Positions 1 through 64,000 of a stretch of 64,000 nucleotides of DNA are shown here, piece by piece. Origin of the DNA: Adlercreutzia sp. ZJ473 (GTDB lineage Bacteria > Actinomycetota > Coriobacteriia > Coriobacteriales > Eggerthellaceae); NCBI RefSeq assembly GCF_013185065.1, contig NZ_JAAVTO010000003.1, forward strand, positions 1 to 64,000, given 5' to 3'. Position 1 is the first letter of the stretch, and every line of letters begins with the position of its first letter. The notes beneath the pieces were generated by a model, which saw only the letters and a program-made list of their open reading frames with translations, was not told the DNA's origin and did no database searches. The position numbers and the translations under genes were made by a program.

Positions 1-47
1 CGCTCCACCTGCTCGCGGCGCATCGACCTTCTTTCCTGCGGCGTCAT
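1..47 (-). CDS. Start of a gene cut by the window edge
   Basis: On the minus strand an ATG at position 47 is preceded by a good ribosome binding site (GGAAGGAAG, about 5 nt away). It opens 15 codons reading MTPQERRSMRREQVE before the window ends. The stretch is basic and hydrophilic. Too little is visible to assign a family. Confidence 0.4.
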   Translation of the reverse strand, partial: MTPQERRSMRREQVE

Positions 48-367
48 CGTCACTTCCTTCCATCAGGTTGCAACGATTGTGGCATCTATCGGCTAGAAGC
101 TGAAGACGCAGGAATTTAGACGCTTACGATACGAGGCGACCTCGAGGACCTCGAAATCAGAGTGTTTCTGGACAACACGCTCAAGACCACCAAATCCCGA
201 AGAAAGACGAAACGCCTCATGAATGGGCGCATCTTGATGCAAGCTGATACCGTTAAGGACAAGCTTCTTCCTCAACGCACGACGACCCTCCTGGTGGAGG
301 GTCGTCGATTAATTGGTTGGCTTGCTCGCTGGCCGTTAACTGGCAGCTTGCGCTGTCCCCCGCGCCT
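48..367. other. Intergenic region with one strong hairpin
   Basis: This gap lies downstream of the minus-strand surface-protein operon. It contains a perfect 12-bp hairpin (280-307) and a 60-codon minus-strand frame with a TTG start (93-275) that resembles nothing I know and overlaps the hairpin side. I do not call that frame a gene. Confidence 0.4.
280..307 (-). terminator. Perfect 12-bp hairpin, probable terminator of the surface-protein operon
   Basis: CGACGACCCTCC and GGAGGGTCGTCG are exact complements around a TGGT loop. It lies 60 nt past the stop of the last minus-strand gene of the operon. There is no clear U-tract on either side, so termination is inferred from position and stem strength. 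Confidence 0.45.
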
Positions 368-889
368 CTAGGCTGCTTGGGGGATGGTGGCGAGGATGCG
401 GGAGAGCTCCTCGGGGGTGTCGAAGGAGCGCGCCTTGTCGGAGCCGACCACCACTACCTCGCCCGTCCACTTGGAGGGACGAGGGTCGGAGCGCTCGGCG
501 GGCTCGAACTCGTCGGTGCGGATGAAGTAGCGCACCTTGAGGTCCTCGGGCTTCGGGAAGTCCTCGCGGGTGAAGTCGTACTCGAGCTCCTCGAGCACAG
601 CGGCCACGGAGTCCTGCACGGGCGCCGCCGGATCGAGCGGCGTCACGCCGCGCTCGCTGTTGAAGGTGGCGGCGTCACCCACGTACACGGTGCGCACGCG
701 GCGCCGACGCGTCTTCTCAAGGCGCGCGATCACCACGATCGCAGCCGCGACAACAACCCACCAGATGATGGACAGCACCAGGTCGAGCGGGTTGTCCACG
801 CGGTTGAAGCCGAGGAAGTACCACAGCCACAGCAGGAAGGCCGAGATCACCACCAGAACGGCGAAGATGATGACGTTGCTCTTCTTCAT
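368..889 (-). CDS. Small two-TM membrane protein, partner of the giant surface protein
   Basis: This 173-residue protein begins with a hydrophobic segment (about residues 5-24) and has a second one at about 36-56. A basic stretch (RRRRVR) and a soluble, acidic, presumably cytoplasmic region of about 110 residues follow. I do not recognise the family. It starts 15 nt after the stop of the 1,633-residue secreted repeat protein on the same strand, so the two are probably co-transcribed. A role in exporting, anchoring or sensing that protein is only an inference from position. The start is the ATG with AGGACTGGAG upstream (AGGA, spacing about 7). Confidence 0.7.
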   Translation of the reverse strand: MKKSNVIIFAVLVVISAFLLWLWYFLGFNRVDNPLDLVLSIIWWVVVAAAIVVIARLEKTRRRRVRTVYVGDAATFNSERGVTPLDPAAPVQDSVAAVLEELEYDFTREDFPKPEDLKVRYFIRTDEFEPAERSDPRPSKWTGEVVVVGSDKARSFDTPEELSRILATIPQAA

Positions 890-904
890 GTCTCCAGTCC
901 TTTC

Positions 905-3900
905 CTACTTGCTCAGGCCGCTCATGGCAACTGCCGTCGCGCCAGCGGGCGCGGCCGCCTCAGGCGACCAGCTCACGCCCCGACGGGCGGGCGACCCCGA
1001 GGGGGAGTCGCCGCCAGTGAGGTCGTCCTCGTACTCCTTCAGGCGGCGCGAGAACAGCGCGCGGCGGGTGGCGACGCACGCGGCGTAAACCAGCGTTACC
1101 ACGATGCCAAGGATAATGTAGAAGTGCACCCAGCAGCCCACATGGCGCTCAGCCAGCGGGGTGGCATCGTCGCCGATGTCGGCAAGCGGCGTCTGGCCGT
1201 CGCCGATGACAGCCTCGGCCGCGCCCTCAAGCGCGTCCACCAGAGGCGTGATCACGGGGGCCAGCGGGCCAGCGGGCACCGTGCCCGGAACCGGCGCCGG
1301 CGTCACAGGCGTCGGAGCGGGAGTCGGACCACCAGGGGTGACAGGACCCGGGGTGGGCGTCGGCGCAGGCGTGGGAACCGGATCAACCGGGATAGGATCA
1401 GTCTGCGCGGTGTCCGTAATGTCCTCCGTGCCCGGAGTACCCGGATTATCCGGATTGCTCGGGTCGCCAGGCTCGCCCGGACCACCCGGCTCACCAGGAC
1501 CACCAGGCTTACCCGGGTTGTCAGCCACGGCCGTCACGCTGTTGTACAGGTTGGTGGCGCCCAGGTCAGCCGCCTGCACGACGTACGCGTACTGAAGCGT
1601 AGCCGAAGCGTTCGGCGCAAGGCTGCCGATGGAAGCAACACCGCCGTTGACGAGCATCGCCTGACCAGCCGCGTTCTGCATCTGGTCGTCAAGCACGATG
1701 TTCTCGAGCGTCACGTTGCCGTTGTTGGTGACCGTCACGTCGAACGTGATGACCTCGCCCGGCGCATAGCTCGCGCCATTTGCCGGCGTGCTGGTCACGG
1801 TCTTGGCCACGAACATGCTCGGCTGCGGCGTGACCACCGGATCCTCCGTTTCGTCCGGAGTCACCTCAGGCTCGCCGCCCTCGGGGGCAGCGCCCGTGGC
1901 GGTCGCGCTGTTCACAACCTCGCCAGCAAGGACGTCATCCTCGGTAACCACATACTGAGCCGCAACGACGACCTCAGAACCAGGAGCCAGGCTGGCGATC
2001 GTGGCAGTCTGCCCGTTGACCTCATACCCATCACCGGCGACAATCTCGACGCCCTCGAGCTCGTCGGTCATGACGACGTCCGTGAGCGTGACGTTGCCGT
2101 TGTTGGCGACTGTGATGCGGTACTCGATGGCCTCGTCCAGGGCATAGGCCGCCCCGTTGGCAGGCGTACTCACGGTAGTCTTGCTCACCGCGATGCTCGG
2201 CTGCGGCTCATCCAGATCAACCTCATCGGTGTTCTCGAACGTCTTGTCGCTGTCCGAGAAGCTTGCAGTAATAGTATTAACGAACGTACCAGCCAGAATG
2301 TCAGCCTCGGTGATCGTGTAAGTCGCCTTCGTGCTCACCGTCACACCAGGCGCCACGTTCTCAAACTCGCTCTGCTCCAAGGTGACGCCTTCGATCTCAG
2401 AAAGCGTGATCTTCTTAAGCTCGTCGTAGATGTTGGTCGCATTGACGGTGAATTCAACCGTATCGCCAAGCCCGTACGCGCCAGCTGCATGTGTCTTGGT
2501 CACAACCTTGTTCGGATCGACAGGATCACCCGAGTCACCACCCGAACCACCATCCGTCACGGTCAGCGTGCCGATAACCGCGCTGACGGTGTAGTTGGCC
2601 GCCTTGGCAGTGTAGTCGTTGCCGTCGCCGGCCCACGTGATCTCAAAGGTGTTCGGGGCGTTGCCGACAAGGGTCTGGGTGCCAGTGGTGTCGAAGGACG
2701 CCGTCTCGCCGTTGACGAAGCCGGAGATCTCGCCGTCAGCCGTCAGCTCGGTGCCGTCGTAGGTCTTGCTGGCGTCGGGCGTGGTCACCGTCAGGGTCGC
2801 GGGGGTAATGACGACAGAAACGTCTTCGATTCTATGAACTTCTCGCCCATCACGCGATATAGCAACATCCACCTTTTGATTTACGACATCCGTAAACTCA
2901 TTTTCGATCGTCTCGGAGCCAACATAGAATTCAACTGTTTCGCTATCCAAAACACCCACAACGGATATAACCCTCGTCGTACCGTCGTATTCCTCATTTA
3001 CTGGCAAAGCTTGAATAGCGTGATAATCACGCGCGAAGTGGGCGTAGTAGGTGGCGGCCACGTTGAGGCCGCCGGCCTTGGCGGGGACGAAGGTCTGGCT
3101 AGTGGAGACCTCGTTGCCATCGGCGTCGGTCCAGTTCACGAAGTGGTAGCCGGCGTTGGCGGCCGCGGTGGAGCCGGACGCGGTGCCGGTGGCGGGCCTC
3201 AGCGTCTCGGAGCCCGGGTTGACCGAGCCCATGTCCTTGGAGTCGTCGCCGACCTGGTAATTGATGGTGACGTTGTCGTCCTCCGCGAAGTGGGCGTAGT
3301 AGGTGGCGGCCACGTTGAGGCCGCCGGCCTTGGCGGGGACGAAGGTCTGGCTAGTGGAGACCTCGTTGCCATCGGCGTCGGTCCAGTTCACGAAGTGGTA
3401 GCCGGCGTTGGCGGCCGCGGTGGAGCCGGACGCGGTGCCGGTGGCGGGCCTCAGCGTCTCGGAGCCCGGGTTGACCGAGCCCATGTCCTTGGAGTCGTCG
3501 CCGACCTGGTAATTGATGGTGACGTCGGCAATATCGCAATTAGCCGACACAGGGCTCATTATGTTCGCGGTCGTTCTTACATCACTAGTGCTCGTATTTA
3601 AATTATAGCTATATGCTGTTAACGCATCAGCGGTCAGAACGACTGCGCCCTTCTTACAATCCTCGGCTGTCACAGTATATTTCACTGTGCCAATATAGTA
3701 TCCATTCTCGTCCTTCGTTAGCCCTGATATGCTAGCTTCTTTGCCGTTAATTTTCACATTGCTTAACGTGGGGATTCCTGGATTCAATTGTATGCCGTCG
3801 TGCTCTGTTTCAGGCTTAATCTTAACCGTAAACGTCACGTCATTGTCAGCGGAGACATTTTCTTTGTTGCATTTTGCCTCAACTTCCAGTTTGGGCTGAT

Positions 3901-5707
3901 ATCCCGTAACCGTCACGGAAGCATTAACATTTTCTTGGTCAGTGCGCGAATAGCCAAAAAGCGCCACATATCCCTTTGCTTTGGCACGCGCCACAGCTTC
4001 ACTAAGTCCAGGATAACCATTGACCGTTCCATAGCCACCGTCAATCGGATAGAGATACGCATTCCCATAGCCTTTTATTTGCAGCACAGTGAGAAGATGA
4101 TTATTCGCGGGTTTAACGAATATCAAAATATAGCCCGGATGGATACGGCCAAGAGCGTCTTGATAGGCAAAGTCCTCTATATTCACCGTACCGCTGAACG
4201 GTTCGAATCGATTATAACTGGCGTCTTGTTCGTCTCTGAAAAAGAGGTACTCAGCTGTGGCATTCTCGATTTTCGTCTCAAGGTTCAGTTCCGAGTCCCA
4301 ACCATTCGATGCATATTTTGCGATTGAAGAGTTTGCTGCATAGATCGTGAAGTGGTCTACATCAAAGCTTTGCACGTTGGCATCGGCTTGGCGAGCACTA
4401 ATTATTTCTACCTTGGATGCGTCATCGGAGACACGGCAGACGTTCACTTCCCCACCTTCAAGATTGGCATCAAAGAAGCAGACGTTCACGGCGCCTTCTG
4501 GCTGAATGGCGTTGCCGTCCTTGTCGAGCAGCGTCACGTCGATGGCCACGACGTCCTGGAGCTCCTTGCCCTGCGCCTCAACCTTGGCGCTCACGGCGTC
4601 GATCACGTCCTGGCGCTCAACGCGGCTCGCCTGCACAGTGGTGCCCTCGGGGAGGATGCCCTCGCCGGCGGTCACCTTGACGATCACGTCGTCCACATAG
4701 GCCCAGTCCTCGAAGACGGGGCTGCTCACGTCAGCATGGACGGTGACGACCTCTTCGTCAGACGCGGCTGTGTCGGCAGTTGCTTCCGCATCAGCGGGTT
4801 CAGCTGCTTCGGATTCTTCGCTCTCAGGGGTTTCGGTGCCAGAAGCTTCAGGTGCAGGCTGTTCGGATTTGGAGGTTTCGTCAGACTCAGCAGCTTCATC
4901 GGCCACAGCAGCTTCGTTAGCTTCTACAGCCTCATCAGTTGTGGGCTTGACGGTATCTGCAGCCTCGTCAGCGGCGGCACTTTTGTCAGTCGCAGCGGCT
5001 TTGCTAACCTCTGTGCCTTCTTCGGTTACAGCGGGCTGGTTGGCCGGATCAGGCTCAGTCGCAGCAGGCTTGGTGGTATCGGGCTCAGTTGCTTCGGCAG
5101 TCGCTTCCGCATCGGCGGATTCGGTCGCTTCGGCCTCTTCGGTCGTGAGCTCAGTTGCGTCGGTACCGTCAGCCTGAGCCTTCGTGGAATATTCGGAGTC
5201 GCCAAGGGGCTTAGGCGCGAGAGCGGACTCAGCCGGCTCGACAGCCTTGTCGGCTTCGGTCTTCACGGTGATTTCGAGCTTGTTGCTGACGTACTCGGCA
5301 GCGATGGTGTACGTGCCGTCCTGGGTGGTGACGGGCACGTTCGCAGCTGCGGAGTTCTTCGCCGTGACGCCGACGACCTTATAGCCCTTCTCGGCGATCG
5401 CCTTGAACACAAGGTCGGCGGAATCAGACACCTTGAGCGTGACGGTGTCGGGGCCAGTCAGCTTCTGACCGCGCACTTCGACATAAGCGTTCGGCAAGTT
5501 GAAGGTGACCTTCGCTTCACCGATTCTCACGCCGTCGCCATCCACGGCGGACTGTCCCATCTGGGGCACGTCCTTAGCGCCGCCGTTCGTACCAGCCTCG
5601 GCGAACGCAAACACGTTCGTCATGCTGAGGACGAGCACAACCGACAGGAACACCGAGAGGACTTTGCCTTCGAAGGTTCCCTTTGCGTCTATGAGTCTCT
5701 CTAACAT
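905..5707 (-). CDS. Giant secreted repeat protein / adhesin with C-terminal membrane anchor
   Basis: The chosen ATG at 5707 has a GGTGG site and is followed at once by a signal peptide (hydrophobic run, then AFA-EAG); upstream in-frame ATGs at 5782 and 5854 are possible. Residues below count from 5707. In order: an Ala/Glu/Thr/Pro-rich acidic stretch (about 125-310), a beta-rich region, two identical 84-residue InlB/Listeria-Bacteroides-type repeats (about 728-895), a YDG/MBG-type domain, three DUF11/DUF7507-like immunoglobulin-fold repeats with the phrase TPANGA, and a Gly-Pro then Pro-Thr rich stalk. It ends with a Cys-Trp transmembrane helix and a basic cytoplasmic tail. There is no clear LPXTG motif. 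The family suggests a cell-surface adhesin. Codon use changes inside the gene: about 2815-3030 and 3527-4380 are AT-richer than the flanks. Confidence 0.8.
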   Translation of the reverse strand: MLERLIDAKGTFEGKVLSVFLSVVLVLSMTNVFAFAEAGTNGGAKDVPQMGQSAVDGDGVRIGEAKVTFNLPNAYVEVRGQKLTGPDTVTLKVSDSADLVFKAIAEKGYKVVGVTAKNSAAANVPVTTQDGTYTIAAEYVSNKLEITVKTEADKAVEPAESALAPKPLGDSEYSTKAQADGTDATELTTEEAEATESADAEATAEATEPDTTKPAATEPDPANQPAVTEEGTEVSKAAATDKSAAADEAADTVKPTTDEAVEANEAAVADEAAESDETSKSEQPAPEASGTETPESEESEAAEPADAEATADTAASDEEVVTVHADVSSPVFEDWAYVDDVIVKVTAGEGILPEGTTVQASRVERQDVIDAVSAKVEAQGKELQDVVAIDVTLLDKDGNAIQPEGAVNVCFFDANLEGGEVNVCRVSDDASKVEIISARQADANVQSFDVDHFTIYAANSSIAKYASNGWDSELNLETKIENATAEYLFFRDEQDASYNRFEPFSGTVNIEDFAYQDALGRIHPGYILIFVKPANNHLLTVLQIKGYGNAYLYPIDGGYGTVNGYPGLSEAVARAKAKGYVALFGYSRTDQENVNASVTVTGYQPKLEVEAKCNKENVSADNDVTFTVKIKPETEHDGIQLNPGIPTLSNVKINGKEASISGLTKDENGYYIGTVKYTVTAEDCKKGAVVLTADALTAYSYNLNTSTSDVRTTANIMSPVSANCDIADVTINYQVGDDSKDMGSVNPGSETLRPATGTASGSTAAANAGYHFVNWTDADGNEVSTSQTFVPAKAGGLNVAATYYAHFAEDDNVTINYQVGDDSKDMGSVNPGSETLRPATGTASGSTAAANAGYHFVNWTDADGNEVSTSQTFVPAKAGGLNVAATYYAHFARDYHAIQALPVNEEYDGTTRVISVVGVLDSETVEFYVGSETIENEFTDVVNQKVDVAISRDGREVHRIEDVSVVITPATLTVTTPDASKTYDGTELTADGEISGFVNGETASFDTTGTQTLVGNAPNTFEITWAGDGNDYTAKAANYTVSAVIGTLTVTDGGSGGDSGDPVDPNKVVTKTHAAGAYGLGDTVEFTVNATNIYDELKKITLSEIEGVTLEQSEFENVAPGVTVSTKATYTITEADILAGTFVNTITASFSDSDKTFENTDEVDLDEPQPSIAVSKTTVSTPANGAAYALDEAIEYRITVANNGNVTLTDVVMTDELEGVEIVAGDGYEVNGQTATIASLAPGSEVVVAAQYVVTEDDVLAGEVVNSATATGAAPEGGEPEVTPDETEDPVVTPQPSMFVAKTVTSTPANGASYAPGEVITFDVTVTNNGNVTLENIVLDDQMQNAAGQAMLVNGGVASIGSLAPNASATLQYAYVVQAADLGATNLYNSVTAVADNPGKPGGPGEPGGPGEPGDPSNPDNPGTPGTEDITDTAQTDPIPVDPVPTPAPTPTPGPVTPGGPTPAPTPVTPAPVPGTVPAGPLAPVITPLVDALEGAAEAVIGDGQTPLADIGDDATPLAERHVGCWVHFYIILGIVVTLVYAACVATRRALFSRRLKEYEDDLTGGDSPSGSPARRGVSWSPEAAAPAGATAVAMSGLSK
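3033..3284. repeat. 252-bp direct repeat, unit 1 (InlB-type domain)
   Basis: Coding repeat within the surface protein, in phase (84 codons). Apart from the last dozen bases it matches the next unit base for base by eye, which points to recent duplication or gene conversion. Confidence 0.85.
3285..3525. repeat. 252-bp direct repeat, unit 2 (InlB-type domain)
   Basis: Second copy directly abutting the first. The identity stops at GTGACGT, where the AT-richer segment of the gene begins. Such exact repeats can change copy number by slippage or recombination, and they can collapse in assembly. Confidence 0.85.
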
Positions 5708-6074
5708 CTCTACCACCCAGCTTCGTCTTCGCGGCCTGCCGCCTGACGTGCGGGTTGCGACCGCGCGCCTTGCGGCTTCCATTACGCGCCTGCGCTCGTG
5801 ACCAGGGGGACTCAAGCTGCTAGCCCCTGCATGATCTTCACGAACTCTGAGCATGCGCGTATACGGGTGTTTTCACCCACACAACAGATTATTACAGGGG
5901 GGTGACAAAATCAAATCGTTCGATACGAGATTTTAGGAGTTAGCACAAAGAGTTGAGGTGCGCGGGACGAGAGGCACAACGGAAGAGTTTTGCGTATGGG
6001 CGCAGAAGTTTTCAATAGCTTGATACGATAGCGCAACGAACGCCTTTAACGGCGTCCGCAAAGTGTCGTGGCTC
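5708..6074. other. Intergenic region between surface gene and restriction module
   Basis: The gap is about 370 bp. Nearest the surface gene the frame stays open in its phase up to 5854, so part may be a longer N-terminus. The rest (about 5880-6060) is AT-richer, as expected for the promoter of the surface gene. No hairpin, RNA or other gene is evident. Confidence 0.4.
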
Positions 6075-7091
6075 CTAGAGCTCTTCTACGCCAAAATCAT
6101 AGGGACCCATAAAGCGTTCCCCATCCAGGTGAATGACATGGTCTGGATCGGAGGCACACCATGCCTCAGTCTCCCAAGCTAAATCAGTCAGATACTGGCG
6201 CATCACCGAGCGATCGGGGAAGCACGGCACGAATACGATCTTGCTTTTCTGCGGCGCAAACAGCTCTATCAGCTCGCGCTTGCGGATAACGTCTATCGGT
6301 CCGTGCGTCGAGCAAGCCTCCATAAGGAAGAGCCACTGCCTGTCCTCCATCCAAACAACGAGATCAGGGGCTTTCCCATGCTCAGGTATCTCTATGCCCG
6401 CAGAAGCCATCAAAGCCTCTTGGTCAACCTTATGCGTATGATCGGTGTCGTCTATGTAGAGCACCTGACCGCCTGGGGCATATCTCGGGCAGAACTCCTC
6501 CACCATGTCCTTGATAAGCGCGTTCTGCCCACCAGCAGACAGCATCACCCCCGTGCCGTCCGGCAGCTCAACGGGCACCTTGTTCATGGCGCGAATCTTG
6601 GCTTGCTGCTGCCGCCATGTCTCAACACCGTCCAAGAACTCTCTCAAGCGCTCCTCGTAGACCTCGGTCCCCACCGCATGGAGAACTGGCAGCAAATTGG
6701 GATTCAGGCGGTAGTTCCATTTCGGAGAGTTAATCGGCCTGTCAGGCTGGTCGGCATTCTGCTCGATTAGCGCCCCCGCGCTGAACTGATGCAGCGTGAA
6801 CCGCCTGATTGCTTCGCGCGTGTTGGCAGCGTAATCTTGCCCCAGATGATCGCGCATCCAATCCATGAGCATGCGTGTCGTGTACATGTCGTTCGTCGCA
6901 TCAGACCAGCTGCTGTTCGCGTCCAAATGGGCCAATGCGAGAAGCGTCATCGAGCTTCGCTCGTTGAGGCGTTCCTTGTCCATTTCCAAATCGGCAAGAA
7001 CGTCCCTCGCTTGCTCTATGAGCTCGTTCAGCCTCAAATGAACGTCTTGCATATCTCGTCGATCTCCCCCTGCTCCATGCCGATTCGCCAT
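6075..7091 (-). CDS. BsuBI/PstI-type type II restriction endonuclease
   Basis: A 338-residue protein whose length and C-terminal half fit the BsuBI_PstI_RE family. The N-terminal half is helical. The C-terminal half carries a PD-(D/E)XK-like core with APDLVVWMEDRQWLFLMEA, i.e. an Asp followed by an acidic strand, and then ST-HGPID and RKREL. The family cuts CTGCAG; that specificity is inherited from the family and not shown here. It overlaps the end of the methyltransferase gene by 58 bp, the usual way such pairs are coupled; an internal ATG at 7052 would shorten the overlap. Base composition is lower in GC than the neighbours, in keeping with horizontal transfer. Confidence 0.85.
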   Translation of the reverse strand: MANRHGAGGDRRDMQDVHLRLNELIEQARDVLADLEMDKERLNERSSMTLLALAHLDANSSWSDATNDMYTTRMLMDWMRDHLGQDYAANTREAIRRFTLHQFSAGALIEQNADQPDRPINSPKWNYRLNPNLLPVLHAVGTEVYEERLREFLDGVETWRQQQAKIRAMNKVPVELPDGTGVMLSAGGQNALIKDMVEEFCPRYAPGGQVLYIDDTDHTHKVDQEALMASAGIEIPEHGKAPDLVVWMEDRQWLFLMEACSTHGPIDVIRKRELIELFAPQKSKIVFVPCFPDRSVMRQYLTDLAWETEAWCASDPDHVIHLDGERFMGPYDFGVEEL

Positions 7092-8440
7092 CTTGGGCCG
7101 ATCCTCTCCAGGTCATTCAACTGCGGGCACGGCATAGCCTTTATGTCCCTGGCGTTTACCTGCGTTGACCCGCTTACGCCTCTGAACCACCTGTCCAGAT
7201 AAGTGGAGTTGAGCCATAGGGAAATGCCTTGCGCAAGCTCCACCGATCGCAGAGGCACAACACCTCTGGGCGTTCCCGCGTGGATGAAGTTCAGGTGATT
7301 CTCTATCGCAGCTTCCGTGCAAAGTACCAGCGGACGCGCAACGACGCGCCGCTTCTCCTCCTTCGCCGAAAATCGCTTGACCACTACATACGGACCTGGC
7401 TTTATCAGCTGCTTGAGCGCTTTGACATTTCCGGCCTCCGCCTTGTACCACTGAGGCTTTCCCATGCGCAGCGGATGCTCGAGCACGCCTTTCGGAAAAT
7501 TGCCCGCATAGATCATCGGATAGACGTCATTGCCCTCGGGCTTCTCCTCGAATATTCGCTCCCTGTTCCTAAAGTCAACGACCTTGCCGGTGGAGGGACA
7601 GAGCCCGAGCGAGCATACCGTCTCCTCAAGCTTGCTTCCGTCTTGCGGCGTAATGCGCACCACGAGGCCGAAGGGGTCTATCAGATCTTGTGAGGAATAG
7701 CGCGTCCGCGTAACCCCATCGCTCTTGCCCATGGACTGAGACACCTCTATCTCCTCGACCTGCTTGCGCTTGGAGAATTTCACGAGCATCGTCTCTTGAA
7801 GCACCTTCGTGTCCGAAAACACCTCAGTCCTTGAGCCGTATACGTGAATGGCATCCAGCGAGTAGGAGCTGAGTGCATATCTCCTGAACGGCTCGAAGTA
7901 GCCCCCGTTGGTCCACGAACGCGGAACTATCGCTACGAGCTCGCCGTTATCGGCAAGCCTCGAAAGCCCCACCGCAATAAATGCCGCATAGAGGTTCGCC
8001 GATTTGCACGGCAGCGCGTCTTGGCGCGGATCGTTCGCCGCCATCTTCTTGTAGGGAGGATTGAGGATAACCCTATCGTAGGCCGCATCTGGCGTAGCGA
8101 TCAGGGCATCTCCCTGCGTCAGCTCATGAGGCACGCCCACCGACGCCATTTCAGCCTCAAATATTGTCGCGAGAACAGGGTCTGCCTCCACGGCATCCAG
8201 CTGCTCTATGCGCCCATCATATCGGTCATAGAGGGCTATGGAGAGCATTCCGGTACCGGCACCCAGGTCAAGACAGCGAATAAAAGCCTGGTCAGAGCCG
8301 AGCTCTGAGAACATCGAAACGGCGAGCTTCGCCGTCTCGGCGGGAGTCAAGTGCTGCGCAAGGGCATTGCGCTTCTCATCGGAAGTGGCCTGGATGACGT
8401 GCGTGCGCGTCTGCGCAGCCTGTTGCAAAACGCTAGCCAT
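7034..8440 (-). CDS. Type II DNA adenine-N6 methyltransferase (M.BsuBI/PstI-like)
   Basis: 468 residues with SAM-binding motif I (DLGAGTG, about residue 61) and the catalytic NPPY motif (about residue 126), the layout of gamma-class N6-adenine methylases of the Eco57I/BsuBI group. The C-terminal half would be the target-recognition part. It protects host DNA from the endonuclease encoded just downstream and overlapping it. The start has an excellent AAGGAG site 5 nt upstream. Methylase before nuclease is the safe order for establishing such a module after transfer. Confidence 0.88.
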   Translation of the reverse strand: MASVLQQAAQTRTHVIQATSDEKRNALAQHLTPAETAKLAVSMFSELGSDQAFIRCLDLGAGTGMLSIALYDRYDGRIEQLDAVEADPVLATIFEAEMASVGVPHELTQGDALIATPDAAYDRVILNPPYKKMAANDPRQDALPCKSANLYAAFIAVGLSRLADNGELVAIVPRSWTNGGYFEPFRRYALSSYSLDAIHVYGSRTEVFSDTKVLQETMLVKFSKRKQVEEIEVSQSMGKSDGVTRTRYSSQDLIDPFGLVVRITPQDGSKLEETVCSLGLCPSTGKVVDFRNRERIFEEKPEGNDVYPMIYAGNFPKGVLEHPLRMGKPQWYKAEAGNVKALKQLIKPGPYVVVKRFSAKEEKRRVVARPLVLCTEAAIENHLNFIHAGTPRGVVPLRSVELAQGISLWLNSTYLDRWFRGVSGSTQVNARDIKAMPCPQLNDLERIGPRWRIGMEQGEIDEICKTFI

Positions 8441-8549
8441 TCAGCCTCCTTTTCTGCGCCGAGATCATGCCGAGATGCAGTTTACTTATTTTACAACGGA
8501 TGGGCTCTGCTCGGCAGGGACCTCTATGGCGCTCCGCGGAAACTCTGTC

Positions 8550-9254
8550 CTACTTCAGGGCGTACTTCGTTTTCACGCGGTCGAGCTTCTTCTTCCAGGG
8601 TGCGTAGATCACCAGCAGAAACGCCACCGTGGACACCGCGTGCACCAGGTCGAACGGCAGCGCGGCGCCGTAGGTGAGCAGCGCCGCCTCCCACGTGAGG
8701 GGGTGCACGAACCCCACGAGCGTCCACGTGTTCAGCAGCGCGCCATACAGAAGCGCCGAGAGGAACCCGTACCCGCAGACGGCGGCGCGGCGCGGCTCGC
8801 CTTCGCGCGTCTCGAACGCCCCGTGTTCGGCCAGAACGCCCGCGAGGTACCCCACGAGCCCCCACGCGTACATCTGCCAGGGCGTCCACGCGCCCTGGCC
8901 GAAGAAGAAGTTAGAGGTGAGCGCCGCGAGCGCGCCCGCCATGAAGCCGCAGCGCCGCCCGAACACCGCGCCCGCCAGGATGCAGATGGCGCTCACGGGC
9001 TTCACGTCGGGGACGGGAGCGAACAGGATGCGCCCCGCCGCCGCCAGCGCGCCGAGCACCGCCGCGGGCATGACCTGGCGCAGCGCAGGGCTTGACGCCT
9101 CCCAGCCCGCGAAGAACACGGCCAGCGCGCCCACCGCCACCGCGAAGGTGAGCAGCGCCGTCTGGTCGAGCTGGAAGAAGGCGGCGAGCGCCAGCGCCAC
9201 GGGAACGCAGGCGAGCACGACCGGCTCGAGCGCGACGAGCACGCGCGCCCTCAT
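8550..9254 (-). CDS. ECF transporter S component, probably cobalamin-specific (CbrT-like)
   Basis: A 234-residue, almost wholly hydrophobic protein with about six membrane segments, the size of the substrate-binding S subunits of energy-coupling-factor importers. The central part (GRILFAPVPDVKPVSAICILAG) carries the Pro/Lys-rich signature I associate with the CbrT and related S families. Its ATG overlaps the ATPase stop by four bases (ATGA), so it is translationally coupled. Cobalamin as substrate is inferred from the riboswitch and the intrinsic-factor-like proteins at the head of the same transcript; related S families carry other vitamins. Confidence 0.8.
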   Translation of the reverse strand: MRARVLVALEPVVLACVPVALALAAFFQLDQTALLTFAVAVGALAVFFAGWEASSPALRQVMPAAVLGALAAAGRILFAPVPDVKPVSAICILAGAVFGRRCGFMAGALAALTSNFFFGQGAWTPWQMYAWGLVGYLAGVLAEHGAFETREGEPRRAAVCGYGFLSALLYGALLNTWTLVGFVHPLTWEAALLTYGAALPFDLVHAVSTVAFLLVIYAPWKKKLDRVKTKYALK

Positions 9255-10915
9255 GCGCGGGGGCCTTTCGCGGCAGCCCCGGACGGGGTCGCCTTGGGCG
9301 CGGCGGCCTCGGACGGGGTCGCCTTGGGCGCGGCGGAGTCAGACGCGGCAGCATCCGCCCGGGCCGCCCGGTTCGCATCTTCCGCGTCCCAGAGCTGCGT
9401 GAACTGGTCGGGCTGCGGGCGGTAGAACAGGTTTTCGCGGCAGAACGCGCGCGTGGGCTGGCTGCACGCCACCTCGCCGTCGAAGAGCATCGTCATGTCG
9501 TCGGCCACGCGCGAGGCGAACGCCAGGTCGTGCGTCACCAGCACCACCTGGCATCCCTCGGCGCGCAGCTCGAGCAGCACGCGCGCCACCTCGCGCTTCG
9601 AGGGCGCGTCGAGGCCCTTGGTGGGCTCGTCGAGCAGCAGCAGGCGCGGGCGCGTGAGCATGAGCTTCGCCAGCGCGATCTTCTGCTGCTGCCCGCCGCT
9701 CACGTCGAAGGGGTGCCGGTCCGCGAGCTCCCCAATCCCCATGCGCGCCATGACCGCGTCGACCTCCGCACGGCCATAGCCCACGCCGTGCGCCCATTCG
9801 CCCAGCTCATCGCGCACTGTGTCGCACACCAGCAGCGCCTGGAGGTCTTGCGGGAGCAACGCCTGCTCGCGGCGCAGGGCGTTGCGCACGCGCCCGCGCT
9901 CAGGCGAAAGCACGCCCGCGAGCACGCGCAGCACCGTGGACTTCCCGCAGCCGTTGCCGCCCACGACGGCATGGATGCCCGGGCGCGAGAGGTCGAGGTC
10001 CATGTTGCGCAGGACCCACGCGGCGTCGCGCGCATAGCGGAAAAACGCGCCCTCGAGCGCGAGCGGGGCGGCGGGGGCGGGTTCGAAGCCGAACGTGCGG
10101 CGGAGCGGGGGCGCGAAAGAGGGGCGCAGGGCGCGGGACGTGCGAGGAGGGCGCGGGGCGCCGGAGCCGCGCTCTGGCACAAGCGCTTCCGCACCCTCCG
10201 CCTCCGCGCCCCAAACGAGCGCCTCATCTTCCCGAATCCGCAGGTCATCAAGGGTGCAGGGCAGCACGCGCCCGCCCTCCACGCGCGCGGCGCACGTGGC
10301 GTAGTCGACCATCGCCCCGGGGCTGTGCGTGGCCACCACCACCGTGATGCCCAGCTCGCGGTTCACGCGGAAGAGCGCGTGCAGGAAGCTGCGCTGCGCC
10401 ACGGGGTCGAGCTGCGCGGTGGGCTCGTCGAGCAGCAGCAGGCGCGGGCGCAGCGCGAGCACCGCCGCCAGGTTCAGCAGCTGCTTCTGCCCGCCCGACA
10501 GCGTGGACACCTCCCGCCGAAACCACGGCTCCATGCCGAAGAAGTGCGCCACCTCGGCCACGCGGCGGCGCATCGTGTCCTGGTCGAGCCCTTCGTTCTC
10601 CAGCCCGAACGCCAGCTCGTGCCACACCGTGTCGCACACGATCTGGTTGTCGGGGCTTTGGAACACGTACCCCACGTGCGGCGCGCGCCCGCCCGCGGCC
10701 ACCTCCTCGCCGAATGCGCGCACCGCGCCCGCGCGTGCGCCCGCCGGCGCTATCTCGGGCTTCGCGCAGCGCAGAAGCGTGGTCTTGCCCGAACCCGTGT
10801 TGCCCACGAGCAGGGCAAACGCGCCCTGGGGCACCGCCCAGTCCGCGTCCTTGAGCGCGGGGGCGGCGGCGCCCGCGTACGTGAAGCCGAAGCGTTCGTA
10901 AGTCAGCGCATCCAT
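9251..10915 (-). CDS. ECF transporter ATPase, EcfA1-EcfA2 fused in one chain
   Basis: 554 residues with two complete ABC ATPase domains. Domain 1 has Walker A GNTGSGKTT, signature LSGGQKQ and Walker B LLLLDEPTAQLD. Domain 2 has GGNGCGKST, VSGGQQQ and LLLLDEPTKGLD. ECF systems usually use two separate ATPases; here they are fused with an Ala/Pro-rich linker, and the C-terminus bears a repeated SEAAAPKATP tail (30-bp direct repeat near 9280-9336). The start is placed at MDALTYERF because the upstream frame overlaps EcfT and lacks domain features; this gives a 13-bp overlap with ecfT. Confidence 0.9.
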   Translation of the reverse strand: MDALTYERFGFTYAGAAAPALKDADWAVPQGAFALLVGNTGSGKTTLLRCAKPEIAPAGARAGAVRAFGEEVAAGGRAPHVGYVFQSPDNQIVCDTVWHELAFGLENEGLDQDTMRRRVAEVAHFFGMEPWFRREVSTLSGGQKQLLNLAAVLALRPRLLLLDEPTAQLDPVAQRSFLHALFRVNRELGITVVVATHSPGAMVDYATCAARVEGGRVLPCTLDDLRIREDEALVWGAEAEGAEALVPERGSGAPRPPRTSRALRPSFAPPLRRTFGFEPAPAAPLALEGAFFRYARDAAWVLRNMDLDLSRPGIHAVVGGNGCGKSTVLRVLAGVLSPERGRVRNALRREQALLPQDLQALLVCDTVRDELGEWAHGVGYGRAEVDAVMARMGIGELADRHPFDVSGGQQQKIALAKLMLTRPRLLLLDEPTKGLDAPSKREVARVLLELRAEGCQVVLVTHDLAFASRVADDMTMLFDGEVACSQPTRAFCRENLFYRPQPDQFTQLWDAEDANRAARADAAASDSAAPKATPSEAAAPKATPSGAAAKGPRA

Positions 10916-11901
10916 CGCAGGCGGTCTCCTAGGACGACGAGGCACGGCAGGAAGAAGTACAGCGCGTAGGGCACATATCCCCACCACAGCGTGAGCGTGC
11001 TCAGGGAGGGGTAGAAGCGGTACTGCGACGTGGCCGCCCACGCGCAGGCGGCGCACGCCGCGCCGAGGCCGAGGACCACGGCGAGCGCGAGGGCGTCGGC
11101 GCGCGCGAAGCGCTGCCGGCGGTAGGTGGTGCGGGTGCGCCCGCTCGCCCAGCCGCGGCTGCGCATGGCGTCGGCCGTCTCGAGGGAGTTCTCCATCCCC
11201 CATCCCACGAGGGCGGAGGCGACGCGCGCGCCCTCGCGCAGCCGCGCGGCTTTGCCGAATGAGATTGTTTGGCGCGCCGCCGTGCATGCCCCCTGGACGG
11301 CGCTGATCTCGCGGCCCTGCCGCACGAAGCGCGGGATGAGGCGCATGCACATCGACGTCATGAGCGCCACCGTGGGCAGGCGGTTGCCCAGCACGCCCGT
11401 CACCTTGTCGGACGTGAGCACGCACGCCGCGTTGGCGAACTCGACCATGACGGCCATGAGCAGCGCGCCCATGCAGAGGCCGTACGCGAAGCTCTCGAAG
11501 TACACGGCGCGCACGCCGATGCGGAAGAGCTCCGTGGAGCCCATCGGGGAGAAGAGCGGGTTGGCGAGCGCGACGAGCACCAGCATCGGAACTTGCCACA
11601 GCGCGGCGCGCGCCACCTGGCAGCCGCCGCGCAGGCACACGCCCAGGCAGACTGCCGACGCGAGCGCGAGAGCCACGAGCACCGGCTGGAAGGCGGCCAT
11701 GGTGAGTACGAGCGCGATGGCGGCATAGGCCACCGCCACCACAGGGTGCAGCGCGTCGAAGGCGCTCGCGGCAAAGGAGCGGGGGCCTTCGTCGGGAAGA
11801 TCCCCCTGCCCTTCGCGACAGGCGCCTTGCGCATCTTGGGTGCCGCCGAAGTCGCCGGAATCGCTGGCGCCTGCGCGGCTATGGGTTTCGCCGTGGGCCA
11901 T
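10903..11901 (-). CDS. ecfT: ECF transporter transmembrane coupling protein EcfT
   Basis: 332 residues: a polar N-terminal stretch of about 45 residues, several membrane helices, and the cytoplasmic coupling-helix signature MRSRGWASGRT, matching the Ala-Arg-Gly type motif with which EcfT grips the ATPases. The start is the ATG five bases after the stop of the preceding DUF4430 gene. It forms the core transporter with the fused ATPase and the S component downstream. Confidence 0.88.
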   Translation of the reverse strand: MAHGETHSRAGASDSGDFGGTQDAQGACREGQGDLPDEGPRSFAASAFDALHPVVAVAYAAIALVLTMAAFQPVLVALALASAVCLGVCLRGGCQVARAALWQVPMLVLVALANPLFSPMGSTELFRIGVRAVYFESFAYGLCMGALLMAVMVEFANAACVLTSDKVTGVLGNRLPTVALMTSMCMRLIPRFVRQGREISAVQGACTAARQTISFGKAARLREGARVASALVGWGMENSLETADAMRSRGWASGRTRTTYRRQRFARADALALAVVLGLGAACAACAWAATSQYRFYPSLSTLTLWWGYVPYALYFFLPCLVVLGDRLRWMR

Positions 11902-11906
11902 CTCGG

Positions 11907-12980
11907 CTAGACGACGTAGTACCAGCGGACGGAATCGCCTGATGAGAGCACATATCCGCCCGCGGGGACCATCGGCGTGGAGCCGTTGACTGAGTACATC
12001 CAGCCGCTTCCCGCGCTGACCTGCTTCTCGGCGAGTCCGTTGACAGCCGTCACGTAGGAGCTTGAGCCGCTCACGGACACGCCCGACGCGCACAGGGCGT
12101 CGTATGCCGTCGCGCCCTCGCGCAGGCTCACCGACGTGGAGGCCATGCAGCTGGGGTAGCCCGCGCTCGCGGCCTTGGAGCTGTCGACGTAGACCGACAC
12201 CGTGATGGTGGCGGGAGCGGGTGCGGGAGTTGGGGCAGGAGTCGGCTTGGGAGCGGGCTCTGGCTTGGATTCGGGAGCGGGTGCAGCAGGCGTAGCGGCG
12301 GGAGCGGAAGCGTTCGGGCTGCCGGAGCTACCTGACGCACCCGGGCTGCCGGGGCCGCCCGAGCCGCTAGAGCCACCTGACGTGCTGGAGCCACCTGACG
12401 CCGCAGCGGCGCTCGCGGCAGCGTTTACGGCAGCGTCGCTGCTAGAAGCAGCATCGGCCGAGCCGGCGCCGCCGTCGGCAGAGCCCTCGGAGGAAGCACC
12501 TGCGGAGGATTCGCCGTCAGCCGCAGCCTCGGAAGAATCGCCCGACTCCGCCGCGCTGCCTTCGCCACCTTCACCGCCTTCGCCAGCGCCCTCAGCCGTG
12601 TCGGCCTGCTGGCTTTGCGATGACCCCTGCGCTGCGGGCCCGCTTTCGACAACCGAGCTCGGAGAGCCGAACGCGAACACGCACGCCACAACGACCAGTG
12701 CCAACGCCGCGCAAAGCGCCCCGATGACAACGGGCCGCCTGCTTCGCGTAGAAGCGGGCGCAGCCGCGGCGGTTGCAAGCTCATCGGCCTCTGCCCCCGT
12801 AGCGCGCGCAGGAACCACCCGCGCATCAGCGCCCGCCGCAGCGTCAGCTGCAATCACCTCAGCCTCGCGCGCATGGACATCAGCATCTTCCGCTCCCGCT
12901 ATGACACCACCGTCGGCGCACGGCGCCCCCGACTCGCTCTCGAGGGCGCCGTTCTCTTTCTCCCGGTTAAGGTCAGCCAT
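11907..12980 (-). CDS. Membrane-anchored DUF4430 (transcobalamin-C-like) protein
   Basis: 357 residues. About 80 cytoplasmic residues are followed by one transmembrane helix (ALCAALALVVVACVFAFG) and a long Ser/Gly/Ala and Pro-rich spacer. The C-terminal domain (about 255-357) ends GWMYSVNG, then GD and RWYYV, the hallmark of DUF4430, which resembles the beta-domain of transcobalamin/intrinsic factor. The topology (inside-out, type II) would display that domain close to the membrane at the mouth of the ECF importer. I infer a hand-over role from the wall-anchored protein to the S component. It starts 9 nt after the previous gene. Confidence 0.8.
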   Translation of the reverse strand: MADLNREKENGALESESGAPCADGGVIAGAEDADVHAREAEVIAADAAAGADARVVPARATGAEADELATAAAAPASTRSRRPVVIGALCAALALVVVACVFAFGSPSSVVESGPAAQGSSQSQQADTAEGAGEGGEGGEGSAAESGDSSEAAADGESSAGASSEGSADGGAGSADAASSSDAAVNAAASAAAASGGSSTSGGSSGSGGPGSPGASGSSGSPNASAPAATPAAPAPESKPEPAPKPTPAPTPAPAPATITVSVYVDSSKAASAGYPSCMASTSVSLREGATAYDALCASGVSVSGSSSYVTAVNGLAEKQVSAGSGWMYSVNGSTPMVPAGGYVLSSGDSVRWYYVV

Positions 12981-12989
12981 GCTCTTCGC

Positions 12990-15290
12990 CTAGCGAGGCA
13001 CGACGTCTCGCGCCGCGTGCGACGCCCTGCGGCGGGCAGTCACCGCGCAGGCAATCGCGCCGAGCAGGACGGCTGCGGCCACGCCAGCCGAAGTTCCCGC
13101 GTCATCCCCCGTCGGAGCCAAAGCGTTCCCCGAGGAAGCCTCGGTGGCCTGGGCGGCGGAAGGCGCCTGGGCGGCCGGATCAGCAGCGGGACCAGCAGCC
13201 GACTCCTGAGCGGCCGGATCGGTAGCGGGATTGGCAGCCGACTCCTGGGGCGTCTGGCCGGCAGCGGGATCAGCGGCAGGATCCTGCGGATTCGGCGCGC
13301 TCGGAAGCGCCGCCTCGCCCTTGGCAGCCTGGGTGTACACGTTGTAGGCAGCCCCCGTGTTCTTCAGCCCCTGGTAGGCCACGAGCGCCATGAAGCCCTG
13401 CTGGTCAGCGAGCTCCTGCGAGTACCCCTGGGGGATCACGAAGCCCGTAAGGTCCTCGTTGGCGCTCGCCAACAGGGCCTTGAGGGGCGTGTTGCCCGTC
13501 GCGGTGGCCCACGCTTCGCCAGCGGGGTCAACGCCCGCCGCGCAGAGCGCGATGGCGGCGACGGCCGTCGAGTTCACGTTCCCGAACCCGCCGTCATCCT
13601 GCTGCAGGGAGCGCATGGCGCCCAAGGCGCGCGACAGCATGTCGCTTGCAAGGGGATTGCCCTGGTAAGCGGCAAGCGCGGGAACGACCATGGCCGTCGT
13701 GTCAACGCCCCAGCTTGAAGCGAAGCCGCCGCCCGCCTCCTGCGACGCGGCCAGCTCGTCGAGCAGGGCCTGCGCGGAGTTGACGGCGGAAGCGGGCACC
13801 TCGTACGGGCCCGCCGCGTACGCCATCAGCGTGAAGGCGGCGCTCGTCGGGTACGAGTCAACGGCGGAAGCCGCGTCGGCCAACTTCGCCACCAGGTCGA
13901 TCGTGCCCTTGGCCGCGGGAACCTTCGTGGCGTCAACGCCCAGCGCCGTCAGCGCGAGGATGCTGCGCTGCAGGTTGTACCCGTCAGGCTTGTCGTAGCT
14001 CGCCTGCGCCTCGGCGATGACCGCATCCTTGTTGGCGGTCGAAGCCTGGCCTGCAGCAGCGATCGACAGCGCGTTCCAGTCGCTCACGTTAGACTCGCTC
14101 GGGCCGCCGGCGCCGGCGCATCCTGCCGCGAGGTTGGCGAACATCGTGCGGTGGACGCCCTCCAGGTCAGCGTCGAGGGCGCTCGCGTCAACCTTAGCCG
14201 TCGAGGGGCTCGGCGTCACAGCCTCTTCGCCCTGGGCCGTCCCCTGGCTGGATTCGGCCTTCGCCGAGAGCGCGCCCCAGTCGGAGGGGGCGGTGTTGGC
14301 GAAGGAGTCCACGTAGGCGAACTGGAAGCACGCGCCGGCGGTCAGGGCGTCGCCCTCCTGGCAGGCGGATCCGTCCGCGTACTTCCCGTCCTTGTAGTTC
14401 GCCCAGCTGGCCGACCAGTCGGCCTGGTTGGCCGCGACGGTGCCGTCGGCGAGCGTGACGGAGTCGATGTAGGGCCCGTGCCCGCCGTCCTTGAACGCGA
14501 AGCCCTTGATGTCGCCCGCGTCCTTCGCAGCCTGGAACAGGTCGCCCAGGGTGGCGCCCTCCTCGAAGCCGTAGGTCTTGTTGACGACGACGTTCGCCTT
14601 GCCGTCGAACGTGCTCACGCCCTTGACTACCGTGAGCGTCGCGGTGCCCTTGACCTTATTGCCTGCAACGCTGCCAGCCTTGGTGACAACCTGCTTGCTT
14701 TCGTCCGCCTTCGCCGAGAGCGCGCCCCAGTCGGAGGGGGCGGTGTTGGCGAAGGAGTCCACATAGGCGAACTGGAAGCACGCGCCGGCGGTCAGGGCGT
14801 CGCCCTCCTGGCAGGCGGAGCCGTCCGCGTACTTCCCGTCCTTGTAGTTCGCCCAGCTGGCCGACCAGTCGGCCTGGTTGGCCGCGACGGTGCCGTCGGC
14901 GAGCGTAACGGAGTCGATGTAGGGCCCGTACCCGCCGTCCTTGAACGCGAAGCCCTTGATGTCGCCCGCGTCCTTCGCGGCCTGGAACAGGTCGCCCAGG
15001 GTGGCGCCCTCCTCGAAGCCGTAGGTCTTGTTGACGACGACGTTCGCCTTGCCGTCGAACGTGCTCACGCCCTTGACTATCGTGAGCGTCGCGGTGCCCG
15101 CCGTTTGCTCGGCTGCTGCGGGGGTTGCGGGGGCCGCGGACGTCACGGGAGCCGCAGACGGTTCCGCTGCCCATGCCGGGACGGCGGGCATGAGGCCCGC
15201 GCACAGCACGAGCGCCATGAGCGCCGCCAGCAACCTTGTCGTGAGTTTTGCGCCAGACCCCGCGGGGGGCGCGAGTTTCGTTCCAACCAT
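12990..15290 (-). CDS. Wall-anchored intrinsic-factor-like cobalamin-capture protein (predicted)
   Basis: 766 residues from an ATG with a strong AAGGAG site. A signal peptide ends AWA-AEP (about residue 41). Two near-identical DUF4430-like domains (about 63-196 and 213-346) each carry WSASWANYKDGKY and EGDAL. A helical segment of about 280 residues follows (about 375-655), with repeated patterns such as GGGFASSWGVDTTAMVVPALAAY and DDGGFGNVNSTAVAAIAL, typical of the alpha/alpha barrel shared by prenyltransferase-type enzymes and the intrinsic factor alpha-domain. A Pro/Ala spacer leads to LAPTG (about 725), a hydrophobic helix and RRR, a class E (LAXTG) sortase signal. It heads the ECF operon, directly below a cobalamin riboswitch. 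Cobalamin binding is inference; domains and anchor are seen. Confidence 0.82.
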   Translation of the reverse strand: MVGTKLAPPAGSGAKLTTRLLAALMALVLCAGLMPAVPAWAAEPSAAPVTSAAPATPAAAEQTAGTATLTIVKGVSTFDGKANVVVNKTYGFEEGATLGDLFQAAKDAGDIKGFAFKDGGYGPYIDSVTLADGTVAANQADWSASWANYKDGKYADGSACQEGDALTAGACFQFAYVDSFANTAPSDWGALSAKADESKQVVTKAGSVAGNKVKGTATLTVVKGVSTFDGKANVVVNKTYGFEEGATLGDLFQAAKDAGDIKGFAFKDGGHGPYIDSVTLADGTVAANQADWSASWANYKDGKYADGSACQEGDALTAGACFQFAYVDSFANTAPSDWGALSAKAESSQGTAQGEEAVTPSPSTAKVDASALDADLEGVHRTMFANLAAGCAGAGGPSESNVSDWNALSIAAAGQASTANKDAVIAEAQASYDKPDGYNLQRSILALTALGVDATKVPAAKGTIDLVAKLADAASAVDSYPTSAAFTLMAYAAGPYEVPASAVNSAQALLDELAASQEAGGGFASSWGVDTTAMVVPALAAYQGNPLASDMLSRALGAMRSLQQDDGGFGNVNSTAVAAIALCAAGVDPAGEAWATATGNTPLKALLASANEDLTGFVIPQGYSQELADQQGFMALVAYQGLKNTGAAYNVYTQAAKGEAALPSAPNPQDPAADPAAGQTPQESAANPATDPAAQESAAGPAADPAAQAPSAAQATEASSGNALAPTGDDAGTSAGVAAAVLLGAIACAVTARRRASHAARDVVPR
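14261..14649. repeat. 389-bp direct repeat, unit 2 (DUF4430-like domain)
   Basis: In-frame coding repeat, 450 bp (150 codons) apart from its partner. I count about six mismatches by eye. It encodes the second DUF4430-like domain of the capture protein. Confidence 0.85.
14711..15099. repeat. 389-bp direct repeat, unit 1 (DUF4430-like domain)
   Basis: The N-terminal-proximal copy. The near identity at synonymous sites implies recent duplication or ongoing conversion, and a repeat number that may vary between strains. Confidence 0.85.
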
Positions 15291-15320
15291 GTGTCGGAAT
15301 CTCCTTCCAGGGCTCGATTC

Positions 15321-15565
15321 GATGGATGGGCATTCCGACTTCGCCTCACTTGGGCAGATCCACATGCCTGCGATCTCACGTCGAGTCGCCGCCCTCGCGC
15401 CCGCGCACCCCTGCAAACAGGGATAACGCGCCACGCGCGGCAACGCTCTTGCGAGCCTTCTGCCCATCGGCGTTTACGGTTACTGGTATAGCGAGGGATT
15501 CGCACCCTCATTCCCCCAAGCTCACCCGACCTCGAGCAAGCTCGCGCCCCGCCGGCGCAACCATC
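15321..15565 (-). ncRNA. Cobalamin (B12) riboswitch
   Basis: On the minus strand, GGGGGAATGAGGGTGCGAAT followed by CCCTCGC matches the conserved GGGAA-n-GGTGCGAATCC-n-GC core. Next come ACCAGTAACCGT and, about 130 nt on, GCGAAGTCGGAATGCCC, a variant of the 3' GAAG-CC-GA-CC-GCC box. Outer bases GATGG (15565-15561) and CCATC can close P1. The element ends about 15 nt before the AAGGAG site of the capture-protein gene, so translational control is plausible. A TACAAT -10-like hexamer lies at 15584-15589. A covariance-model search (Rfam RF00174) would settle it. Confidence 0.82.
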
Positions 15566-15767
15566 AGTGCCAATACGCAGGCCATTGTAGCACCCCCGAC
15601 CGCCAGGCGCGTGGGAGGATGGAGACGTCGAACCGGAACTCGCTAAAGAAGCACGTCGCAGACAACCCCCACGCGAAACCATCTCGAGCCGATCATCAAG
15701 AATGCTCGCCAGCGTAAACGCCATAACGTCGTAATCGCAGTGGATCGCCGACGACCCGACGACGTTG

Positions 15768-15954
15768 CCGACAACGGTGTTTTTCCATCCACCCCTCAAG
15801 TGATTCTGGATGAAACAAGGCCGTTATCGGCGATTTCCCGAGAAAAGTGGCTGCGAAAGCGCCGTTGTCGGTGGTTTTCGAGGCTCGAAGCACCGACAAC
15901 GGGCGCTTTCCATCCAGCTTTTCAGAATGGTGGATGGAAAAAGGGCGTTGTCGG
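15768..15954. repeat. 187-bp dispersed structured repeat, copy A
   Basis: The ends are inverted: CCGACAACG and TTCCATCCA at the left, TGGATGGAA and CGTTGTCGG at the right. Inside, 15855-15873 pairs with 15891-15910 (stem around GCCGTTGTCGGTG / CACCGACAACGG), and CCATCCA pairs with TGGATGG. A second copy of the same length lies at 35474-35660. Short frames through it are not convincing genes. It could be a MITE-like element or a structured RNA. Confidence 0.75.
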
Positions 15955-16133
15955 TTGCTCGAGTCCCTGCTCAAGTCCTATGGGCTCGAAAAGGCCGTGT
16001 CGCTGCTCGCAGGCAGCGAGGATGTTGAGCCCGAGCGCAGGCGGACCGCTGACACAATAACCGACGATATCGCCCGAGTTGATTGCTGTGATACATTGAT
16101 CTTGACGCCAGCCCATCAACCTGAGGAGCGCCC

Positions 16134-16511
16134 ATGCAACCCGATTCCGAACCTCTTCGCGACCCCGCGCTTCCTGACTCCGAGCCCTTTCGCGACCTTG
16201 CGCAACCCAACTCCAAGCCCCTTCGCGATCCCGCGCTTCCCTTCTTCGCCAACCGGGACTGCCCGTACTTCCCCTGCCACGAGGGCGTCGACCCTGACGA
16301 CTTCAACTGCCTGTTCTGCTTCTGCCCGCTTTACGCGCTCGGCTCGTCATGCGGCGGGCGCTTCGCCTACGTCGGCGACGGCGTGAAGGACTGCTCCGGC
16401 TGCTCGCTCCCCCATGAGGGCTCCAACGGCAACGCCCTCGTGAGCGCCCGCTTCGCCGAGCTCGCAGAGCTCGCCAAACCCTCACGAGGCGATCTGCCCA
16501 GCGTTAAATGA
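16134..16511 (+). CDS. Cysteine-rich small metal-binding protein (PF04071-like)
   Basis: 125 residues; the ATG follows GAGGAG at 6 nt. The N-terminus has an imperfect triplicate of P(D/N)S(E/K)P(L/F)RD. The core has nine Cys in about 55 residues (NRDCPYFPCHEG, FNCLFCFCPLY, SSCGG, KDCSGCSLPH), the pattern of the cysteine-rich small domain PF04071, a presumed metal-binding zinc-ribbon-like fold of unknown function. From memory, this domain sometimes occurs fused to cobamide-salvage enzymes, so its position just beyond the B12 locus is suggestive but unproven. The stop codon lies inside a strong palindrome. Confidence 0.75.
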   Translation: MQPDSEPLRDPALPDSEPFRDLAQPNSKPLRDPALPFFANRDCPYFPCHEGVDPDDFNCLFCFCPLYALGSSCGGRFAYVGDGVKDCSGCSLPHEGSNGNALVSARFAELAELAKPSRGDLPSVK

Positions 16512-16540
16512 GCGCGTTCATCATGATCGCGCTCATTTAA
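16504..16540. terminator. Perfect 13-bp palindrome at the gene end
   Basis: TTAAATGAGCGCG (16504-16516) and CGCGCTCATTTAA (16528-16540) are exact complements around an 11-nt loop. It contains the stop codon of the Cys-rich gene. It has an A/T-rich base but no following T-tract, so it may be a terminator, an mRNA-stabilising hairpin or a protein site. Confidence 0.5.
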
Positions 16541-16592
16541 CGGAGGCCCTCCGTTCGTCGGCAGGAAAGCGAAGCTCGCGCGCCCGTAGCCC

Positions 16593-16657
16593 CGCGCGCC
16601 CTGCAGCCCCCGCCCGCGCCTTGTAGCCTCGCGCGCCCTGCAGCCCCCGCCCGCGCC
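16593..16657. repeat. 37-bp-spaced direct repeat in a GC-rich spacer
   Basis: The 28-mer starting CGCGCGCCCTGCAG occurs at 16593-16620 and again at 16630-16657 in a noncoding, C-rich stretch before the next gene. It looks like a simple tandem duplication. Confidence 0.6.
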
Positions 16658-16796
16658 CGTAGCCCCGCACGTGCCCTCTCCCCCGTTAACGCAAAGTTGA
16701 CGGAATAGGGTGCCCTTCGCGCTGACGGGCGCGGCGATGTATGGTAGTGTAGATTCGCTTTACCCTTGCATTTCAAACCACACCTTGGAGAGAGCC

Positions 16797-18065
16797 ATGC
16801 CCCAGCCCGACGATCGCAAGACCGCCACAGCCCCTGACGAGAAGCAGGTCAACCTGCTCGACCTCGACGAGCCCGCATCTGCGCCCGCGCCGGGCGGCCG
16901 CGCGCCCAAGGCCCCTTCCGAGAAGACGCCGCTGGGCCTGAAGATCTTCGGCGTGCTCAACATCGTCGGCGGCCTGCTCCTCATCCCCGAGATCGTGCTC
17001 ATGCTGCTCGTGGTGGGCACCGTGTTCAGCGAGGGCGGCTTCAGCGAGGACTCCATGATCACGCAGGTGCTCTACGTGGTGCTGGTGGTCTGCGTGGCCG
17101 TCACCGTGGTCGCGTTCGTGATCCTGGGCCTCCGCCTGGTGCTCAACAAGCGCCGCGGCGCGCGGCAGACCGCCGAGTTCATCATCGTGCTGTTGATCAC
17201 CGACTTCCTGTGCAACCTCATGCTGTTCGGGATCAGCGTCGACCTGCTGGCGTTCGTGGTGGCGGGCGTGGTGCTCGTCGCCATGCTCACCTACATCGAC
17301 CCCACGCTCTCCGAGGAGCGCGAGCTGCAGCGCAAGCTGCGCGACATGGAGACGCGCGAGGATGCCGAAGAGGGCACCCTCGGCCTCGATGAGACGGGCC
17401 GCGGGTTCATCGCGCTCGACTTCTTCAACCTGTTCTGGATCTTCGTGATCGCCTGCGTGCTGGGCGACCTCATCGAGACCGTCTACCACATCGTCATCGT
17501 GGACCCCGGCCACTACCAGGTGCGCGCCGGCATGCTGTGGGGGCCGTTCTCGCCCATCTACGGCTTCGGCGCCGTGCTCATGACGATAGCGCTCAACCGC
17601 TTCCACAAGGCGAACATCCTCGTGGTCTTCCTGGTCAGCGCCGTGATCGGCGGCGCGTTCGAGTACGCCGTCAGCTGGTTTCTGCAGTTCGCCTTCGGCG
17701 TCACCGCATGGGACTACACCGGCACGTTCCTGAGCATCGGCGGGCGCACCAACTTCATGTTCATGTGCATGTGGGGCGTGCTCGGCGTGATGTGGATCAA
17801 GCTGCTCCTGCCCGTCATGCTGCGCGTCGTGAACCTCATCCCCTGGCAGTGGCGCTACTCGCTGACCGCCGTGTGCGCCGCGCTCATGATCTTCAACGGC
17901 GCCATGACGCTCATCTCGCTCGACTGCTGGTACAGCCGCCTGGCCGGCCTGCCGAACGACAACGCGCTCATGGAGTTCTGCGCCGAGCACTTCGACAACG
18001 ACTGGATGGCCGAGCGCTTCCAGAGCATGTCCATCGACCCGAGCAACTCCACCCGCGCGAACTAG
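16797..18065 (+). CDS. CmpB-type (putative ABC transporter type IV) membrane protein
   Basis: 422 residues from the ATG with GGAGAG upstream. The N-terminus is hydrophilic (about 45 residues). Four membrane helices follow, then an acidic, charged cytoplasmic segment (EERELQRKLRDMETREDAEEG). The C-terminal half (about 210-400) has the ABC_trans_CmpB pattern: LGDLIETVYH, LWGPFSPIYGFGAVL, FEYAVSWFLQ and WDYTGTFLSIGGR. PF06541 members are annotated as ABC-type permeases without firm biochemical proof. There is no ATPase next to it. Confidence 0.8.
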   Translation: MPQPDDRKTATAPDEKQVNLLDLDEPASAPAPGGRAPKAPSEKTPLGLKIFGVLNIVGGLLLIPEIVLMLLVVGTVFSEGGFSEDSMITQVLYVVLVVCVAVTVVAFVILGLRLVLNKRRGARQTAEFIIVLLITDFLCNLMLFGISVDLLAFVVAGVVLVAMLTYIDPTLSEERELQRKLRDMETREDAEEGTLGLDETGRGFIALDFFNLFWIFVIACVLGDLIETVYHIVIVDPGHYQVRAGMLWGPFSPIYGFGAVLMTIALNRFHKANILVVFLVSAVIGGAFEYAVSWFLQFAFGVTAWDYTGTFLSIGGRTNFMFMCMWGVLGVMWIKLLLPVMLRVVNLIPWQWRYSLTAVCAALMIFNGAMTLISLDCWYSRLAGLPNDNALMEFCAEHFDNDWMAERFQSMSIDPSNSTRAN

Positions 18066-18153
18066 CGCCCGCGAAGGGGCTTTGCCCCCCTTGCCCTCTT
18101 CGCATCCGCAGCGTATACTTGCTTTTATACTTGCCTCGGGGAAAGGACGCGCC

Positions 18154-18384
18154 ATGGCGCAGCTTTCGCTCTACCTTGACGAGCCGACCTTGTCCGTGCT
18201 CAAGTCAAACGCAAGCAGGGAAAAGCTCTCCTTGTCGAAGATGGCCCAGAAGTCGATCCGCTCCTATTCGCCGCATCAGTGGCCAGCGGGGTTCTGGAAC
18301 CTGTACGGCGCCGTCGACGACGAGACGTTTTGCGAGCCGGAAGAGCTCGCCTGGGGGCTTGACGCGCCACGCGCGCAGCTCTGA
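18154..18384 (+). CDS. VapB-type antitoxin
   Basis: 76 residues; the ATG has GAAAGGA upstream. The N-terminal half (LSLYLDEPTLSVLKSNASREKLSLSKMAQK) reads as a ribbon-helix-helix. The C-terminal half is acidic and aromatic, as in antitoxins that wrap their toxin. It lies 17 nt ahead of a PIN-domain gene. It should bind and neutralise that toxin and autoregulate the pair. Confidence 0.75.
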   Translation: MAQLSLYLDEPTLSVLKSNASREKLSLSKMAQKSIRSYSPHQWPAGFWNLYGAVDDETFCEPEELAWGLDAPRAQL

Positions 18385-18401
18385 CGGCGGGAGGGCTTGC
18401 C

Positions 18402-18809
18402 ATGTATATGCTTGACACCAACATCTGCGTCGACTTTCTGAGGGGCCGACTCCCTTACGCCCTGAAGATGCTTCGCGAAAGCGATCCGCAGCTGTTCAAG
18501 ATCCCCGCGATGGTGGAGGCAGAGCTGCGCCTCGGCGCATACAAGAGCGCCCAGCCCATGAAGAACCGGCGGGCCGTCGAGCAGTTCCTCGCAGCGTTCG
18601 ACGTCGTTCCGTTCTGCTCGCTCTGCGCAGGCGCCTATGCCCGCGTCCGCGCCGACCTTGAGAGGAAGGGGCTGGTCATCGACCCGAACGACCTCGTCAT
18701 CGCCGCAACGGCGCTCGCCCATGACGCCGTCCTGGTGACGAACAACTGCCGAGAGTTCATGCGCGTAGAGGGCCTGCAAATAGAAGCCTGGGAGGAAGTC
18801 AGCTTCTGA
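18402..18809 (+). CDS. VapC-type PIN-domain ribonuclease toxin
   Basis: 135 residues beginning MYMLDTNICVDFLRG, the classic VapC/FitB start with the first catalytic Asp. A conserved Glu follows in VEAELRLGA, and PNDLVIAATAL and TNNCREF supply the remaining acidic residues of a PIN nuclease. It probably cuts tRNA or other RNA when the antitoxin is lost. The 3' end overlaps the convergent CarD gene by 11 bp. Confidence 0.88.
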   Translation: MYMLDTNICVDFLRGRLPYALKMLRESDPQLFKIPAMVEAELRLGAYKSAQPMKNRRAVEQFLAAFDVVPFCSLCAGAYARVRADLERKGLVIDPNDLVIAATALAHDAVLVTNNCREFMRVEGLQIEAWEEVSF

Positions 18810-19341
18810 GCTTCTTCTCGAGCGCGGCGAGGCGCTTCTTCACGAAGGCGTCCACCTCTTCGCGGTCCATCTTGAGCGCCACGGCCAGCTCGTCGTAGAG
18901 CAGGCTCTCGGCGAGGTCGTGGAACTTCTTGTCGACCGCGGTGGTGCGCTTGCCGGCGTCCTCGCGCTCGCGCGTGCGCTCGTAGGCCGACTTGATGACG
19001 GGGATGAGGTCGCGCGCGTCGTTCGACTTCAGGCGGCGCTCGTACTCCTCCTTCACCTGGCGCTCGACCAGGGAGAGCGTGGTGCCGTGCGCGTGCAGGA
19101 TGGACTCGTCGATGGTCCCCGCGTCGAGGATGGAGTCGATGAGCTCGTAGGCCGCGTCCTCCTCCATCGGCGCGCGCATAACCGGCGGCACCGCATCGCC
19201 GATTGCCACGTACAGCTTGAGCGACTTCTCGAACAGCGTATGCAGCTCGAAGTAATCACGCCCCTCGAAGTACGCCTCGCGCACGCGAGCGATGATGCAG
19301 ACATGGTGTCGATAGACGACGGTATCGCCAACAGCGAACAT
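18799..19341 (-). CDS. CarD-family transcription regulator
   Basis: 180 residues from the ATG preceded by GAGGGG. The N-terminus (MFAVGDTVVYRHHVCIIARV) is the CarD/TRCF Tudor-like RNA-polymerase-interacting domain. The rest is helical with many Arg/Lys/Glu, as in the DNA-minor-groove-binding C-terminal part. CarD proteins bind RNAP beta and stabilise open complexes at promoters. It is convergent with vapC, and nothing else is co-directional close by. Confidence 0.82.
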   Translation of the reverse strand: MFAVGDTVVYRHHVCIIARVREAYFEGRDYFELHTLFEKSLKLYVAIGDAVPPVMRAPMEEDAAYELIDSILDAGTIDESILHAHGTTLSLVERQVKEEYERRLKSNDARDLIPVIKSAYERTREREDAGKRTTAVDKKFHDLAESLLYDELAVALKMDREEVDAFVKKRLAALEKKLRS

Positions 19342-19428
19342 GCAAGCCCCCTCAGATGAGATCCACAAAAACCCGCACGCATGGAGCGAAAGCGGGGCTT
19401 GACCCCATTGTACCTGATCAAAGCCAAG

Positions 19429-19459
19429 AAAGCCGCCCACCGTTTCGGCGGGCGGCTTT
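19429..19459 (-). terminator. Hairpin terminator downstream of the zinc-ribbon DUF4013 gene
   Basis: AAAGCCGCCC (19429-19438) pairs with GGGCGGCTTT (19450-19459). On the minus strand it is followed by a T-rich TTTCTTGGC, so it should end transcripts coming from the gene at 19682-20854. Confidence 0.6.
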
Positions 19460-19608
19460 CGGAGGCACTCTACGACGCGCGAAGGGAATCAGGAGGCCGC
19501 ACGGCTTGACGCAGATGGCTGACACCGATCCGCAGGCGGCTGCCGCCGATCCGCGGCTCGCGACAGCCGACAGCTCGCCAGAGCTGGCGGGCGGAGCCGT
19601 CCGTTCGC

Positions 19609-19715
19609 CGCAGCCGACGGCGGCTACCGGGGCGTCTCGCAGCCGACGGCGGCTGCCGGGGCATCTCGCAGCCGACGGCGGCTACCGGGGCATCTCGTAG
19701 CCGGCGGCGCGGTAC
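19609..19715. repeat. 29-bp tandem repeat grown from the end of a gene
   Basis: The phase CGCAGCCGACGG recurs at 19609, 19638 and 19667, with a diverged copy at 19696 that is the last codons of the DUF4013 gene (GYEMPR and stop). On the minus strand each unit reads like another copy of that gene end, including GAGA(T/C)GCCCCGG. The units lie just past the stop codon. Confidence 0.8.
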
Positions 19716-20854
19716 GCCTCGGTCGTCCACTCATGCGCATAGCGGCCGACCCAGTGGCCCACGGCGCGGAGCACCACCACGTGGGCGATCATGCTGATGC
19801 CGACGCTCACGAGGACCAGCGCCACGAACAGGAGCACGCCCACGATGCCGAGCGCGCCGAACAGCGCCAGAGCGCCGTTCGCCACATCCGCCGACACCGC
19901 GAGAGAGGCGGGCAGGGCAACGCCGAGCGCCAGGAACACCGAGCCGATGGAGACCAGCACCGCGACGGCGACGCCAGCCACGAGCGAGGGCCCGATGACC
20001 GCGACCGCAAGCCCCGTCCAGTTGCGCTTGAGCACGTTCCACGCCTCGCCGATCCTGAATCCCTCGCCGAGCTGCTGCATGATGGCCATGCGCGTGGCGC
20101 ACAGGCTCGTGAACATCGCCGCGCCGATCGCTATCGCGAGGGAAGCCAGCCACCCGAGCAGCGGCACGAGGGCCACGATGCCCGCAACGAGGCCGCTCAC
20201 CAGGTTGAACACAAACATGATGACGAAGCAGTAGAAGCCGATCTCGAAGTTCTTGCCGTTCACCACGCTCTTCGGCATGGCGGTCCTGCCGCCGAAGGGC
20301 ACCTCGCGCGACCAGTTGAGCGCGTAGCCCTCCACCGTGAAGTTGAGGATGGGCACGCAGCCCACGAGGCCCAGGAACATCATGCGCTTGAACCAGCCGT
20401 CCGTCGCGCGGATGTCAGCCATCGCCGCCGACACGCAGCCCACGGGGTACACCGGCTGCGCCTGGGGCTGGGGCTGAGGTTGGGGCTGGGGCGCGGGGGC
20501 CGCGTAGGGCTGGGAGGGAGCGCCGTAGGGGTTGGCGCCCGGAGCAGCGTAGGGCTGCTGAGCCTGAGGAGCGCCCGAGGGGTCTGCGGCAGGCTGGGCG
20601 CCCGCGGCAGAAGGCTGGGGCTGGGGCGCCTGCCCCGCACCTGCAGCATAGGGATTTTCGGCAGGCTGGGCCGCCGGCGTCCCGGCGCCCGCGGCAGGCT
20701 GGGCGCCCGCCTGCGCCACGTCCTCCGGCGGGACGTTCCCCACCGTCACCACCACCGGATCATGCGGGCTGCCCTCACCCGCCAGCGACTGTCCGCAAAG
20801 CGGGCAGAACGCCGCATTCTCGGGGACTTCCCCGCCACAAGCTGTGCATTTCAT
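19682..20854 (-). CDS. Zinc-ribbon plus DUF4013 membrane protein
   Basis: 390 residues from the ATG with AAGGAG. The first 25 residues form a double-Cys zinc ribbon (CTACGG, CPLCG). A Pro/Gln/Ala-rich flexible stretch follows (about 45-145). The C-terminal half (about 150-390) has GYALNWSREVPFGGRTAMP and alternating hydrophobic and loop segments of the DUF4013 family, with about six membrane spans. DUF4013 proteins have no known biochemical role. The 3' end is being extended by tandem repeats. Confidence 0.8.
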   Translation of the reverse strand: MKCTACGGEVPENAAFCPLCGQSLAGEGSPHDPVVVTVGNVPPEDVAQAGAQPAAGAGTPAAQPAENPYAAGAGQAPQPQPSAAGAQPAADPSGAPQAQQPYAAPGANPYGAPSQPYAAPAPQPQPQPQPQAQPVYPVGCVSAAMADIRATDGWFKRMMFLGLVGCVPILNFTVEGYALNWSREVPFGGRTAMPKSVVNGKNFEIGFYCFVIMFVFNLVSGLVAGIVALVPLLGWLASLAIAIGAAMFTSLCATRMAIMQQLGEGFRIGEAWNVLKRNWTGLAVAVIGPSLVAGVAVAVLVSIGSVFLALGVALPASLAVSADVANGALALFGALGIVGVLLFVALVLVSVGISMIAHVVVLRAVGHWVGRYAHEWTTEAYRAAGYEMPR

Positions 20855-20927
20855 AAGACCGCTCCTTCTGCCCGAAGGCGTAACGTCAAACATTCCCCTT
20901 ATTCTACACGCCCGCATGCATGCGCAA

Positions 20928-22556
20928 CTAGCGCGAGCGCCTATTCGTTACACGGCGATTCATGACTTCCTCGCGGCGCAGGCGCTCCGCCCGCACCTCG
21001 CTCGGCCGCGGCGACCTGCGCGTGCGCCCCGCGCCCGAGCCCGAGCCCGCACCCGCGTTCGCAGCCCCTTCCGCGCCCAAGCCCGCAGCCGCGTCCGAGC
21101 CCACACCCGCGCCCGAGCCCGCACCCGCGCCCGCATCCGCAGCCGAGTGCAGCGGGCCGGCCGGCTCGTTCACCACGCGGCGGCCCTGCGCGAGGTCGCG
21201 CCGGATGCGGAAGTACTCCCACACCAGAAGCACGAGCAGGATGGACATCACGATCAGGTAGCTCAGGACGGCGCCCGGCAGCCCCGTGAACGACACGAGC
21301 AGCAAGGGGATGAGCAGCGAGAAGCCGAACGTCACCACGTAGAGCGTGGTGACGTCGCGCTGGCGGCGCATGACCGTGATGACCTGGTACAGAAAGTCGA
21401 TGGCCGCCGTCACGCCGCCCGCCACGATCATCACGTAGAGCAGGTTGCGCATCGGCTCGAAGTCGATGCCGTACAGGAAGCTCAGCAGCGGCACGCCCAC
21501 CCACGCCATGACGACGAGGAACCCCGCCGTCAGCGCCACGACGAACAGCAGGATGCCGACCGAGATCATGTCGAACTGGCGGTGCTTCGAGTTGTCCTGC
21601 CACACGCCCGCCATGCGCACGAGCAGCGGCTTGTACACCAGCTGCGCCGTGATGAGGATGCTCTGCGCGGGGAAGTACAGCGCGTTGTAGAACAGCTGGT
21701 TGTCGTAGGAGAGCGCGCCCTCCATGACGAACTTCGGCATGGAGTCGATGAGGTTGAACAGAAACAGCCCGACGAACAGGGGCGCCGTGTTCTTGAACAG
21801 CACGAATATGCTCGACGCGCTCGCACGGCGCGATCGCGGCGTCTCGAGCAACGTGAGCGGGTAGGTGATGATGACGAACGACACCGCGGCCGCGACGGCC
21901 ATGGCGATGCTGGCCACCGCGGCGTCGCGCGTGATCAGAAGCGCGACGGCGAAGGCGAGCAGCGCCAGGATCGAGCGGAACGCCTGCGAGATGCCCGCCA
22001 GGTAGAGCTTGTCAACCTGCTGGAGGCGCCCCTCGTACACGTCGGCGAGGCCGTCGACCATCTTATAGGCGAAGATGCCCATGCAGATGTTGAACATCTC
22101 GGCGCCGTAGCCGCGGAGGTTGCAGTACGCGATGCCCACCGCCACCATGATCGCGCAGGTGATCCAGCGGTTGATCTGGTAGTCGTTGAACGAGTGCGCC
22201 TCGTCGATGTCGGAGATCTGGTAGGTGCGCACGCCGAAGTTCGCCAGGAACATGAGCAGCAGGCCCACGGCGAACGCCATGGACACCATGCCGGCCTGCT
22301 CGGCGCCCACCAGCTGGGTGGCGATCATGGTGACCGCCGGGAACACCACGCCCCATGCGGTGGCGCCCACGGTGTTCCACACGAAGTCGCGCGTGGTGCG
22401 GTGGGCCGCGTACTCCTCGTCCTGGCCCGAGAGGCCGCCTTCCTTCACCGCGCCCATGACGCGGTCGAACCAGCGGTTCGCCACGCGCGCGATGGGTCCC
22501 TGGCGGCGCTCCCCCTTCGACAGCTTCTCCAATATATGCGGCTTCTGCGGCGACAT
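20928..22556 (-). CDS. Polysaccharide flippase-like membrane protein (MOP/Wzx family)
   Basis: 542 residues. A charged N-terminal tail of about 55 residues is followed by about 12-14 hydrophobic helices with the layout of lipid-linked polysaccharide exporters (RTTRDFVWNTVGA start, YQINRWITCAIMVAV, DSMPKFVMEGALSYDNQLFY). The C-terminal 85 residues are a low-complexity Ala/Gly tail, then Arg-rich. It would flip undecaprenyl-linked glycans across the membrane. There are no glycosyltransferases nearby, so its substrate is unknown. AAGGAG lies about 15 nt before the ATG, a long spacing. Confidence 0.75.
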   Translation of the reverse strand: MSPQKPHILEKLSKGERRQGPIARVANRWFDRVMGAVKEGGLSGQDEEYAAHRTTRDFVWNTVGATAWGVVFPAVTMIATQLVGAEQAGMVSMAFAVGLLLMFLANFGVRTYQISDIDEAHSFNDYQINRWITCAIMVAVGIAYCNLRGYGAEMFNICMGIFAYKMVDGLADVYEGRLQQVDKLYLAGISQAFRSILALLAFAVALLITRDAAVASIAMAVAAAVSFVIITYPLTLLETPRSRRASASSIFVLFKNTAPLFVGLFLFNLIDSMPKFVMEGALSYDNQLFYNALYFPAQSILITAQLVYKPLLVRMAGVWQDNSKHRQFDMISVGILLFVVALTAGFLVVMAWVGVPLLSFLYGIDFEPMRNLLYVMIVAGGVTAAIDFLYQVITVMRRQRDVTTLYVVTFGFSLLIPLLLVSFTGLPGAVLSYLIVMSILLVLLVWEYFRIRRDLAQGRRVVNEPAGPLHSAADAGAGAGSGAGVGSDAAAGLGAEGAANAGAGSGSGAGRTRRSPRPSEVRAERLRREEVMNRRVTNRRSR

Positions 22557-22774
22557 GCGGCGGGGTTTTGTCCTCCTTGGGGGATGCGTGTTTCAGCTGA
22601 AAGTATAGTTGCCCGCGCGTCAGCCGCCGCCTTCAACACAGACGGCCCACAAAACCACCGCGCGAAAAGGCTTTGCAACGAGGCCCCGTTGAGGCTAGTA
22701 TTCTCAGTGAGCGCAAAAGCGCGCCCTTGATCTGCGGCAGGACTGCGCGCCCCGCAGACCCGAAAGGACCCAGC

Positions 22775-23830
22775 ATGAGCGGATTCGTTCCCAGCACCGG
22801 CAAGCCCCAGCAGCCCTCGAAGGGCGTGCGCATCGCCAAGCGCGCGGCCATCGCGGTGCTCGTCGTCGCGTGCATGGCCGCTCTGGCCTGGGTGGCCGTC
22901 AACGTGGCCTTCAAGGCCGTCGACTCGTCGCTGCAGAAGAAGCAGGTCACCTCGCTGTCCGAGCGCACGGCCCTCACCAACCTCTCGGCCTCGCTCACCA
23001 CCGCGCCCGACCTGACCGGCTTCGCCTACGTCGACACGGCGAACCTGATCGGGCCGCGCATCGAGAACATCGTCGTAGGCGAGGTCGTGGAGGGCAAGCC
23101 CGGGACCGACGAAGAGGCCACCCGCACCGTGTCCGCCTCGGCCAACTACCGCAACAGCAGCATCGAGGTGGTGGTTCCCGTCACGCAGCCCTACGCCTTC
23201 GACAACGACGAGAGCACCTGGGTCGCCGGGGAGGTCACGCTCGGGCAGCCCGTCGTGTCGCCCCTGCGCGCGCCGAGCACCGCCGCCATCGAAGCCGCGC
23301 TGCCCGAGCTTCTGCGCGCGCACGACGCCTCGCTGGCCGACCGGTTCGCCGAATGCAGCGTCTACGTGAGCTCGAACATGGACGAGAAGGGCGGCACCGC
23401 CACGGCAACGCTGAGCAAGACCGAGAAGAACAAGCTCGTCACCTGCGACGTCAACCTGAGCGCCACCTGGTCGGCCTCGACAGGCTGGCAGCTGGCCGTC
23501 ACGTCGGCCGGCAAGGTCACGACGAGCGAGGCAAACGCGAGCAACGACCCCGGCACCGCCACCATGTCGCTGGAGTGCACGTCGGGAGAGCTGGTGGAGC
23601 TCACGGGGACCATCGAGTCGATCGACGGCGTCATCGTGCTGCGCACCGACGAGACCATCTACGTGAGCATCGACGGCAAGGGCGTGACCACGAACCGCTT
23701 CTGCCTCACCTCGGCCTCCGATGACCGCGAGGTGAGCATCGACGCGCGCGTGACCCTGCAGGGCACCATCTCCGCCGGCGGCTCGATCAGCCAGGCCCCC
23801 GTGACGATAGCCGTGACCGACATCAAGTAA
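22775..23830 (+). CDS. Membrane-anchored extracytoplasmic protein of unknown function
   Basis: 351 residues from the ATG with GAAAGGA upstream. One N-terminal transmembrane helix (AAIAVLVVACMAALAWVAVNVAF, about residues 27-49) leads to about 300 residues of beta-rich extracytoplasmic sequence rich in Thr/Ser/Val. No catalytic or binding motif is recognisable. It is transcribed divergently from the flippase gene. Confidence 0.65.
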   Translation: MSGFVPSTGKPQQPSKGVRIAKRAAIAVLVVACMAALAWVAVNVAFKAVDSSLQKKQVTSLSERTALTNLSASLTTAPDLTGFAYVDTANLIGPRIENIVVGEVVEGKPGTDEEATRTVSASANYRNSSIEVVVPVTQPYAFDNDESTWVAGEVTLGQPVVSPLRAPSTAAIEAALPELLRAHDASLADRFAECSVYVSSNMDEKGGTATATLSKTEKNKLVTCDVNLSATWSASTGWQLAVTSAGKVTTSEANASNDPGTATMSLECTSGELVELTGTIESIDGVIVLRTDETIYVSIDGKGVTTNRFCLTSASDDREVSIDARVTLQGTISAGGSISQAPVTIAVTDIK

Positions 23831-24145
23831 AAGTCCGGGGCACGTCCCATTACCTCGGACTCCCTGTCGTCCTGAACGGCGCACCCTCCCCTTATGTCAT
23901 CCCGAGCGGAGCACCCGAAGGGCGCGCAGTCGAAGGATCTGCCCCCCAAGCACGGCGCGCCAACCTACCGATCTACCGACCTAGCGCCCCTGTCCCCAAC
24001 ACCCCATCTGACGCCTCCTTTCCTCCCTCACCAAGGGATTGTTATGATCATTTAGTAGTATCTGTCTAATATTAAGTATTGAAATTATATAAATTAATCT
24101 TATACTTGATTCTGTCTTTTCATCCCATGGAACAGGAGAAGGAAC
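23831..24145. other. Intergenic region with AT-rich promoter zone
   Basis: The first 150 bp are GC-rich with nothing coding. About 24035-24120 is strikingly AT-rich (runs such as TAATATTAAGTATTG and TTATATAAATTAATC) and must hold the promoter and operator sites of the phosphonate-type operon starting at 24146. I could not fix the hexamers. Confidence 0.5.
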
Positions 24146-25240
24146 ATGGAACTCAATCTTGATCGCCGCCAGTTCATCGTGGGCGGCAGCGTCATCGCAG
24201 CTGGTGCTGTCATGGCGGGCATGACGGGCTGCTCCTCAAGCAACGGCGGCAGCAGCTCGGCAGCGAGCAGCGCCGCCACCGAAGAAGTAGCCGCACCCGA
24301 GAAGCTCGTCTTCGCCTGGGAGCCAGGTGCCTCCGAAGGCAAGTACGAGAACATGCGCGACCTCATGGCTGAGTCCATCAGCGAGGGTGCGGGCGTGCCA
24401 TGCGAAACCATGACCACCACCGACTACAATGTGTGCATCGAGTCCGTGAACTCCGGCAAGGCGCACTACGCGTCACTCGGCGCCAAGGAGTACGTGGAGC
24501 TGCACAAGAAGAACCCGAAGGTCGAGGTGGCCTGGGTGCTCTCCGACGGCGAAGGCGAGCTGAACCCCGTGTCCTACCACTCCCAGGTGCTCGTGCTCGA
24601 GGACAACTCCGAACAGTACAAGCAAGCCGACGGCTCCTACAAGCTCACGAAGGAGCAGCTCGAGGGCCAGAACTACTCGTGGGTCGAGCTGTCCTCCACC
24701 TCCGGCTTCGTCATCCCGTCCATCTCCATGGCCAAGGAGTTTGGCATCGAGAACCCCGACGACCTGGGCGAGTCCGGCAAGTTCTTCGACACGGTGTACT
24801 TCGGGGGCAGTCACGCCAACGCCATGCTCAACGTGCTCATCGGCGACGCCGGCTTCTGCTCGGTCGACGACACCGGCCTGGCTGCGTACTATAACGTCAT
24901 CGAGGGCGAGAACGGCGAGCTCGGCGCCTTGTACGAGGTCAAGGCAGGCCTCGAGGCCCCATTCGACGAGTATGAGGGCACCAAGCTGCGCGTCGTGACC
25001 ACCTATCCCGTGCCGGCCGTCCCGTTCGTCGTGAACACCGAGTTCGTCCCGGCCGACATGAACGAGGCCGTCATCGAGTACATGGGCTCCGAGGCCGTCT
25101 ACAACAACCCCGAGCTGTTCAAGGACCCCTCCGACAAGGATACCGTCACCAAGTACAAGCAGACCACCGGCAAGGTTCGCTTCATCCCGGCACCTGACAG
25201 CTACTACGATGACTTCCGCAAGATGATCGGCGAGGAATAA
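24146..25240 (+). CDS. phnD: PhnD-type substrate-binding lipoprotein, Tat signal
   Basis: 364 residues; AGGAGAAGG precedes the ATG. The N-terminus has a twin-arginine motif (DRRQFIVGG), a hydrophobic core and a lipobox ending MTGC (Cys at about 29), so it is a Tat-exported lipoprotein. A Ser/Ala linker is followed by a periplasmic-binding-protein fold with family features (LVFAWEPGASEGKYENMRDL, NSGKAHYASLGAKEYV). It heads an operon with an ATPase and a permease. Family members bind phosphonates, phosphite or phosphate esters; the exact ligand is not determinable here, and no C-P lyase genes are near. Confidence 0.85.
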   Translation: MELNLDRRQFIVGGSVIAAGAVMAGMTGCSSSNGGSSSAASSAATEEVAAPEKLVFAWEPGASEGKYENMRDLMAESISEGAGVPCETMTTTDYNVCIESVNSGKAHYASLGAKEYVELHKKNPKVEVAWVLSDGEGELNPVSYHSQVLVLEDNSEQYKQADGSYKLTKEQLEGQNYSWVELSSTSGFVIPSISMAKEFGIENPDDLGESGKFFDTVYFGGSHANAMLNVLIGDAGFCSVDDTGLAAYYNVIEGENGELGALYEVKAGLEAPFDEYEGTKLRVVTTYPVPAVPFVVNTEFVPADMNEAVIEYMGSEAVYNNPELFKDPSDKDTVTKYKQTTGKVRFIPAPDSYYDDFRKMIGEE

Positions 25241-25301
25241 GCCTTCCCTCCCTTTCCCCTGCCCCCGAACGACCGACCGCTGACCAAAGGAGAACGGCCC
25301 C

Positions 25302-26084
25302 GTGAGCACTGCGGACCTCCTGCGCATCACCAACCTCTCGAAGAGCTACGACGGCTCGACGAAGGCGCTTGACGGGGCCTCCCTCTCCCTGAGGCGCGGG
25401 GAGTTCGTCTCCATCATCGGAAGCTCGGGGGCGGGGAAGTCGACGCTTCTGCGCTGCGTCAACCGCCTGATCGACCCTACGGAGGGGTCGATCCTGTTCG
25501 ACGGCACCGAGGTGTGCGGGCTGCGCGGCCGCAAGCTGCGCGGGTTGCGCCGCCGCATCTCCATGGTGTTCCAGCACTACAACCTGGTGCACCGCTCAAC
25601 CGCCATCGAGAACGTCCTTCAGGGGCGTCTTGGCTACAAGAACTCCCTGGCAGGCGCTCTCAGCCTGTTCTCCGAGGAAGAGAAGCGCAACGCCTTCGAG
25701 GCGCTCGAGCAAGTGGGGCTCGGCTGCTGCGCCTACATGCGCGCCGACCAGCTCTCCGGCGGGCAGAAGCAGCGCGTGGGCATCGCGCGCGCCCTCGTTC
25801 AGGACCCGCTGCTCATCTTGGCCGACGAGCCCATCGCCAGCCTCGACCCCATAAGCAGCCGCACCGTCATGGAGCACCTCCGCTGGGCAGCCGACGAGAA
25901 GGGCATCGCGTGCCTGGTGAGCCTCCACCAGGTGGAGTACGCGCAGCAGTTCTCCGACCGCGTCATCGGCATCTCGGGCGGCAAGATCGTGTTCGACGGC
26001 GTCCCGGCCGAGCTCACGCCGGCCAAGATCGCCGAGATCTACGGCGAAGACAACCCGAACGCCCCTTTCGCGGAGTGCTGCTAG
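25302..26084 (+). CDS. phnC: PhnC-type ABC transporter ATPase
   Basis: 260 residues from a GTG with AAAGGAG upstream. Walker A is GSSGAGKST, the Q-loop is VFQHYNLVHR, the signature LSGGQKQRV, Walker B LLILADEPIASLDP, and the H-loop His lies in VSLHQVEYA. The FQHYNLV and SLHQVEYA phrases are characteristic of PhnC. It energises the fused permease encoded immediately downstream (stop and start abut). Confidence 0.9.
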   Translation: MSTADLLRITNLSKSYDGSTKALDGASLSLRRGEFVSIIGSSGAGKSTLLRCVNRLIDPTEGSILFDGTEVCGLRGRKLRGLRRRISMVFQHYNLVHRSTAIENVLQGRLGYKNSLAGALSLFSEEEKRNAFEALEQVGLGCCAYMRADQLSGGQKQRVGIARALVQDPLLILADEPIASLDPISSRTVMEHLRWAADEKGIACLVSLHQVEYAQQFSDRVIGISGGKIVFDGVPAELTPAKIAEIYGEDNPNAPFAECC

Positions 26085-27803
26085 ATGGCCCGGCTGAGAG
26101 GGACGCGCCGCAACGAGCTCACCGACGCCGCCGAGGACGCGGCGGCTGCCGAGAAAGGCGCCTGCGAGGCTCGCATGAGCGCGAGCTTCTTCCCCAAGAA
26201 GTACGCCTCGTGGGTGGGCATCCTCGCCGCCTTCCTCCTCATGGGCTTCTTCGCGAGCGACTACATCGGGTTCAACCCCATCGCCGCCGCGCTCGACTTC
26301 CCCGGCGGCTTCATATGGTTCCTGCAGGAGTTCGCGCCCAACGAAAAGTCCCTCGAGCAGCTCCCGCGCATCGCGAATGCGCTGTTCACCACCATCCTCG
26401 ACGCCATCGCCGCCGGCACGCTGGCAGCCATTCTCGCCTACATCCTGGCGGTCCTGGGCTCGCGCGTGACGGGCTTCGGCGGTCCCGTGCAGATGGTCAT
26501 CCGCGCATTCGCCACCATCCTGCGCAACATCCCCACCGTGGCCTGGGGGTTCATCCTGCTGTACTCGTTCAAGCAAGCTGAGTTCACAGGGTATCTGGCC
26601 CTGTTCTTCAAGAGCCTCGGCTTCCTGACGCGCACCTTCATGGAGACCATCGACGAGGTCGACCAGAAGCCCATCGAGGCCTTGCGCGCCGCAGGCGCCA
26701 CGCGGTTCCAAATCATCGCGCAGGGCGTCGTCCCGCTCACGCTTCCGCAGATCACGAGCTGGGTGCTCTATATGTGCGAGACGAACTTCCGCGATGCCAC
26801 GCTGGTGGGCATGCTCACGGGCACGGGCATCGGGTTCGTGTTCAACTGGTACTACCGCACGTTCAAGTACCCCATCGCAGGACTGGTCATCATCTGCATC
26901 GCCGTGGCGGTCATCCTGGTCGAGTCGGCCTCGAACTTCGTGCGCCGCCGCGTCGACTTGCAGAGCGACCACGCCGGCGAGATGCGCACGCGCCGCTCGG
27001 GACGCATCCAGCTGAAGGTCATGGGCAAGTCAGACTGCATCCTGCTGGCATTCGCCCTATTCCTGGTGATAGTGACGGCCTTCACGTTCTTCCAGATGGA
27101 CTACGGCAAGGTCGACGTGGCGAAGGCGGCGGAGAACTTCCTCAAGTACTTCGTCATCATGTTCTCAAGCCCGCACCTGGCTCACTTCACCGCCGAGGAG
27201 ATGATCGGAGCGATGGGCGTGACCATCGGCATCGCCGTGCTCACCACGCTCGGCGGCATGGCCATCGCGCTGGCGCTCTCGCTTCTGGCAGCATGCAACC
27301 TGTCGAGCAAACGCGTGAGCAACGTGATCAAGACGCTCATGGCGCTCATTCGCTCCGTCCCCACCATCATCTGGGTGCTCGTGTTCACCGTGGCTATCGG
27401 GCTGGGGTCTGAGGCGGCCGTGGTGGGCATGATGTTCCACACCGTGTCGTTCTTGACGAAGGCGTTCTCCGAGGCGTTCGAGGAGACCGACCAGGGCGTG
27501 CTCGACGCCCTGCGATCCACAGGCGCCACGTGGGGGCAGGTGGTCACGCGCGGCGTGATGCCCGACAAGCTCAACGAGATCCTGTCGTGGACGTTCATCC
27601 GCTTCGAGAACAACTTCGTGGGCGCGGTGACCGTAGGCGCCATCGCCGGTTCGGGCGGCATCGGCTACCAGCTGTACATGGTAGCGAACTACATGTTCGA
27701 CTGGCACGAGATGGGGCTCATCATCTACATGTGCTTGGCCGTGTCCATCACGCTCGAGGTGATCGCCACCTACCTGCGCAAGCGCTTCATCGTGCATCGG
27801 TAG
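26085..27803 (+). CDS. phnE: PhnE-type ABC permease, two permease domains fused
   Basis: 572 residues. Domain 1 (about 35-290) and domain 2 (about 310-572) are each a BPD-type permease with an EAA-like loop: DQKPIEALRAAGATRFQIIAQGVVP in the first, DQGVLDALRSTGATWGQVVTRGVMP in the second. Most PhnE systems use homodimers or two separate genes; here one chain supplies both halves. The ATG directly follows the phnC stop; an internal Met (about residue 32) is an alternative start. Confidence 0.9.
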   Translation: MARLRGTRRNELTDAAEDAAAAEKGACEARMSASFFPKKYASWVGILAAFLLMGFFASDYIGFNPIAAALDFPGGFIWFLQEFAPNEKSLEQLPRIANALFTTILDAIAAGTLAAILAYILAVLGSRVTGFGGPVQMVIRAFATILRNIPTVAWGFILLYSFKQAEFTGYLALFFKSLGFLTRTFMETIDEVDQKPIEALRAAGATRFQIIAQGVVPLTLPQITSWVLYMCETNFRDATLVGMLTGTGIGFVFNWYYRTFKYPIAGLVIICIAVAVILVESASNFVRRRVDLQSDHAGEMRTRRSGRIQLKVMGKSDCILLAFALFLVIVTAFTFFQMDYGKVDVAKAAENFLKYFVIMFSSPHLAHFTAEEMIGAMGVTIGIAVLTTLGGMAIALALSLLAACNLSSKRVSNVIKTLMALIRSVPTIIWVLVFTVAIGLGSEAAVVGMMFHTVSFLTKAFSEAFEETDQGVLDALRSTGATWGQVVTRGVMPDKLNEILSWTFIRFENNFVGAVTVGAIAGSGGIGYQLYMVANYMFDWHEMGLIIYMCLAVSITLEVIATYLRKRFIVHR

Positions 27804-27898
27804 GGAAAAGCTCGCACGGAAGGTTGGCGCGCGCCACGTCGCAGAGAAATGCACGAGAAAGGCTCACAGGGTGCGAGAAGGGAGGAGCACACGAGCAC

Positions 27899-28498
27899 AT
27901 GGGCGACTTCAAGCTGACATTGGACGAGTACACGGGGAGCGACGAGTGCGTCCGCGTGCCTGACGGCGTGGCCGTCATCGGGAGACGGGCATTCGCCAAC
28001 AACCGCCACCTGCGCGCAGTGACGCTGCCGGAGGGCGTGCGCGTCATCGAAGAGCAGGCGTTCGCCTCATGCGTGAGTTTGGAGAGGGTGGAGCTGCCCG
28101 CGAGCCTCGAGCAGGTAGGGAAAGCGGCGTTTCGCGGGTGCCGGAGCCTGCGCGCGATAAACCTCGCGGACGCCCGCATGCTCACCGAGCTGCCCGAGGC
28201 GACGTTCCAACGCTGCCTCGCCCTCGAGGAAGTCAACCTGCCCGAGAGGCTAGAGTCGATGGGGACCTCGTGCTTCAAGAACTGTGCCGCTCTCGCGCAC
28301 GTCGAGATCCCCGCAGGCGTGGCCTTCATCGAGCGCGAGACGTTCTGCGGATGCGCGCGCCTGCGCGAGGTCGCGCTGCCTGAGGGGCTGGTGGCGCTTG
28401 ACGCGCGTGCGTTCTGGAACTGCAGCGCGCTCGGGTCGTTTGCACTGCCCGCAAGCGTTGACTTCCTCGCCGACGACGCGTTCGGCGCCGACGCCTAG
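27899..28498 (+). CDS. BspA-type leucine-rich-repeat protein
   Basis: 199 residues made of about seven 23-residue LRR_5 repeats (VTLPEGVRVIEEQAFASCVS, VELPASLEQVGKAAFRGCRS and similar). There is no signal peptide, so it should be cytoplasmic unless exported by another route. BspA-type repeats usually mediate protein binding. A GGGAGGAG site lies about 14 nt before the ATG. It stands alone after the phn operon. Confidence 0.82.
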   Translation: MGDFKLTLDEYTGSDECVRVPDGVAVIGRRAFANNRHLRAVTLPEGVRVIEEQAFASCVSLERVELPASLEQVGKAAFRGCRSLRAINLADARMLTELPEATFQRCLALEEVNLPERLESMGTSCFKNCAALAHVEIPAGVAFIERETFCGCARLREVALPEGLVALDARAFWNCSALGSFALPASVDFLADDAFGADA

Positions 28499-28541
28499 CA
28501 GATGTGCTGCGACGCGAGCGGCGCCTTCGCGGCATCGCTCG

Positions 28542-29303
28542 CTAACAACAGCAGCAATCCGCTGATGTGTTCGCGGCTCCCTCGCGCACCTCGCGTTCTT
28601 TGCGTTCCTTGCCCTCGAAGAACCCGCGCAGGTTCTCGGGCAGCACGTAGGGACCTTCCTCCGGATCGGCCTTCTTCTGCTTGATGACCGTGTCTATGAT
28701 GTTGGCCACCAGCATGTCGGTCGGCGGCACCTCGTAGTATGTGCCGTTGAAGGGGAAGACGCGGCACTTCACGTCGTAGTCGCTGATGTCGCTGCAACAG
28801 TCGCAGTCGTTCTCCTCGATGGAGGGGCACACGTCCACGCCGTTCACGCGAACCGTCGGCGAGCTGTAGAAGCGATAGCGCTCGGCCAGCGCGGCGTTCT
28901 CGACGTCGATCTGGTTGAGCACCAGGTTGTAGCCGCACGCCTCGAGCACCGGGCGGCACTTCTCGACGGCGCGCGCCACGCGCTCGTCAGTGCCCTGGCA
29001 ACGGTCGCACACCGTGAGGTCGAGGAACAGGAAGTCCACGATGACGTTCTTCTTGTAGCCCTTGTACGGATCGTCCTCGCAGCTGTAGGCGCTGTCGGAG
29101 CAGCAGCCAGAATCGCCGCAGCAGCAGGACTGCTCGGTTTCCTTGGACTTCTTGCCCTTCTTCTTTTTCTTGCCCTTCTTGGACTTCTTCTCTTTCTTGT
29201 TCTTCTTCTTGGTGTCGCCGCAGCAGCAGGACTGCTCGGCCTTGTCCTCGCCCTGCTCCTCGGAGCCGCAGCAGCAGGGCTCCTTGTCCTCAAGCTTCGC
29301 CAC
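28542..29303 (-). CDS. Cys/Lys-rich protein with DUF2703 thioredoxin-like domain
   Basis: 253 residues from a GTG with AAAGGA upstream. The N-terminal 80 residues carry the motifs CCCG (three times) and CC around a run of Lys-rich sequence, probably metal-binding and disordered. The remainder fits DUF2703: DFLFLDLTVCDRCQGTDERV (CxxC), a thioredoxin-like strand-helix order, SSPTVRVNGVDVCPSI and DCDCCSD. It ends in CCCC. DUF2703 genes are often near arsenic or mercury genes; none is here. A metal- or metalloid-handling role is inferred. It is divergent from the C_GCAxxG gene. Confidence 0.75.
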   Translation of the reverse strand: MAKLEDKEPCCCGSEEQGEDKAEQSCCCGDTKKKNKKEKKSKKGKKKKKGKKSKETEQSCCCGDSGCCSDSAYSCEDDPYKGYKKNVIVDFLFLDLTVCDRCQGTDERVARAVEKCRPVLEACGYNLVLNQIDVENAALAERYRFYSSPTVRVNGVDVCPSIEENDCDCCSDISDYDVKCRVFPFNGTYYEVPPTDMLVANIIDTVIKQKKADPEEGPYVLPENLRGFFEGKERKEREVREGAANTSADCCCC

Positions 29304-29427
29304 TCTTCATCCTTTCATCGCAATACTCCATATCCAATAGTTGTGATGAGCCTATAATACTCCTTGTTGAGGGAAAGAAGCGCGAGGCGCGCGGACAAGC
29401 CGCCCAAACCGCACGAGGAGCCGTCAT

Positions 29428-29793
29428 ATGGGAAAAGACAAGAAAACGAAGAAGGGCCAGAAGGACATGTCGTGCGAAGCGGCGCCGAAGAACTGCGTGC
29501 AGTTCATGCTCATGAGGTATCGCGGCGAGGTCGGGCTGAAGCCGAAGCAGGCCATGCGCCTCGGCGAGCCGCTCGGGCACGGCATGGCGCACGGCGGCAC
29601 CTGTGGTGCGCTGATCGCGGCCCTTATGCTGACGGGGCTCGCAGGTCGGGCAGATGCGACCGAGCCCATGGTGCACGCGTTCCAGCGCGAGCTCGGCTTC
29701 CTCACGTGCTCCGACCTGATGCGTCACCACGTGTCGTGCAACGCCTGCATCAAGAAGGGCTGCGCCCTCGTCGACGAAGTGCTGGAGGGATAG
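29428..29793 (+). CDS. C_GCAxxG-type redox protein (small Cys protein)
   Basis: 121 residues after a Lys-rich start (MGKDKKTKKGQK). It has GTCGALIAALMLTGLAG, close to the C-GCAxxG family pattern, and a C-terminal CNACIKKGCALVDEVLEG. The family is presumed redox-active and often sits beside oxidoreductases. The stop is 5 nt before the GTG of the molybdopterin enzyme, so the two are co-translated; it may be an electron carrier or accessory protein for that enzyme. Confidence 0.72.
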   Translation: MGKDKKTKKGQKDMSCEAAPKNCVQFMLMRYRGEVGLKPKQAMRLGEPLGHGMAHGGTCGALIAALMLTGLAGRADATEPMVHAFQRELGFLTCSDLMRHHVSCNACIKKGCALVDEVLEG

Positions 29794-29798
29794 CCGTA

Positions 29799-32336
29799 GT
29801 GAAGCTGACGAAGATCCCCTCCACCTGCCAAGGGTGCCTGGCGAACTGCCCCGTGACCGTGCGCGTGGAGGCCGACGGCGACGTGCGCGTGGAGGGTAAC
29901 CCCGCTTGTGCGGCAACGCACGGCGCAACGTGCCCTAACGTGCGCATCGCCGAAGAGCAGCGACGAGACCCCGACCGCCTGCTCTACCCCCTGCGCCGCA
30001 CCAATCCGCGCAAGGACCGCCATGAGCAGCCGCGCTTCGAACGCATCACCTGGGACGAGGCGCTCGATGAGATAGCCGACCGTCTGATGGCGCTACGCAC
30101 GCGCGGCGAGGGACATCGCGTCGCCTTCGCCAAGGGACGTTCCACGGGCATCGCGAACCTGCTCATGAAGGCGCTGCCCGACATCTACGGCACGCCCAAC
30201 CGCCTCGACCACGACAGCATCTGCGCCGAGGCTGAGAAGCTCGCAACCGGATGCCTCGACGGAACGTGGGACTACCACGACTACGACTTCGAGCGAGTCG
30301 AGCACGTGATCATGTGGGGGACTGACCCGCTCGTCGGCAACCGCATGAAGGCGCGCTTCCTGCGATGCGCTCCCGACCTGCGAAGGCGGGCTCACGTCAC
30401 CGTCGTGAGTCCGCATCGCTCCCTCACTGCCGAGTACCTGCTGCGCAGGAGCGAGGACGCGATGGGCGGAGAGGACGAAGCGGGCGCCAAGGCCGACGCG
30501 GCCGACGTGGCCAGCGCAACCAGCGTGGCCGTCGCGGCTGATGCGGACGGCGACACACTGCATCGCTGGTTGCCCGTCATCCCTGGCACCGACGGCGCGC
30601 TCGCCTGCGCGATGGCGCACGTCATCTTGACGGAGGGCCTGTGGAACCGCGCGTACGTGGGCGACTTCGCACCGGACGCGCCCACGCAGCGCTTCGAAGC
30701 AGGCATGCGCATCGACGAGGACGCCTTCGCCGAAGTCAGCACGCACGGCCTTGTCACCTGGTGGAACGAGGCCCTCAAGGACGCAACGCCGGCTTGGGCG
30801 GAGACGCGCTGCGGCATCGGCGCCAATGTCATCCACGAGACGGCGCGCGCCTTCGCCGCCGCCGGACCCCGCGCCATCTCGTGGATCTCCCCCGGCGTCA
30901 CCATGTGCGCCCGCGGACTCTACGCCGGCATGGCCTGCTATGCGCTCAACGGGCTTGTGGGGTCGATCGGCACCGAGGGAGGCGTGCTGCGGTTCCCGAG
31001 CATCCCCACCTCGGCGCTCCCCTCCACCGAGCCGTTTCAAGACGAGGCGGCACGCGAGGCAAACGCCCTACCTCCCGTCGATCACCGTCACGACCAGGGG
31101 CTCGCGGCAGCCAAGGCCGGCAAGCTCGGCAGCTACCCCGTGATCAACGCCGTGGCTGACGGCATCCTGGACGGCGAGCCCTACGAGCTCGACACGCTCA
31201 TCGCCTACTGGGTGAACTGGGCGTACTCATGCACCGGCGCGCAGCGCTGGGAGGAGGCGCTCGCGCGGGTGCCCTTCTTCGTCCATGTGACCACGAACCT
31301 CTCGGAGACCTCGATGTTCGCCGACATCGTGCTCCCTGCACGCCACCACCTATTCGAAGACTGGGGGTTCGCACGTTCGCGCATGGGTGGCATCTCGTGC
31401 GCGACGCTCGAGCAGCCCAGCGTGGAGGCCCCGGGGGAATGCCGCGGCGACGAGACCGAGTTTCCGTTCGACCTGGCCGTCAAGCTGGCAGAACGCGAGT
31501 TCGACGCGCCTCTGCGCTACTATCGCTCCGTGTGCGACCCCTGCACGGGCGCCGCGCCGCAAAACGGCCGCGAGCTGGGAGAGTTCGCCGCCAAGCGCAT
31601 GCTGCGCCCCCTTTGGGACAAAGACGGGAGCGGCGCACGCGAAGCATGGGAGGCGTTCCGCGCATGCGGCGTGTGGAACAGCGAGCACGTCGTCGGCCGC
31701 AGCGACAGCGAGCCCGTCGAGCCGCTTCCCACGCCTTCGGGCCGCTTCGAGTTCGTCAGCGAGAAGCTCCGCTCGTTGCTCGAGGAATACGCGCGAAAGC
31801 ACGACCTCGACTTCGACGAGGCCCTCTCCACGCTCGGATACGAAGCGCGCGGCACGCTGGCGCTCGTCCCGCACGCCGAGCCGCCCGTGCGCCTCGGCGA
31901 CGAGAACGCGTTCCCCCTCGTTCTCACGCAGCACCGCTCACGGCTCTCGCTTGAGGGCCGCGCGGCCAACACGGAGCGCTTCCAGCGCCTGAAGGGCACC
32001 GACCCGGGTGACGAGGCCTGGGACGACGTGCTGAAGCTGCACCCCGATGACCTGGCGAAACTGGGTCTGACCTCGGGCGACGCCGTCCGCGTGACCTCAG
32101 TGCAGGGATCCATCACATGCCGTGCGAAGGCGTGGGACGGCACGCGCCCCGGCGTGGCGGCGAAGTGCTACGGGCAGGGCCACTGGGCCTACGGGCGCGT
32201 CGCCGCAGCTGACTTCGAACACGGCATCCCGCGCGGAGGCAACAACAATGAGCTCATCCCCGCCACGTACGAGCGCGTGAGCTCCGCCACCGCGCGCCAC
32301 GGGGGCCTCGCCCGCATCCGCGTGGAGAGGGCCTGA
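29799..32336 (+). CDS. Molybdopterin-dependent oxidoreductase, DMSO-reductase family
   Basis: 845 residues from a GTG with GGAGGGA upstream. The N-terminal [4Fe-4S] site is C10-x2-C13-x3-C17 and C45. DHDSIC puts a Cys (about 142) at the usual place of the molybdenum ligand. TDPLVGNRMK, PGTDGALACAMAHVI, LSETSMFADIVLPA and a C-terminal molydopterin-dinucleotide-binding domain (LVLTQHRSR, LHPDDLAKLGL) complete the family. There is no Tat signal and no ferredoxin or membrane subunit, so it looks cytoplasmic and solitary. An Ala/Asp-rich insert lies at about 225-250. The substrate cannot be told; similar solitary enzymes in gut Actinobacteria reduce diet- or drug-derived compounds. Confidence 0.85.
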   Translation: MKLTKIPSTCQGCLANCPVTVRVEADGDVRVEGNPACAATHGATCPNVRIAEEQRRDPDRLLYPLRRTNPRKDRHEQPRFERITWDEALDEIADRLMALRTRGEGHRVAFAKGRSTGIANLLMKALPDIYGTPNRLDHDSICAEAEKLATGCLDGTWDYHDYDFERVEHVIMWGTDPLVGNRMKARFLRCAPDLRRRAHVTVVSPHRSLTAEYLLRRSEDAMGGEDEAGAKADAADVASATSVAVAADADGDTLHRWLPVIPGTDGALACAMAHVILTEGLWNRAYVGDFAPDAPTQRFEAGMRIDEDAFAEVSTHGLVTWWNEALKDATPAWAETRCGIGANVIHETARAFAAAGPRAISWISPGVTMCARGLYAGMACYALNGLVGSIGTEGGVLRFPSIPTSALPSTEPFQDEAAREANALPPVDHRHDQGLAAAKAGKLGSYPVINAVADGILDGEPYELDTLIAYWVNWAYSCTGAQRWEEALARVPFFVHVTTNLSETSMFADIVLPARHHLFEDWGFARSRMGGISCATLEQPSVEAPGECRGDETEFPFDLAVKLAEREFDAPLRYYRSVCDPCTGAAPQNGRELGEFAAKRMLRPLWDKDGSGAREAWEAFRACGVWNSEHVVGRSDSEPVEPLPTPSGRFEFVSEKLRSLLEEYARKHDLDFDEALSTLGYEARGTLALVPHAEPPVRLGDENAFPLVLTQHRSRLSLEGRAANTERFQRLKGTDPGDEAWDDVLKLHPDDLAKLGLTSGDAVRVTSVQGSITCRAKAWDGTRPGVAAKCYGQGHWAYGRVAAADFEHGIPRGGNNNELIPATYERVSSATARHGGLARIRVERA

Positions 32337-32344
32337 GGGACGCG

Positions 32345-33700
32345 CTACTTCACGGGCTTGCGCGCCACCTCGACGTAGGCGCTTGGGCGCACGTTGCGCT
32401 TGATCAGGCGGAAGCAGCAGAGGGCCGTCACGGGGATGGCGATGGCGAGCAGGGCGCCGAAGTCGAAGCTTGCGATGGTGCCGAACCGGTCGATGATCAT
32501 GCCGCCGATGGAGGGCCCGAACGCCATGCCGCACGTGCTGCCGGCGCTCATCCAGGTGATGGCCTCGGTGAGGCGGTCGCCCGGCACCGCGCGCTCGCAC
32601 GTGGCGTTCGCCACGATGAGGAAGGGCGCGTAGAACAGCGCGGCGAGCGTCGACACCGCGAAGAGCGTCTCGGCCGAGTTGATGAGGCACATCGTGCCGT
32701 ACGCGCACCCGATGAGCACCGCGCACCCCACCAGCTGCACATGCTGCGGAACGCGCAGGCTCACCATGCCGAACACGAACCCCATGGCCATGGACACGCA
32801 CGACGCGACGACGAGGATCACGCTCGCGATGTTGGGGTTGCCCAGGTCCTCCGCGAGCGACACGGTGGCGGTGTCGAACACGCCGTAGAACGCGCCCACG
32901 AACATCATGAGCACGAACAGCACGCGCACCACCGGCGACGTGCGGATCACGCTCCCGTGGCGCGCGTCGGACGCGAGCGCCGCGGACGCCGCGGCGCCCT
33001 CCCCTTCGCCACCTTCCGCAGGCATCCTGGCAGCCGAGGCCGCAGCGCCCTTCCCCTCCGAGCCCTTCGCCGTCCAGCCGGGCTCGGGCTCGGTCGACTT
33101 CGACAGCGTGAGCACCGCGGTGCCCGCCACGAACGCGATGCCGCCGGCGAGCAGGCCCGCCACCGGCGCGATGGCCGTGGCCAGCGCGATGGAGATCGAC
33201 GGGCTGAACATGAAGCCGATGTCGTCGAGCACGCCCTCGTAGGAGAACATGGTGCGCAGGTCGGGCGCGGCGTCGCCGAGGCGCCCCGTGCGGATGAGGT
33301 ACGTCCAGCGGGCGCGCGGCAGCGCCTGGGGGCTCGGCACGAACCCCATGAGGACGGCCGCCGCGAACAGCACCCACTCCGGCCCGCGCAGGCTCACGTC
33401 CACCAGCATGATCGCGAGCCCCGCCATGGTGACGGCTGCGGCGACGGGCACCACGCGCGACTGACCGCGCTCGTCAATCAGCTTCGACACGCGGGGCGAG
33501 ATGAAGAACGTGGCCAGCGCGATGGCCGACGTCGCGAGCCCCGCCGTGAAGAACGAGTAGCCCGCCAGCGTGAGCATGGTGACGGTGCCGATGTTCATCA
33601 TGTACACGTAGAAGCGCATGAGGAACGCGCCCGCGTCGAACGGGTACGCCGCGCGCACGCGCAGTATGGCCTTGTAGACGCCCGGGTTCACCGTCGACAT
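32345..33700 (-). CDS. MFS transporter
   Basis: 451 residues with about 12 membrane helices in two halves. The cytoplasmic loop between them is long and low-complexity (about 210-250, Ala/Glu/Gly-rich). The start has AGGGGATTTCC upstream, 9 nt after the acetyltransferase gene, so both are one operon. Substrate unknown; the fold (ISPRVSKLIDERGQS at the first cytoplasmic loop) fits drug/metabolite exporters. It converges with the oxidoreductase with only 8 bp between stops. Confidence 0.82.
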   Translation of the reverse strand: MSTVNPGVYKAILRVRAAYPFDAGAFLMRFYVYMMNIGTVTMLTLAGYSFFTAGLATSAIALATFFISPRVSKLIDERGQSRVVPVAAAVTMAGLAIMLVDVSLRGPEWVLFAAAVLMGFVPSPQALPRARWTYLIRTGRLGDAAPDLRTMFSYEGVLDDIGFMFSPSISIALATAIAPVAGLLAGGIAFVAGTAVLTLSKSTEPEPGWTAKGSEGKGAAASAARMPAEGGEGEGAAASAALASDARHGSVIRTSPVVRVLFVLMMFVGAFYGVFDTATVSLAEDLGNPNIASVILVVASCVSMAMGFVFGMVSLRVPQHVQLVGCAVLIGCAYGTMCLINSAETLFAVSTLAALFYAPFLIVANATCERAVPGDRLTEAITWMSAGSTCGMAFGPSIGGMIIDRFGTIASFDFGALLAIAIPVTALCCFRLIKRNVRPSAYVEVARKPVK

Positions 33701-33709
33701 GGAAATCCC

Positions 33710-34375
33710 CTACAGCTCGAGCTCGTACAGCACGAAGTCGGTGACGCGCGGGTCGGCGTAGGCCAGGCGCGCATGGCCGCGGTTGTCGAACCCGTAGCGC
33801 TCGTAGAGGCGCTGCGCGCCCTCGTTGGTGCCGAGCGTGTCGAGGCGGATGACGCGCTTTCCCTGCTCGCGCGCGATCTCGCGCACGCGGTCGATCATGG
33901 CGTGCGCGATGCGGCGCCCCTGCAGGCTCGGGTGGACGGCGAACAGGTGCACCACGGCCACCTCGTGCGGCTGCGCCGCAACGCGCCAGGGCACCTTGTC
34001 GTAGCCTTCCGCCACCTCCTCGTTCACGATGATCGCCGAGGCGAGCACGCGGCCGCCTTCGGGAAGGCTGAGCCAGCCTATGAGCAGGCCGCCCTCGCGG
34101 ACGGCGCAGGCGAGCTCGTCCTCGGAGGGATGGATGCCGCGCTCCCACAGAGGGTCGTTTTCGGTTCCCGAAACCGCGGCGATCACGTCGTCGTAGAAGC
34201 CCATGACCTGGGGGATGTCGGCGAGCGCAGCGCGCGTCACCACGAGGTCGCGCGGATCTACGGGAGCGAGCCGAGCCGCGGGGGCGGGAGTTGGGGCAGA
34301 GGCCGGGGTGGTCGGGGTGGCGGGTGCGAATGTGGATGCGGAGGCCGGGGTGGGCTTCGGCGTGGATGCGGGCAT
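33710..34375 (-). CDS. GNAT-family N-acetyltransferase
   Basis: 221 residues; AAGGAG lies 5 nt before the ATG. The first 40 residues are a Pro/Ala/Thr low-complexity leader. The GNAT core follows, with VVHLFAVHPSLQGRRIAHAMI (the acetyl-CoA pyrophosphate-binding Q/R-x-x-G/A loop) and the C-terminal GAQRLYERYGFDNRG. Acceptor unknown. Confidence 0.85.
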   Translation of the reverse strand: MPASTPKPTPASASTFAPATPTTPASAPTPAPAARLAPVDPRDLVVTRAALADIPQVMGFYDDVIAAVSGTENDPLWERGIHPSEDELACAVREGGLLIGWLSLPEGGRVLASAIIVNEEVAEGYDKVPWRVAAQPHEVAVVHLFAVHPSLQGRRIAHAMIDRVREIAREQGKRVIRLDTLGTNEGAQRLYERYGFDNRGHARLAYADPRVTDFVLYELEL

Positions 34376-34498
34376 GGCGGCTCCTTGGGGATGTGCGCGC
34401 CGCGCGATGGCGGCGCGGCGGCGCCTCTCCGTCGTCTGAGGCTGATCGGTGTCGTTCGCTGCAAGCCTACCACATCGCGCGCCCGCGCGTGCGGCGCG

Positions 34499-34738
34499 TC
34501 ACGCGCATGCAAATGGCGGCGTAACGACGGCGTAACTTTGATGAGCGAGGTCCCAGCTCGTCGCGTAGTAGGCCCTCGCCACGTCGAGGGGGCCCGAGCC
34601 CAGGGCTCCTTGCGAGAGGATCACCGCGGAGAGCGGCGTCCCGCCGAGGAGGGCTTCGAGCAGGGGTCCGGCGAAGGGCGAGACCACGAGGGAGGCGGCC
34701 AGGGAAGCCGCGACCCAGAATACGAGGTTTCTTCTCAT
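34499..34738 (-). CDS. Short membrane protein, possible fragment of a conjugation gene
   Basis: 79 residues: a basic start, one clear transmembrane segment (VFWVAASLAASLVVSPFAG), a second weakly hydrophobic stretch, then a polar tail. It follows mobC on the same strand with 10 bp between. It reads like the N-terminus of a VirD4/TraG-type coupling protein cut short, but I cannot prove that. Confidence 0.4.
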   Translation of the reverse strand: MRRNLVFWVAASLAASLVVSPFAGPLLEALLGGTPLSAVILSQGALGSGPLDVARAYYATSWDLAHQSYAVVTPPFACA

Positions 34739-34748
34739 GGCATGCCCC

Positions 34749-35120
34749 CTAGATCGAGTCGCGGGATTCCGCGATGAAGGCGCACACGCTGCTGGCGGCC
34801 TCGCTGACCGCCGCGATGGCGGCGCTGATCTCCGGGGCGAGCTCTTCCGCTTGATGCCGAGTGTTTACCTCCCTCTGAAGCTGGTTGAGGTTGCCCCCCG
34901 CCTTGCGGACTTGGGCGAGGAGCGCCTTGAGCTCGCTTGCGTCCACCACGATCCTGGGGCGCTTGTCATCGCGCAGCAGGCGACGGCGGGCGTATTCCGA
35001 GACGTTGAGCCCGCTCCTTGCGGCAGCGCTCTCAACGCGCGCATGCTGGCTGCTGCTCAGCCTGAGGCTGAGCCACCTGCTCTTGTTGGCAGGATGGGCC
35101 TGTTTGGTCTTGCCGGTCAT
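34749..35120 (-). CDS. mobC: MobC-type relaxosome accessory protein
   Basis: 123 residues with the MobC/ribbon-helix-helix pattern: WLSLRLSSSQHARVESAAARSGLNVSEYARRRLL, then a coiled GGNLNQLQREVN segment typical of the family. MobC helps a relaxase open the origin of transfer. No relaxase, integrase or coupling gene is intact nearby, so this is probably a remnant of an integrative mobilisable element that ended at the tRNA fragment about 190 bp away. Confidence 0.8.
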   Translation of the reverse strand: MTGKTKQAHPANKSRWLSLRLSSSQHARVESAAARSGLNVSEYARRRLLRDDKRPRIVVDASELKALLAQVRKAGGNLNQLQREVNTRHQAEELAPEISAAIAAVSEAASSVCAFIAESRDSI

Positions 35121-35171
35121 GTCCGCCCTCTATTCCAGGACGGCGAGCTGGGACCCTCGTCGCACGGTGAG

Positions 35172-35203
35172 TTGCACCAGATTTGCGACAGATTTTGCAC
35201 CAG
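35172..35203. repeat. Iterated 9-mers near the element end (possible integrase arm or oriT sites)
   Basis: TTGCACCAG at 35172-35180, the variant TTGCGACAG at 35183-35191 and TTGCACCAG again at 35195-35203. The spacing of about 11-12 bp is one helical turn. They lie upstream of mobC and about 105 bp from the tRNA-fragment att site, as expected for arm-type sites or an oriT. Confidence 0.45.
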
Positions 35204-35308
35204 TTTCGCCGTCCGTCGTTTCTCAAGAGGACTTTCCTGACTTAGCGAATGTACCTGCGAACTCGGTAAAGTCCGTGCGATGCCTTGGCGTCTCGTCCGT
35301 TTTCCACA

Positions 35309-35353
35309 CTCGTAATGCGTAGGTCAGCGGTTCGAATCCGCTCGTTGGCTCCA
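35309..35353 (+). other. Attachment-site scar: 3' half of a tRNA-Thr(CGT) gene
   Basis: CTCGTAA (anticodon loop, CGT) is followed by the variable region, a perfect T-arm (AGCGG TTCGAAT CCGCT), the 3' acceptor strand CGTTGGC, T and CCA. The 5' half is absent: the bases before 35309 cannot form the anticodon stem, D-arm or GCCAACG. Integration into an anticodon loop leaves exactly this 3' fragment at the far end of an element. Confidence 0.8.
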
Positions 35354-35361
35354 GTAAAACC

Positions 35362-35399
35362 GCAGGTCAGTCGTTCATCGGCTGACCTGCTTTGCTTTT
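35362..35399 (+). terminator. Rho-independent terminator (original tRNA terminator)
   Basis: GCAGGTCAG (35362-35370) pairs with CTGACCTGC (35382-35390), then TTTGCTTTT. It directly follows the tRNA 3' end and was presumably its terminator. Confidence 0.8.
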
Positions 35400-35473
35400 C
35401 TGAGCAGGGAAACGAGGGCGGTACCGAGGGTTAATGCGGGTTAATGCTCGGGTCAATGCTCAAAAGAGGGTTG

Positions 35474-35660
35474 CCGACAACGGCGCTTTCCCATCCACTC
35501 CTCAGGCGATCCTGGATGAAAAGGGGTCGTTATCGGCGATTTCTCGGGAAAAGTGGATGCGAAAGCGCCGTTGTCGGTGGTTTTCGGGGCTCGAATCGCC
35601 GACAACGCGCCTTTTCCATCCAGCTTTTCAGAATGGTGGATGGAAAAGGCGCGTTGTCGG
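35474..35660. repeat. 187-bp dispersed structured repeat, copy B
   Basis: Same length and order as 15768-15954, about 85-90 percent identical by eye. Differences often keep pairing: the outer arm GGCGC at the left meets GCGC at the right. An extra GTTGTCGG follows at 35682-35689. It lies between the tRNA scar and a toxin-antitoxin pair. The 35400-35803 gap holds nothing else I can support. Confidence 0.75.
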
Positions 35661-35803
35661 TGCCCAGAACGGAAAGAAGGCGTTGTCGGTCCTTCGAGTC
35701 CCATCCCAAGGAAAGGGGCAGGGGGACGGGACGTTGGAGCAGAAACCCTTGGGAAGCCCCTTCGCTGGCAAGCTGGGATGAAGCAGGGCGAAAAAGTAAT
35801 CAA

Positions 35804-36091
35804 TTAAGCGCTTGCCGCCAAGAGTCCGTTTTCCAACAACTCCCGAGCTGCCGCGCTCGTTGACACACCCCTGCTCTCGGCGCGCGCCTCGATGGCTCTC
35901 TTCATCCCAACTGGCACCTTCACGGAAAGGACCACGCTTTCGCCTAAGTCGACGGGCGGCTTGCCATGAACCACGTCGCCGACGTTCACCCAACCGTTGG
36001 GCCACTCGTCGCAGTCAAGAGACTCGCACCAAGTGTCGACCATTTCATCAGTGACGAGCTGTCCGCTTGCTGTCCTTATCGTTGCCATCAT
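35804..36091 (-). CDS. Ribbon-helix-helix antitoxin
   Basis: 95 residues; AGGAGG lies just before the paired ATGs (36091 or 36088). The C-terminal half (VLSVKVPVGMKRAIEARAESRGVSTSAAARELLENGL) is a ribbon-helix-helix DNA-binding domain; the N-terminal half, with a Trp-rich WPNGWVNVGDVVHG, probably contacts the toxin. It is encoded directly after the toxin gene. The gene at 37037 has the same architecture. Confidence 0.75.
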   Translation of the reverse strand: MMATIRTASGQLVTDEMVDTWCESLDCDEWPNGWVNVGDVVHGKPPVDLGESVVLSVKVPVGMKRAIEARAESRGVSTSAAARELLENGLLAASA

Positions 36092-36097
36092 GCCCTC

Positions 36098-36355
36098 CTA
36101 GCGCGTGAATCCGAGTTCCTTCTTGAACTTCTTCGTAGGCGGAACCATGGCGTGGAACACGCACCAGACGCCGTCCTCGCCCAAGAACCCCACCAGCTCT
36201 GCCATCCTGCCGTCGGCGAGCACGCCGACGGCTATCCAAAGCGGCGGGTCATCGACTCCGTTTCTCTGCCTGCACCTCAGGGGGTTCTCCCATGCATAGG
36301 CCACCTCGTCGGCCGTAAGCCCGTGCTTGAGCGCGTGACCGTGAACCCTGACCAT
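36098..36355 (-). CDS. BrnT-like toxin
   Basis: 85 residues from the ATG at 36355. HGLTADEVAYAWENPL, then WIAVGVLADGRMAELVGF and VFHAMVPPTKKF, match the order of BrnT-type RelE-superfamily RNases (short helix, beta sheet, basic C-terminus). Toxin before antitoxin is the BrnT-BrnA order. A perfect inverted repeat lies 26 bp upstream. Confidence 0.65.
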   Translation of the reverse strand: MVRVHGHALKHGLTADEVAYAWENPLRCRQRNGVDDPPLWIAVGVLADGRMAELVGFLGEDGVWCVFHAMVPPTKKFKKELGFTR

Positions 36356-36380
36356 AACCCACCTCTGCTTCTTGAGCGGT

Positions 36381-36418
36381 GTACCAGATGGTATATTAAG
36401 TAGCATACCATCTGGTAC
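36381..36418. promoter_or_regulatory. Perfect 14-bp inverted repeat, operator of the toxin-antitoxin pair
   Basis: GTACCAGATGGTAT (36381-36394) and ATACCATCTGGTAC (36405-36418) are exact complements around 10 bp. Each arm is itself nearly palindromic. Its position just upstream of the toxin gene fits autorepression by the ribbon-helix-helix antitoxin. Confidence 0.75.
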
Positions 36419-36581
36419 GAAAAAGCGGGGCAGAACGAAGTACAAGCAGCTGATTCGTCAACCCTGGAGTAGAGACTACGCCTACCAAAGAGCAAACAAA
36501 ATCCTTGCAATATCGGCCTTAGCTTGTCGTTTCGCCGAATCAGCATCAACTGAAGCAACCCGAGCACGAACAAAAGCAAAG

Positions 36582-36773
36582 TCAAGGGTGAGGCTCCGAC
36601 CTGAGCCTCCGCACCAGCGCCTTATACCTTGGTCTGTCGAAGTCCTTGCCACTCGCTTTGTCGGCGTATATGCGCCTCCCCTCCACAGGGAACGCAAGCA
36701 GCGCGTCGACTTGGCGGTCAAGGTTCTGGTCCTTTGAAGATACGCGCGCGTATCCGTAAATGATGGAGCCCAT
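36582..36773 (-). pseudogene. Serine resolvase/invertase N-terminal fragment
   Basis: IYGYARVSSKDQNLDRQVDAL is the start of a serine recombinase catalytic domain with the nucleophile Ser. ASGKDFDRPRYKALVRRLR follows, after which the expected GD..V...DRLGR part is missing and the frame ends (63 residues against about 200). It is a remnant of a mobile element, consistent with mobC and the att scar. Confidence 0.75.
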
Positions 36774-36992
36774 GGCACCTCTTTTCCCTCTCAATGCCTC
36801 CCTTGCTCTGGGCCCCAAGCCATCAAGGCACTGAGGCCCCTACCATGGTCTGGGATGAGTCGAGGCTGTTCCATGGGAATCTGCGAGAGAGCCAAATTGG
36901 GCTTGGATGTGCGCGTACAACGGATCTGGGATGAAACGGGGGCGAAAGAACTTTCGGGTATCCTATCGCACGCTTTGCGCTTGCTGCAATTT

Positions 36993-37023
36993 GTATTACA
37001 ATCAGTATTACGATAGGCGTTAC
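36993..37023. promoter_or_regulatory. Three iterated 7-mers at 12-bp spacing, RHH operator
   Basis: GTATTAC at 36993 and 37005, and GCGTTAC at 37017, exactly 12 bp apart, just before the ribosome binding site of the antitoxin-like gene at 37037. Such arrays are how ribbon-helix-helix repressors bind cooperatively. Confidence 0.65.
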
Positions 37024-37036
37024 AACCAGGAGAAAC

Positions 37037-37354
37037 ATGACGAAGGTTGACCCGAACGCCCTCAAGCATGACCTCTCAGAGCAAGGCCCGAAGGAGGTCT
37101 CAACGATGACAGAGTACGGGCTCGCGGACGGGACCGTCCTGACCGCCGCCGACATAGAGCGCGAATGCATAGAGTACGAGAGCGGAACATGGGAGGGGCG
37201 CCTCGAGCGTATCCACGTCGGGCCTGTCGCAGTCGCCGACGAGCCGCTTGTGTCCATAACTGTGAAGTTCCCTGCGTCAATGGTAGCCGCCATAGACGGA
37301 AAGAGCGGAAACCGCTCTGACTACATACGCAGGGCGGTCGCAGCAACGTTATAG
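37037..37354 (+). CDS. Solitary ribbon-helix-helix antitoxin-like protein
   Basis: 105 residues; AGGAGAAAC precedes the ATG. The C-terminus (SITVKFPASMVAAIDGKSGNRSDYIRRAVAA) is a ribbon-helix-helix. The N-terminal half parallels that of the antitoxin at 35804 (a Trp followed by a V-G-V/P pattern). No toxin gene lies beside it; the next gene is a GyrI-like protein. The iterated operator upstream suggests autoregulation. Confidence 0.65.
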   Translation: MTKVDPNALKHDLSEQGPKEVSTMTEYGLADGTVLTAADIERECIEYESGTWEGRLERIHVGPVAVADEPLVSITVKFPASMVAAIDGKSGNRSDYIRRAVAATL

Positions 37355-37399
37355 GCAACCTTGACAGCCCCAGCTGGCACCTGACGAGGAACGGAGACG

Positions 37400-38041
37400 A
37401 TGACCGTGGCGTTCGACTACAAGAAGGAGCACAAGGAGCTCTACGTCCCGGCGCGCAAGCCGAGCATCGTGGAGGTTCCCGCGATGAACTACCTGGCGGT
37501 GCGCGGCAAGGGGGACCCGAACGCCGAGGCGGGCGCATACAAGGAGTCCATCAGCTTGCTCTACGCCGTTGCGTTCACCATCAAGATGTCGAAGAAGGGC
37601 GACCACCGCATCGACGGCTACTTCGACTTCGTCGTGCCGCCGCTCGAGGGGTTCTGGCGGCAGGGCGAGGCGAACGGGCCGATAGACTACGCGCGCAAGG
37701 AGGACTTCAGCTTCATATCCTGCATCCGCCTTCCCGACTTCGTGTCTCCGGAAGACTTCGCCTGGGCTCGGGAGGAGGCCGCCCGCAAGAAGCAGATCGA
37801 CCTTTCGAAAGTGGAGCTCCTTGCCGTTGAGGAGGGATTATGCGTCCAGTGCATGCACATCGGCCCCTACGATGACGAGCCCGCCACCATAGAGCGCATG
37901 AACGCGTTCGCGGCGGCAGGCGGATATGCGCCCGACTTCAGCGAGCGGCGTCAACACCACGAGATCTACCTCTCCGACCCGCGTCGCTGCGCACCCGAGC
38001 GCCTCAAGACCGTCATCCGCCATCCTGTCCGCGCCGTCTGA
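37400..38041 (+). CDS. GyrI-like small-molecule-binding domain protein
   Basis: 213 residues; GGAACGGAGACG precedes the ATG. MTVAFDYKKEHKELYVPARKPSIVEVPAMNYLAVRGKGDPN is typical of the stand-alone GyrI-like family (Lin2189 type); GIHxxP-like HIGPYDDEPATI marks the ligand pocket and EIYLSDPRR the last strand. Relatives bind or hydrolyse small lipophilic compounds. No regulator domain is present. Confidence 0.82.
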   Translation: MTVAFDYKKEHKELYVPARKPSIVEVPAMNYLAVRGKGDPNAEAGAYKESISLLYAVAFTIKMSKKGDHRIDGYFDFVVPPLEGFWRQGEANGPIDYARKEDFSFISCIRLPDFVSPEDFAWAREEAARKKQIDLSKVELLAVEEGLCVQCMHIGPYDDEPATIERMNAFAAAGGYAPDFSERRQHHEIYLSDPRRCAPERLKTVIRHPVRAV

Positions 38042-38316
38042 GGCGGGAGGCGCAAACTCCAAGCTCCTTCGAGCAGGGCTGGCGCGCATCAGACGCGTCA
38101 ACCGCTGGCGCCTTCGGGGCAAGGGCGAACGCGCCTCGAGCGTGTCGACAATAGGCGCATCCCGAACGCACCAGCCGCAAGCACGCCACCTCCGCCCGCC
38201 AAGCGCGAGCCCAGCCGCAGGCGCCTCGCGAAAACGTGAATTTTTCGGCAGCGTGCGCCTCGCAGCTCCCGCAATCCCGCATAATAAACGCTGTACGAAC
38301 TGCGAAAGGGTATTTC

Positions 38317-39426
38317 ATGGGCAGATCAGGTGGCGGCGGGTTCGGTGGCGGATTCGGCGGAGGCGGGTTCTCGGGAGGGTTCTCGGGCGGCGGCCGGTCG
38401 TCGGGAGGGTTCAGCGGCGGCTCGCACGATGGCTCGGGCGGACGGTCGGGCGGACCGCACGGCGGCTCGCATGGCGGGTTCGGCGGCTTCGGCGGGTTCT
38501 TCGGCCACGGCCCCATCATCATCAACGCCCCGCGCACCAGCTACCACGGCGGCTCGGGCGGCAGCGGCGGCGCGGGCGGTCCCGGCAGCCCCGACCAGCC
38601 TCCCTACTCCAACAAGCCCGACGGCAACGGGCCGCAGAAGCCCCCGCGCAAGAGCGGCGGGCTCGGCACCGCGTTCGCCATCATAGCCGTCGTCGCGTTC
38701 GTCCTGTTCGCCTACGGCCTGCTCGGCGGCTCGGCGGGCTGCTCGTCGAGCGACGTCGCGGCCTCCACGGTCGAGCGCGAGGCGCTGCCCGCGGGCTCCG
38801 TCGTCGAGACGCCCTACTACACCGACCAGGACGGAGACTGGATAAGCAACTCGAGCACGCTCGAGCGCGGCATGCGCCAGTTCTACATGGACACCGGCGT
38901 GCAGCCCTACCTCTACATACTGCCGAACGGCACCACCACCTCGACCTCCGAGCTCAGCGACGCGGCCGAGAGGCTCTACGGCGAGCTGTTCGAAGACGAG
39001 GCGCACTTCCTGCTCGTGTTCTGCGACAACGGCAACGGCGGCTACAACTGCGGCTACACCATCGGCTCGCAGGCCAAGACCATCATGGACGCCGAGGCGC
39101 TCGACATCTTCGCCGACTACCTCGACCGCTACTACAACGACTACTCGCTGAGCGAGGACGAGATCTTCGCAAAGACCTACGAGGACACCGCCGCGCGCAT
39201 CATGAGCGTGACGCCCTCGCCCGTGGTGCCCGTCGCCGTGTGCGTCACCGTGCTGGCGGTGGCCGTCATCATAGCCATGGTGCTGAAGCGCCGCCGCGAG
39301 GCGAAGGAGCGCGAGCGCATCCGCCAGCAGGAGATCCTCAGCACGCCGCTCGAGATGTTCGGCGACACCGAGGTGGAGGAGCTCGCGAAGAAGTACGAGA
39401 GCGACCAGAAGGACTCAAAGGACTAG
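38317..39426 (+). CDS. Gly-rich membrane protein with TPM-like domain
   Basis: 369 residues from the ATG after GAAAGGG. The first 110 residues are Gly/Ser-rich (GGGFGGGF, SGGGRSSGG repeats). One helix follows (AFAIIAVVAFVLFAYGLLGG, about 131-151), then an outside domain of about 150 residues (VQPYLYILPNG, AHFLLVFCDNGNGGYNCGYTIG) that resembles the TPM domain. A second helix (VPVAVCVTVLAVAVIIAMVL) and a charged tail end it. It is followed 88 bp on by pspA, so both may act in envelope stress. Confidence 0.72.
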   Translation: MGRSGGGGFGGGFGGGGFSGGFSGGGRSSGGFSGGSHDGSGGRSGGPHGGSHGGFGGFGGFFGHGPIIINAPRTSYHGGSGGSGGAGGPGSPDQPPYSNKPDGNGPQKPPRKSGGLGTAFAIIAVVAFVLFAYGLLGGSAGCSSSDVAASTVEREALPAGSVVETPYYTDQDGDWISNSSTLERGMRQFYMDTGVQPYLYILPNGTTTSTSELSDAAERLYGELFEDEAHFLLVFCDNGNGGYNCGYTIGSQAKTIMDAEALDIFADYLDRYYNDYSLSEDEIFAKTYEDTAARIMSVTPSPVVPVAVCVTVLAVAVIIAMVLKRRREAKERERIRQQEILSTPLEMFGDTEVEELAKKYESDQKDSKD

Positions 39427-39514
39427 GAAAAGGGAAGAGAAGCGGGGACCAATCTTCGCGACCTGCGAAGATGCAGATACAGAGGGCCTGCGGGCCAGAC
39501 AGGAGAGCAACACC

Positions 39515-40198
39515 ATGGGCAACATCCTCGATCGCTTCGCCAGCATCATCAAGGCGAACATCAACGACCTGCTGGACAGGGCCGAAGATCCCGAGAAGAT
39601 GGTCGAGCAGTACATGCGCGACCTGACCGAGAGCCTTGCTGAGGTCAAGGAGGCCACCGCCGGCGTCATGGCCGAGGAGGCGCGCTGCAAGCGGCTCGTC
39701 GACGACAACCAGGCCGACATCGACCGCTACGAGAGCCTCGCCCGCAAGGCGCTCGTAGCCGGCGAGGAAGGCGACGCGCGCACGTTCCTCGCGAAGAAGC
39801 AGGAGCTCGCGGGCCGCGCCGAGGGACTGAAGGCGGCCTTTGACGCCGCGCATGAGAACGCCGCGAAGATGCGCCAGATGCACGACAAGCTGGTGAGCGA
39901 CATCGAGACGCTCAAGGCGCGCAAGGAGACCATCAAGGCGAAGGCCGCCGTCGCCAAGACGCAGCAGAAGGTGAACGAGATGACCGGCGCGAGCGACCGC
40001 GCCGAGGGCGCCATCAGCGCGTTCAACCGCATGGAGGCCAAGGCCGACGAGATGCTCGACCGCGCCAACGCCATGGAGGAGCTCAACGCCGCGCCCGTCG
40101 ACGAGGCCGCCGAGCTCGAGAAGAAGTACGCGGCAGCCGGGGCCAGCGCCGCCGTCGACGAGGACCTCGCCCGCCTGAAGCGGGAGATGGGCCTGTAG
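39515..40198 (+). CDS. pspA: PspA/IM30-family membrane-stress protein
   Basis: 227 residues, nearly all heptad-like helix: an amphipathic start (MGNILDRFASIIKANINDLLDRAEDPEKM, with the family's EDPEKM) and long coiled coil rich in Ala/Glu/Lys. PspA proteins bind the inner leaflet and protect membrane integrity. Confidence 0.88.
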   Translation: MGNILDRFASIIKANINDLLDRAEDPEKMVEQYMRDLTESLAEVKEATAGVMAEEARCKRLVDDNQADIDRYESLARKALVAGEEGDARTFLAKKQELAGRAEGLKAAFDAAHENAAKMRQMHDKLVSDIETLKARKETIKAKAAVAKTQQKVNEMTGASDRAEGAISAFNRMEAKADEMLDRANAMEELNAAPVDEAAELEKKYAAAGASAAVDEDLARLKREMGL

Positions 40199-40325
40199 AA
40201 CGCGAGGCGCTCGGCGCCAATCGCCAGACGCGAAGGCGCCGGGCGCGAACGCGGACCGCAGAACGCGGGGCGCCGGGCGCGAACGCGAACCATCGAGCGC
40301 GAACGCAGAACGCGCCGAAGAACGA

Positions 40326-40353
40326 GGAAGGGGCCGCGCGAGCAGCCCCTTCC
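40326..40353. terminator. Bidirectional hairpin between convergent genes
   Basis: GGAAGGGGC (40326-40334) pairs with GCCCCTTCC (40345-40353) between pspA and the convergent uspA. The preceding 120 bp are a GC-rich, GCGAACGC-repetitive spacer with no gene. Confidence 0.6.
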
Positions 40354-40378
40354 CCACATTCAGCCCGTCGCCTCGCGC

Positions 40379-40849
40379 TTACTTCACGATGAGCACGGGC
40401 TTGTTCGTCTTGTGCAGCACCGAGTAGCACACGCTGCCGAGCATGCCGCGCACGGCGCCGAGGCCGCGATGCCCCATGACGATGCAGTCGTAGTCGCCCT
40501 CGTCCGCATACGCCGTGATGCTGTCGTGGGCCGAGCCGTTCACGATGGCGATGTCGATGCCCGCGAAGTCGCCCACGACGTCGGCGATGTCCTCGGAGAC
40601 GCGCGCGGTGGCCTCGCGAGCCGCCTCCTCGCCCACGTCGGCGATGGCGTTCATGTCGAGCGAGTCGCCCAAGACGCCCGACATGCGGCTGGCGATCTTG
40701 AACGTCTCGGCGTTGTAGTCATGCCAGTCGACCACGTTGAGAACCGTGACCTGCGCTCCCGCGATGTCCTTGACCATCTCGATCGCCTCGGCCAGGGCAT
40801 GGCGCGCCGGATCGGACTTGTCGTAGGGAACCAGAACTTTCTTGTACAT
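40379..40849 (-). CDS. UspA-family universal stress protein
   Basis: 156 residues starting MYKKVLVPYDKSDPARHAL, with AGGAGGGTC upstream. The C-terminus has the ATP-binding motif GHRGLGAVRGMLGSV, so an ATP-binding subtype. Single domain, cytoplasmic; role in stress persistence by family. Confidence 0.88.
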   Translation of the reverse strand: MYKKVLVPYDKSDPARHALAEAIEMVKDIAGAQVTVLNVVDWHDYNAETFKIASRMSGVLGDSLDMNAIADVGEEAAREATARVSEDIADVVGDFAGIDIAIVNGSAHDSITAYADEGDYDCIVMGHRGLGAVRGMLGSVCYSVLHKTNKPVLIVK

Positions 40850-41055
40850 AAGACCCTCCTCACGCATGTGGCCTTTGCGCCGCGCCGCGGGCAGCATCCC
40901 CCCGTGCGAGCCGCGGGCCGCGCTCCTTACCTTTCCTATCTTAGCGCATTATTCCGCAGGCAGGTAGCGATTCACGTGCGCAACCTCCTCGCACGCGCGG
41001 ATCAGACAGACGTCGGGGCTCTCGTGAGCAGGCTGGCCATGGCACGTCGCCGCGG

Positions 41056-41490
41056 CTACTCCTCCAGAAGGCTGATCTCGTCTCCTTCGGAGATGACACC
41101 GCCGGATATCACGCGGCAGAACACGCCCTCGCGCGGCATGATGCAGTCGCCCATCTTGTGGTAGATGGCGCAGTGCGCATGGCACTCCTTGCCGATCTGG
41201 GTGAGCTCGAGCACCACGTCGCCCGAGACGAAGCGCGTGCCGATGGGCAGCGCCTTCAGGTCGAAGCCCTCCACGATGATGTTCTCGCCGAACGAGCCGT
41301 TCACCACGTCGGCGCCGCGCGCCTTGAACTCCTCGATCTTCTCGTACGACAGCAGGCTCACCTGGCGGTGCCACGCGCCCGCATGCGCGTCGCCGTCAAT
41401 GCCCCATTCGGGCTTGAGCTCGACGGAAGGCTTCTCGGTTTTCTGGATTCCCTTGATGTCGCTCATGCAGACTGCTTTGACCACGCCCAT
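41056..41490 (-). CDS. MOSC-domain protein
   Basis: 144 residues from the ATG with GAAGGG upstream. Motifs: GIDGDAHAGAWHRQVSLLSYE, NGSFGENIIVEGFDL, IGKECHAHCAIYHKMGDCIM, GVFCRVISGG. MOSC domains handle sulfur on molybdenum cofactors or reduce substrates at a Cys; CHAHC and the other Cys fit that. It may serve molybdenum enzymes such as the one encoded at 29.8 kb. Confidence 0.85.
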   Translation of the reverse strand: MGVVKAVCMSDIKGIQKTEKPSVELKPEWGIDGDAHAGAWHRQVSLLSYEKIEEFKARGADVVNGSFGENIIVEGFDLKALPIGTRFVSGDVVLELTQIGKECHAHCAIYHKMGDCIMPREGVFCRVISGGVISEGDEISLLEE

Positions 41491-41937
41491 GGCATGCACC
41501 CTTCTCGTAGGCGATACGCCGCGCGCCACCCCGACGTACCCGGTGCAAGCCATATGTCCCCAGCTGCAAGCCGCAGCTGCAATCCCGCGCTTCGCTGCAC
41601 GACGAGCGCGCGGGCCCCTCTCGGCGCGGGAACATTATAGCAAAGCGTGAATGATTCGCAACAGGAATAACCGAAATCCCGAGCACCTGGGTAATCCCAG
41701 CGCAAGCGCCCGGCGTGGACGCGCCCGGCCCCTCCCGACTGCCCCGGCCCGAGCACCTCCGAACTGGGATTATTTTCCCGCTGGGTATGGCGATTGCGTA
41801 AAGTATCGCGCCAAGGTGAAGCCTTCGGGGTGCGTTTATGGCATCATGGTACAGATTATTGCGTGTTTCGCAGCCTTCCGGGGCCGCGTTGACCATGAGA
41901 AGGGCCGCGCAAGGCGGCAAGCAGTCAAGGAGATGTC
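41491..41937. other. Divergent intergenic region before fhaA
   Basis: 450 bp between the MOSC gene and fhaA. About 41700-41780 holds partly complementary GGGTAATCCCAG and CTGGGATTATTTTCCC, which could form a long-range stem. The AT-richer stretch at 41790-41870 should carry the promoter of the fha-pknB operon. No gene is apparent. Confidence 0.4.
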
Positions 41938-42846
41938 ATGGGCTTCCTTTCGAAGTTTGAGGGAAAGATGGAGGACACGGTGGAGGGTGCTGCCGAGAAG
42001 ATGGGCGCGTCCCCCATCTCGCCGGTCCAGATCGCCAAGAAGGCCGAGAAGCAGATGCGCCGCAACAAGATGGTGGGCGCCGGCAAGCAGTACGCCCCCA
42101 CGCTCTACACCATCCTCGTGAGCCAAGACGACGACGCGCGCCTGTTCGGCTACTACCCCACCCTCGCAGGCGAGACGGAGACCTACCTGGCCGCGAAGGC
42201 CGCCGAGCACGGCCTGGTCATGGACGGCCAGCCGCTCGTGCGCTTCATCGCCGACGCCGACCTCAAGCACGGCAAGTTCGAGGTGATCGCCGAGATGGTG
42301 GCGGCGCCCCTGGTGGCTCAGCTGCGCCAGGAGGAGATGGAGCGCTACGGCATCGCCCCCGCTCCGCGCGCCGCCGGGCGCCCCGGGCAGCGTCCGATGC
42401 GGCGCGGCGCCCGCCCGATGCCCCAGCCCACCGCCCAACCCGACCCCTACGCGCCCCAGCCTGCGGCCGCGCCCGCCGAGTACGCCGGCGAGCCGCAGAC
42501 CATGGTGTTCGGCCAGGAGGCTCCCGTCGAGGAAGCCGAGATGCCGCCCGCGCAGGACCTGCAGGCCTACCTCTACGACATCACCAACGACCGCGCCTTC
42601 ACGCTCACGGGGCACCCCATGAGCATCGGCCGCGAGTCGCGCAACGACGTCGTCATCCCCGACATCAACGCCTCGCGCCGCCACGCCGAGATCCACATGG
42701 AGCCCACCGGCACCTGGGTCCTCGCCGACCTGGGGTCCACCAACGGCACCTTCGTCAACGGCCGTCAGATCAAGTCGGTTCCCCTGCGTGACGCCGACCA
42801 CCTCATCATCGGAACCACCGAACTCGAGTTCCAGCTGCTGCTCTAG
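41938..42846 (+). CDS. fhaA: FhaA: DUF3662 plus FHA-domain protein
   Basis: 302 residues; AAGGAG lies 7 nt before the ATG. N-terminal DUF3662 (about 1-115: MGFLSKFEGKMEDTVEGAAEKM), a Pro/Ala linker, and a C-terminal FHA domain (about 215-302) with IGRESRNDVVIPD, ASRRHAEIH and DLGSTNGTFVNG. FHA domains read phosphothreonine; FhaA is a substrate and partner of the PASTA kinase and of peptidoglycan enzymes. First gene of a seven-kilobase operon. Confidence 0.9.
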   Translation: MGFLSKFEGKMEDTVEGAAEKMGASPISPVQIAKKAEKQMRRNKMVGAGKQYAPTLYTILVSQDDDARLFGYYPTLAGETETYLAAKAAEHGLVMDGQPLVRFIADADLKHGKFEVIAEMVAAPLVAQLRQEEMERYGIAPAPRAAGRPGQRPMRRGARPMPQPTAQPDPYAPQPAAAPAEYAGEPQTMVFGQEAPVEEAEMPPAQDLQAYLYDITNDRAFTLTGHPMSIGRESRNDVVIPDINASRRHAEIHMEPTGTWVLADLGSTNGTFVNGRQIKSVPLRDADHLIIGTTELEFQLLL

Positions 42847-42896
42847 CCGCGCCGCAAGCCAAGCCGAGCTCACGCCGAGAAAGGCCGGAACCCACC

Positions 42897-43310
42897 GTGA
42901 TCGATGTCGTCCTGCTCATAGCGCGCCTCCTGTTCGTCGCGCTGCTGTACCTGTTCCTGTTCGCCATCATGCGCACGGGAATCGGGCAGGTGCGCGGAAC
43001 CCGCAAGAAGGAGCGCACCTGGAACCTGTCCGTCGAGCGCGGCCCCAAGGAGCTGCGCGGCGTGTCCATCGCCGTGCACGGTCCCGTCATCGTGGGACGC
43101 TCGCCGGGAGCTGACATCGTGGTCGGCGCCGGGTACGTGTCCGGGCGCCACGCGCGCTTCCAGCTCATGGGCCAGAACCTCTTCGTGGAGGACCTCGGCT
43201 CGACCAACGGGACGTCCGTGAACGGCCAGTTCATCACCGCGCCCTGCGCCTTGCGTGACAAGGACGTGGTCAACGTGGGCGACGTCGCCATCCGCGTGAG
43301 GTACGCCTGA
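42897..43310 (+). CDS. fhaB: FhaB: membrane-tethered FHA protein
   Basis: 137 residues from a GTG. An N-terminal hydrophobic helix (VVLLIARLLFVALLYLFLFAI) is followed by an FHA domain with VGRSPGADIVVG, VSGRHARF and DLGSTNGTSVNG. It overlaps pstP by one base. Relatives (FipA/FhaB) recruit kinase-phosphorylated division partners. Confidence 0.88.
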   Translation: MIDVVLLIARLLFVALLYLFLFAIMRTGIGQVRGTRKKERTWNLSVERGPKELRGVSIAVHGPVIVGRSPGADIVVGAGYVSGRHARFQLMGQNLFVEDLGSTNGTSVNGQFITAPCALRDKDVVNVGDVAIRVRYA

Positions 43311-44593
43311 TGTCGCGCAGGGCGCGCAAGGGAAGCGCCGCCTTCGGCAGCCGCACCGACGTGGGCTGCGTGCGCGAGCACAACGAGGACAGCCTGGTCG
43401 TCGCCCCGCCGCTGTACGTGGTGTGCGACGGCATGGGCGGACACGCCGCCGGCGAGGTGGCCTCCGAGATCGCCGTCGACGTGATCGCGAAGCGCGCGCC
43501 GGCCTACCCCGACGCCACCGCGCTCGGCCAGGCCGTCGAGGAGGCGAACCTCGCCGTCATCCGCGGCGCGCAGGAGGGCGTCGGGCGCGCCGGCATGGGA
43601 TGCACCTGCACGGCGGCCATGCTCGAGAACGAGCGCCTCGTCATCGCGCAGGTGGGCGACTCGCGCGCCTACCTTCTGCACCAGGGCCGCCTGCAGCAGC
43701 TCACGCGCGACCACAGCTTCGTGGCCGACCTCGTGGAGTCGGGGCAGATCACCCCGGCCGAGGCGCGCGTCCACCCGCAGCGCTCGGTCATCACGCGCGC
43801 GCTCGGCAGCGACCCGCGCACCCAGCCCGACCTCTTCGAGATCAACGTGGAGACGGGCGACCGCCTGCTCCTGTGCTCGGACGGCCTGAGCTCCATGATC
43901 GAGGACGACGAGATCGAAGACGTCCTCAACCGCACCGCCGACCCGCAGCTCGCCGCATCGCAGCTGGTCAACGCCGCGATCGCCGCGGGCGGCTGCGACA
44001 ACGTCACCGTGATCGTGGTCAACGTCACGGGGTTCGCCGAGGTGCGCCGCAAGAAGGTGGCGCGCAAGACGAAGGTCACCGCCGCGCTCCTCGTGGTGCT
44101 TCTGGCCGCCATCCTCGGCGGCGCGGCCTACGCGTTCAACTTCTGGACCTCCAACGCGGCCTACCTCGCCGAGCAAGACGGGAAGGTGGCCATCTACCAG
44201 GGCGTTCCCGGAACCATCTTGGGGATGAGCTTCTCGGAGCTCGTCGAGGTGACCGACGTGCCCGTCGACGAGCTGCAGCCGGGCGCGGCCAACCGCATCA
44301 AGGACGAGGGCCTGCGCACCGACTCGCTCGAGGACGCCCAAGAGCTCGTCGAGAGCTACCGCGCCGACATCAAGGCGCGCGAGGACCAGGAGAAGGAGGC
44401 GGCGGCTGCCGCCAGCAGCGCGCGGGCAGCTGCGAGCTCGAGCAGCAGCACGGCCGCGAGCGCGAACGGCGGCGCGGGCGCGCAGGGCGCCGCCAACCCG
44501 GCGGGCGCGAGCGCGCAGGGCGCGCCAAGCCCCGCGAGCTCCGCCTCAGCAGCCGCCAACCCCGTCCCCGCCGCGAGCGGTGATGCCGCGTGA
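43310..44593 (+). CDS. pstP: PstP: PP2C-type Ser/Thr phosphatase, membrane-bound
   Basis: 427 residues. PP2C motifs: TDVGCVREHNEDSLVV, VCDGMGGHAAGEVAS, QVGDSRAYLLHQG, LLCSDGLSSMI and CDNVTVIVV (metal-binding Asp residues present). A transmembrane helix (ALLVVLLAAILGGAAYAF, about 264-281) and an outside tail ending in Ala/Ser low complexity follow. It reverses PknB-type phosphorylation. ATG overlaps the fhaB stop (ATGA type). Confidence 0.9.
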   Translation: MSRRARKGSAAFGSRTDVGCVREHNEDSLVVAPPLYVVCDGMGGHAAGEVASEIAVDVIAKRAPAYPDATALGQAVEEANLAVIRGAQEGVGRAGMGCTCTAAMLENERLVIAQVGDSRAYLLHQGRLQQLTRDHSFVADLVESGQITPAEARVHPQRSVITRALGSDPRTQPDLFEINVETGDRLLLCSDGLSSMIEDDEIEDVLNRTADPQLAASQLVNAAIAAGGCDNVTVIVVNVTGFAEVRRKKVARKTKVTAALLVVLLAAILGGAAYAFNFWTSNAAYLAEQDGKVAIYQGVPGTILGMSFSELVEVTDVPVDELQPGAANRIKDEGLRTDSLEDAQELVESYRADIKAREDQEKEAAAAASSARAAASSSSSTAASANGGAGAQGAANPAGASAQGAPSPASSASAAANPVPAASGDAA

Positions 44594-47370
44594 CGCGCCG
44601 CAACATCGAGCTTCTGCTCCTCGTCATAGCCGCGCCCCTCGTCATCGTGCTGTTCGCCATGATGGTGGTCACCGGCGGCCAGGAGCTGTCCTTCAACACA
44701 CTCGGCGTGCCCATCGGCATCTTCGCCGCGTTCGTGACAGCCCACCTCGCCGTGCGCAAGCTCGCGCCCGAGGCGGACCCGGCGCTTCTGCCCATCACCT
44801 TCGCGCTGTCGGGCATCGGCATCGCGTTCGTCACGCGCCTGGCGCCCGATTTGGCATCGCGCCAGCTCATGTGGCTGTTCGCAGGCGTCGCCTGCATGGT
44901 CGTGGTGCTCGCCGTCGTGCGCAACCTCGACAAGCTCGCGCACTACAAGTACACGCTCATGATCGCGGGCGTGCTGCTCCTGCTCGCGCCCATGCTCCCC
45001 GTCGTCGGCACCGAGATCAACGGCAGCCGCCTGTGGCTGCAGGTGGGGTCGTTCTCGTTCCAACCCGGCGAGATCGCCAAGATCTGCATCGTGCTGTTCC
45101 TCGCGGCCTACCTCGCGCAGAACCGCGAGATGCTCTCCGTGTTCACCTGGGACGTGGGCCCCTTCCGCCTGCCCTCGCTCCCCACGCTCATGCCCCTGCT
45201 CGTCATGTGGGCGCTCGCGTTCGTCATCGTCGTGCTCGAGAAGGACCTCGGCTCGGCGCTCGTGCTGTTCACCGTGTTCCTCGTGATGCTCTACGTGGCC
45301 ACGGGCAAGAAGCTCTACGTGGTCGTGGGCGCCCTGCTCGCGGGCGCGGCCGCCGTGGTGCTGTGGATGGGCTTCTCCCACGTGCAGCAGCGCGTCGACA
45401 TCTGGCTCGACCCCTTCGCCGACGCCTCGGGCGCCGGCTACCAGGTGGTGCAGGGCATCTACTCCATGGCCGACGGCGGGCTGTTCGGCGTCGGCATCGG
45501 CCGCGGCATGGCCGACCTCATCCCCTACGTGGAGAACGACTTCATCTTCGCCGCCATCGCCGAGGAGACGGGGCTGCTCGGCGCGGCGGGCGTGCTGCTG
45601 CTGTTCCTCTGCTTCGCCATCCGCGGCATCCTCACCGCGGCGCGCGCGAAGTCCGACGTCAGCTCGTTCACCGCAGCGGGCCTCACCTCCATCATCGTGC
45701 TGCAGGCGTTCATCATCGTCGGCGGCGTCACGCGCCTCATCCCGCTCACGGGCATCACGCTGCCCTTCGTGAGCCAGGGCGGCTCGTCGCTTCTGGCGGG
45801 CTTCATCATCCTGGGCCTGCTTCTGCGCTGCGGCGACGAGGGCACCGGCCTCGGCAAGGAGATGGCGAGCGCCACCTCCACGTTCTCGGCGAACAGCGTG
45901 CTCGGGCGCGTGTCGCTCGGCAAGAACCTCACGGGCGCGATCATCGTGTTCTCGGTGATGTTCGCGCTCCTGGTGGCGAACATCACGATGATCATGGTGG
46001 TCCAGGCCAAGGACTACCAGAGCATGCCGGGCAACGGGCACACGCTCGCGCGCGAGTCTCAGACCGAGCGCGGGACCATCTCGACCTACGACGGCGTGGT
46101 GCTCGCCCAGTCCGTGAAGGGCGACGACGGCTCCTACACGCGCCTCTACCCCGCCGGCGAGCTGGCCTCGCACGTGGTGGGCTACGCCTCCGAGCGCTTC
46201 GGCACCAGCGGCATCGAGGCCGCCTACAACGACACGCTCAAAGGCCAGGAGAACTACGCCACCTGGACTGACGCCATCAACTCGCTCGCAGGCGTGAGCA
46301 CGCCGGGCAACGACGTCGCCCTCACGCTGAACTCGAAGATCCAGCAGGCCGCCCAGGACGCGCTGGCCGGCTACACCGGCGCCTGCGTGGTCATGGACCC
46401 CGAGACGGGCGCGGTGCTCGCGCTGGCCTCCTCGCCCACCTACGACGCCGCCGCCATCGAGGACCTCCTGGCCGCGGCCGCGAGCTCCGGCGACTCCGGC
46501 TCGAGCGCGCTGTTCAACCGCGCCACGCAAGCCGTCTACGCGCCGGGCTCCACCTTCAAGATGGTCACGCTGGCCACCGCGCTGGAAGACGGGGTGGCGA
46601 AGGAGGACACCACGTTCGACTCGCCTGGCAGCATGGAGATCGGCAACGCCCCGGTGACTAACTTCGACGAGTACGCCTACGGCACCATCACGCTGGCGCG
46701 TGCCACCGAGCTCTCCTCGAACACCGTGTTCGGCCAGCTCGGCGAGCTCATGGGGCCCGAGCGCCTCGTGGCCGGCGCCGAGGACTTCGGCTTCAACCAG
46801 GACATCGACTTCGACCTGCCGCTGTCCACCTCGCTCATGCCCGACCCCGAGGACATGACCACGTGGGAGACGGCGTGGGCCGCCGCGGGCGAGCCCGTCG
46901 GCGAGAGCAGGACGGCCAACCACCCGAGCCCGGCCGGCCCGCAGGCCACCGTGCTGGAGATGGCCCTCGTGGGATGCGCCATCGCCAACGACGGCGCCGT
47001 CATGCAGCCCTACCTGGTGGACGGCATCTACAACGCCAACGGCGAGCGCAGCTTCACGGCCAAGCCCGCCAAGCTCATGCAGGCCGTCACCGCAAGCACC
47101 GCGCAGCGCACGCTCGAGGTGCTCAAGGGCGTCGTGTCGCGCGGCACCGGCACCGAGGCCGCCATCCCCGGCGTCACCGTGGCGGGCAAGACGGGCACTG
47201 CCGAGGCCGCGGGCAAGCAGGACAGCAGCTGGTTCGTGGGCATCGCGCCCGCCGAGAGCCCGCGCGTGGTGGTGGCGATCACGCTCGAGGAAGTGGGCAG
47301 CACCGCTTCCGCAGACGCCAAGGCGCGTTCAGTGCTGCAAACCGCGCTTTCGGTGCAAGGAGTTTTATAG
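44590..47370 (+). CDS. RodA-type SEDS glycosyltransferase fused to a class B penicillin-binding protein
   Basis: 926 residues from a GTG overlapping pstP. Residues about 1-430: SEDS/RodA membrane domain (GSRLWLQVGSFSFQPGEIAKI, VVLEKDLGSALV, GRGMADLIPYVENDFIFA). After a further helix (about 443-468), residues about 480-926 form a class B PBP with SxxK (APGSTFKM, about 651), SSN (about 708) and KTGTAEA (about 866). In most Actinobacteria rodA and pbpA are adjacent genes in this same cluster; here they are one chain, joining polymerisation and crosslinking. No stop or frameshift separates them. Confidence 0.92.
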   Translation: MTRRNIELLLLVIAAPLVIVLFAMMVVTGGQELSFNTLGVPIGIFAAFVTAHLAVRKLAPEADPALLPITFALSGIGIAFVTRLAPDLASRQLMWLFAGVACMVVVLAVVRNLDKLAHYKYTLMIAGVLLLLAPMLPVVGTEINGSRLWLQVGSFSFQPGEIAKICIVLFLAAYLAQNREMLSVFTWDVGPFRLPSLPTLMPLLVMWALAFVIVVLEKDLGSALVLFTVFLVMLYVATGKKLYVVVGALLAGAAAVVLWMGFSHVQQRVDIWLDPFADASGAGYQVVQGIYSMADGGLFGVGIGRGMADLIPYVENDFIFAAIAEETGLLGAAGVLLLFLCFAIRGILTAARAKSDVSSFTAAGLTSIIVLQAFIIVGGVTRLIPLTGITLPFVSQGGSSLLAGFIILGLLLRCGDEGTGLGKEMASATSTFSANSVLGRVSLGKNLTGAIIVFSVMFALLVANITMIMVVQAKDYQSMPGNGHTLARESQTERGTISTYDGVVLAQSVKGDDGSYTRLYPAGELASHVVGYASERFGTSGIEAAYNDTLKGQENYATWTDAINSLAGVSTPGNDVALTLNSKIQQAAQDALAGYTGACVVMDPETGAVLALASSPTYDAAAIEDLLAAAASSGDSGSSALFNRATQAVYAPGSTFKMVTLATALEDGVAKEDTTFDSPGSMEIGNAPVTNFDEYAYGTITLARATELSSNTVFGQLGELMGPERLVAGAEDFGFNQDIDFDLPLSTSLMPDPEDMTTWETAWAAAGEPVGESRTANHPSPAGPQATVLEMALVGCAIANDGAVMQPYLVDGIYNANGERSFTAKPAKLMQAVTASTAQRTLEVLKGVVSRGTGTEAAIPGVTVAGKTGTAEAAGKQDSSWFVGIAPAESPRVVVAITLEEVGSTASADAKARSVLQTALSVQGVL

Positions 47371-47488
47371 ATAACCGCGAAATGGTGCGATAACGCGCGA
47401 TGCCCCGCTACAATGGGGTATGCTGGCAAGAATCGCATTACAACGCAGCTGAGACGTACGAAGAATGTGACCAAAAGGAGCGACCAAG

Positions 47489-49387
47489 GTGGCAACGCAA
47501 GGACCAATGACCGGCAGGGTCTTCAGTGGCCGTTATCAGATCAACGACCGCATTGGCATCGGCGGCATGGCAGAGGTCTACCGCGCGCAGGACAACGTGC
47601 TCGGTCGATCGGTCGCCGTCAAGGTGATGCTGCCCCAGTACGCCGCCGATCCCGACTTCACGCGCCGCTTCCGCCAGGAGGCCGCGGCGGCGGCCAACCT
47701 GCAGAGCCCCTACATCGTCAACGTGTACGACTGGGGCCAGGACGACGACACGTACTACATCGTGATGGAGTTCGTGCGCGGCTCCGACCTCAAGACCGCC
47801 ATCCAGCAGCGCGGCGCCATCAACCAGCGCAAGGCGGCGGAGATCGGCGCGCAGGTGTGCCAGGCGCTCACCGTGGCGCACAACCAGGACATCATCCACC
47901 GCGACATCAAGCCGCAGAACATCATGGTGCAGCCCGACGGCAACGCCAAGGTGATGGACTTCGGCATCGCGCGCGCGAAGAACTCCGTGAACGACCAGAC
48001 CTCCTCGGTCCTGGGCACGGCGCACTACATCTCGCCCGAGCAGGCGCAGGGCAAGGAGCTCACCGCCGCGAGCGACATCTACTCGCTCGGCATCGTGCTG
48101 TACGAGGCGACCACCGGCAAGCTCCCCTTCGACGGGCCCGACGCCGTGGGCGTGGCCCTCAAGCAGGTGAAGGAGTACCCGCCCGCGCCGAGCGAGATCA
48201 ACCCCGACATCGACCCGGCGCTCGAGGACATCATCCTCACGGCGCTCGAGAAGAACCCGGCCGACCGCTTCGCCACCGCGAACGACATGCGCTTGGCGCT
48301 CAACGACTTTCTGGCCGGGCGCGCCGTCAGCATCGCCGGCGGGCGCAACAACTTCACCGAGGCGCAGACGCGCGTGATCGGCCCCGTGGCCGCGGGCGGC
48401 ACCGTGCCCGTCGACGCCACGCAGACCATGCCCGTCGTGGGCGGCGCGGGCGGACATGCCGGCGGCGCCGGCTACGGCGGCTCCACGAGCTACCGCGCCG
48501 AGCCCCCCAAGAAGTCGAAGCGCGGCGCTATCATCGCGCTGGTGGCGGTGCTCGCCATCGCGCTGGTGGCGGGCATAGCGTACGCCTTCATGAGCAGCGA
48601 GGGAGACAAGGGCACGCCGGTGCCCAACGTGGTGGGCTCAACCTACGAGCAGGCCGTCGCAGCGCTCGAGGGCGCTGGCTTCGAGGTAGGCGCGCCCAAC
48701 TACACCTACGATGCAACCGTCGAGGAGGGCCTGGTCATCAGCCAGAGCCCGAAGGCCGAGGAGAGCAAGCCCGCAGGCACCAAGATAACGCTGACCATCT
48801 CGCAGGGCACCGAGCAGATCACCGTGCCCGACCTGCGCGGATGCACGCTCGAGCAGGCGAAGAGCAAGGTGGGCAGCAACTTCACCATCAACTACACGGG
48901 CAGCCAGAACTCCTCGGAGTACGAGAAGGACCGCATCATGATCCAGAGCCCCGCAGCCGGCGACAAGGCCGAGAAGGGCTCGACCATCGACTACGTGATA
49001 TCGCTCGGCCCCGAGGACATCACGGTGCCCAACGTGATCGGCTACGGCGAGACGGGAGCCCTCAGCGCGCTGCAGGACGCGGGCCTCAAGGTGACCACCC
49101 AGTACGCGTACTCGGACGACGCGCCGGCGGGCCTCGTGATCGACCAGAGCCTGAGCGCAGGCTCGAAGGTGGAGCACGGCGCCTCGATCACCATCACGGT
49201 GTCGAAGGGCGAGGATCCCTCGAAGAAGCCGCCCGCGTCCTCCTCGAGCAGCGCCTCCAGCAGCGCGAGCAGCAGCGCCTCCAGCAGCGCTGCGAGTAGC
49301 GCTGCGAGCAGCGCTGCGGCAGCAGCCAACAACGCCCGCTCAGCTGGCGGAGCAAGCGGAGCCGACAAGGCGGCTGACAAGAAGTAG
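47489..49387 (+). CDS. pknB: PknB-type Ser/Thr kinase with three PASTA repeats
   Basis: 632 residues from a GTG with AAAAGGAG upstream. Kinase motifs: GIGGMAEVY (P-loop), VAVKV (Lys), HRDIKPQNIM, DFGIA, LGTAHYISPEQ. A juxtamembrane Thr-rich stretch, a helix (AIIALVAVLAIALVAGIAYAF, about 348-368) and three PASTA domains (about 376-575) follow, then a Ser/Ala tail. Only one kinase is present where mycobacteria have pknA and pknB. It should sense muropeptides or lipid II and phosphorylate the FHA proteins upstream. Confidence 0.92.
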   Translation: MATQGPMTGRVFSGRYQINDRIGIGGMAEVYRAQDNVLGRSVAVKVMLPQYAADPDFTRRFRQEAAAAANLQSPYIVNVYDWGQDDDTYYIVMEFVRGSDLKTAIQQRGAINQRKAAEIGAQVCQALTVAHNQDIIHRDIKPQNIMVQPDGNAKVMDFGIARAKNSVNDQTSSVLGTAHYISPEQAQGKELTAASDIYSLGIVLYEATTGKLPFDGPDAVGVALKQVKEYPPAPSEINPDIDPALEDIILTALEKNPADRFATANDMRLALNDFLAGRAVSIAGGRNNFTEAQTRVIGPVAAGGTVPVDATQTMPVVGGAGGHAGGAGYGGSTSYRAEPPKKSKRGAIIALVAVLAIALVAGIAYAFMSSEGDKGTPVPNVVGSTYEQAVAALEGAGFEVGAPNYTYDATVEEGLVISQSPKAEESKPAGTKITLTISQGTEQITVPDLRGCTLEQAKSKVGSNFTINYTGSQNSSEYEKDRIMIQSPAAGDKAEKGSTIDYVISLGPEDITVPNVIGYGETGALSALQDAGLKVTTQYAYSDDAPAGLVIDQSLSAGSKVEHGASITITVSKGEDPSKKPPASSSSSASSSASSSASSSAASSAASSAAAAANNARSAGGASGADKAADKK

Positions 49388-49454
49388 CATTGATGAGCGC
49401 GCCGGGCAGGGAGCGCGCAGAGACGCTGAGCTGCGAAACGCAAGCATCGAAACG

Positions 49455-49487
49455 AAGGGGAGCCGCACATCGTGCGACTCCCCTTTT
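49455..49487 (+). terminator. Rho-independent terminator of the fha-pknB operon
   Basis: AAGGGGAG and CGCAC at the left pair with GTGCG and CTCCCCTT at the right (one mismatch), followed by TT, C and more T. It lies 68 nt past the pknB stop. Confidence 0.8.
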
Positions 49488-49519
49488 CGCTCCTATAAGG
49501 CCCTGCCCCCACCAGAAGG

Positions 49520-49680
49520 ATGAACCCACCTCAAAAGGTGGGTGCTCGCAGCTGGCCTCCTGGCTTTCGCGTCAACGGACGCGAATCTCCATTCCACCCG
49601 CTATCTTGAGCTCCCTCAATCATATTCATCGGTCCATCGCAAAATATGGCGGAAGCAGAACCTGACTTCAGTATAGGCAA
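49520..49680. other. Structured intergenic stretch between convergent genes
   Basis: Contains ACCCACC-TCAAAA-GGTGGGT (about 49526-49545), CTGGCCTCCTGGC and CGCGTC-AACG-GACGCG, i.e. several hairpins in 70 bp, then an AT-richer stretch. On the minus strand AAAGCCAGGAGGCC resembles the 3' box of cobalamin riboswitches, but no 5' core is visible and no gene lies downstream. Unassigned. Confidence 0.4.
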
Positions 49681-49715
49681 ACAACCTCACATGAAAAGTC
49701 TTGACAAAGTAACAA

Positions 49716-51236
49716 CTACTCGGCAGGGAACCGCAGAATGAACGTCGTCCCGTGCCCCAGCTCGCTCTCCACCACGATGGTGCCGCCGTGGTAGAGCACG
49801 GCGTGCTTCACGATGGCGAGGCCGAGGCCCGTGCCGCCCGTCTCCTTCGAGCGGCTCTTCTCCATGCGGTAGAAGCGCTCGAAGATCTTCTCGTGCTTGT
49901 CGGCGGGGATGCCCGGGCCCGTGTCGGTCACGCGCACGACCACCTGGCGCTGCGCATGCGCCGCACTCGCTGCCGTCGCGCCCGCATGCGCCGCAGCAGC
50001 GCCCCCCCGCGCCGGTGAGGCCGCATCCGCACGCGCTGCGCCCTCCCCTTCGCCAGCCGTCGCGCCCGCGAGCGGCGCGCCTTCCTCCTCGCAGACGACC
50101 ACCTTGACCGAGCCGCCCGCATGGTTGTAGCGGATCCCGTTCTCGATCAGGTTGTACGCCATCTCCTCCACGAGCGTCTCGTTGCCGCGCATGACCGCGC
50201 CGGTCCCGCTCACCTCCACGCTCACGTCGTGCTCGTTGGCCAGCATCGTCAGGCGGCCCGCTGCGCGCCTCGCCACGCCGAGCACGTCCACGAGCACCAT
50301 CGCCTCGTGCTCGAGCGGCGTCTGCACCTCGTCGAGGCGCGAGAGCGTGAGCACGTCGTTGATCAGCGAGCGCATGGCCTGCGACTCGGAGTAGATGAGG
50401 CCCGCGAACCGCGCCGTGTCCTCGGGCGGCACCAGGCCGCTCTCCATCAGCTCAGCGTAGCCGGAGATCACCTGCAGCGGCGTCTTCATCTCGTGCGACA
50501 CGTTCGCGGAGAAGTCGCGGCGCAGGCTCTCGGCGCGGGCGAGCTCCTCGTTCTGCGCCTTCAGCTGGCGCTGCTGCTCGTCGATGCGCACCAGAAGCGG
50601 GCTCATCTCCTCGTAGATCTCGTTCTCGAGCGGGTCGGAGAAGTCAAGCGCGTCAATGGGCTTCATGATGCGCCGCGTGAGCAGGCGCGACAGCATGAGC
50701 ACGAGCAGCGCCGCCACCGCGAACGCCGTGACGACGGGAACGACCAGGCCGCCTGCGAAGGCCAGCAGCGACTCGCGCGACTCCGACAGGCGCACGACCG
50801 ACCCGTCGTCGAGGAGCACCGCCGCATACACGGTGTCGGTGCCGAGAGTCTCGGAGAAGCGCGTGACGGCGCCCTCGCCCGAGGCCTCCGCGGCCTGCAC
50901 CTCGGGACGGCTGGCGTGGTTGGGAAGCGTGGACGCGTCGGGCGTCGAGCTGTCGAAGAGCACCACGCCGTCGGGGTCGATGAGCGTGAAGCGCACGAGC
51001 CCCGCGAACTGCTCCTCCAAGGTGGAGAGGTTGCTCCCGCTCGACGTCTCGTTCAGGTACACCGCCGCGTTGCGCGCCTGCGACATCAGGCGCATCTCGC
51101 CGTCGCGCTCGAACGACACGTAGTAGATGCTCGTGAGCACGACCGACATCACCGCGATCACGCACAGCGTGAACACCAGAACCGTTGAGAAGATCTTGCC
51201 CGAGAGGCTCCGCGTGCCGCGGCGCGACGTGGTCAT
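49716..51236 (-). CDS. Sensor histidine kinase, PhoR-like
   Basis: 506 residues: helix, extracytoplasmic domain of about 115 residues, helix (LVVPVVTAFAVAALLVLML), then the DHp H-box SHEMKTPLQVISGYAELM and the ATPase domain with NLIENGIRYNHAG, DTGPGIP and GTGLGLAIVKHAV. A 50-residue Ala/Gly low-complexity insert sits inside the ATPase domain between N-box and G1-box. It pairs with the response regulator upstream on the same strand. Confidence 0.9.
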   Translation of the reverse strand: MTTSRRGTRSLSGKIFSTVLVFTLCVIAVMSVVLTSIYYVSFERDGEMRLMSQARNAAVYLNETSSGSNLSTLEEQFAGLVRFTLIDPDGVVLFDSSTPDASTLPNHASRPEVQAAEASGEGAVTRFSETLGTDTVYAAVLLDDGSVVRLSESRESLLAFAGGLVVPVVTAFAVAALLVLMLSRLLTRRIMKPIDALDFSDPLENEIYEEMSPLLVRIDEQQRQLKAQNEELARAESLRRDFSANVSHEMKTPLQVISGYAELMESGLVPPEDTARFAGLIYSESQAMRSLINDVLTLSRLDEVQTPLEHEAMVLVDVLGVARRAAGRLTMLANEHDVSVEVSGTGAVMRGNETLVEEMAYNLIENGIRYNHAGGSVKVVVCEEEGAPLAGATAGEGEGAARADAASPARGGAAAAHAGATAASAAHAQRQVVVRVTDTGPGIPADKHEKIFERFYRMEKSRSKETGGTGLGLAIVKHAVLYHGGTIVVESELGHGTTFILRFPAE

Positions 51237-51242
51237 GAGACC

Positions 51243-51947
51243 CTACTCGATGACCCTCAGGCAGTAGCCCACGCCGCGCACCGTGCCGATGAGCAGGTCA
51301 GCGCCTTCCTTCGCGCGCGCGAGCTTCTGGCGCAGCGTCTGGATGTGCACGTCAACCGTGCGCGTCTCGCCCACGTACGTGACGCCCCACACGTCCTCGA
51401 GCAGCTGGGCGCGCGTGAGGACGTGCCCGCGGTTGCGCATGAGGGCATGCAGGAGGTCGAACTCCTTGAGCGTGAGGGACACGGGGGTGCCGCCCACCAC
51501 CACGGTGCGCGCGGCGGGCGAGAGCACGATGGGACCGACCGAGAGCTCGCCCTCGGGCTCGCCCGCCGTGGCCTGCGCCTGCTGCTGCGCGCGGCGCAGA
51601 AGCGCGTTCACGCGCGAGACGAGCTCCATCATGCCGAAGGGCTTGGCGAGGTAGTCGTCGGCGCCCGCGTCGAGGCCGCACACGGTGTCGTACTCGGTGC
51701 CCTTCGCGGTGAGCATCATCACCGGCAGCGTGGAGGTGGACTCGTCGGCGCGCACGCGGCGCAGGATCTCGAGCCCGTCGACGTCGGGCAGCATGATGTC
51801 GAGCAGGATGAGCTCGGGGACTTCCTCGCGGCATGCGGCGAAGAACTCGTCGGCATGGGCGAACCCTCGCGCCTCGAACCCCGCCTGCTTGAGCGCGTAG
51901 ACGGTGAGGTCGCGGATGTTGGTGTCATCTTCAACGTAGTAGATCAT
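51243..51947 (-). CDS. OmpR/PhoB-family response regulator
   Basis: 234 residues. Receiver: acidic pocket VEDDTN, phosphoacceptor Asp in LLDIMLPDVDG (about 50), TAKG, and the Lys of AKPFG. C-terminal winged helix ends RTVDVHIQTLRQKL and GTVRGVGYCL. Six bp separate it from the kinase gene. Confidence 0.92.
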   Translation of the reverse strand: MIYYVEDDTNIRDLTVYALKQAGFEARGFAHADEFFAACREEVPELILLDIMLPDVDGLEILRRVRADESTSTLPVMMLTAKGTEYDTVCGLDAGADDYLAKPFGMMELVSRVNALLRRAQQQAQATAGEPEGELSVGPIVLSPAARTVVVGGTPVSLTLKEFDLLHALMRNRGHVLTRAQLLEDVWGVTYVGETRTVDVHIQTLRQKLARAKEGADLLIGTVRGVGYCLRVIE

Positions 51948-52040
51948 TTCGCCATTGTAACGCGCCCCCGCGAGGAAACCCCGCCCATCCGCATCAAATT
52001 TGGGTAAAAGTTTGCAAGCCGAGAACGAAGCGAGGGTCTT

Positions 52041-52460
52041 CTACACGCCCGCTTCCGCGCACCAGCCGAGGAAGTCCTCAGGGCCGATTACGGTGACGCC
52101 CAGGAAGGGGAAGTCCTTGAGGTTGTTGGTCAGCAGCACGCCGCTCACGTACACCACTGCCTCGAGAAACGGACGATCCTTCTCGTCGGGGAAGACGATG
52201 GCGGGAATGTACTTGGGAACGACCTCCTCCCCGACGTCGAGCACAAGGCGAAGGAGCGCGTCGGCTTGGGGGACGAGGCCGCGTGACGAGACGAGAGGCC
52301 GATGCAGTACGTCGGCGTACTCGTCGACCATCTGAGAGCTATAGCACAGCCTGAGGGGCGTGGCAGGATCGAGGATCTTCCTCAAAGCCTGGCGGTTGGG
52401 GCCGTTGCGCTTGATGAGCGATGCCACGAGCACGTTCGTGTCGATGACCACGTTCACCAT
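52041..52460 (-). CDS. PIN-domain toxin (PIN_3 type)
   Basis: 139 residues: VVIDTNVLVASLIKRNGPN at the start (first catalytic Asp), DEYADVL, FPDEKDRPFLEAV, and TNNLKDFPFLGVTVIGPEDFL at the end. This is the family annotated as putative toxin component of PIN type. The antitoxin gene ends 3 bp upstream. Confidence 0.85.
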   Translation of the reverse strand: MVNVVIDTNVLVASLIKRNGPNRQALRKILDPATPLRLCYSSQMVDEYADVLHRPLVSSRGLVPQADALLRLVLDVGEEVVPKYIPAIVFPDEKDRPFLEAVVYVSGVLLTNNLKDFPFLGVTVIGPEDFLGWCAEAGV

Positions 52461-52463
52461 GGC

Positions 52464-52757
52464 CTATGCCACCAAGTCCCGAGACCTGACCTCTCGAACC
52501 TTCTCGACATAGGCCACGATGTCCTCGATGGTTGGCTCGGGCGCCTCGTAGGCGTCAAGCTTCTCGTCGGCAGCGGCCATGATGGCATCGAACCGATCGA
52601 GAGGGCTTTCAGCCGACTCCAGCTCGGTATCAAAGAAGTCGCGCGCCGCCTGGGACAGGTTCGTCCCGCGAGACCGGTAGAGCTCGGCAAGCGCCGTCTT
52701 TTTCTCAGGCTCGATGCGAATCCTGATGACGTCAGTCATTGCGTCAGCAGCCGACAT
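52464..52757 (-). CDS. Antitoxin for the PIN toxin
   Basis: 97 residues from the ATG with GAGGGAGG upstream. VIRIRIEPEKKTALAELYRSRGTNLSQAARDFF is a ribbon-helix-helix of RelB/DinJ type, followed by an acidic C-terminus that should bind the toxin. Confidence 0.78.
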   Translation of the reverse strand: MSAADAMTDVIRIRIEPEKKTALAELYRSRGTNLSQAARDFFDTELESAESPLDRFDAIMAAADEKLDAYEAPEPTIEDIVAYVEKVREVRSRDLVA

Positions 52758-52773
52758 GATTGCCTCCCTCATA

Positions 52774-52791
52774 TAGCTACGTTTGTAGCTA
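52774..52791. promoter_or_regulatory. Palindromic operator of the PIN toxin-antitoxin operon
   Basis: TAGCTAC-GTTT-GTAGCTA (52774-52791), perfect 7-bp arms, followed by one more TTGTAGC. It lies 17 bp upstream of the antitoxin ATG. Confidence 0.65.
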
Positions 52792-53213
52792 CATTGTAGC
52801 AGCATGTCAGGAAAAGCGCGACCGCTTCTTCCAGGTCGCCGATCTCGTGCAGAACGAGCAGAGATGAGTCAGAAAACGGAGCCCCTAGAGAACAGCCTCG
52901 CCGCATCTAGACGACAGCGATGGTCCGCCTGCTGGATACGCTGATATGCCGGTATGCGTCCTTTCCCATGATTACCTCCTATCTCGCATGGCGAGAAGGC
53001 GCATGGGGACATGCTACGACATCGGATGTGCCCGCATTTTGCGACACTGACAGACCTAATGCCTGGTGTTTGGCACTAAAGATGGCAATCAACTCTTGAT
53101 ATTGATGTAACGAATTTTTGCAGTATCAGATGCGCTAGAACTTGCGTATTCTTGCAGTAAGGAGCTATTGTGGACTAGCGTATTCTTGCATCTCTCATCA
53201 GGAGGTCCCTAGG
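52792..53213. other. Intergenic region with a minimal reading frame and direct repeats
   Basis: On the minus strand an ideal AGGAGG site precedes an ATG at about 52969, but the frame (MGKDAYRHISVSSRRTIAVV) stops after 20 codons; it may be a gene stump. GCGTATTCTTGCA occurs twice (53144-53156 and 53178-53190) before the ATPase gene and could be its regulatory site. The rest is unremarkable. Confidence 0.4.
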
Positions 53214-54602
53214 ATGTTCAAGCGGAAGTGCTACGACAAACTGCTGGAGTGGAAGAACGTGTCCGCAGGCAAGAGCGCCGTCCTCGTCGAGGGGGCGCGC
53301 CGCGTGGGCAAGACGACGCTCGTGCAACAGTTCGCCTCGGCCGAGTACGCCGACTCCATCTACATCGACTTCTCCAAAGCGCCCAAAGCCGTTGCGAACC
53401 TCTTCCTCAACGAGAGGGAAGACGTCGATGCGTTCCTGCGCATGCTCCAGCTCCACTACGCGAAGAAGCTCCCCGAGCGCAAGTCCGTCATCATATTCGA
53501 CGAGGTGCAGCGGCTCCCCATAGCACGCGAGTACATCAAGCACCTCGTTGCTGACGGGCGCTTCGACTACATCGAGACGGGCTCCCTCATCTCCATCCGC
53601 AAGAACGTGAAGGACATCGTCATCCCGTCCGAGGAAGAGCGCCTGCCCCTGCACCCGCTCGACTTCGACGAGTACCTGTGGGCCTTGGGCCTTGACGCGT
53701 ACGTCGACGCCATACGCGACGCGTTCGAGCGCAGAGCGCCGCTGCCCGACTCGGTGCACGCGAAGATCATGCGCGCGTTCAACGAGTACATGCTCGTAGG
53801 CGGCATGCCCCAGTCCGTGCAGGCGTTCGCCGAGTCCAAGGACTTCGGCCCCTGCGACCGCGTCAAGCGGAACATCCTCAACCTGTACCTCGAGGACATC
53901 GGAAAGTTCGGCGGCACCGAGGCGCGTCGCGCACGCGCGCTCTTCCAAGAGCTTCCCGGTCAGCTTTCCGCCGCGTCTAAGCGCTTCAAGTTCGCAAGCG
54001 CGGGAGAGGGGGCCGGGAAAGGCGGGACGGGGCGGTTCGAGGAGTACGAACCCGCCATCGACTGGCTGGAGGACGCGCACCTCGTGAACCCGTGCCGCTT
54101 GTGCACGGACCCCTCCGTCGGACTCCGCCTCTCCGAAAAGGCCAGCTCCCTCAAGCTCTACATGGCCGATACGGGCCTTCTCGTCACGCTCGCCTTCGCC
54201 GACGGGCCCAGGTCCATGGAGGTGCACCGGGACATCCAGTTCGGGCGCGTGAGCGTCAACCGCGGCATGCTCGCGGAGAACGTCGTGGCCCAGCAGCTGC
54301 GCGCCCGCGGCCATGCGCTCTTCTACCACACCTGGGAGGAGCCCGGACGGAGAGAAGGGGCGCGACCCCGCCCGCGCGAGATCGACTTCCTCGTCACAGG
54401 GCCCTACGGGAGCGCGGGCGGGAAGCTTCGCGTCAGCCCCATCGAGGTCAAGTCATCCAAAAGCTACTCCACGGTCTCGCTCGATGACTTCAAGAGGAAG
54501 TACGCCAAGCGCGCGGGCGTCGAGATAGTGCTCCACCCCAAGCAGCTTCGGGCGGAGGGCGACCGCACGTATCTGCCCCTGTACATGGCCGGGCTTCTGT
54601 AA
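53214..54602 (+). CDS. AAA-type ATPase with DUF4143
   Basis: 462 residues; AGGAGGTCCCTAGG precedes the ATG. Walker A VEGARRVGKTTLV, Walker B VIIFDEVQRL, sensor ETGSL, then the helical GGMPQSVQAF segment and the C-terminal DUF4143 region (IEVKSSKSYSTVSLDDFKRKY) that resembles a nuclease core with an (E)xK. This large family is abundant in anaerobes and its function is unknown; it often lies in variable regions, as here. Confidence 0.85.
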   Translation: MFKRKCYDKLLEWKNVSAGKSAVLVEGARRVGKTTLVQQFASAEYADSIYIDFSKAPKAVANLFLNEREDVDAFLRMLQLHYAKKLPERKSVIIFDEVQRLPIAREYIKHLVADGRFDYIETGSLISIRKNVKDIVIPSEEERLPLHPLDFDEYLWALGLDAYVDAIRDAFERRAPLPDSVHAKIMRAFNEYMLVGGMPQSVQAFAESKDFGPCDRVKRNILNLYLEDIGKFGGTEARRARALFQELPGQLSAASKRFKFASAGEGAGKGGTGRFEEYEPAIDWLEDAHLVNPCRLCTDPSVGLRLSEKASSLKLYMADTGLLVTLAFADGPRSMEVHRDIQFGRVSVNRGMLAENVVAQQLRARGHALFYHTWEEPGRREGARPRPREIDFLVTGPYGSAGGKLRVSPIEVKSSKSYSTVSLDDFKRKYAKRAGVEIVLHPKQLRAEGDRTYLPLYMAGLL

Positions 54603-54854
54603 GGCTGCGCGACGCGTAGGCGGCTGGCCTGGAAGGCTTCGACGACAAGGCAAGCGCGGCCCGGCGCCTGCCGTGCGTGAGGGCGTGGAAATAGGCTACG
54701 TGGTGCGAAGCGTCGAGGACAGCGCCCGCGACGTCACCCACATTGCTCCCGTACGCGACCAGAAGCAGCCCAAGCGCCGTAGCGCCCCGAACTCTTGAGC
54801 GAGTCCTTCCTGAAGAGCATGGATCGCACTTGACTGCGCGTCTCCGCCGATGGC
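54603..54854. other. Gene-free spacer before the decayed toxin
   Basis: Both strands hold only short frames without ribosome binding sites. The plus strand contains a run reading EGVEIGYVVRSVEDSARD that may be old coding debris. Nothing firm. Confidence 0.35.
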
Positions 54855-54948
54855 CTACCGATCTCCGTAATGAGACTTGCAGGACGCGATCTCAAGGCTT
54901 CCCTCTCGGATCCTCATCCCACGCCTCGGGCGCCCAGATCTTATTCAT
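54855..54948 (-). pseudogene. YoeB/Txe-type toxin gene with most of its middle deleted
   Basis: The ATG at 54948 overlaps the antitoxin stop. The frame reads MNKIWAPEAWDED (YoeB start), then falls into another phase that reads REGSLEIASCKSHYGD and a stop (54857), matching the conserved YoeB C-terminus (LEI-CK-HY). About 60 codons between are missing and the join is out of frame, so the toxin must be inactive. Confidence 0.72.
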
Positions 54949-55195
54949 CGACAAGCTCCCGAGCTACTCCAGCACCAGCATCAAGAGCAGCCGCCGAGCG
55001 GCGAAGATGGGCGAGGTTCTCTTCGCTGTAAAACGGATCCACGGAGACCTCAAACGGAATGCGGCGCTCACGACCCATCTTCTTGGCGAAGATGTTGAAA
55101 GCGGTCGACATGCTCATGCCGAGCTCCTTACACGCCGACTCCATGTTCTTCTTGGTTTCCTCATCCATGCGCACGTTAACCATCGCAGTAGCCAC
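54941..55195 (-). CDS. RelB/DinJ-family antitoxin left without its toxin
   Basis: 84 residues from a GTG (AGGAGG 6 nt upstream). VNVRMDEETKKNMESACKELGMSMSTAFNIFAKKM is the RelB/DinJ ribbon-helix-helix, with an acidic tail. It lies directly before the decayed yoeB and overlaps its ATG. Intact, it could still repress its promoter or neutralise a related toxin. Confidence 0.82.
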   Translation of the reverse strand: MATAMVNVRMDEETKKNMESACKELGMSMSTAFNIFAKKMGRERRIPFEVSVDPFYSEENLAHLRRSAAALDAGAGVARELVDE

Positions 55196-55221
55196 GACAG
55201 GCCTCCTTTCATCTTGCCGCG

Positions 55222-55250
55222 ACAATATCATATCGCCTATCTATTGTAAA
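55222..55250 (-). promoter_or_regulatory. Sigma-70-type promoter of the relB antitoxin
   Basis: On the minus strand TTTACA (55250-55245), a 17-bp spacer and TATTGT (55227-55222), 27 bp upstream of the GTG. The surrounding AT-rich GATATGATATTGTC is partly palindromic. Confidence 0.55.
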
Positions 55251-55490
55251 GCAGAACGATATACAATCAATAGCATTATGGAACGGCTAGTTGTAAATGC
55301 TCACCCAAGTGTTGCGGTTGCTTTGAAAAGCTACCTATTTCCGCGAGCGACCTTTCGAGGCTTTCGTTTCGAACAAGATATGCCATGAAGCATGCGCGCA
55401 GGCAACTCGGGCGGCTATGTTCGGAAGTGGTTTTTCGAGATGCGTGTGGTGAACTGAGCGTCTGAGCCGAATCTCTCCAGCGCCTCATCT
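55251..55490. other. AT-rich gap between relB and the DUF3990 module
   Basis: 240 bp with only short frames. The plus-strand frame starting near 55278 is not supported by any family resemblance. It presumably contains the 3' untranslated end of the DUF3990 operon. Confidence 0.3.
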
Positions 55491-55730
55491 TCACTTCCTT
55501 GGGGCGCATTCCCCAAGATCAATCAGCTTCACGTGCACGGCGTAGAGATACGAGGGGCTCTGCAGGTACAGGCCGGTCTCGGGGTCGACAAGACCCTCGA
55601 ACGTCTTCGAAGCATAGAACTCCCGCATGGCATCCACCGCCGAGCAGCCACGCTCGTGCATGATTATCTTCACGACATCTTGGGTGTTGTATTCAATCAG
55701 CTGCGCAACATCAGAGGACATGCCAAGCAC
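55491..55730 (-). CDS. DUF3791-like small protein, third gene of the DUF3990 module
   Basis: 79 residues. TQDVVKIIMHERGCSAVDAMREFYASKTFEGLVDPETGLYLQSPSYLYAVH has the pattern of DUF3791-type helical proteins, including the conserved phrase ETGLY-SP-Y. It overlaps the end of the DUF3990 gene by 20 bp (less if an internal ATG at 55721 is used), so it is coupled. Confidence 0.65.
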   Translation of the reverse strand: MLGMSSDVAQLIEYNTQDVVKIIMHERGCSAVDAMREFYASKTFEGLVDPETGLYLQSPSYLYAVHVKLIDLGECAPRK

Positions 55731-56223
55731 CGACTTTCGACAGAAGAGCCACCGCGCGAGGCGTGTGGAAGGAGAACTGATCCGACGCCCTCTTGTACGC
55801 CAAACCCTCCTTCAGCCTTCTCTCGTCAATATAGCCCCTGGCGAACTGGCGTAGGAGAAGCGTGACGTCATCATTGCCCACCGGACCGTAGACGACGTCG
55901 TATTTGCAGTCGGCATTGCACTCCTCGGAAGCGATGTCTGCGAAACGACGATCCCGGTTGTTGATGACGAACACCGCCCACTCCTCGGAAACGCCTTCAA
56001 ACACGCGAACCCTCAGCGAGCTATTCTCAAGGATGTCGTCCGGCACCTCGAAAGCAGTCACGACAGGCGTGCCGCCATAGAACCTCGACGTGCGCGCGGC
56101 CATCTTCTCTGCCTGGATGCGAAGGCTCGTGAGGTAGAAGCCCCTGCCGAAGTCCTTGTAAGGGTTAGAGCGCGAGAGGTCTACCTCATCGATTTCGACG
56201 TTGGAGCCATGATACAGAATCAT
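55711..56223 (-). CDS. DUF3990 protein, predicted ADP-ribosyltransferase-like toxin
   Basis: 170 residues. MILYHGSNVEIDEVDLSRSNPYKDFGRGFYLTS carries the YHGS and GxGFYLT elements of the ADP-ribosyltransferase fold (Arg/His-Tyr-type); a later Gln/Glu motif (TLLLRQFARGYID) may complete it. DUF3990 members occur with small DUF3791 partners on either side, as here. Toxin activity and the target are inference. Confidence 0.75.
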   Translation of the reverse strand: MILYHGSNVEIDEVDLSRSNPYKDFGRGFYLTSLRIQAEKMAARTSRFYGGTPVVTAFEVPDDILENSSLRVRVFEGVSEEWAVFVINNRDRRFADIASEECNADCKYDVVYGPVGNDDVTLLLRQFARGYIDERRLKEGLAYKRASDQFSFHTPRAVALLSKVGAWHVL

Positions 56224-56444
56224 GCCAGCCCCGCCCGGCTTCTAGCGTAGAGTGCGTTCAGCGCGTCGAGCGTCGATGAGACGGGGAGGGTGTGCTCTAT
56301 CTCGTAGCTCTCTTCGAGTGCGTCGATGCCGCCGCAGGAAAGCAGCCGCGAGAACGCCTCCTTCTGGGAAATGCCCGAAAAGTCGGCGTACTCGTTCACG
56401 ATCATGACCATGTAGTCGACCATCTTCTCGCTGTCCTTCGCCAC
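56220..56444 (-). CDS. DUF3791 protein, first gene of the DUF3990 module
   Basis: 74 residues from a GTG with AGGAGGG upstream. VDYMVMIVNEYADFSGISQKEAFSRLLSCGGIDALEESYEIEHTL fits DUF3791. The stop overlaps the DUF3990 start (ATGA). Candidate antitoxin or substrate-binding partner. Confidence 0.72.
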   Translation of the reverse strand: MAKDSEKMVDYMVMIVNEYADFSGISQKEAFSRLLSCGGIDALEESYEIEHTLPVSSTLDALNALYARSRAGLA

Positions 56445-56751
56445 AGCCCGGCCCTCCTACGGTTCTGCCCGGATCGGCTCCTTGCCACCCGATTATATCC
56501 CATGCGGTTAAGCTGCGTTGGAATCGTCATCATGTCCCCCAGTTCGACCATCCGCGCAATCTTTGCTAACGCGCCTCAAAACCAGGTCAGAACTCGAAAA
56601 ACTCTCCCGAACGATAGATGAAGCACTGAGATCCATCCCTAAGCTATAGCCTCGATGGACACAAGGAACAAAGGTCAGAGCAATCGCAAGCGTAATTCTG
56701 TGTTAGAGTGTATAACGTGTTTACAGCACAGACGTCACAAGGAGGTACGGG
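56445..56751. other. Divergent promoter region of the DUF3990 and RelBE operons
   Basis: AT-richer than its flanks and without a gene. GTGTATAACGTGTTTACAGC at about 56708-56727 contains a TATAAC box and probably the operator of the RelBE pair starting at 56752. Confidence 0.4.
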
Positions 56752-56988
56752 ATGGCGACTGCGACGGCGGCATTGAGAATACCAGAGGATCTGTCAGCCC
56801 GGTACGACCGGCTAGCGAAGGCGACGGGCCGAACGAAGACGTTCTACATGACAGAGGCGCTCTCAAGCTCGATAGACAGGCTTGAGTACGAGTACGACAT
56901 CCTCAAGAAAGTCGAGGACTTCCGTGCTGGCCGCCTTGAGACCGTGACGCTCGACGAGCTGGAGGAGCACCTTGGCTTGGCGGATTGA
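56752..56988 (+). CDS. RelB-type antitoxin
   Basis: 78 residues; AAGGAGG lies 7 nt before the ATG. ALRIPEDLSARYDRLAKATGRTKTFYMTEAL is a ribbon-helix-helix, then an acidic helix (VTLDELEEHLGLAD). It overlaps the toxin gene by 17 bp. Confidence 0.85.
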   Translation: MATATAALRIPEDLSARYDRLAKATGRTKTFYMTEALSSSIDRLEYEYDILKKVEDFRAGRLETVTLDELEEHLGLAD

Positions 56989-57244
56989 GCTCGACAAGGG
57001 CGTTGAGCGCACGCTCGCGAAACTCGACAAGCGAACTGCCAGACGTATCGCGTCGAAGCTGCGCGAGATCGCGCAGCTCGACGACCCGAGAAGCACGGGA
57101 AAGGCGCTCGTCGGGAATCTGTCGGGGCTGTGGCGCTACCGCGTCGGGGATTACCGAATCATCTGCGACATCGAGGACGAGATCCTGCTGATCTTGGTCG
57201 TGGACGTTGCCCACCGCAGCGAGATCTACAAACGCCGCAGGTGA
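56972..57244 (+). CDS. RelE-type mRNA interferase toxin
   Basis: 90 residues from a TTG start, chosen because GGAGGAG lies directly upstream and the product then begins MAWRIELDKGVERTLAKLDK as RelE proteins do. LSGLWRYRVGDYRIICDIED and VAHRSEIYKRR are the conserved core and basic C-terminus. Confidence 0.88.
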   Translation: MAWRIELDKGVERTLAKLDKRTARRIASKLREIAQLDDPRSTGKALVGNLSGLWRYRVGDYRIICDIEDEILLILVVDVAHRSEIYKRRR

Positions 57245-57506
57245 GATTTGGTGACAGGTTTGCAAACGCCACGCCAGAAGGAGCTCGCCCCGGGCCAACG
57301 CCATGCTGGCCCGCAAGGAGACAGAAAGACCCCTGGCTCGTCCGCGTTGAGCAGGCCTAGAAGACGAATTCATGAAAAGCCTCTCCATCAAAAGTACGTC
57401 AAGACTGGCTAACATCAAACATGCTTAATTTCACGGGATATAATTAACTCTGCAGGCAGCTTTCCACTTGGAGGCTTATGCCAATTTGCGCACAGTGGAG
57501 GGGTCA

Positions 57507-60500
57507 ATGAACAGCTACTTCGGTATAGCTCCCGAAGATCTCGGCCGACTAAACGCACAGAAGGCCGTCACCGTTTTTCGCGACCTAGTATTCGCGGAGG
57601 CCAAGCACGTCGATGTTGAAATAAGCAAGATCGACATACCCTCGTCCGACAGCGCCATCACAACCCGCGACGGCGGCATCGATGGTCAAGTGTCCGACGC
57701 CCATCCAAACTCCAAAGGTCACGGAATAATCAAGCAAGGTTTCACATGCTACCAAATCAAAACCGGCACAGCGGACATCAGAACAGCGAATGGGGCCAAG
57801 GGTATCATTTCCACAAAGACGGGAATCTGCAGCCGTGTGAAATCGTGCATTGAAAGCGGCGGAACCCTTGTTGTCGTGTTGTTCGGCAGTGACGCGCCTG
57901 ATCGAGAAGAAGGACAGTCCGTTCGACACGTCCAGGAAGCCATAGCGCAGTTCATGCCAAATTGCGAAAACTATCCCAATATCGAAGTCTGGCGCCAAAG
58001 CAAGCTCGTGGGCTTCCTGCAGGACTTTCCTTCGCTGTGCATGGCTGTTAAGGGGCAAACGCCTTCAGATCTGATGACAATCGAGCAATGGAGGCGGCTT
58101 CAGACTATGCACGCCAACATCAGCCCAGGAGAAAGCCAGCAAAGCTCAGTTTCGGACATCAGAGATTCGGTCCTTAAAAACAGCTCCGAAGCTATTCGAG
58201 TATTCGGTGAGGCAGGCGTCGGCAAGACCCGCCTTGTCCTAGAAGCGCTAAACGTCGACGGATGCAAAGAAACAGTGATATATGCAGAAAGGCCCTCAGC
58301 CCTGCCCCCAGGCTTCCTCAACTCCCTCACCATGACCGATTCGACAAGCAGATGCGTGCTCGTAGTCGACGAGTGCGACTCGGAGCGGCACGACACGATG
58401 TGGGATCGCATCGCATCCGTATCCAACAGGATAAAGCTCATAACCATCTTCAACGAAGTTAAGCGCCAACACCCCGGTCAGTCAATAGTGAGCGTTCAGC
58501 CGCTCAGCCAAGAAGAAGTTGCGGAGATAGTCAAGTCATACGGCATTCCCGATTACAAAGCGCGCGACCTTGCGGGGTTTTGCAGCGGCTCCCCACGTGT
58601 AGCCCATATCCTCGGTGAGCAAATTTCCCGCACTGGCAACTTCGACATATCTTACAGAGACAACATCTGGCCACGATGCATCGCCGCACCAGAAAACCCA
58701 GAAAGCGAAGCCGCGAGGAAGCGCATCCGGGTTATGAAGTGGCTAGCTCTTTTCCGCCGCTTCGGTTACGAGGGGCCCTATCGAGAAGAAGGCAATCTTG
58801 TAGTCACAAAGATCCAGAAGTCCACCGGCATTCCCGAATGCGAGATACGCGAAATCATCCATCGCCTGCGCGAAAAGAAGCTTCTGCAGGGCGACTACAC
58901 CTTGTACATAACCCCACGACTGATGCACATCTGGTTGTGGGTGCAATGGTGGGAAGAGCAGGGTCCTGGCTTCAGCTTCGAAGAATTCAAGCACATTGAC
59001 GGCAGAAAGGAGCTGAGCGGCAAGCTCATCGACTGGTTCTTCGAAATGCTGCAATATGGACGCGAGTCAAAAGTCGTACCGCAGATCGTTGATGAACTCT
59101 TCGCGGGCCAAGGCCCTTTCTCGTCGCCAGCGTTTCTTCAGAGCAGCACAGGCGAACGTCTCTTGGATGTCCTAGCTGACATCGCTCCCCGCAAAACGCT
59201 GACGTTCGTCGAGAGGGGCCTCGTCAATCGCAGCACAAGCGAGTTGCTGGAACTAAAGTCTGGTCGGAGGGGCCTCGTCGACGCTCTCCAGAGAATCGCC
59301 TGGGAACCCCCTCTGTTCGAGCGGGCAGCATACCTGCTGCTGAAGCTATCGCTCGCTGAAAACGAGCACTGCACGAACAATGCGACGGGCGTATTAGCCA
59401 GCCTGTTCTCAAACGGGATCGGAGCGCTCGCACCCACCGCTACGCCGGCGAAAGACAGATTCCCCGTCCTCGAGAAGATAGCCACATCGGAGCAGCCGGA
59501 GATCCAGGCAATTGCGATAAAGGCCATGTCGAAAGGTCTCGACGTAGTAACGAGTGCTATCAAGCCTCTGCGCGACGCGGAGCTCCTTCATGAGCGAGCA
59601 GACGGCTGGCTCCCTACCGATCACGACGAATGGTGGAGCTCGTACAGGCGAATCTGGACGCTTGGAACGAGGTGTCTCAGAATTTACGAAGAATCTAACC
59701 AAAAGAACCTCGCAAAAATGCTCGTAGAGCGAGGTATTCACCTAGTGGAGTTGATTGACGATGGCACTGAAGCCGTCGGCTGGCTCGAGGATCTCGCCGA
59801 CAATGGCTATGCCGAGAAGGAGGATATTGCCAGGGGCGTCATCGACCTGCTGAGGCACTCCCAATTTTTAGGCGATAAAGCCCGAACAGCCCTCGAAGGG
59901 CTGCAGGAAAAGCTCATCGGAACGGGCTACGAAGACCAGATGAGGCGCTATGTCGGGATGAACGTGTTGGACGATGAGTACGATAAGGAAGACCCTCACC
60001 AAGACTTCCTTGAAGCGAAGATGAACGAGCTCGCAAGGCTTTCGATGGCCGACCCGACCGAGTTCGAGACGATGCTTCCTTGGCTCACAACGGAAATACC
60101 TGCACGGGCGGGGAGGTTCGGCTATTCCCTTGGCATGGCCGACGTCGGCAACACACAATGGGAAGCTATCTTTGAGGCCATGAAAGCCCACGGACAGCCA
60201 GGCACCAGAAAGGCCGACCCGAGGTTCTGCTCAGGATACCTCCGCTCGGTTTTCGAAGCCGACACCGAATTGTGGGAGGCGAGGATAAGCCAGATATCTC
60301 GAGATGACGAACTCCGCGAATTAGTTCCAGCCATAGCCTGCGGGTCCGGCATGACCGACAGGGTCTTTTCCCTTATCGCAGACATGTTCGAGTGCGGATC
60401 TATAGACGCAAGCTCGCTGCTGCCCCTGCGTTTCGGAGGTGTTCTTGCCACTGTAGGCAACGAGAACCTGCTCATGTTTTTGAACTTGCTGATCGCAAAA

Positions 60501-60656
60501 AGAGACCCCCGCATCTTCCAGACTAGCCATAAGCTTAGCGTACTCACGCAAACGCAGCGGCGGCGCTATCGCCAACGATGTTGCAATACGCCTCGTAACG
60601 CAAGACTCGCTCTTCTCCGATGCGCGACCCGCAGAGCTCTCGTCGTACGAGTTTAG
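57507..60656 (+). CDS. Nuclease-STAND NTPase, Avs-like defence protein (5' part, before a frameshift)
   Basis: Start at the ATG with GGAGGGG (an ATG at 57468 is possible). Residues about 1-175: PD-(D/E)XK nuclease (RDGGIDGQV, CYQIKTG). About 200-420: STAND NTPase with Walker A GEAGVGKTR, Walker B CVLVVDECD and a GSPRVA helix. Then about 600 residues of helical repeats. After about 60,500 the frame becomes basic and nonsensical and stops at 60656, while the next phase continues the repeat region to 61272. In Avs systems such a C-terminus recognises a phage protein and the nuclease degrades DNA. Lower GC than the flanks, in a region dense in toxin-antitoxin genes. Confidence 0.75.
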   Translation: MNSYFGIAPEDLGRLNAQKAVTVFRDLVFAEAKHVDVEISKIDIPSSDSAITTRDGGIDGQVSDAHPNSKGHGIIKQGFTCYQIKTGTADIRTANGAKGIISTKTGICSRVKSCIESGGTLVVVLFGSDAPDREEGQSVRHVQEAIAQFMPNCENYPNIEVWRQSKLVGFLQDFPSLCMAVKGQTPSDLMTIEQWRRLQTMHANISPGESQQSSVSDIRDSVLKNSSEAIRVFGEAGVGKTRLVLEALNVDGCKETVIYAERPSALPPGFLNSLTMTDSTSRCVLVVDECDSERHDTMWDRIASVSNRIKLITIFNEVKRQHPGQSIVSVQPLSQEEVAEIVKSYGIPDYKARDLAGFCSGSPRVAHILGEQISRTGNFDISYRDNIWPRCIAAPENPESEAARKRIRVMKWLALFRRFGYEGPYREEGNLVVTKIQKSTGIPECEIREIIHRLREKKLLQGDYTLYITPRLMHIWLWVQWWEEQGPGFSFEEFKHIDGRKELSGKLIDWFFEMLQYGRESKVVPQIVDELFAGQGPFSSPAFLQSSTGERLLDVLADIAPRKTLTFVERGLVNRSTSELLELKSGRRGLVDALQRIAWEPPLFERAAYLLLKLSLAENEHCTNNATGVLASLFSNGIGALAPTATPAKDRFPVLEKIATSEQPEIQAIAIKAMSKGLDVVTSAIKPLRDAELLHERADGWLPTDHDEWWSSYRRIWTLGTRCLRIYEESNQKNLAKMLVERGIHLVELIDDGTEAVGWLEDLADNGYAEKEDIARGVIDLLRHSQFLGDKARTALEGLQEKLIGTGYEDQMRRYVGMNVLDDEYDKEDPHQDFLEAKMNELARLSMADPTEFETMLPWLTTEIPARAGRFGYSLGMADVGNTQWEAIFEAMKAHGQPGTRKADPRFCSGYLRSVFEADTELWEARISQISRDDELRELVPAIACGSGMTDRVFSLIADMFECGSIDASSLLPLRFGGVLATVGNENLLMFLNLLIAKRDPRIFQTSHKLSVLTQTQRRRYRQRCCNTPRNARLALLRCATRRALVVRV

Positions 60657-61272
60657 CTGGCGCGAGATGTGCGTCGCCTTGCTCGACTCCGATTCAAGCT
60701 ATGCTTATGAAATCGCTGCTTACACCGCCAGATCGTTAAGCAACAATGCGCACATAGAGAGATATTATGCGGAAGAGGTCTTTGAAAAAGCTGCGTCAGT
60801 CGATCCGACATCTACTTGGAAGGCAGTAGCTCCGTATTTCGAATCTCATGACTTCAGCGTTACTGCTCGTTTTGGCAACTATTTCAGCGAGAAAAGCGCT
60901 AAGCCGTTAGATATCCTGTCAATCGACGTTATCATGGACTGGATCAGGGAGAAACCCGAAACGCGTGCCGTGACGATAGCTCAAGCCTGCGCGCCCGCAC
61001 TTCGTGACGACAGGGGGAAATCTCTCCTGGCAAGAGAGCTGTTGGCGTCATACGGGCAACACGATCGTGTCAAAAGAGCCCTATTCGCCAGACTTGGAAG
61101 CTACTCGTGGAGCGGGAGTCAGGTCGATGCCATAAATAGCAAGACCCAGGAACTCCGTACTTACAAACAATTAGAAACGGACGCCTCTGCGCTGCAATGG
61201 ATCACAGAGGCGATAGACATGTTCGAATCCCAAGTCGACAATGCGCGTGCAAGAGAAGAGCGAGATTGGTGA
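60493..61272 (+). pseudogene. C-terminal part of the nuclease-STAND protein, in the next reading phase
   Basis: This phase is open from 60493 and reads sensible helical-repeat sequence (SGGAIANDVAIRLVTQ, SWREMCVALLDSDSSYAYEI, DASALQWITEAIDMFESQ). Removing one C from CCCCC near 60506-60510, or one A from the AAAAA before it, joins both parts into one protein of about 1,255 residues. So either the gene is broken by a one-base insertion, or this is a sequencing error, or a phase switch. Without the shift a shortened protein lacking the last 240 residues is made. Confidence 0.7.
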
Positions 61273-61647
61273 ACAAAGCATCTGGGGGCGTTTATCGCAG
61301 ATAAAAAGTGGGAGGGTTCTGAATCTCATATGGTTCATCTTAAGCGGCCCTCTTCCCGATGGCAACGTTCTCGTCCTTGGCTATCTCGATTATGGTCGCG
61401 GCCTTCCTGGCGATCTCCTCTCCTTCCCGACCACACGCTCAGCAAAGACCGCATCATGCGGTACGCGGGATGCGAGTGGGTGGAAAGATGCGAGGTCATG
61501 GTCATAATATCGAAGACCGTATATACGATTCGCGTAGAAGCTTCTTGCCCGTAATTGACGCTTGTGAGTCAGCGATTAATGCATTCAATCACGAGATGGG
61601 CTTTCAAATGAGCTGATCTTGGGACAAGATGCAATAAGAAGGGCTCG
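61273..61647. other. Region between the defence gene and fabD
   Basis: No convincing gene. A minus-strand frame ends GEEIARKAATIIEIAKDENVA.. and a stop at about 61340, with no start upstream, and looks like the stump of an unknown gene. Plus-strand frames are short. Confidence 0.35.
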
Positions 61648-62553
61648 TCACTCCACGGAAGTCGCGCGCGCCTCCTTGAGCGTCTTCTTCACGAAGCCCG
61701 TCAGCGTCGTGCCGGGGCCGCATTCGACGAAGTCGGTGCACCCGTCGGCCCACAGGTTCCGGAGCGTGTCGACCCAAAGCACCGGGGACTTCACCTGCTG
61801 GACCATCTTGTCACGCAGACCTTCCGCAGACACGATGGGGCGAGCGTCGACGTTCAGGTAAACCGGCGCGACAGGGTCGCTGAGCCCGACCTCCCTCAGC
61901 GCGTCCGCCAGCACGTCAGCCGCAGGCGCAAGCAGCCTGCAGTGGGCGGGAACGCTCACCGGGATCTTCACCGCGCGGATCTTCCGCTCCTTGCATGCGG
62001 CAACAAGCGAGTCGACGGCGCCCGCTTCCCCGCTGACGACGATCTGGCTGGGGGAATTGTAGTTGGCGCACTCGACGTATCCCTCCACGCCAGCGCACAG
62101 AGCGCGCAGCGTCTCGGCATCCGCCCTCATCACCGCGGCCATGGCGCCCTCCCCGACGGGGACGGCAGACTGCATGGCGTCCGCCCGAAGCTGGATCAGC
62201 GGAAACGCGTCCTCGAGGGCCAAGCAGCCCGCAGAGACGAGGGCGGCGTACTCGCCCAGTGAAAACCCCGCGAAGCAGTCGGCAACCGTCCCTTGAGCTT
62301 TGGCGACCTCGTATGCGGCGAGGTCGGCCGCCAGCACGCAGGGCTGCGTGTTGCACGTGAGGTTGAGCTCTTCTTGGCTGCCGTCAAAGCACAGCGCCGC
62401 GATGTCGCGGCCCAGCGCATCGCTCGCAACGTCAAACACCCGCCGTGCGGCGGGAAGCGTCTCGTACGCCTCCCTCATCATCCCAGGATGCTGGGCCCCT
62501 TGCCCGCTGAACAGAACCGCCGTCTTTCCCATATCCGTTCCCATCTCGCTCAC
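61648..62553 (-). CDS. fabD: Malonyl-CoA:ACP transacylase
   Basis: 301 residues (GTG at 62553; ATGs at 62544 and 62532 are alternatives). FSGQGAQHPGM near the start, active-site GFSLGE (Ser about 97), an Arg in QLRADAM and His in VPAHCRLL, where PFHS is more usual. It loads malonyl units on acyl carrier protein for fatty acid synthesis. It directly follows a carboxyltransferase gene that can provide malonyl-CoA. Confidence 0.9.
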   Translation of the reverse strand: MSEMGTDMGKTAVLFSGQGAQHPGMMREAYETLPAARRVFDVASDALGRDIAALCFDGSQEELNLTCNTQPCVLAADLAAYEVAKAQGTVADCFAGFSLGEYAALVSAGCLALEDAFPLIQLRADAMQSAVPVGEGAMAAVMRADAETLRALCAGVEGYVECANYNSPSQIVVSGEAGAVDSLVAACKERKIRAVKIPVSVPAHCRLLAPAADVLADALREVGLSDPVAPVYLNVDARPIVSAEGLRDKMVQQVKSPVLWVDTLRNLWADGCTDFVECGPGTTLTGFVKKTLKEARATSVE

Positions 62554-62557
62554 TTGC

Positions 62558-64000
62558 CTACAGAGGAATGTTGCCGTGCTTCTTCCAGGGCAGCTCCACC
62601 AGCTTGTCGCGCAGCGCCTCGAACGCCTGCGCGATGCGGCTCCTGGTCTCCTCCGGAAGGATCACCTCGTCAACCAAGCCGTTCGCAGCTGCGAAGTACG
62701 GGTTCAGATGCTTCTTCGTGTACTCAGCTGCCAGCTCGTCGCGCTTCGCGTCGGGGTCGTCCGCCGCGGCGATCTCCCGCCTGTTCATGATCTCGACGGC
62801 GCCTTCCGCACCCATGACCGCAATCTCCGCGATGGGCCAGGCGAACACGAGGTCGGCGCCCATCTTCTTGCTGTTCATGGCGATGTAGGCGCCGCCGTAC
62901 GCCTTGCGCATGATGAGCGTGACCTTGGGCACGGTCGCCTCCGAGTAGGCGTACAGGAGCTTCGCCCCGTGGCGGATGATCCCCGCATGCTCCTGCTTGA
63001 CGCCGGGAAAGTACCCCGACACGTCGACCAGGGAGAAGATAGGGATGTTGAAGCAGTCGCAGAACCTGATGAAGCGGGACGCCTTGTCCGACGCGTCGAC
63101 GTCAAGCGTCCCCGCGAGGCTGGAGGGCTGGTTGGCGACGATCCCCAGCACATGCCCGTCCAGCCTGCAGAATCCCACGACGACGTTTCGGGCGAACCGC
63201 TCCTGGACCTCCAGGAAGCTCCCCTTGTCGACAAGCGCCTCGATGACCCGATGCACGTCGTAGGCGCGCCTCGGGTTGTCCGGGACGATCTCCTCCAAGC
63301 GATGGGACTCGTCAACCGCCTCCCCCGCCATGACCGGCGGGTCCTGCCGATTGTTCTGAGGCAGGAAGGACAGCAGCCTCCGAACGCCCTTGAGGCACGA
63401 CTCGTCATCGTCGTACACGAAGTGGTTCACGCCGGAAACCTTCGCATGGACCTCCGCTCCGCCCAGCTCCTCGGGCGTGATCTCCTCCCGGGTCACCGTG
63501 CGGATGACGGCGGGGCCCGTGATGAACATCTTGGAGGTCTTGCGCGTCATGAACACGAAGTCGCAGATCGCGGGGGAATAGCACGCGCCCCCGGCGCAAG
63601 GCCCCAGCACAACCGCGATCTGCGGGACGACGCCCGACATGCGGGTGTTCCGCAAGAACATGCCGCTGTAACCTGAAAGGGCGCACACGCCCTCGTCTAT
63701 GCGCGCGCCGCCGCTGTCGTTGATGGAGACGAACGGCGCCTTCGCGTTCATGGCCGCGTCCATGACCTGGCAGATCTTCTTCGAGTGGATCTCGCCCAGA
63801 CTCCCGCCGCTCACCGTGAAATCCTCGGAAGAGGCGTATACCAGCCTGCCGTCGACGGTCCCGTAGCCCACGACGACGCCGTCTCCGGGAACGCTGACCT
63901 TGCGATCCCCGTAGACGTTCGGCCTCGCCTCGCGGAACCCGCAGATCTCGACGAAAGACCCCTCGTCGAAGAGGATCTGCAGGCGCTCGCGAGCAGTGAG
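62558..64000 (-). CDS. Acyl-CoA carboxylase, carboxyltransferase (beta) subunit, 5' end outside the window
   Basis: The frame is open to the window edge (LTARERLQILFDEGSFVEI at the first visible residues), so only some 20-30 N-terminal residues are missing. Crotonase-like halves: INDSGGARIDEGV, GPCAGGACYSPA (first oxyanion hole); DVSGYFPGVKQEHAGIIRHGAKLLYAYSEATVPKVTLI and KAYGGAYIAM (second). PccB/AccD5/MmdA family; the fabD gene five bases behind suggests acetyl-CoA carboxylation for lipid synthesis. Propionyl-CoA or decarboxylase roles remain possible. Confidence 0.88.
   Translation of the reverse strand, partial: LTARERLQILFDEGSFVEICGFREARPNVYGDRKVSVPGDGVVVGYGTVDGRLVYASSEDFTVSGGSLGEIHSKKICQVMDAAMNAKAPFVSINDSGGARIDEGVCALSGYSGMFLRNTRMSGVVPQIAVVLGPCAGGACYSPAICDFVFMTRKTSKMFITGPAVIRTVTREEITPEELGGAEVHAKVSGVNHFVYDDDESCLKGVRRLLSFLPQNNRQDPPVMAGEAVDESHRLEEIVPDNPRRAYDVHRVIEALVDKGSFLEVQERFARNVVVGFCRLDGHVLGIVANQPSSLAGTLDVDASDKASRFIRFCDCFNIPIFSLVDVSGYFPGVKQEHAGIIRHGAKLLYAYSEATVPKVTLIMRKAYGGAYIAMNSKKMGADLVFAWPIAEIAVMGAEGAVEIMNRREIAAADDPDAKRDELAAEYTKKHLNPYFAAANGLVDEVILPEETRSRIAQAFEALRDKLVELPWKKHGNIPL

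Follow-up and report, generated by a model that had tools for sequence, protein, structure and literature searches.

The closest described relatives of the locus reported here are bacterial surface proteins combining an SLBB domain with an alpha/alpha toroid, which were proposed to scavenge vitamin B12 (Burroughs, Balaji, Iyer and Aravind, 2007; PMC1796856). In the sections of that study that deal with them, these systems are described from Gram-positive bacteria as anchored to the wall, paired with a paralogue and encoded in CbiO/CbiQ operons, and animals are proposed to have acquired their intrinsic-factor and transcobalamin proteins from such bacteria. We found no experimental test of this Gram-positive arrangement in the literature. 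On the transport side, the S component CbrT, which was assayed by complementation of an E. coli laboratory strain lacking btuF, btuC and metE, has been shown to import cobalamin and cobinamide, and S components bind their substrate directly in the ECF mechanism (PMC5997447). The locus contains an SLBB-toroid fusion, an anchor, an SLBB paralogue and CbiO and CbiQ genes, in a genome that is missing synthesis genes (CbiC, CobS), and so has the features by which the 2007 systems were recognised. The original prediction for this DNA, a B12 capture-and-import locus with human intrinsic-factor-like parts, was largely right in its overall interpretation, but the general idea had already been put forward in 2007, and the reference to human parts runs in the wrong direction, as the proposal in the sections concerned is that animals acquired the proteins from Gram-positive bacteria (PMC1796856).

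A reading of the window, by which we mean the whole 64,000-nucleotide stretch analysed, recovers each of the six parts that had been claimed, all on the minus strand between 8550 and 15590 and in the expected order, which from 5' to 3' is riboswitch, P1, P2, EcfT, EcfAA' and S component. The features, with the evidence for each, are:

15584..15589, minus strand: TACAAT, a -10-like element lying immediately upstream of the aptamer (sequence)
15288..15576, minus strand: cobalamin riboswitch leader of the AdoCbl-II type, up to the P1 start codon (Rfam, relatives, covariation)
15293..15339, minus strand: expression platform, predicted function (folding)
12990..15290, minus strand: P1, 766 aa, secreted wall-anchored catcher (sequence, Pfam, model, fold match)
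14760..15098, minus strand: P1 beta domain 1, a transcobalamin-like beta-grasp that includes a hairpin (model residues 7-119)
14310..14648, minus strand: P1 beta domain 2, repeated in tandem and almost identical to domain 1 (model residues 157-269)
13320..14171, minus strand: P1 alpha/alpha toroid (model residues 316-599)
12993..13121, minus strand: P1 sorting signal, with LAPTG, hydrophobic stretch and RRR tail (sequence)
11907..12980, minus strand: P2, 357 aa, membrane-tethered (Pfam, model, fold match, orthologues)
10903..11910, minus strand: EcfT, divergent CbiQ-like transmembrane component, start uncertain (orthologue, weak match, position)
9251..10915, minus strand: EcfAA', ECF ATPase with its two domains fused, probable start at the ATG at 10915 (Pfam, NCBIfam)
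8550..9254, minus strand: S component, CbrT-like (PDB match, Pfam)

The order P1-P2-EcfT-EcfAA'-S is kept across many of the Eggerthellaceae genera compared, which argues that the arrangement is not due to chance. A second such system is absent from the genome, in which DUF4430 has a single match.

The riboswitch is divergent. A search of the window at the Rfam gathering score returned no match; below threshold, AdoCbl-II (RF01689) scores 31.1 bits against a cut-off of 36.5 at 15452-15524 on the minus strand (E 6.5e-5, in a 1.6-kb search), and the leader is the best match to RF00174 in the 2.63-Mb genome (15422-15559, minus strand; 18.0 bits against a cut-off of 31.5). The predicted RF00174 match therefore falls short of the curated threshold in the window itself, but is rescued by ten leaders in relatives that score above Rfam cut-offs and cover three cobalamin families. 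An alignment of the leaders contains nine base pairs in which both sides have changed and pairing is kept; together with the scores of the relatives, this conservation of pairing places the window leader as a divergent cobalamin riboswitch (clan CL00101). A consensus scan alone gave no promoter, while a TANAAT-like element stands at the place equivalent to the -10-like element in most orthologous leaders. Folding of the region before P1 gives a hairpin of GUCGGAAU (15332-15339) with AUUCCGAC (15293-15300) that encloses the ribosome-binding site AAGGAG (15301-15306); the adjoining CUGG (15307-15310) could pair with CCAG in the aptamer loop (15483-15486), and CCCTGGAA is invariant in the leaders of the same type as that of the window. 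We propose that at low intracellular cobalamin this riboswitch, of the AdoCbl-II kind, would leave the operon on, and that high cobalamin would turn it off, probably at the level of translation through burial of the P1 ribosome-binding site.

Translation of P1 likely starts at the ATG at 15290, behind AAGGAG, rather than with the longer mechanical open reading frame from 15467. The protein consists of a signal peptide, two beta domains, the alpha/alpha toroid and the LAPTG sorting signal. Equivalent sorting-signal layouts are found in its homologues, with LVQTG, LAQTG or LAKTG for example, and the genome has five sortase-family matches. A sequence search of the PDB with P1 and P2 yielded only chance or low-complexity matches, which made a fold search necessary; in this search transcobalamin is the top PDB match of both proteins, in agreement with the structural part of the original prediction. 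For P1 the match is 2v3n (E 1.4e-4), with moderate whole-chain TM-scores (TMt 0.40-0.47) and a model pTM of 0.56, so that the relative placing of the P1 domains is not fixed by the model. The first beta domain matches the transcobalamin beta domain in fold, and the two repeats are 98% identical in DNA over 300 nt (DNA repeat 14704-15003). The two repeats of P1 qualify as DUF4430-like through their fold alone: Pfam finds no DUF4430 in the P1 of the window, but does find it in 3 of 20 homologues.

The barrel region of P1 folds as a toroid, as had been expected, and transcobalamin and intrinsic factor are among its best fold matches. Pfam places it just or well below cut-off, with 25 bits for SQHop_cyclase_C and 17 bits, against a cut-off of 25, for Cobalamin_bind (PF01122). 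Terpene cyclases are interspersed among the best fold matches of P1, and by sequence profile the toroid has its best PDB matches in squalene-hopene and drimenyl-diphosphate cyclases. A terpene-cyclase-like enzyme was rejected as a reading of P1, given transcobalamin as the top fold of P1 and P2 alike and an operon that couples a transporter to a B12 riboswitch. The suggestion of an intrinsic-factor-like architecture holds for the folds of both surface proteins but not for the domain order, which is beta-beta-toroid and not toroid-beta; with this order P1 would work like intrinsic factor and yet not be filed with it under PF01122. We propose that P1 is secreted and sorted to the cell wall, where its transcobalamin-like beta domains and toroid would capture cobamides.

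P2 comprises a transmembrane segment, a long low-complexity linker and a C-terminal DUF4430 domain (11907-12212) that Pfam recognises at 59 bits against a cut-off of 23.8 (E 6.5e-16). Its model has a pLDDT of 97.5, and 17 of the first 19 fold matches of the domain are transcobalamin, haptocorrin or intrinsic factor. The orthologues have either a transmembrane segment or a lipobox, and the profiles of P1 and P2 align weakly (hhalign probability 8%, E 0.004). At the membrane, P2 would carry a further beta domain of the transcobalamin kind at the end of a long tether.

The importer genes follow. EcfT, between P2 and EcfA, has no Pfam match in the window; it weakly matches the EcfT of L. delbrueckii, with an AMxSRG motif, and is identified through its orthologue L048, which scores above the CbiQ cut-off. 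EcfAA' has two ABC_tran domains (Pfam), and its best NCBIfam match is ECF_ATPase_1. The S component scores 45.9 bits for ECF-ribofla_trS (Pfam), and its best PDB match is CbrT (6fnp_A; E 1.6e-9 over 171 residues). Together these three proteins would bring the ligand into the cell. The host, an Eggerthellaceae bacterium, is probably auxotrophic for B12: CbiC and CobS, the two B12 synthesis genes searched for, are both absent from its genome, which does encode a MetH-type B12-binding domain. Uptake of free cobalt was rejected on the absence of these two genes and the CbrT-like character of the S component. The riboswitch, the CbrT-like S component and the absent synthesis genes support the predicted ligand class. 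The predicted cobamide capture and import under a B12 riboswitch is likewise supported, and we consider it highly likely that the operon is a dedicated cobamide-uptake system of riboswitch, surface catchers and ECF importer, with ligand binding as a predicted property.

How the parts cooperate is a matter for more tentative proposals. Gene order and anchors make plausible a relay from P1 at the wall to P2 at the membrane and on to the S component of the importer, which we put forward as a possibility somewhat short of even odds. It is also conceivable, if short of probable, that there is no relay. P1 would then act as a reservoir or competitor, anchored in the wall and concentrating cobamides close to the cell, and the importer would be served either by P2 alone or by the S component alone, with the same operon, ligand class and regulation. 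Since S components bind their substrate directly (PMC5997447), import does not mechanically depend on P1 and P2, and two relatives (G044, G077) have a riboswitch-led lipoprotein with the beta domain only and no toroid, so that part of the chain can be missing. Against this stands the fixed order of P1, P2 and the ECF genes in many genera, which favours a common task.

Two deeply different toroid types (A and B) occur at this one conserved locus; a transporter tree of the relatives was built from tblastn frames, and an apparent P1-P2 fusion in L035 (G074) was left out as it spans undetermined bases. Full-length matches to P1 in a phylum-wide search are confined to the Eggerthellaceae, and the other matches are mainly to the toroid. 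The mature region of P1 has been exchanged between close relatives, with signal peptide, sorting signal and transporter unmoved, an observation that is new here. Perhaps P1 is an exchangeable cassette. Its mature part, the cobamide-binding one, would be swapped repeatedly for a deeply different version with a type A or type B toroid, homogenisation would make the tandem beta domains alike within each protein, and signal peptide, sorting signal, P2 and transporter would stay in place; if so, one would suspect selection that acts to change cobamide specificity or to avoid recognition at the surface. The two toroid types, and the import of cobinamide by the related CbrT (PMC5997447), would also suit a main ligand other than cobalamin, either a different cobamide or a corrinoid that is not complete, for example cobinamide, with cobalamin a minor substrate. 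We regard this as rather unlikely: no sequence feature examined here distinguishes cobamides, and a cell without CobS would lack the usual route for completing cobinamide that it had imported, which speaks for complete cobamides. Import of cobalt or another vitamin by the S component and ECF module, with P1 and P2 as adhesins or terpene-cyclase-like enzymes merely sharing the operon, could draw on the cyclase matches of the toroid, the riboflavin-transporter name of the S-component family and the sub-threshold riboswitch of the window, but is very improbable given cobalamin riboswitch families above cut-off before orthologous operons, transcobalamin first by fold for P1 and P2, CbrT as the best S-component match, and a lack of CbiC that leaves cobalt for B12 synthesis without sense.

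This locus family provides a concrete and testable candidate for B12 capture at the surface of Eggerthellaceae. To the 2007 prediction we add the evidence of riboswitch, fold and S component, three independent lines that tie the bacterial transcobalamin relatives to B12. Bacterial proteins of the P1 and P2 type could be used to test whether intrinsic factor originated in bacteria, as has been proposed, and catcher exchange at a fixed transporter opens a new approach to cobamide competition.

The locus resembles the systems of Burroughs et al. in fusing toroid and beta domain, in having a signal peptide and an anchor of the Gram-positive type, in its second SLBB paralogue, in its genes for an ATPase and a CbiQ-like protein, in the loss of B12 synthesis and in a proposed role in B12 scavenging; the sections describing those systems name no riboswitch, CbrT-like S component or catcher exchange, and the beta domain is doubled here, unlike in the systems they describe (PMC1796856). 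ECF-CbrT of Lactobacillus delbrueckii (PDB 6FNP; PMC5997447) has a homologous S component and an ECF module, whereas here the ECF genes lie in the S-component operon as a dedicated module, the two ATPases form one fused protein, and there are surface binders in addition. Animal intrinsic factor, transcobalamin and haptocorrin share the folds of toroid and beta domain with P1 and P2, but at 15-20% identity and in the reverse order to the beta-beta-toroid found here, where there are two beta domains, a third on P2 and a wall anchor. The leader shares the conserved core and a P4-type hairpin with the AdoCbl-II (RF01689) and AdoCbl (RF01482) riboswitches, and differs from RF01689 in scoring under its cut-off and in an insertion ahead of the B12-box-like element. 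BtuG and BtuB are not homologous to P1 and P2, being of another protein family and working at the outer membrane with TonB-dependent transport. In gut Bacteroides they nevertheless follow an idea like the one proposed here, the capture of B12 at the exposed surface ahead of the transporter (PMC6143338).

The minus-strand operon places five genes behind one leader. Only 9 bases separate the end of P1, the wall-anchored catcher, from the start of P2, the membrane-tethered DUF4430 protein, and the genes further downstream overlap by a few bases; thus all five likely share one transcript.

Features of the operon and its downstream neighbour
12990-15290, minus strand: P1, first gene behind the leader
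11907-12980, minus strand: P2, second gene
10903 to about 11910, minus strand: EcfT, third gene
9251-10915, minus strand: EcfAA', fourth gene
8550-9254, minus strand: S component, fifth gene
6075-8440: type II restriction-modification pair (BsuBI/PstI-type endonuclease and Eco57I-like methylase), directly downstream of the operon

P1 most likely starts at the ATG at 15290 behind AAGGAG, giving 766 amino acids; an alternative longer frame from 15467 would pass through the riboswitch. The gene next downstream of the S component starts at 8440 with its own AGGAGG-like site and belongs to the BsuBI/PstI-type restriction-modification pair, outside the B12 operon. At 905-5854 lies a putative surface protein of 1649 amino acids, rich in repeats, whose N-terminal part is acidic and of low complexity and whose C-terminus has a hydrophobic segment. 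An interspersed palindromic repeat, GATGGAAA followed by exactly 6 variable bases and CGTTGTCGG, is found at 15768-15955, just upstream of the B12 operon, and at 35599-35660; it has 35 exact matches in the genome (0 for a reversed control), frequently in inverted pairs, and is possibly a REP- or MITE-like element.

P1 is built of a signal peptide, two beta domains whose DNA is 98% identical across 300 nt, a toroid and an LAPTG sorting signal, and five sortase matches are present in the genome. At sequence level the toroid resembles squalene-hopene cyclase and, to a lesser degree, the eukaryotic Cobalamin_bind family, both under cut-off, and a profile of 20 homologues compared with the PDB leads to terpene cyclases. 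The structure model (pLDDT 83.8, pTM 0.56) comprises two beta-grasp domains and an alpha/alpha toroid. Its top PDB match is transcobalamin (2v3n, E 1.4e-4); intrinsic factor with cubilin (3kq4_A, 6.2e-4) and more transcobalamins are among the best matches, with drimenyl diphosphate synthases interspersed. The model scores 0.66 (TMt) against the human transcobalamin beta domain on its own (5no0) and 0.58 against chain B of a human intrinsic factor entry (2pmv_B, 267 residues). For the DUF4430 domain of P2 (pLDDT 97.5), transcobalamin, haptocorrin or intrinsic factor supplied 17 of 19 first matches in the fold search, and the remaining two are chains from a protein of Ruminococcus gnavus that carries the annotation 'putative metal binding'. 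With transcobalamin first for P1 and this family dominant for P2, the models support the original prediction that both surface proteins have an intrinsic-factor-like fold. P2 orthologues carry a transmembrane segment or lipobox and a long low-complexity linker, and appear to be tied to the membrane.

EcfAA' contains two ECF ATPase domains. EcfT of the window has no Pfam match and, judged by sequence, is divergent; it matches L. delbrueckii EcfT weakly with the AMxSRG motif present, and an orthologue scores above the CbiQ cut-off. The best PDB match of the S component is 6FNP chain A (E 1.6e-9, 171 residues), from ECF-CbrT, for which import of cobalamin and cobinamide has been demonstrated (PMC5997447). 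The host is probably a B12 consumer lacking B12 synthesis, since a MetH-type B12-binding domain with DIHDIGKNIV is kept while CbiC and CobS were not found in the genome (99.87% complete). We propose that P1 and P2 would bind the ligand, which may be cobalamin or another cobamide, and that it could be handed over among P1, P2 and the S component.

The cobalamin riboswitch originally proposed for the leader passed no curated Rfam cut-off, as did no other match in the window, the AdoCbl-II model (RF01689) reaching 31.1 bits at 15452-15524 (minus strand) against a cut-off of 36.5 in a focused search; its placement held, as the best RF00174 match in the whole 2.63-Mb genome (15422-15559) is exactly the operon's leader. 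RF00174 (E up to 10) hits the orthologous operon's leader in 16 of 17 genomes with a readable leader, a set that takes in the riboswitch-led beta-only relatives G044 and G077. Ten relatives' leaders pass an Rfam cut-off: RF01482 at loci L032, L035, L038 and L041, RF01689 at L034, L043, L044, L046 and L049, and RF00174 at L042. Eleven AdoCbl-II-type leaders are alignable; their core is invariant, and nine base pairs have changed on both sides yet still pair. In most of these leaders, a TANAAT-like -10 element lies directly upstream. Because the leader is the genome's best match, relatives exceed the cut-off and pairs covary, we regard it as a real riboswitch despite its sub-cut-off score.

In every AdoCbl-II-type leader, CCCTGGAA comes downstream of the B12-box-like AGTCGGAA and sits either immediately ahead of the ribosome-binding site or inside it, and CUGG is able to pair with CCAG of UAUACCAGUAACCG. 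This pairing fits the loop-loop contact expected of cobalamin riboswitches; its bases are invariant, so that it is without covariation. In the folded window leader the ribosome-binding site is enclosed by GUCGGAAU...AUUCCGAC. From this folding and the CUGG/CCAG pairing, which may act as a loop-loop switch, B12 would likely shut off P1 translation. In other relatives of the same operon a classical AdoCbl aptamer replaces the AdoCbl-II type, making the link to B12 independent of any single RNA class.

A P1 homologue occurs in 24 of 149 genomes in a neighbourhood search (the window's own counted), and the order P1-P2-EcfT-EcfAA'-S recurs in many genera. Across a phylum-wide sample of 246 genomes, full-length P1 matches are confined to the same family, the remaining matches covering mostly the toroid. 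In G044 and G077 the riboswitch is followed by a beta-domain-only lipoprotein in place of P1; at L043 7407-8112, after EcfT-EcfAA'-S, and at L044 4461-5182, lipoproteins behind a riboswitch carry one P1-type beta domain and lack a toroid.

A probable exchange of the mature part of P1 between relatives, absent from the original prediction, emerges from the comparison of genomes. Between the window and G002, a genome of the same genus, DNA identity is 88-95% over the riboswitch and signal peptide and mostly 77-99% over the sorting signal, P2, transporter and S component, but only about 44-64%, roughly the floor for aligning GC-rich DNA, over mature P1 (about 15135-13346). Protein identity is 98% for the P2 domain and 94% for the S component but only 31% for the toroid. 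L033 7278-9080 and window 13346-15135, from two species of one genus, differ deeply in mature P1 with gene ends and transporter nearly identical. The window's genome groups with G002 on the transporter tree; the toroid tree has two deep types, and on it the window's genome groups with G001 while G002 lies in the opposite type. Constraining the transporter tree to unite the type B genomes is rejected (p-AU 9.7e-5), as is constraining the toroid tree to unite the window's genome, G001 and G002, these p-values being indicative since the grouping was first noticed on the toroid tree; at least four changes of toroid type are required on the transporter tree. In four species the beta domains within one protein are 98, 98, 95 and 89% alike, against at most about 60% to those of any other species; in the remaining species this difference is small or absent. 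The simplest reading of these sequences is recombination in which the catcher is replaced and its repeats are homogenised. Differential loss of ancient paralogues is less likely, given the near-identity of both gene ends. Cobamide specificity and escape from surface recognition would be candidate drivers of such an exchange.

Burroughs 2007 (PMC1796856) describes fusions of transcobalamin-like SLBB domains with alpha/alpha toroids in Gram-positive bacteria. These proteins are often secreted and attached to the wall, frequently accompanied by another SLBB paralogue, and encoded in operons alongside a CbiO-like ATPase and CbiQ-like proteins, in hosts without B12 synthesis; the authors propose that they scavenge B12 and that they passed from bacteria to animals. 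By that description our locus is a member of the predicted kind; no experimental test of the prediction was found in the open-access literature. To the prediction as worded there, our analysis adds the riboswitch, the CbrT-like S component, the probable exchange of the catcher, and structure models that put P1 and P2 beside transcobalamin. Compared with animal intrinsic factor and transcobalamin, the domain order of P1 is reversed, the beta domains preceding the toroid.
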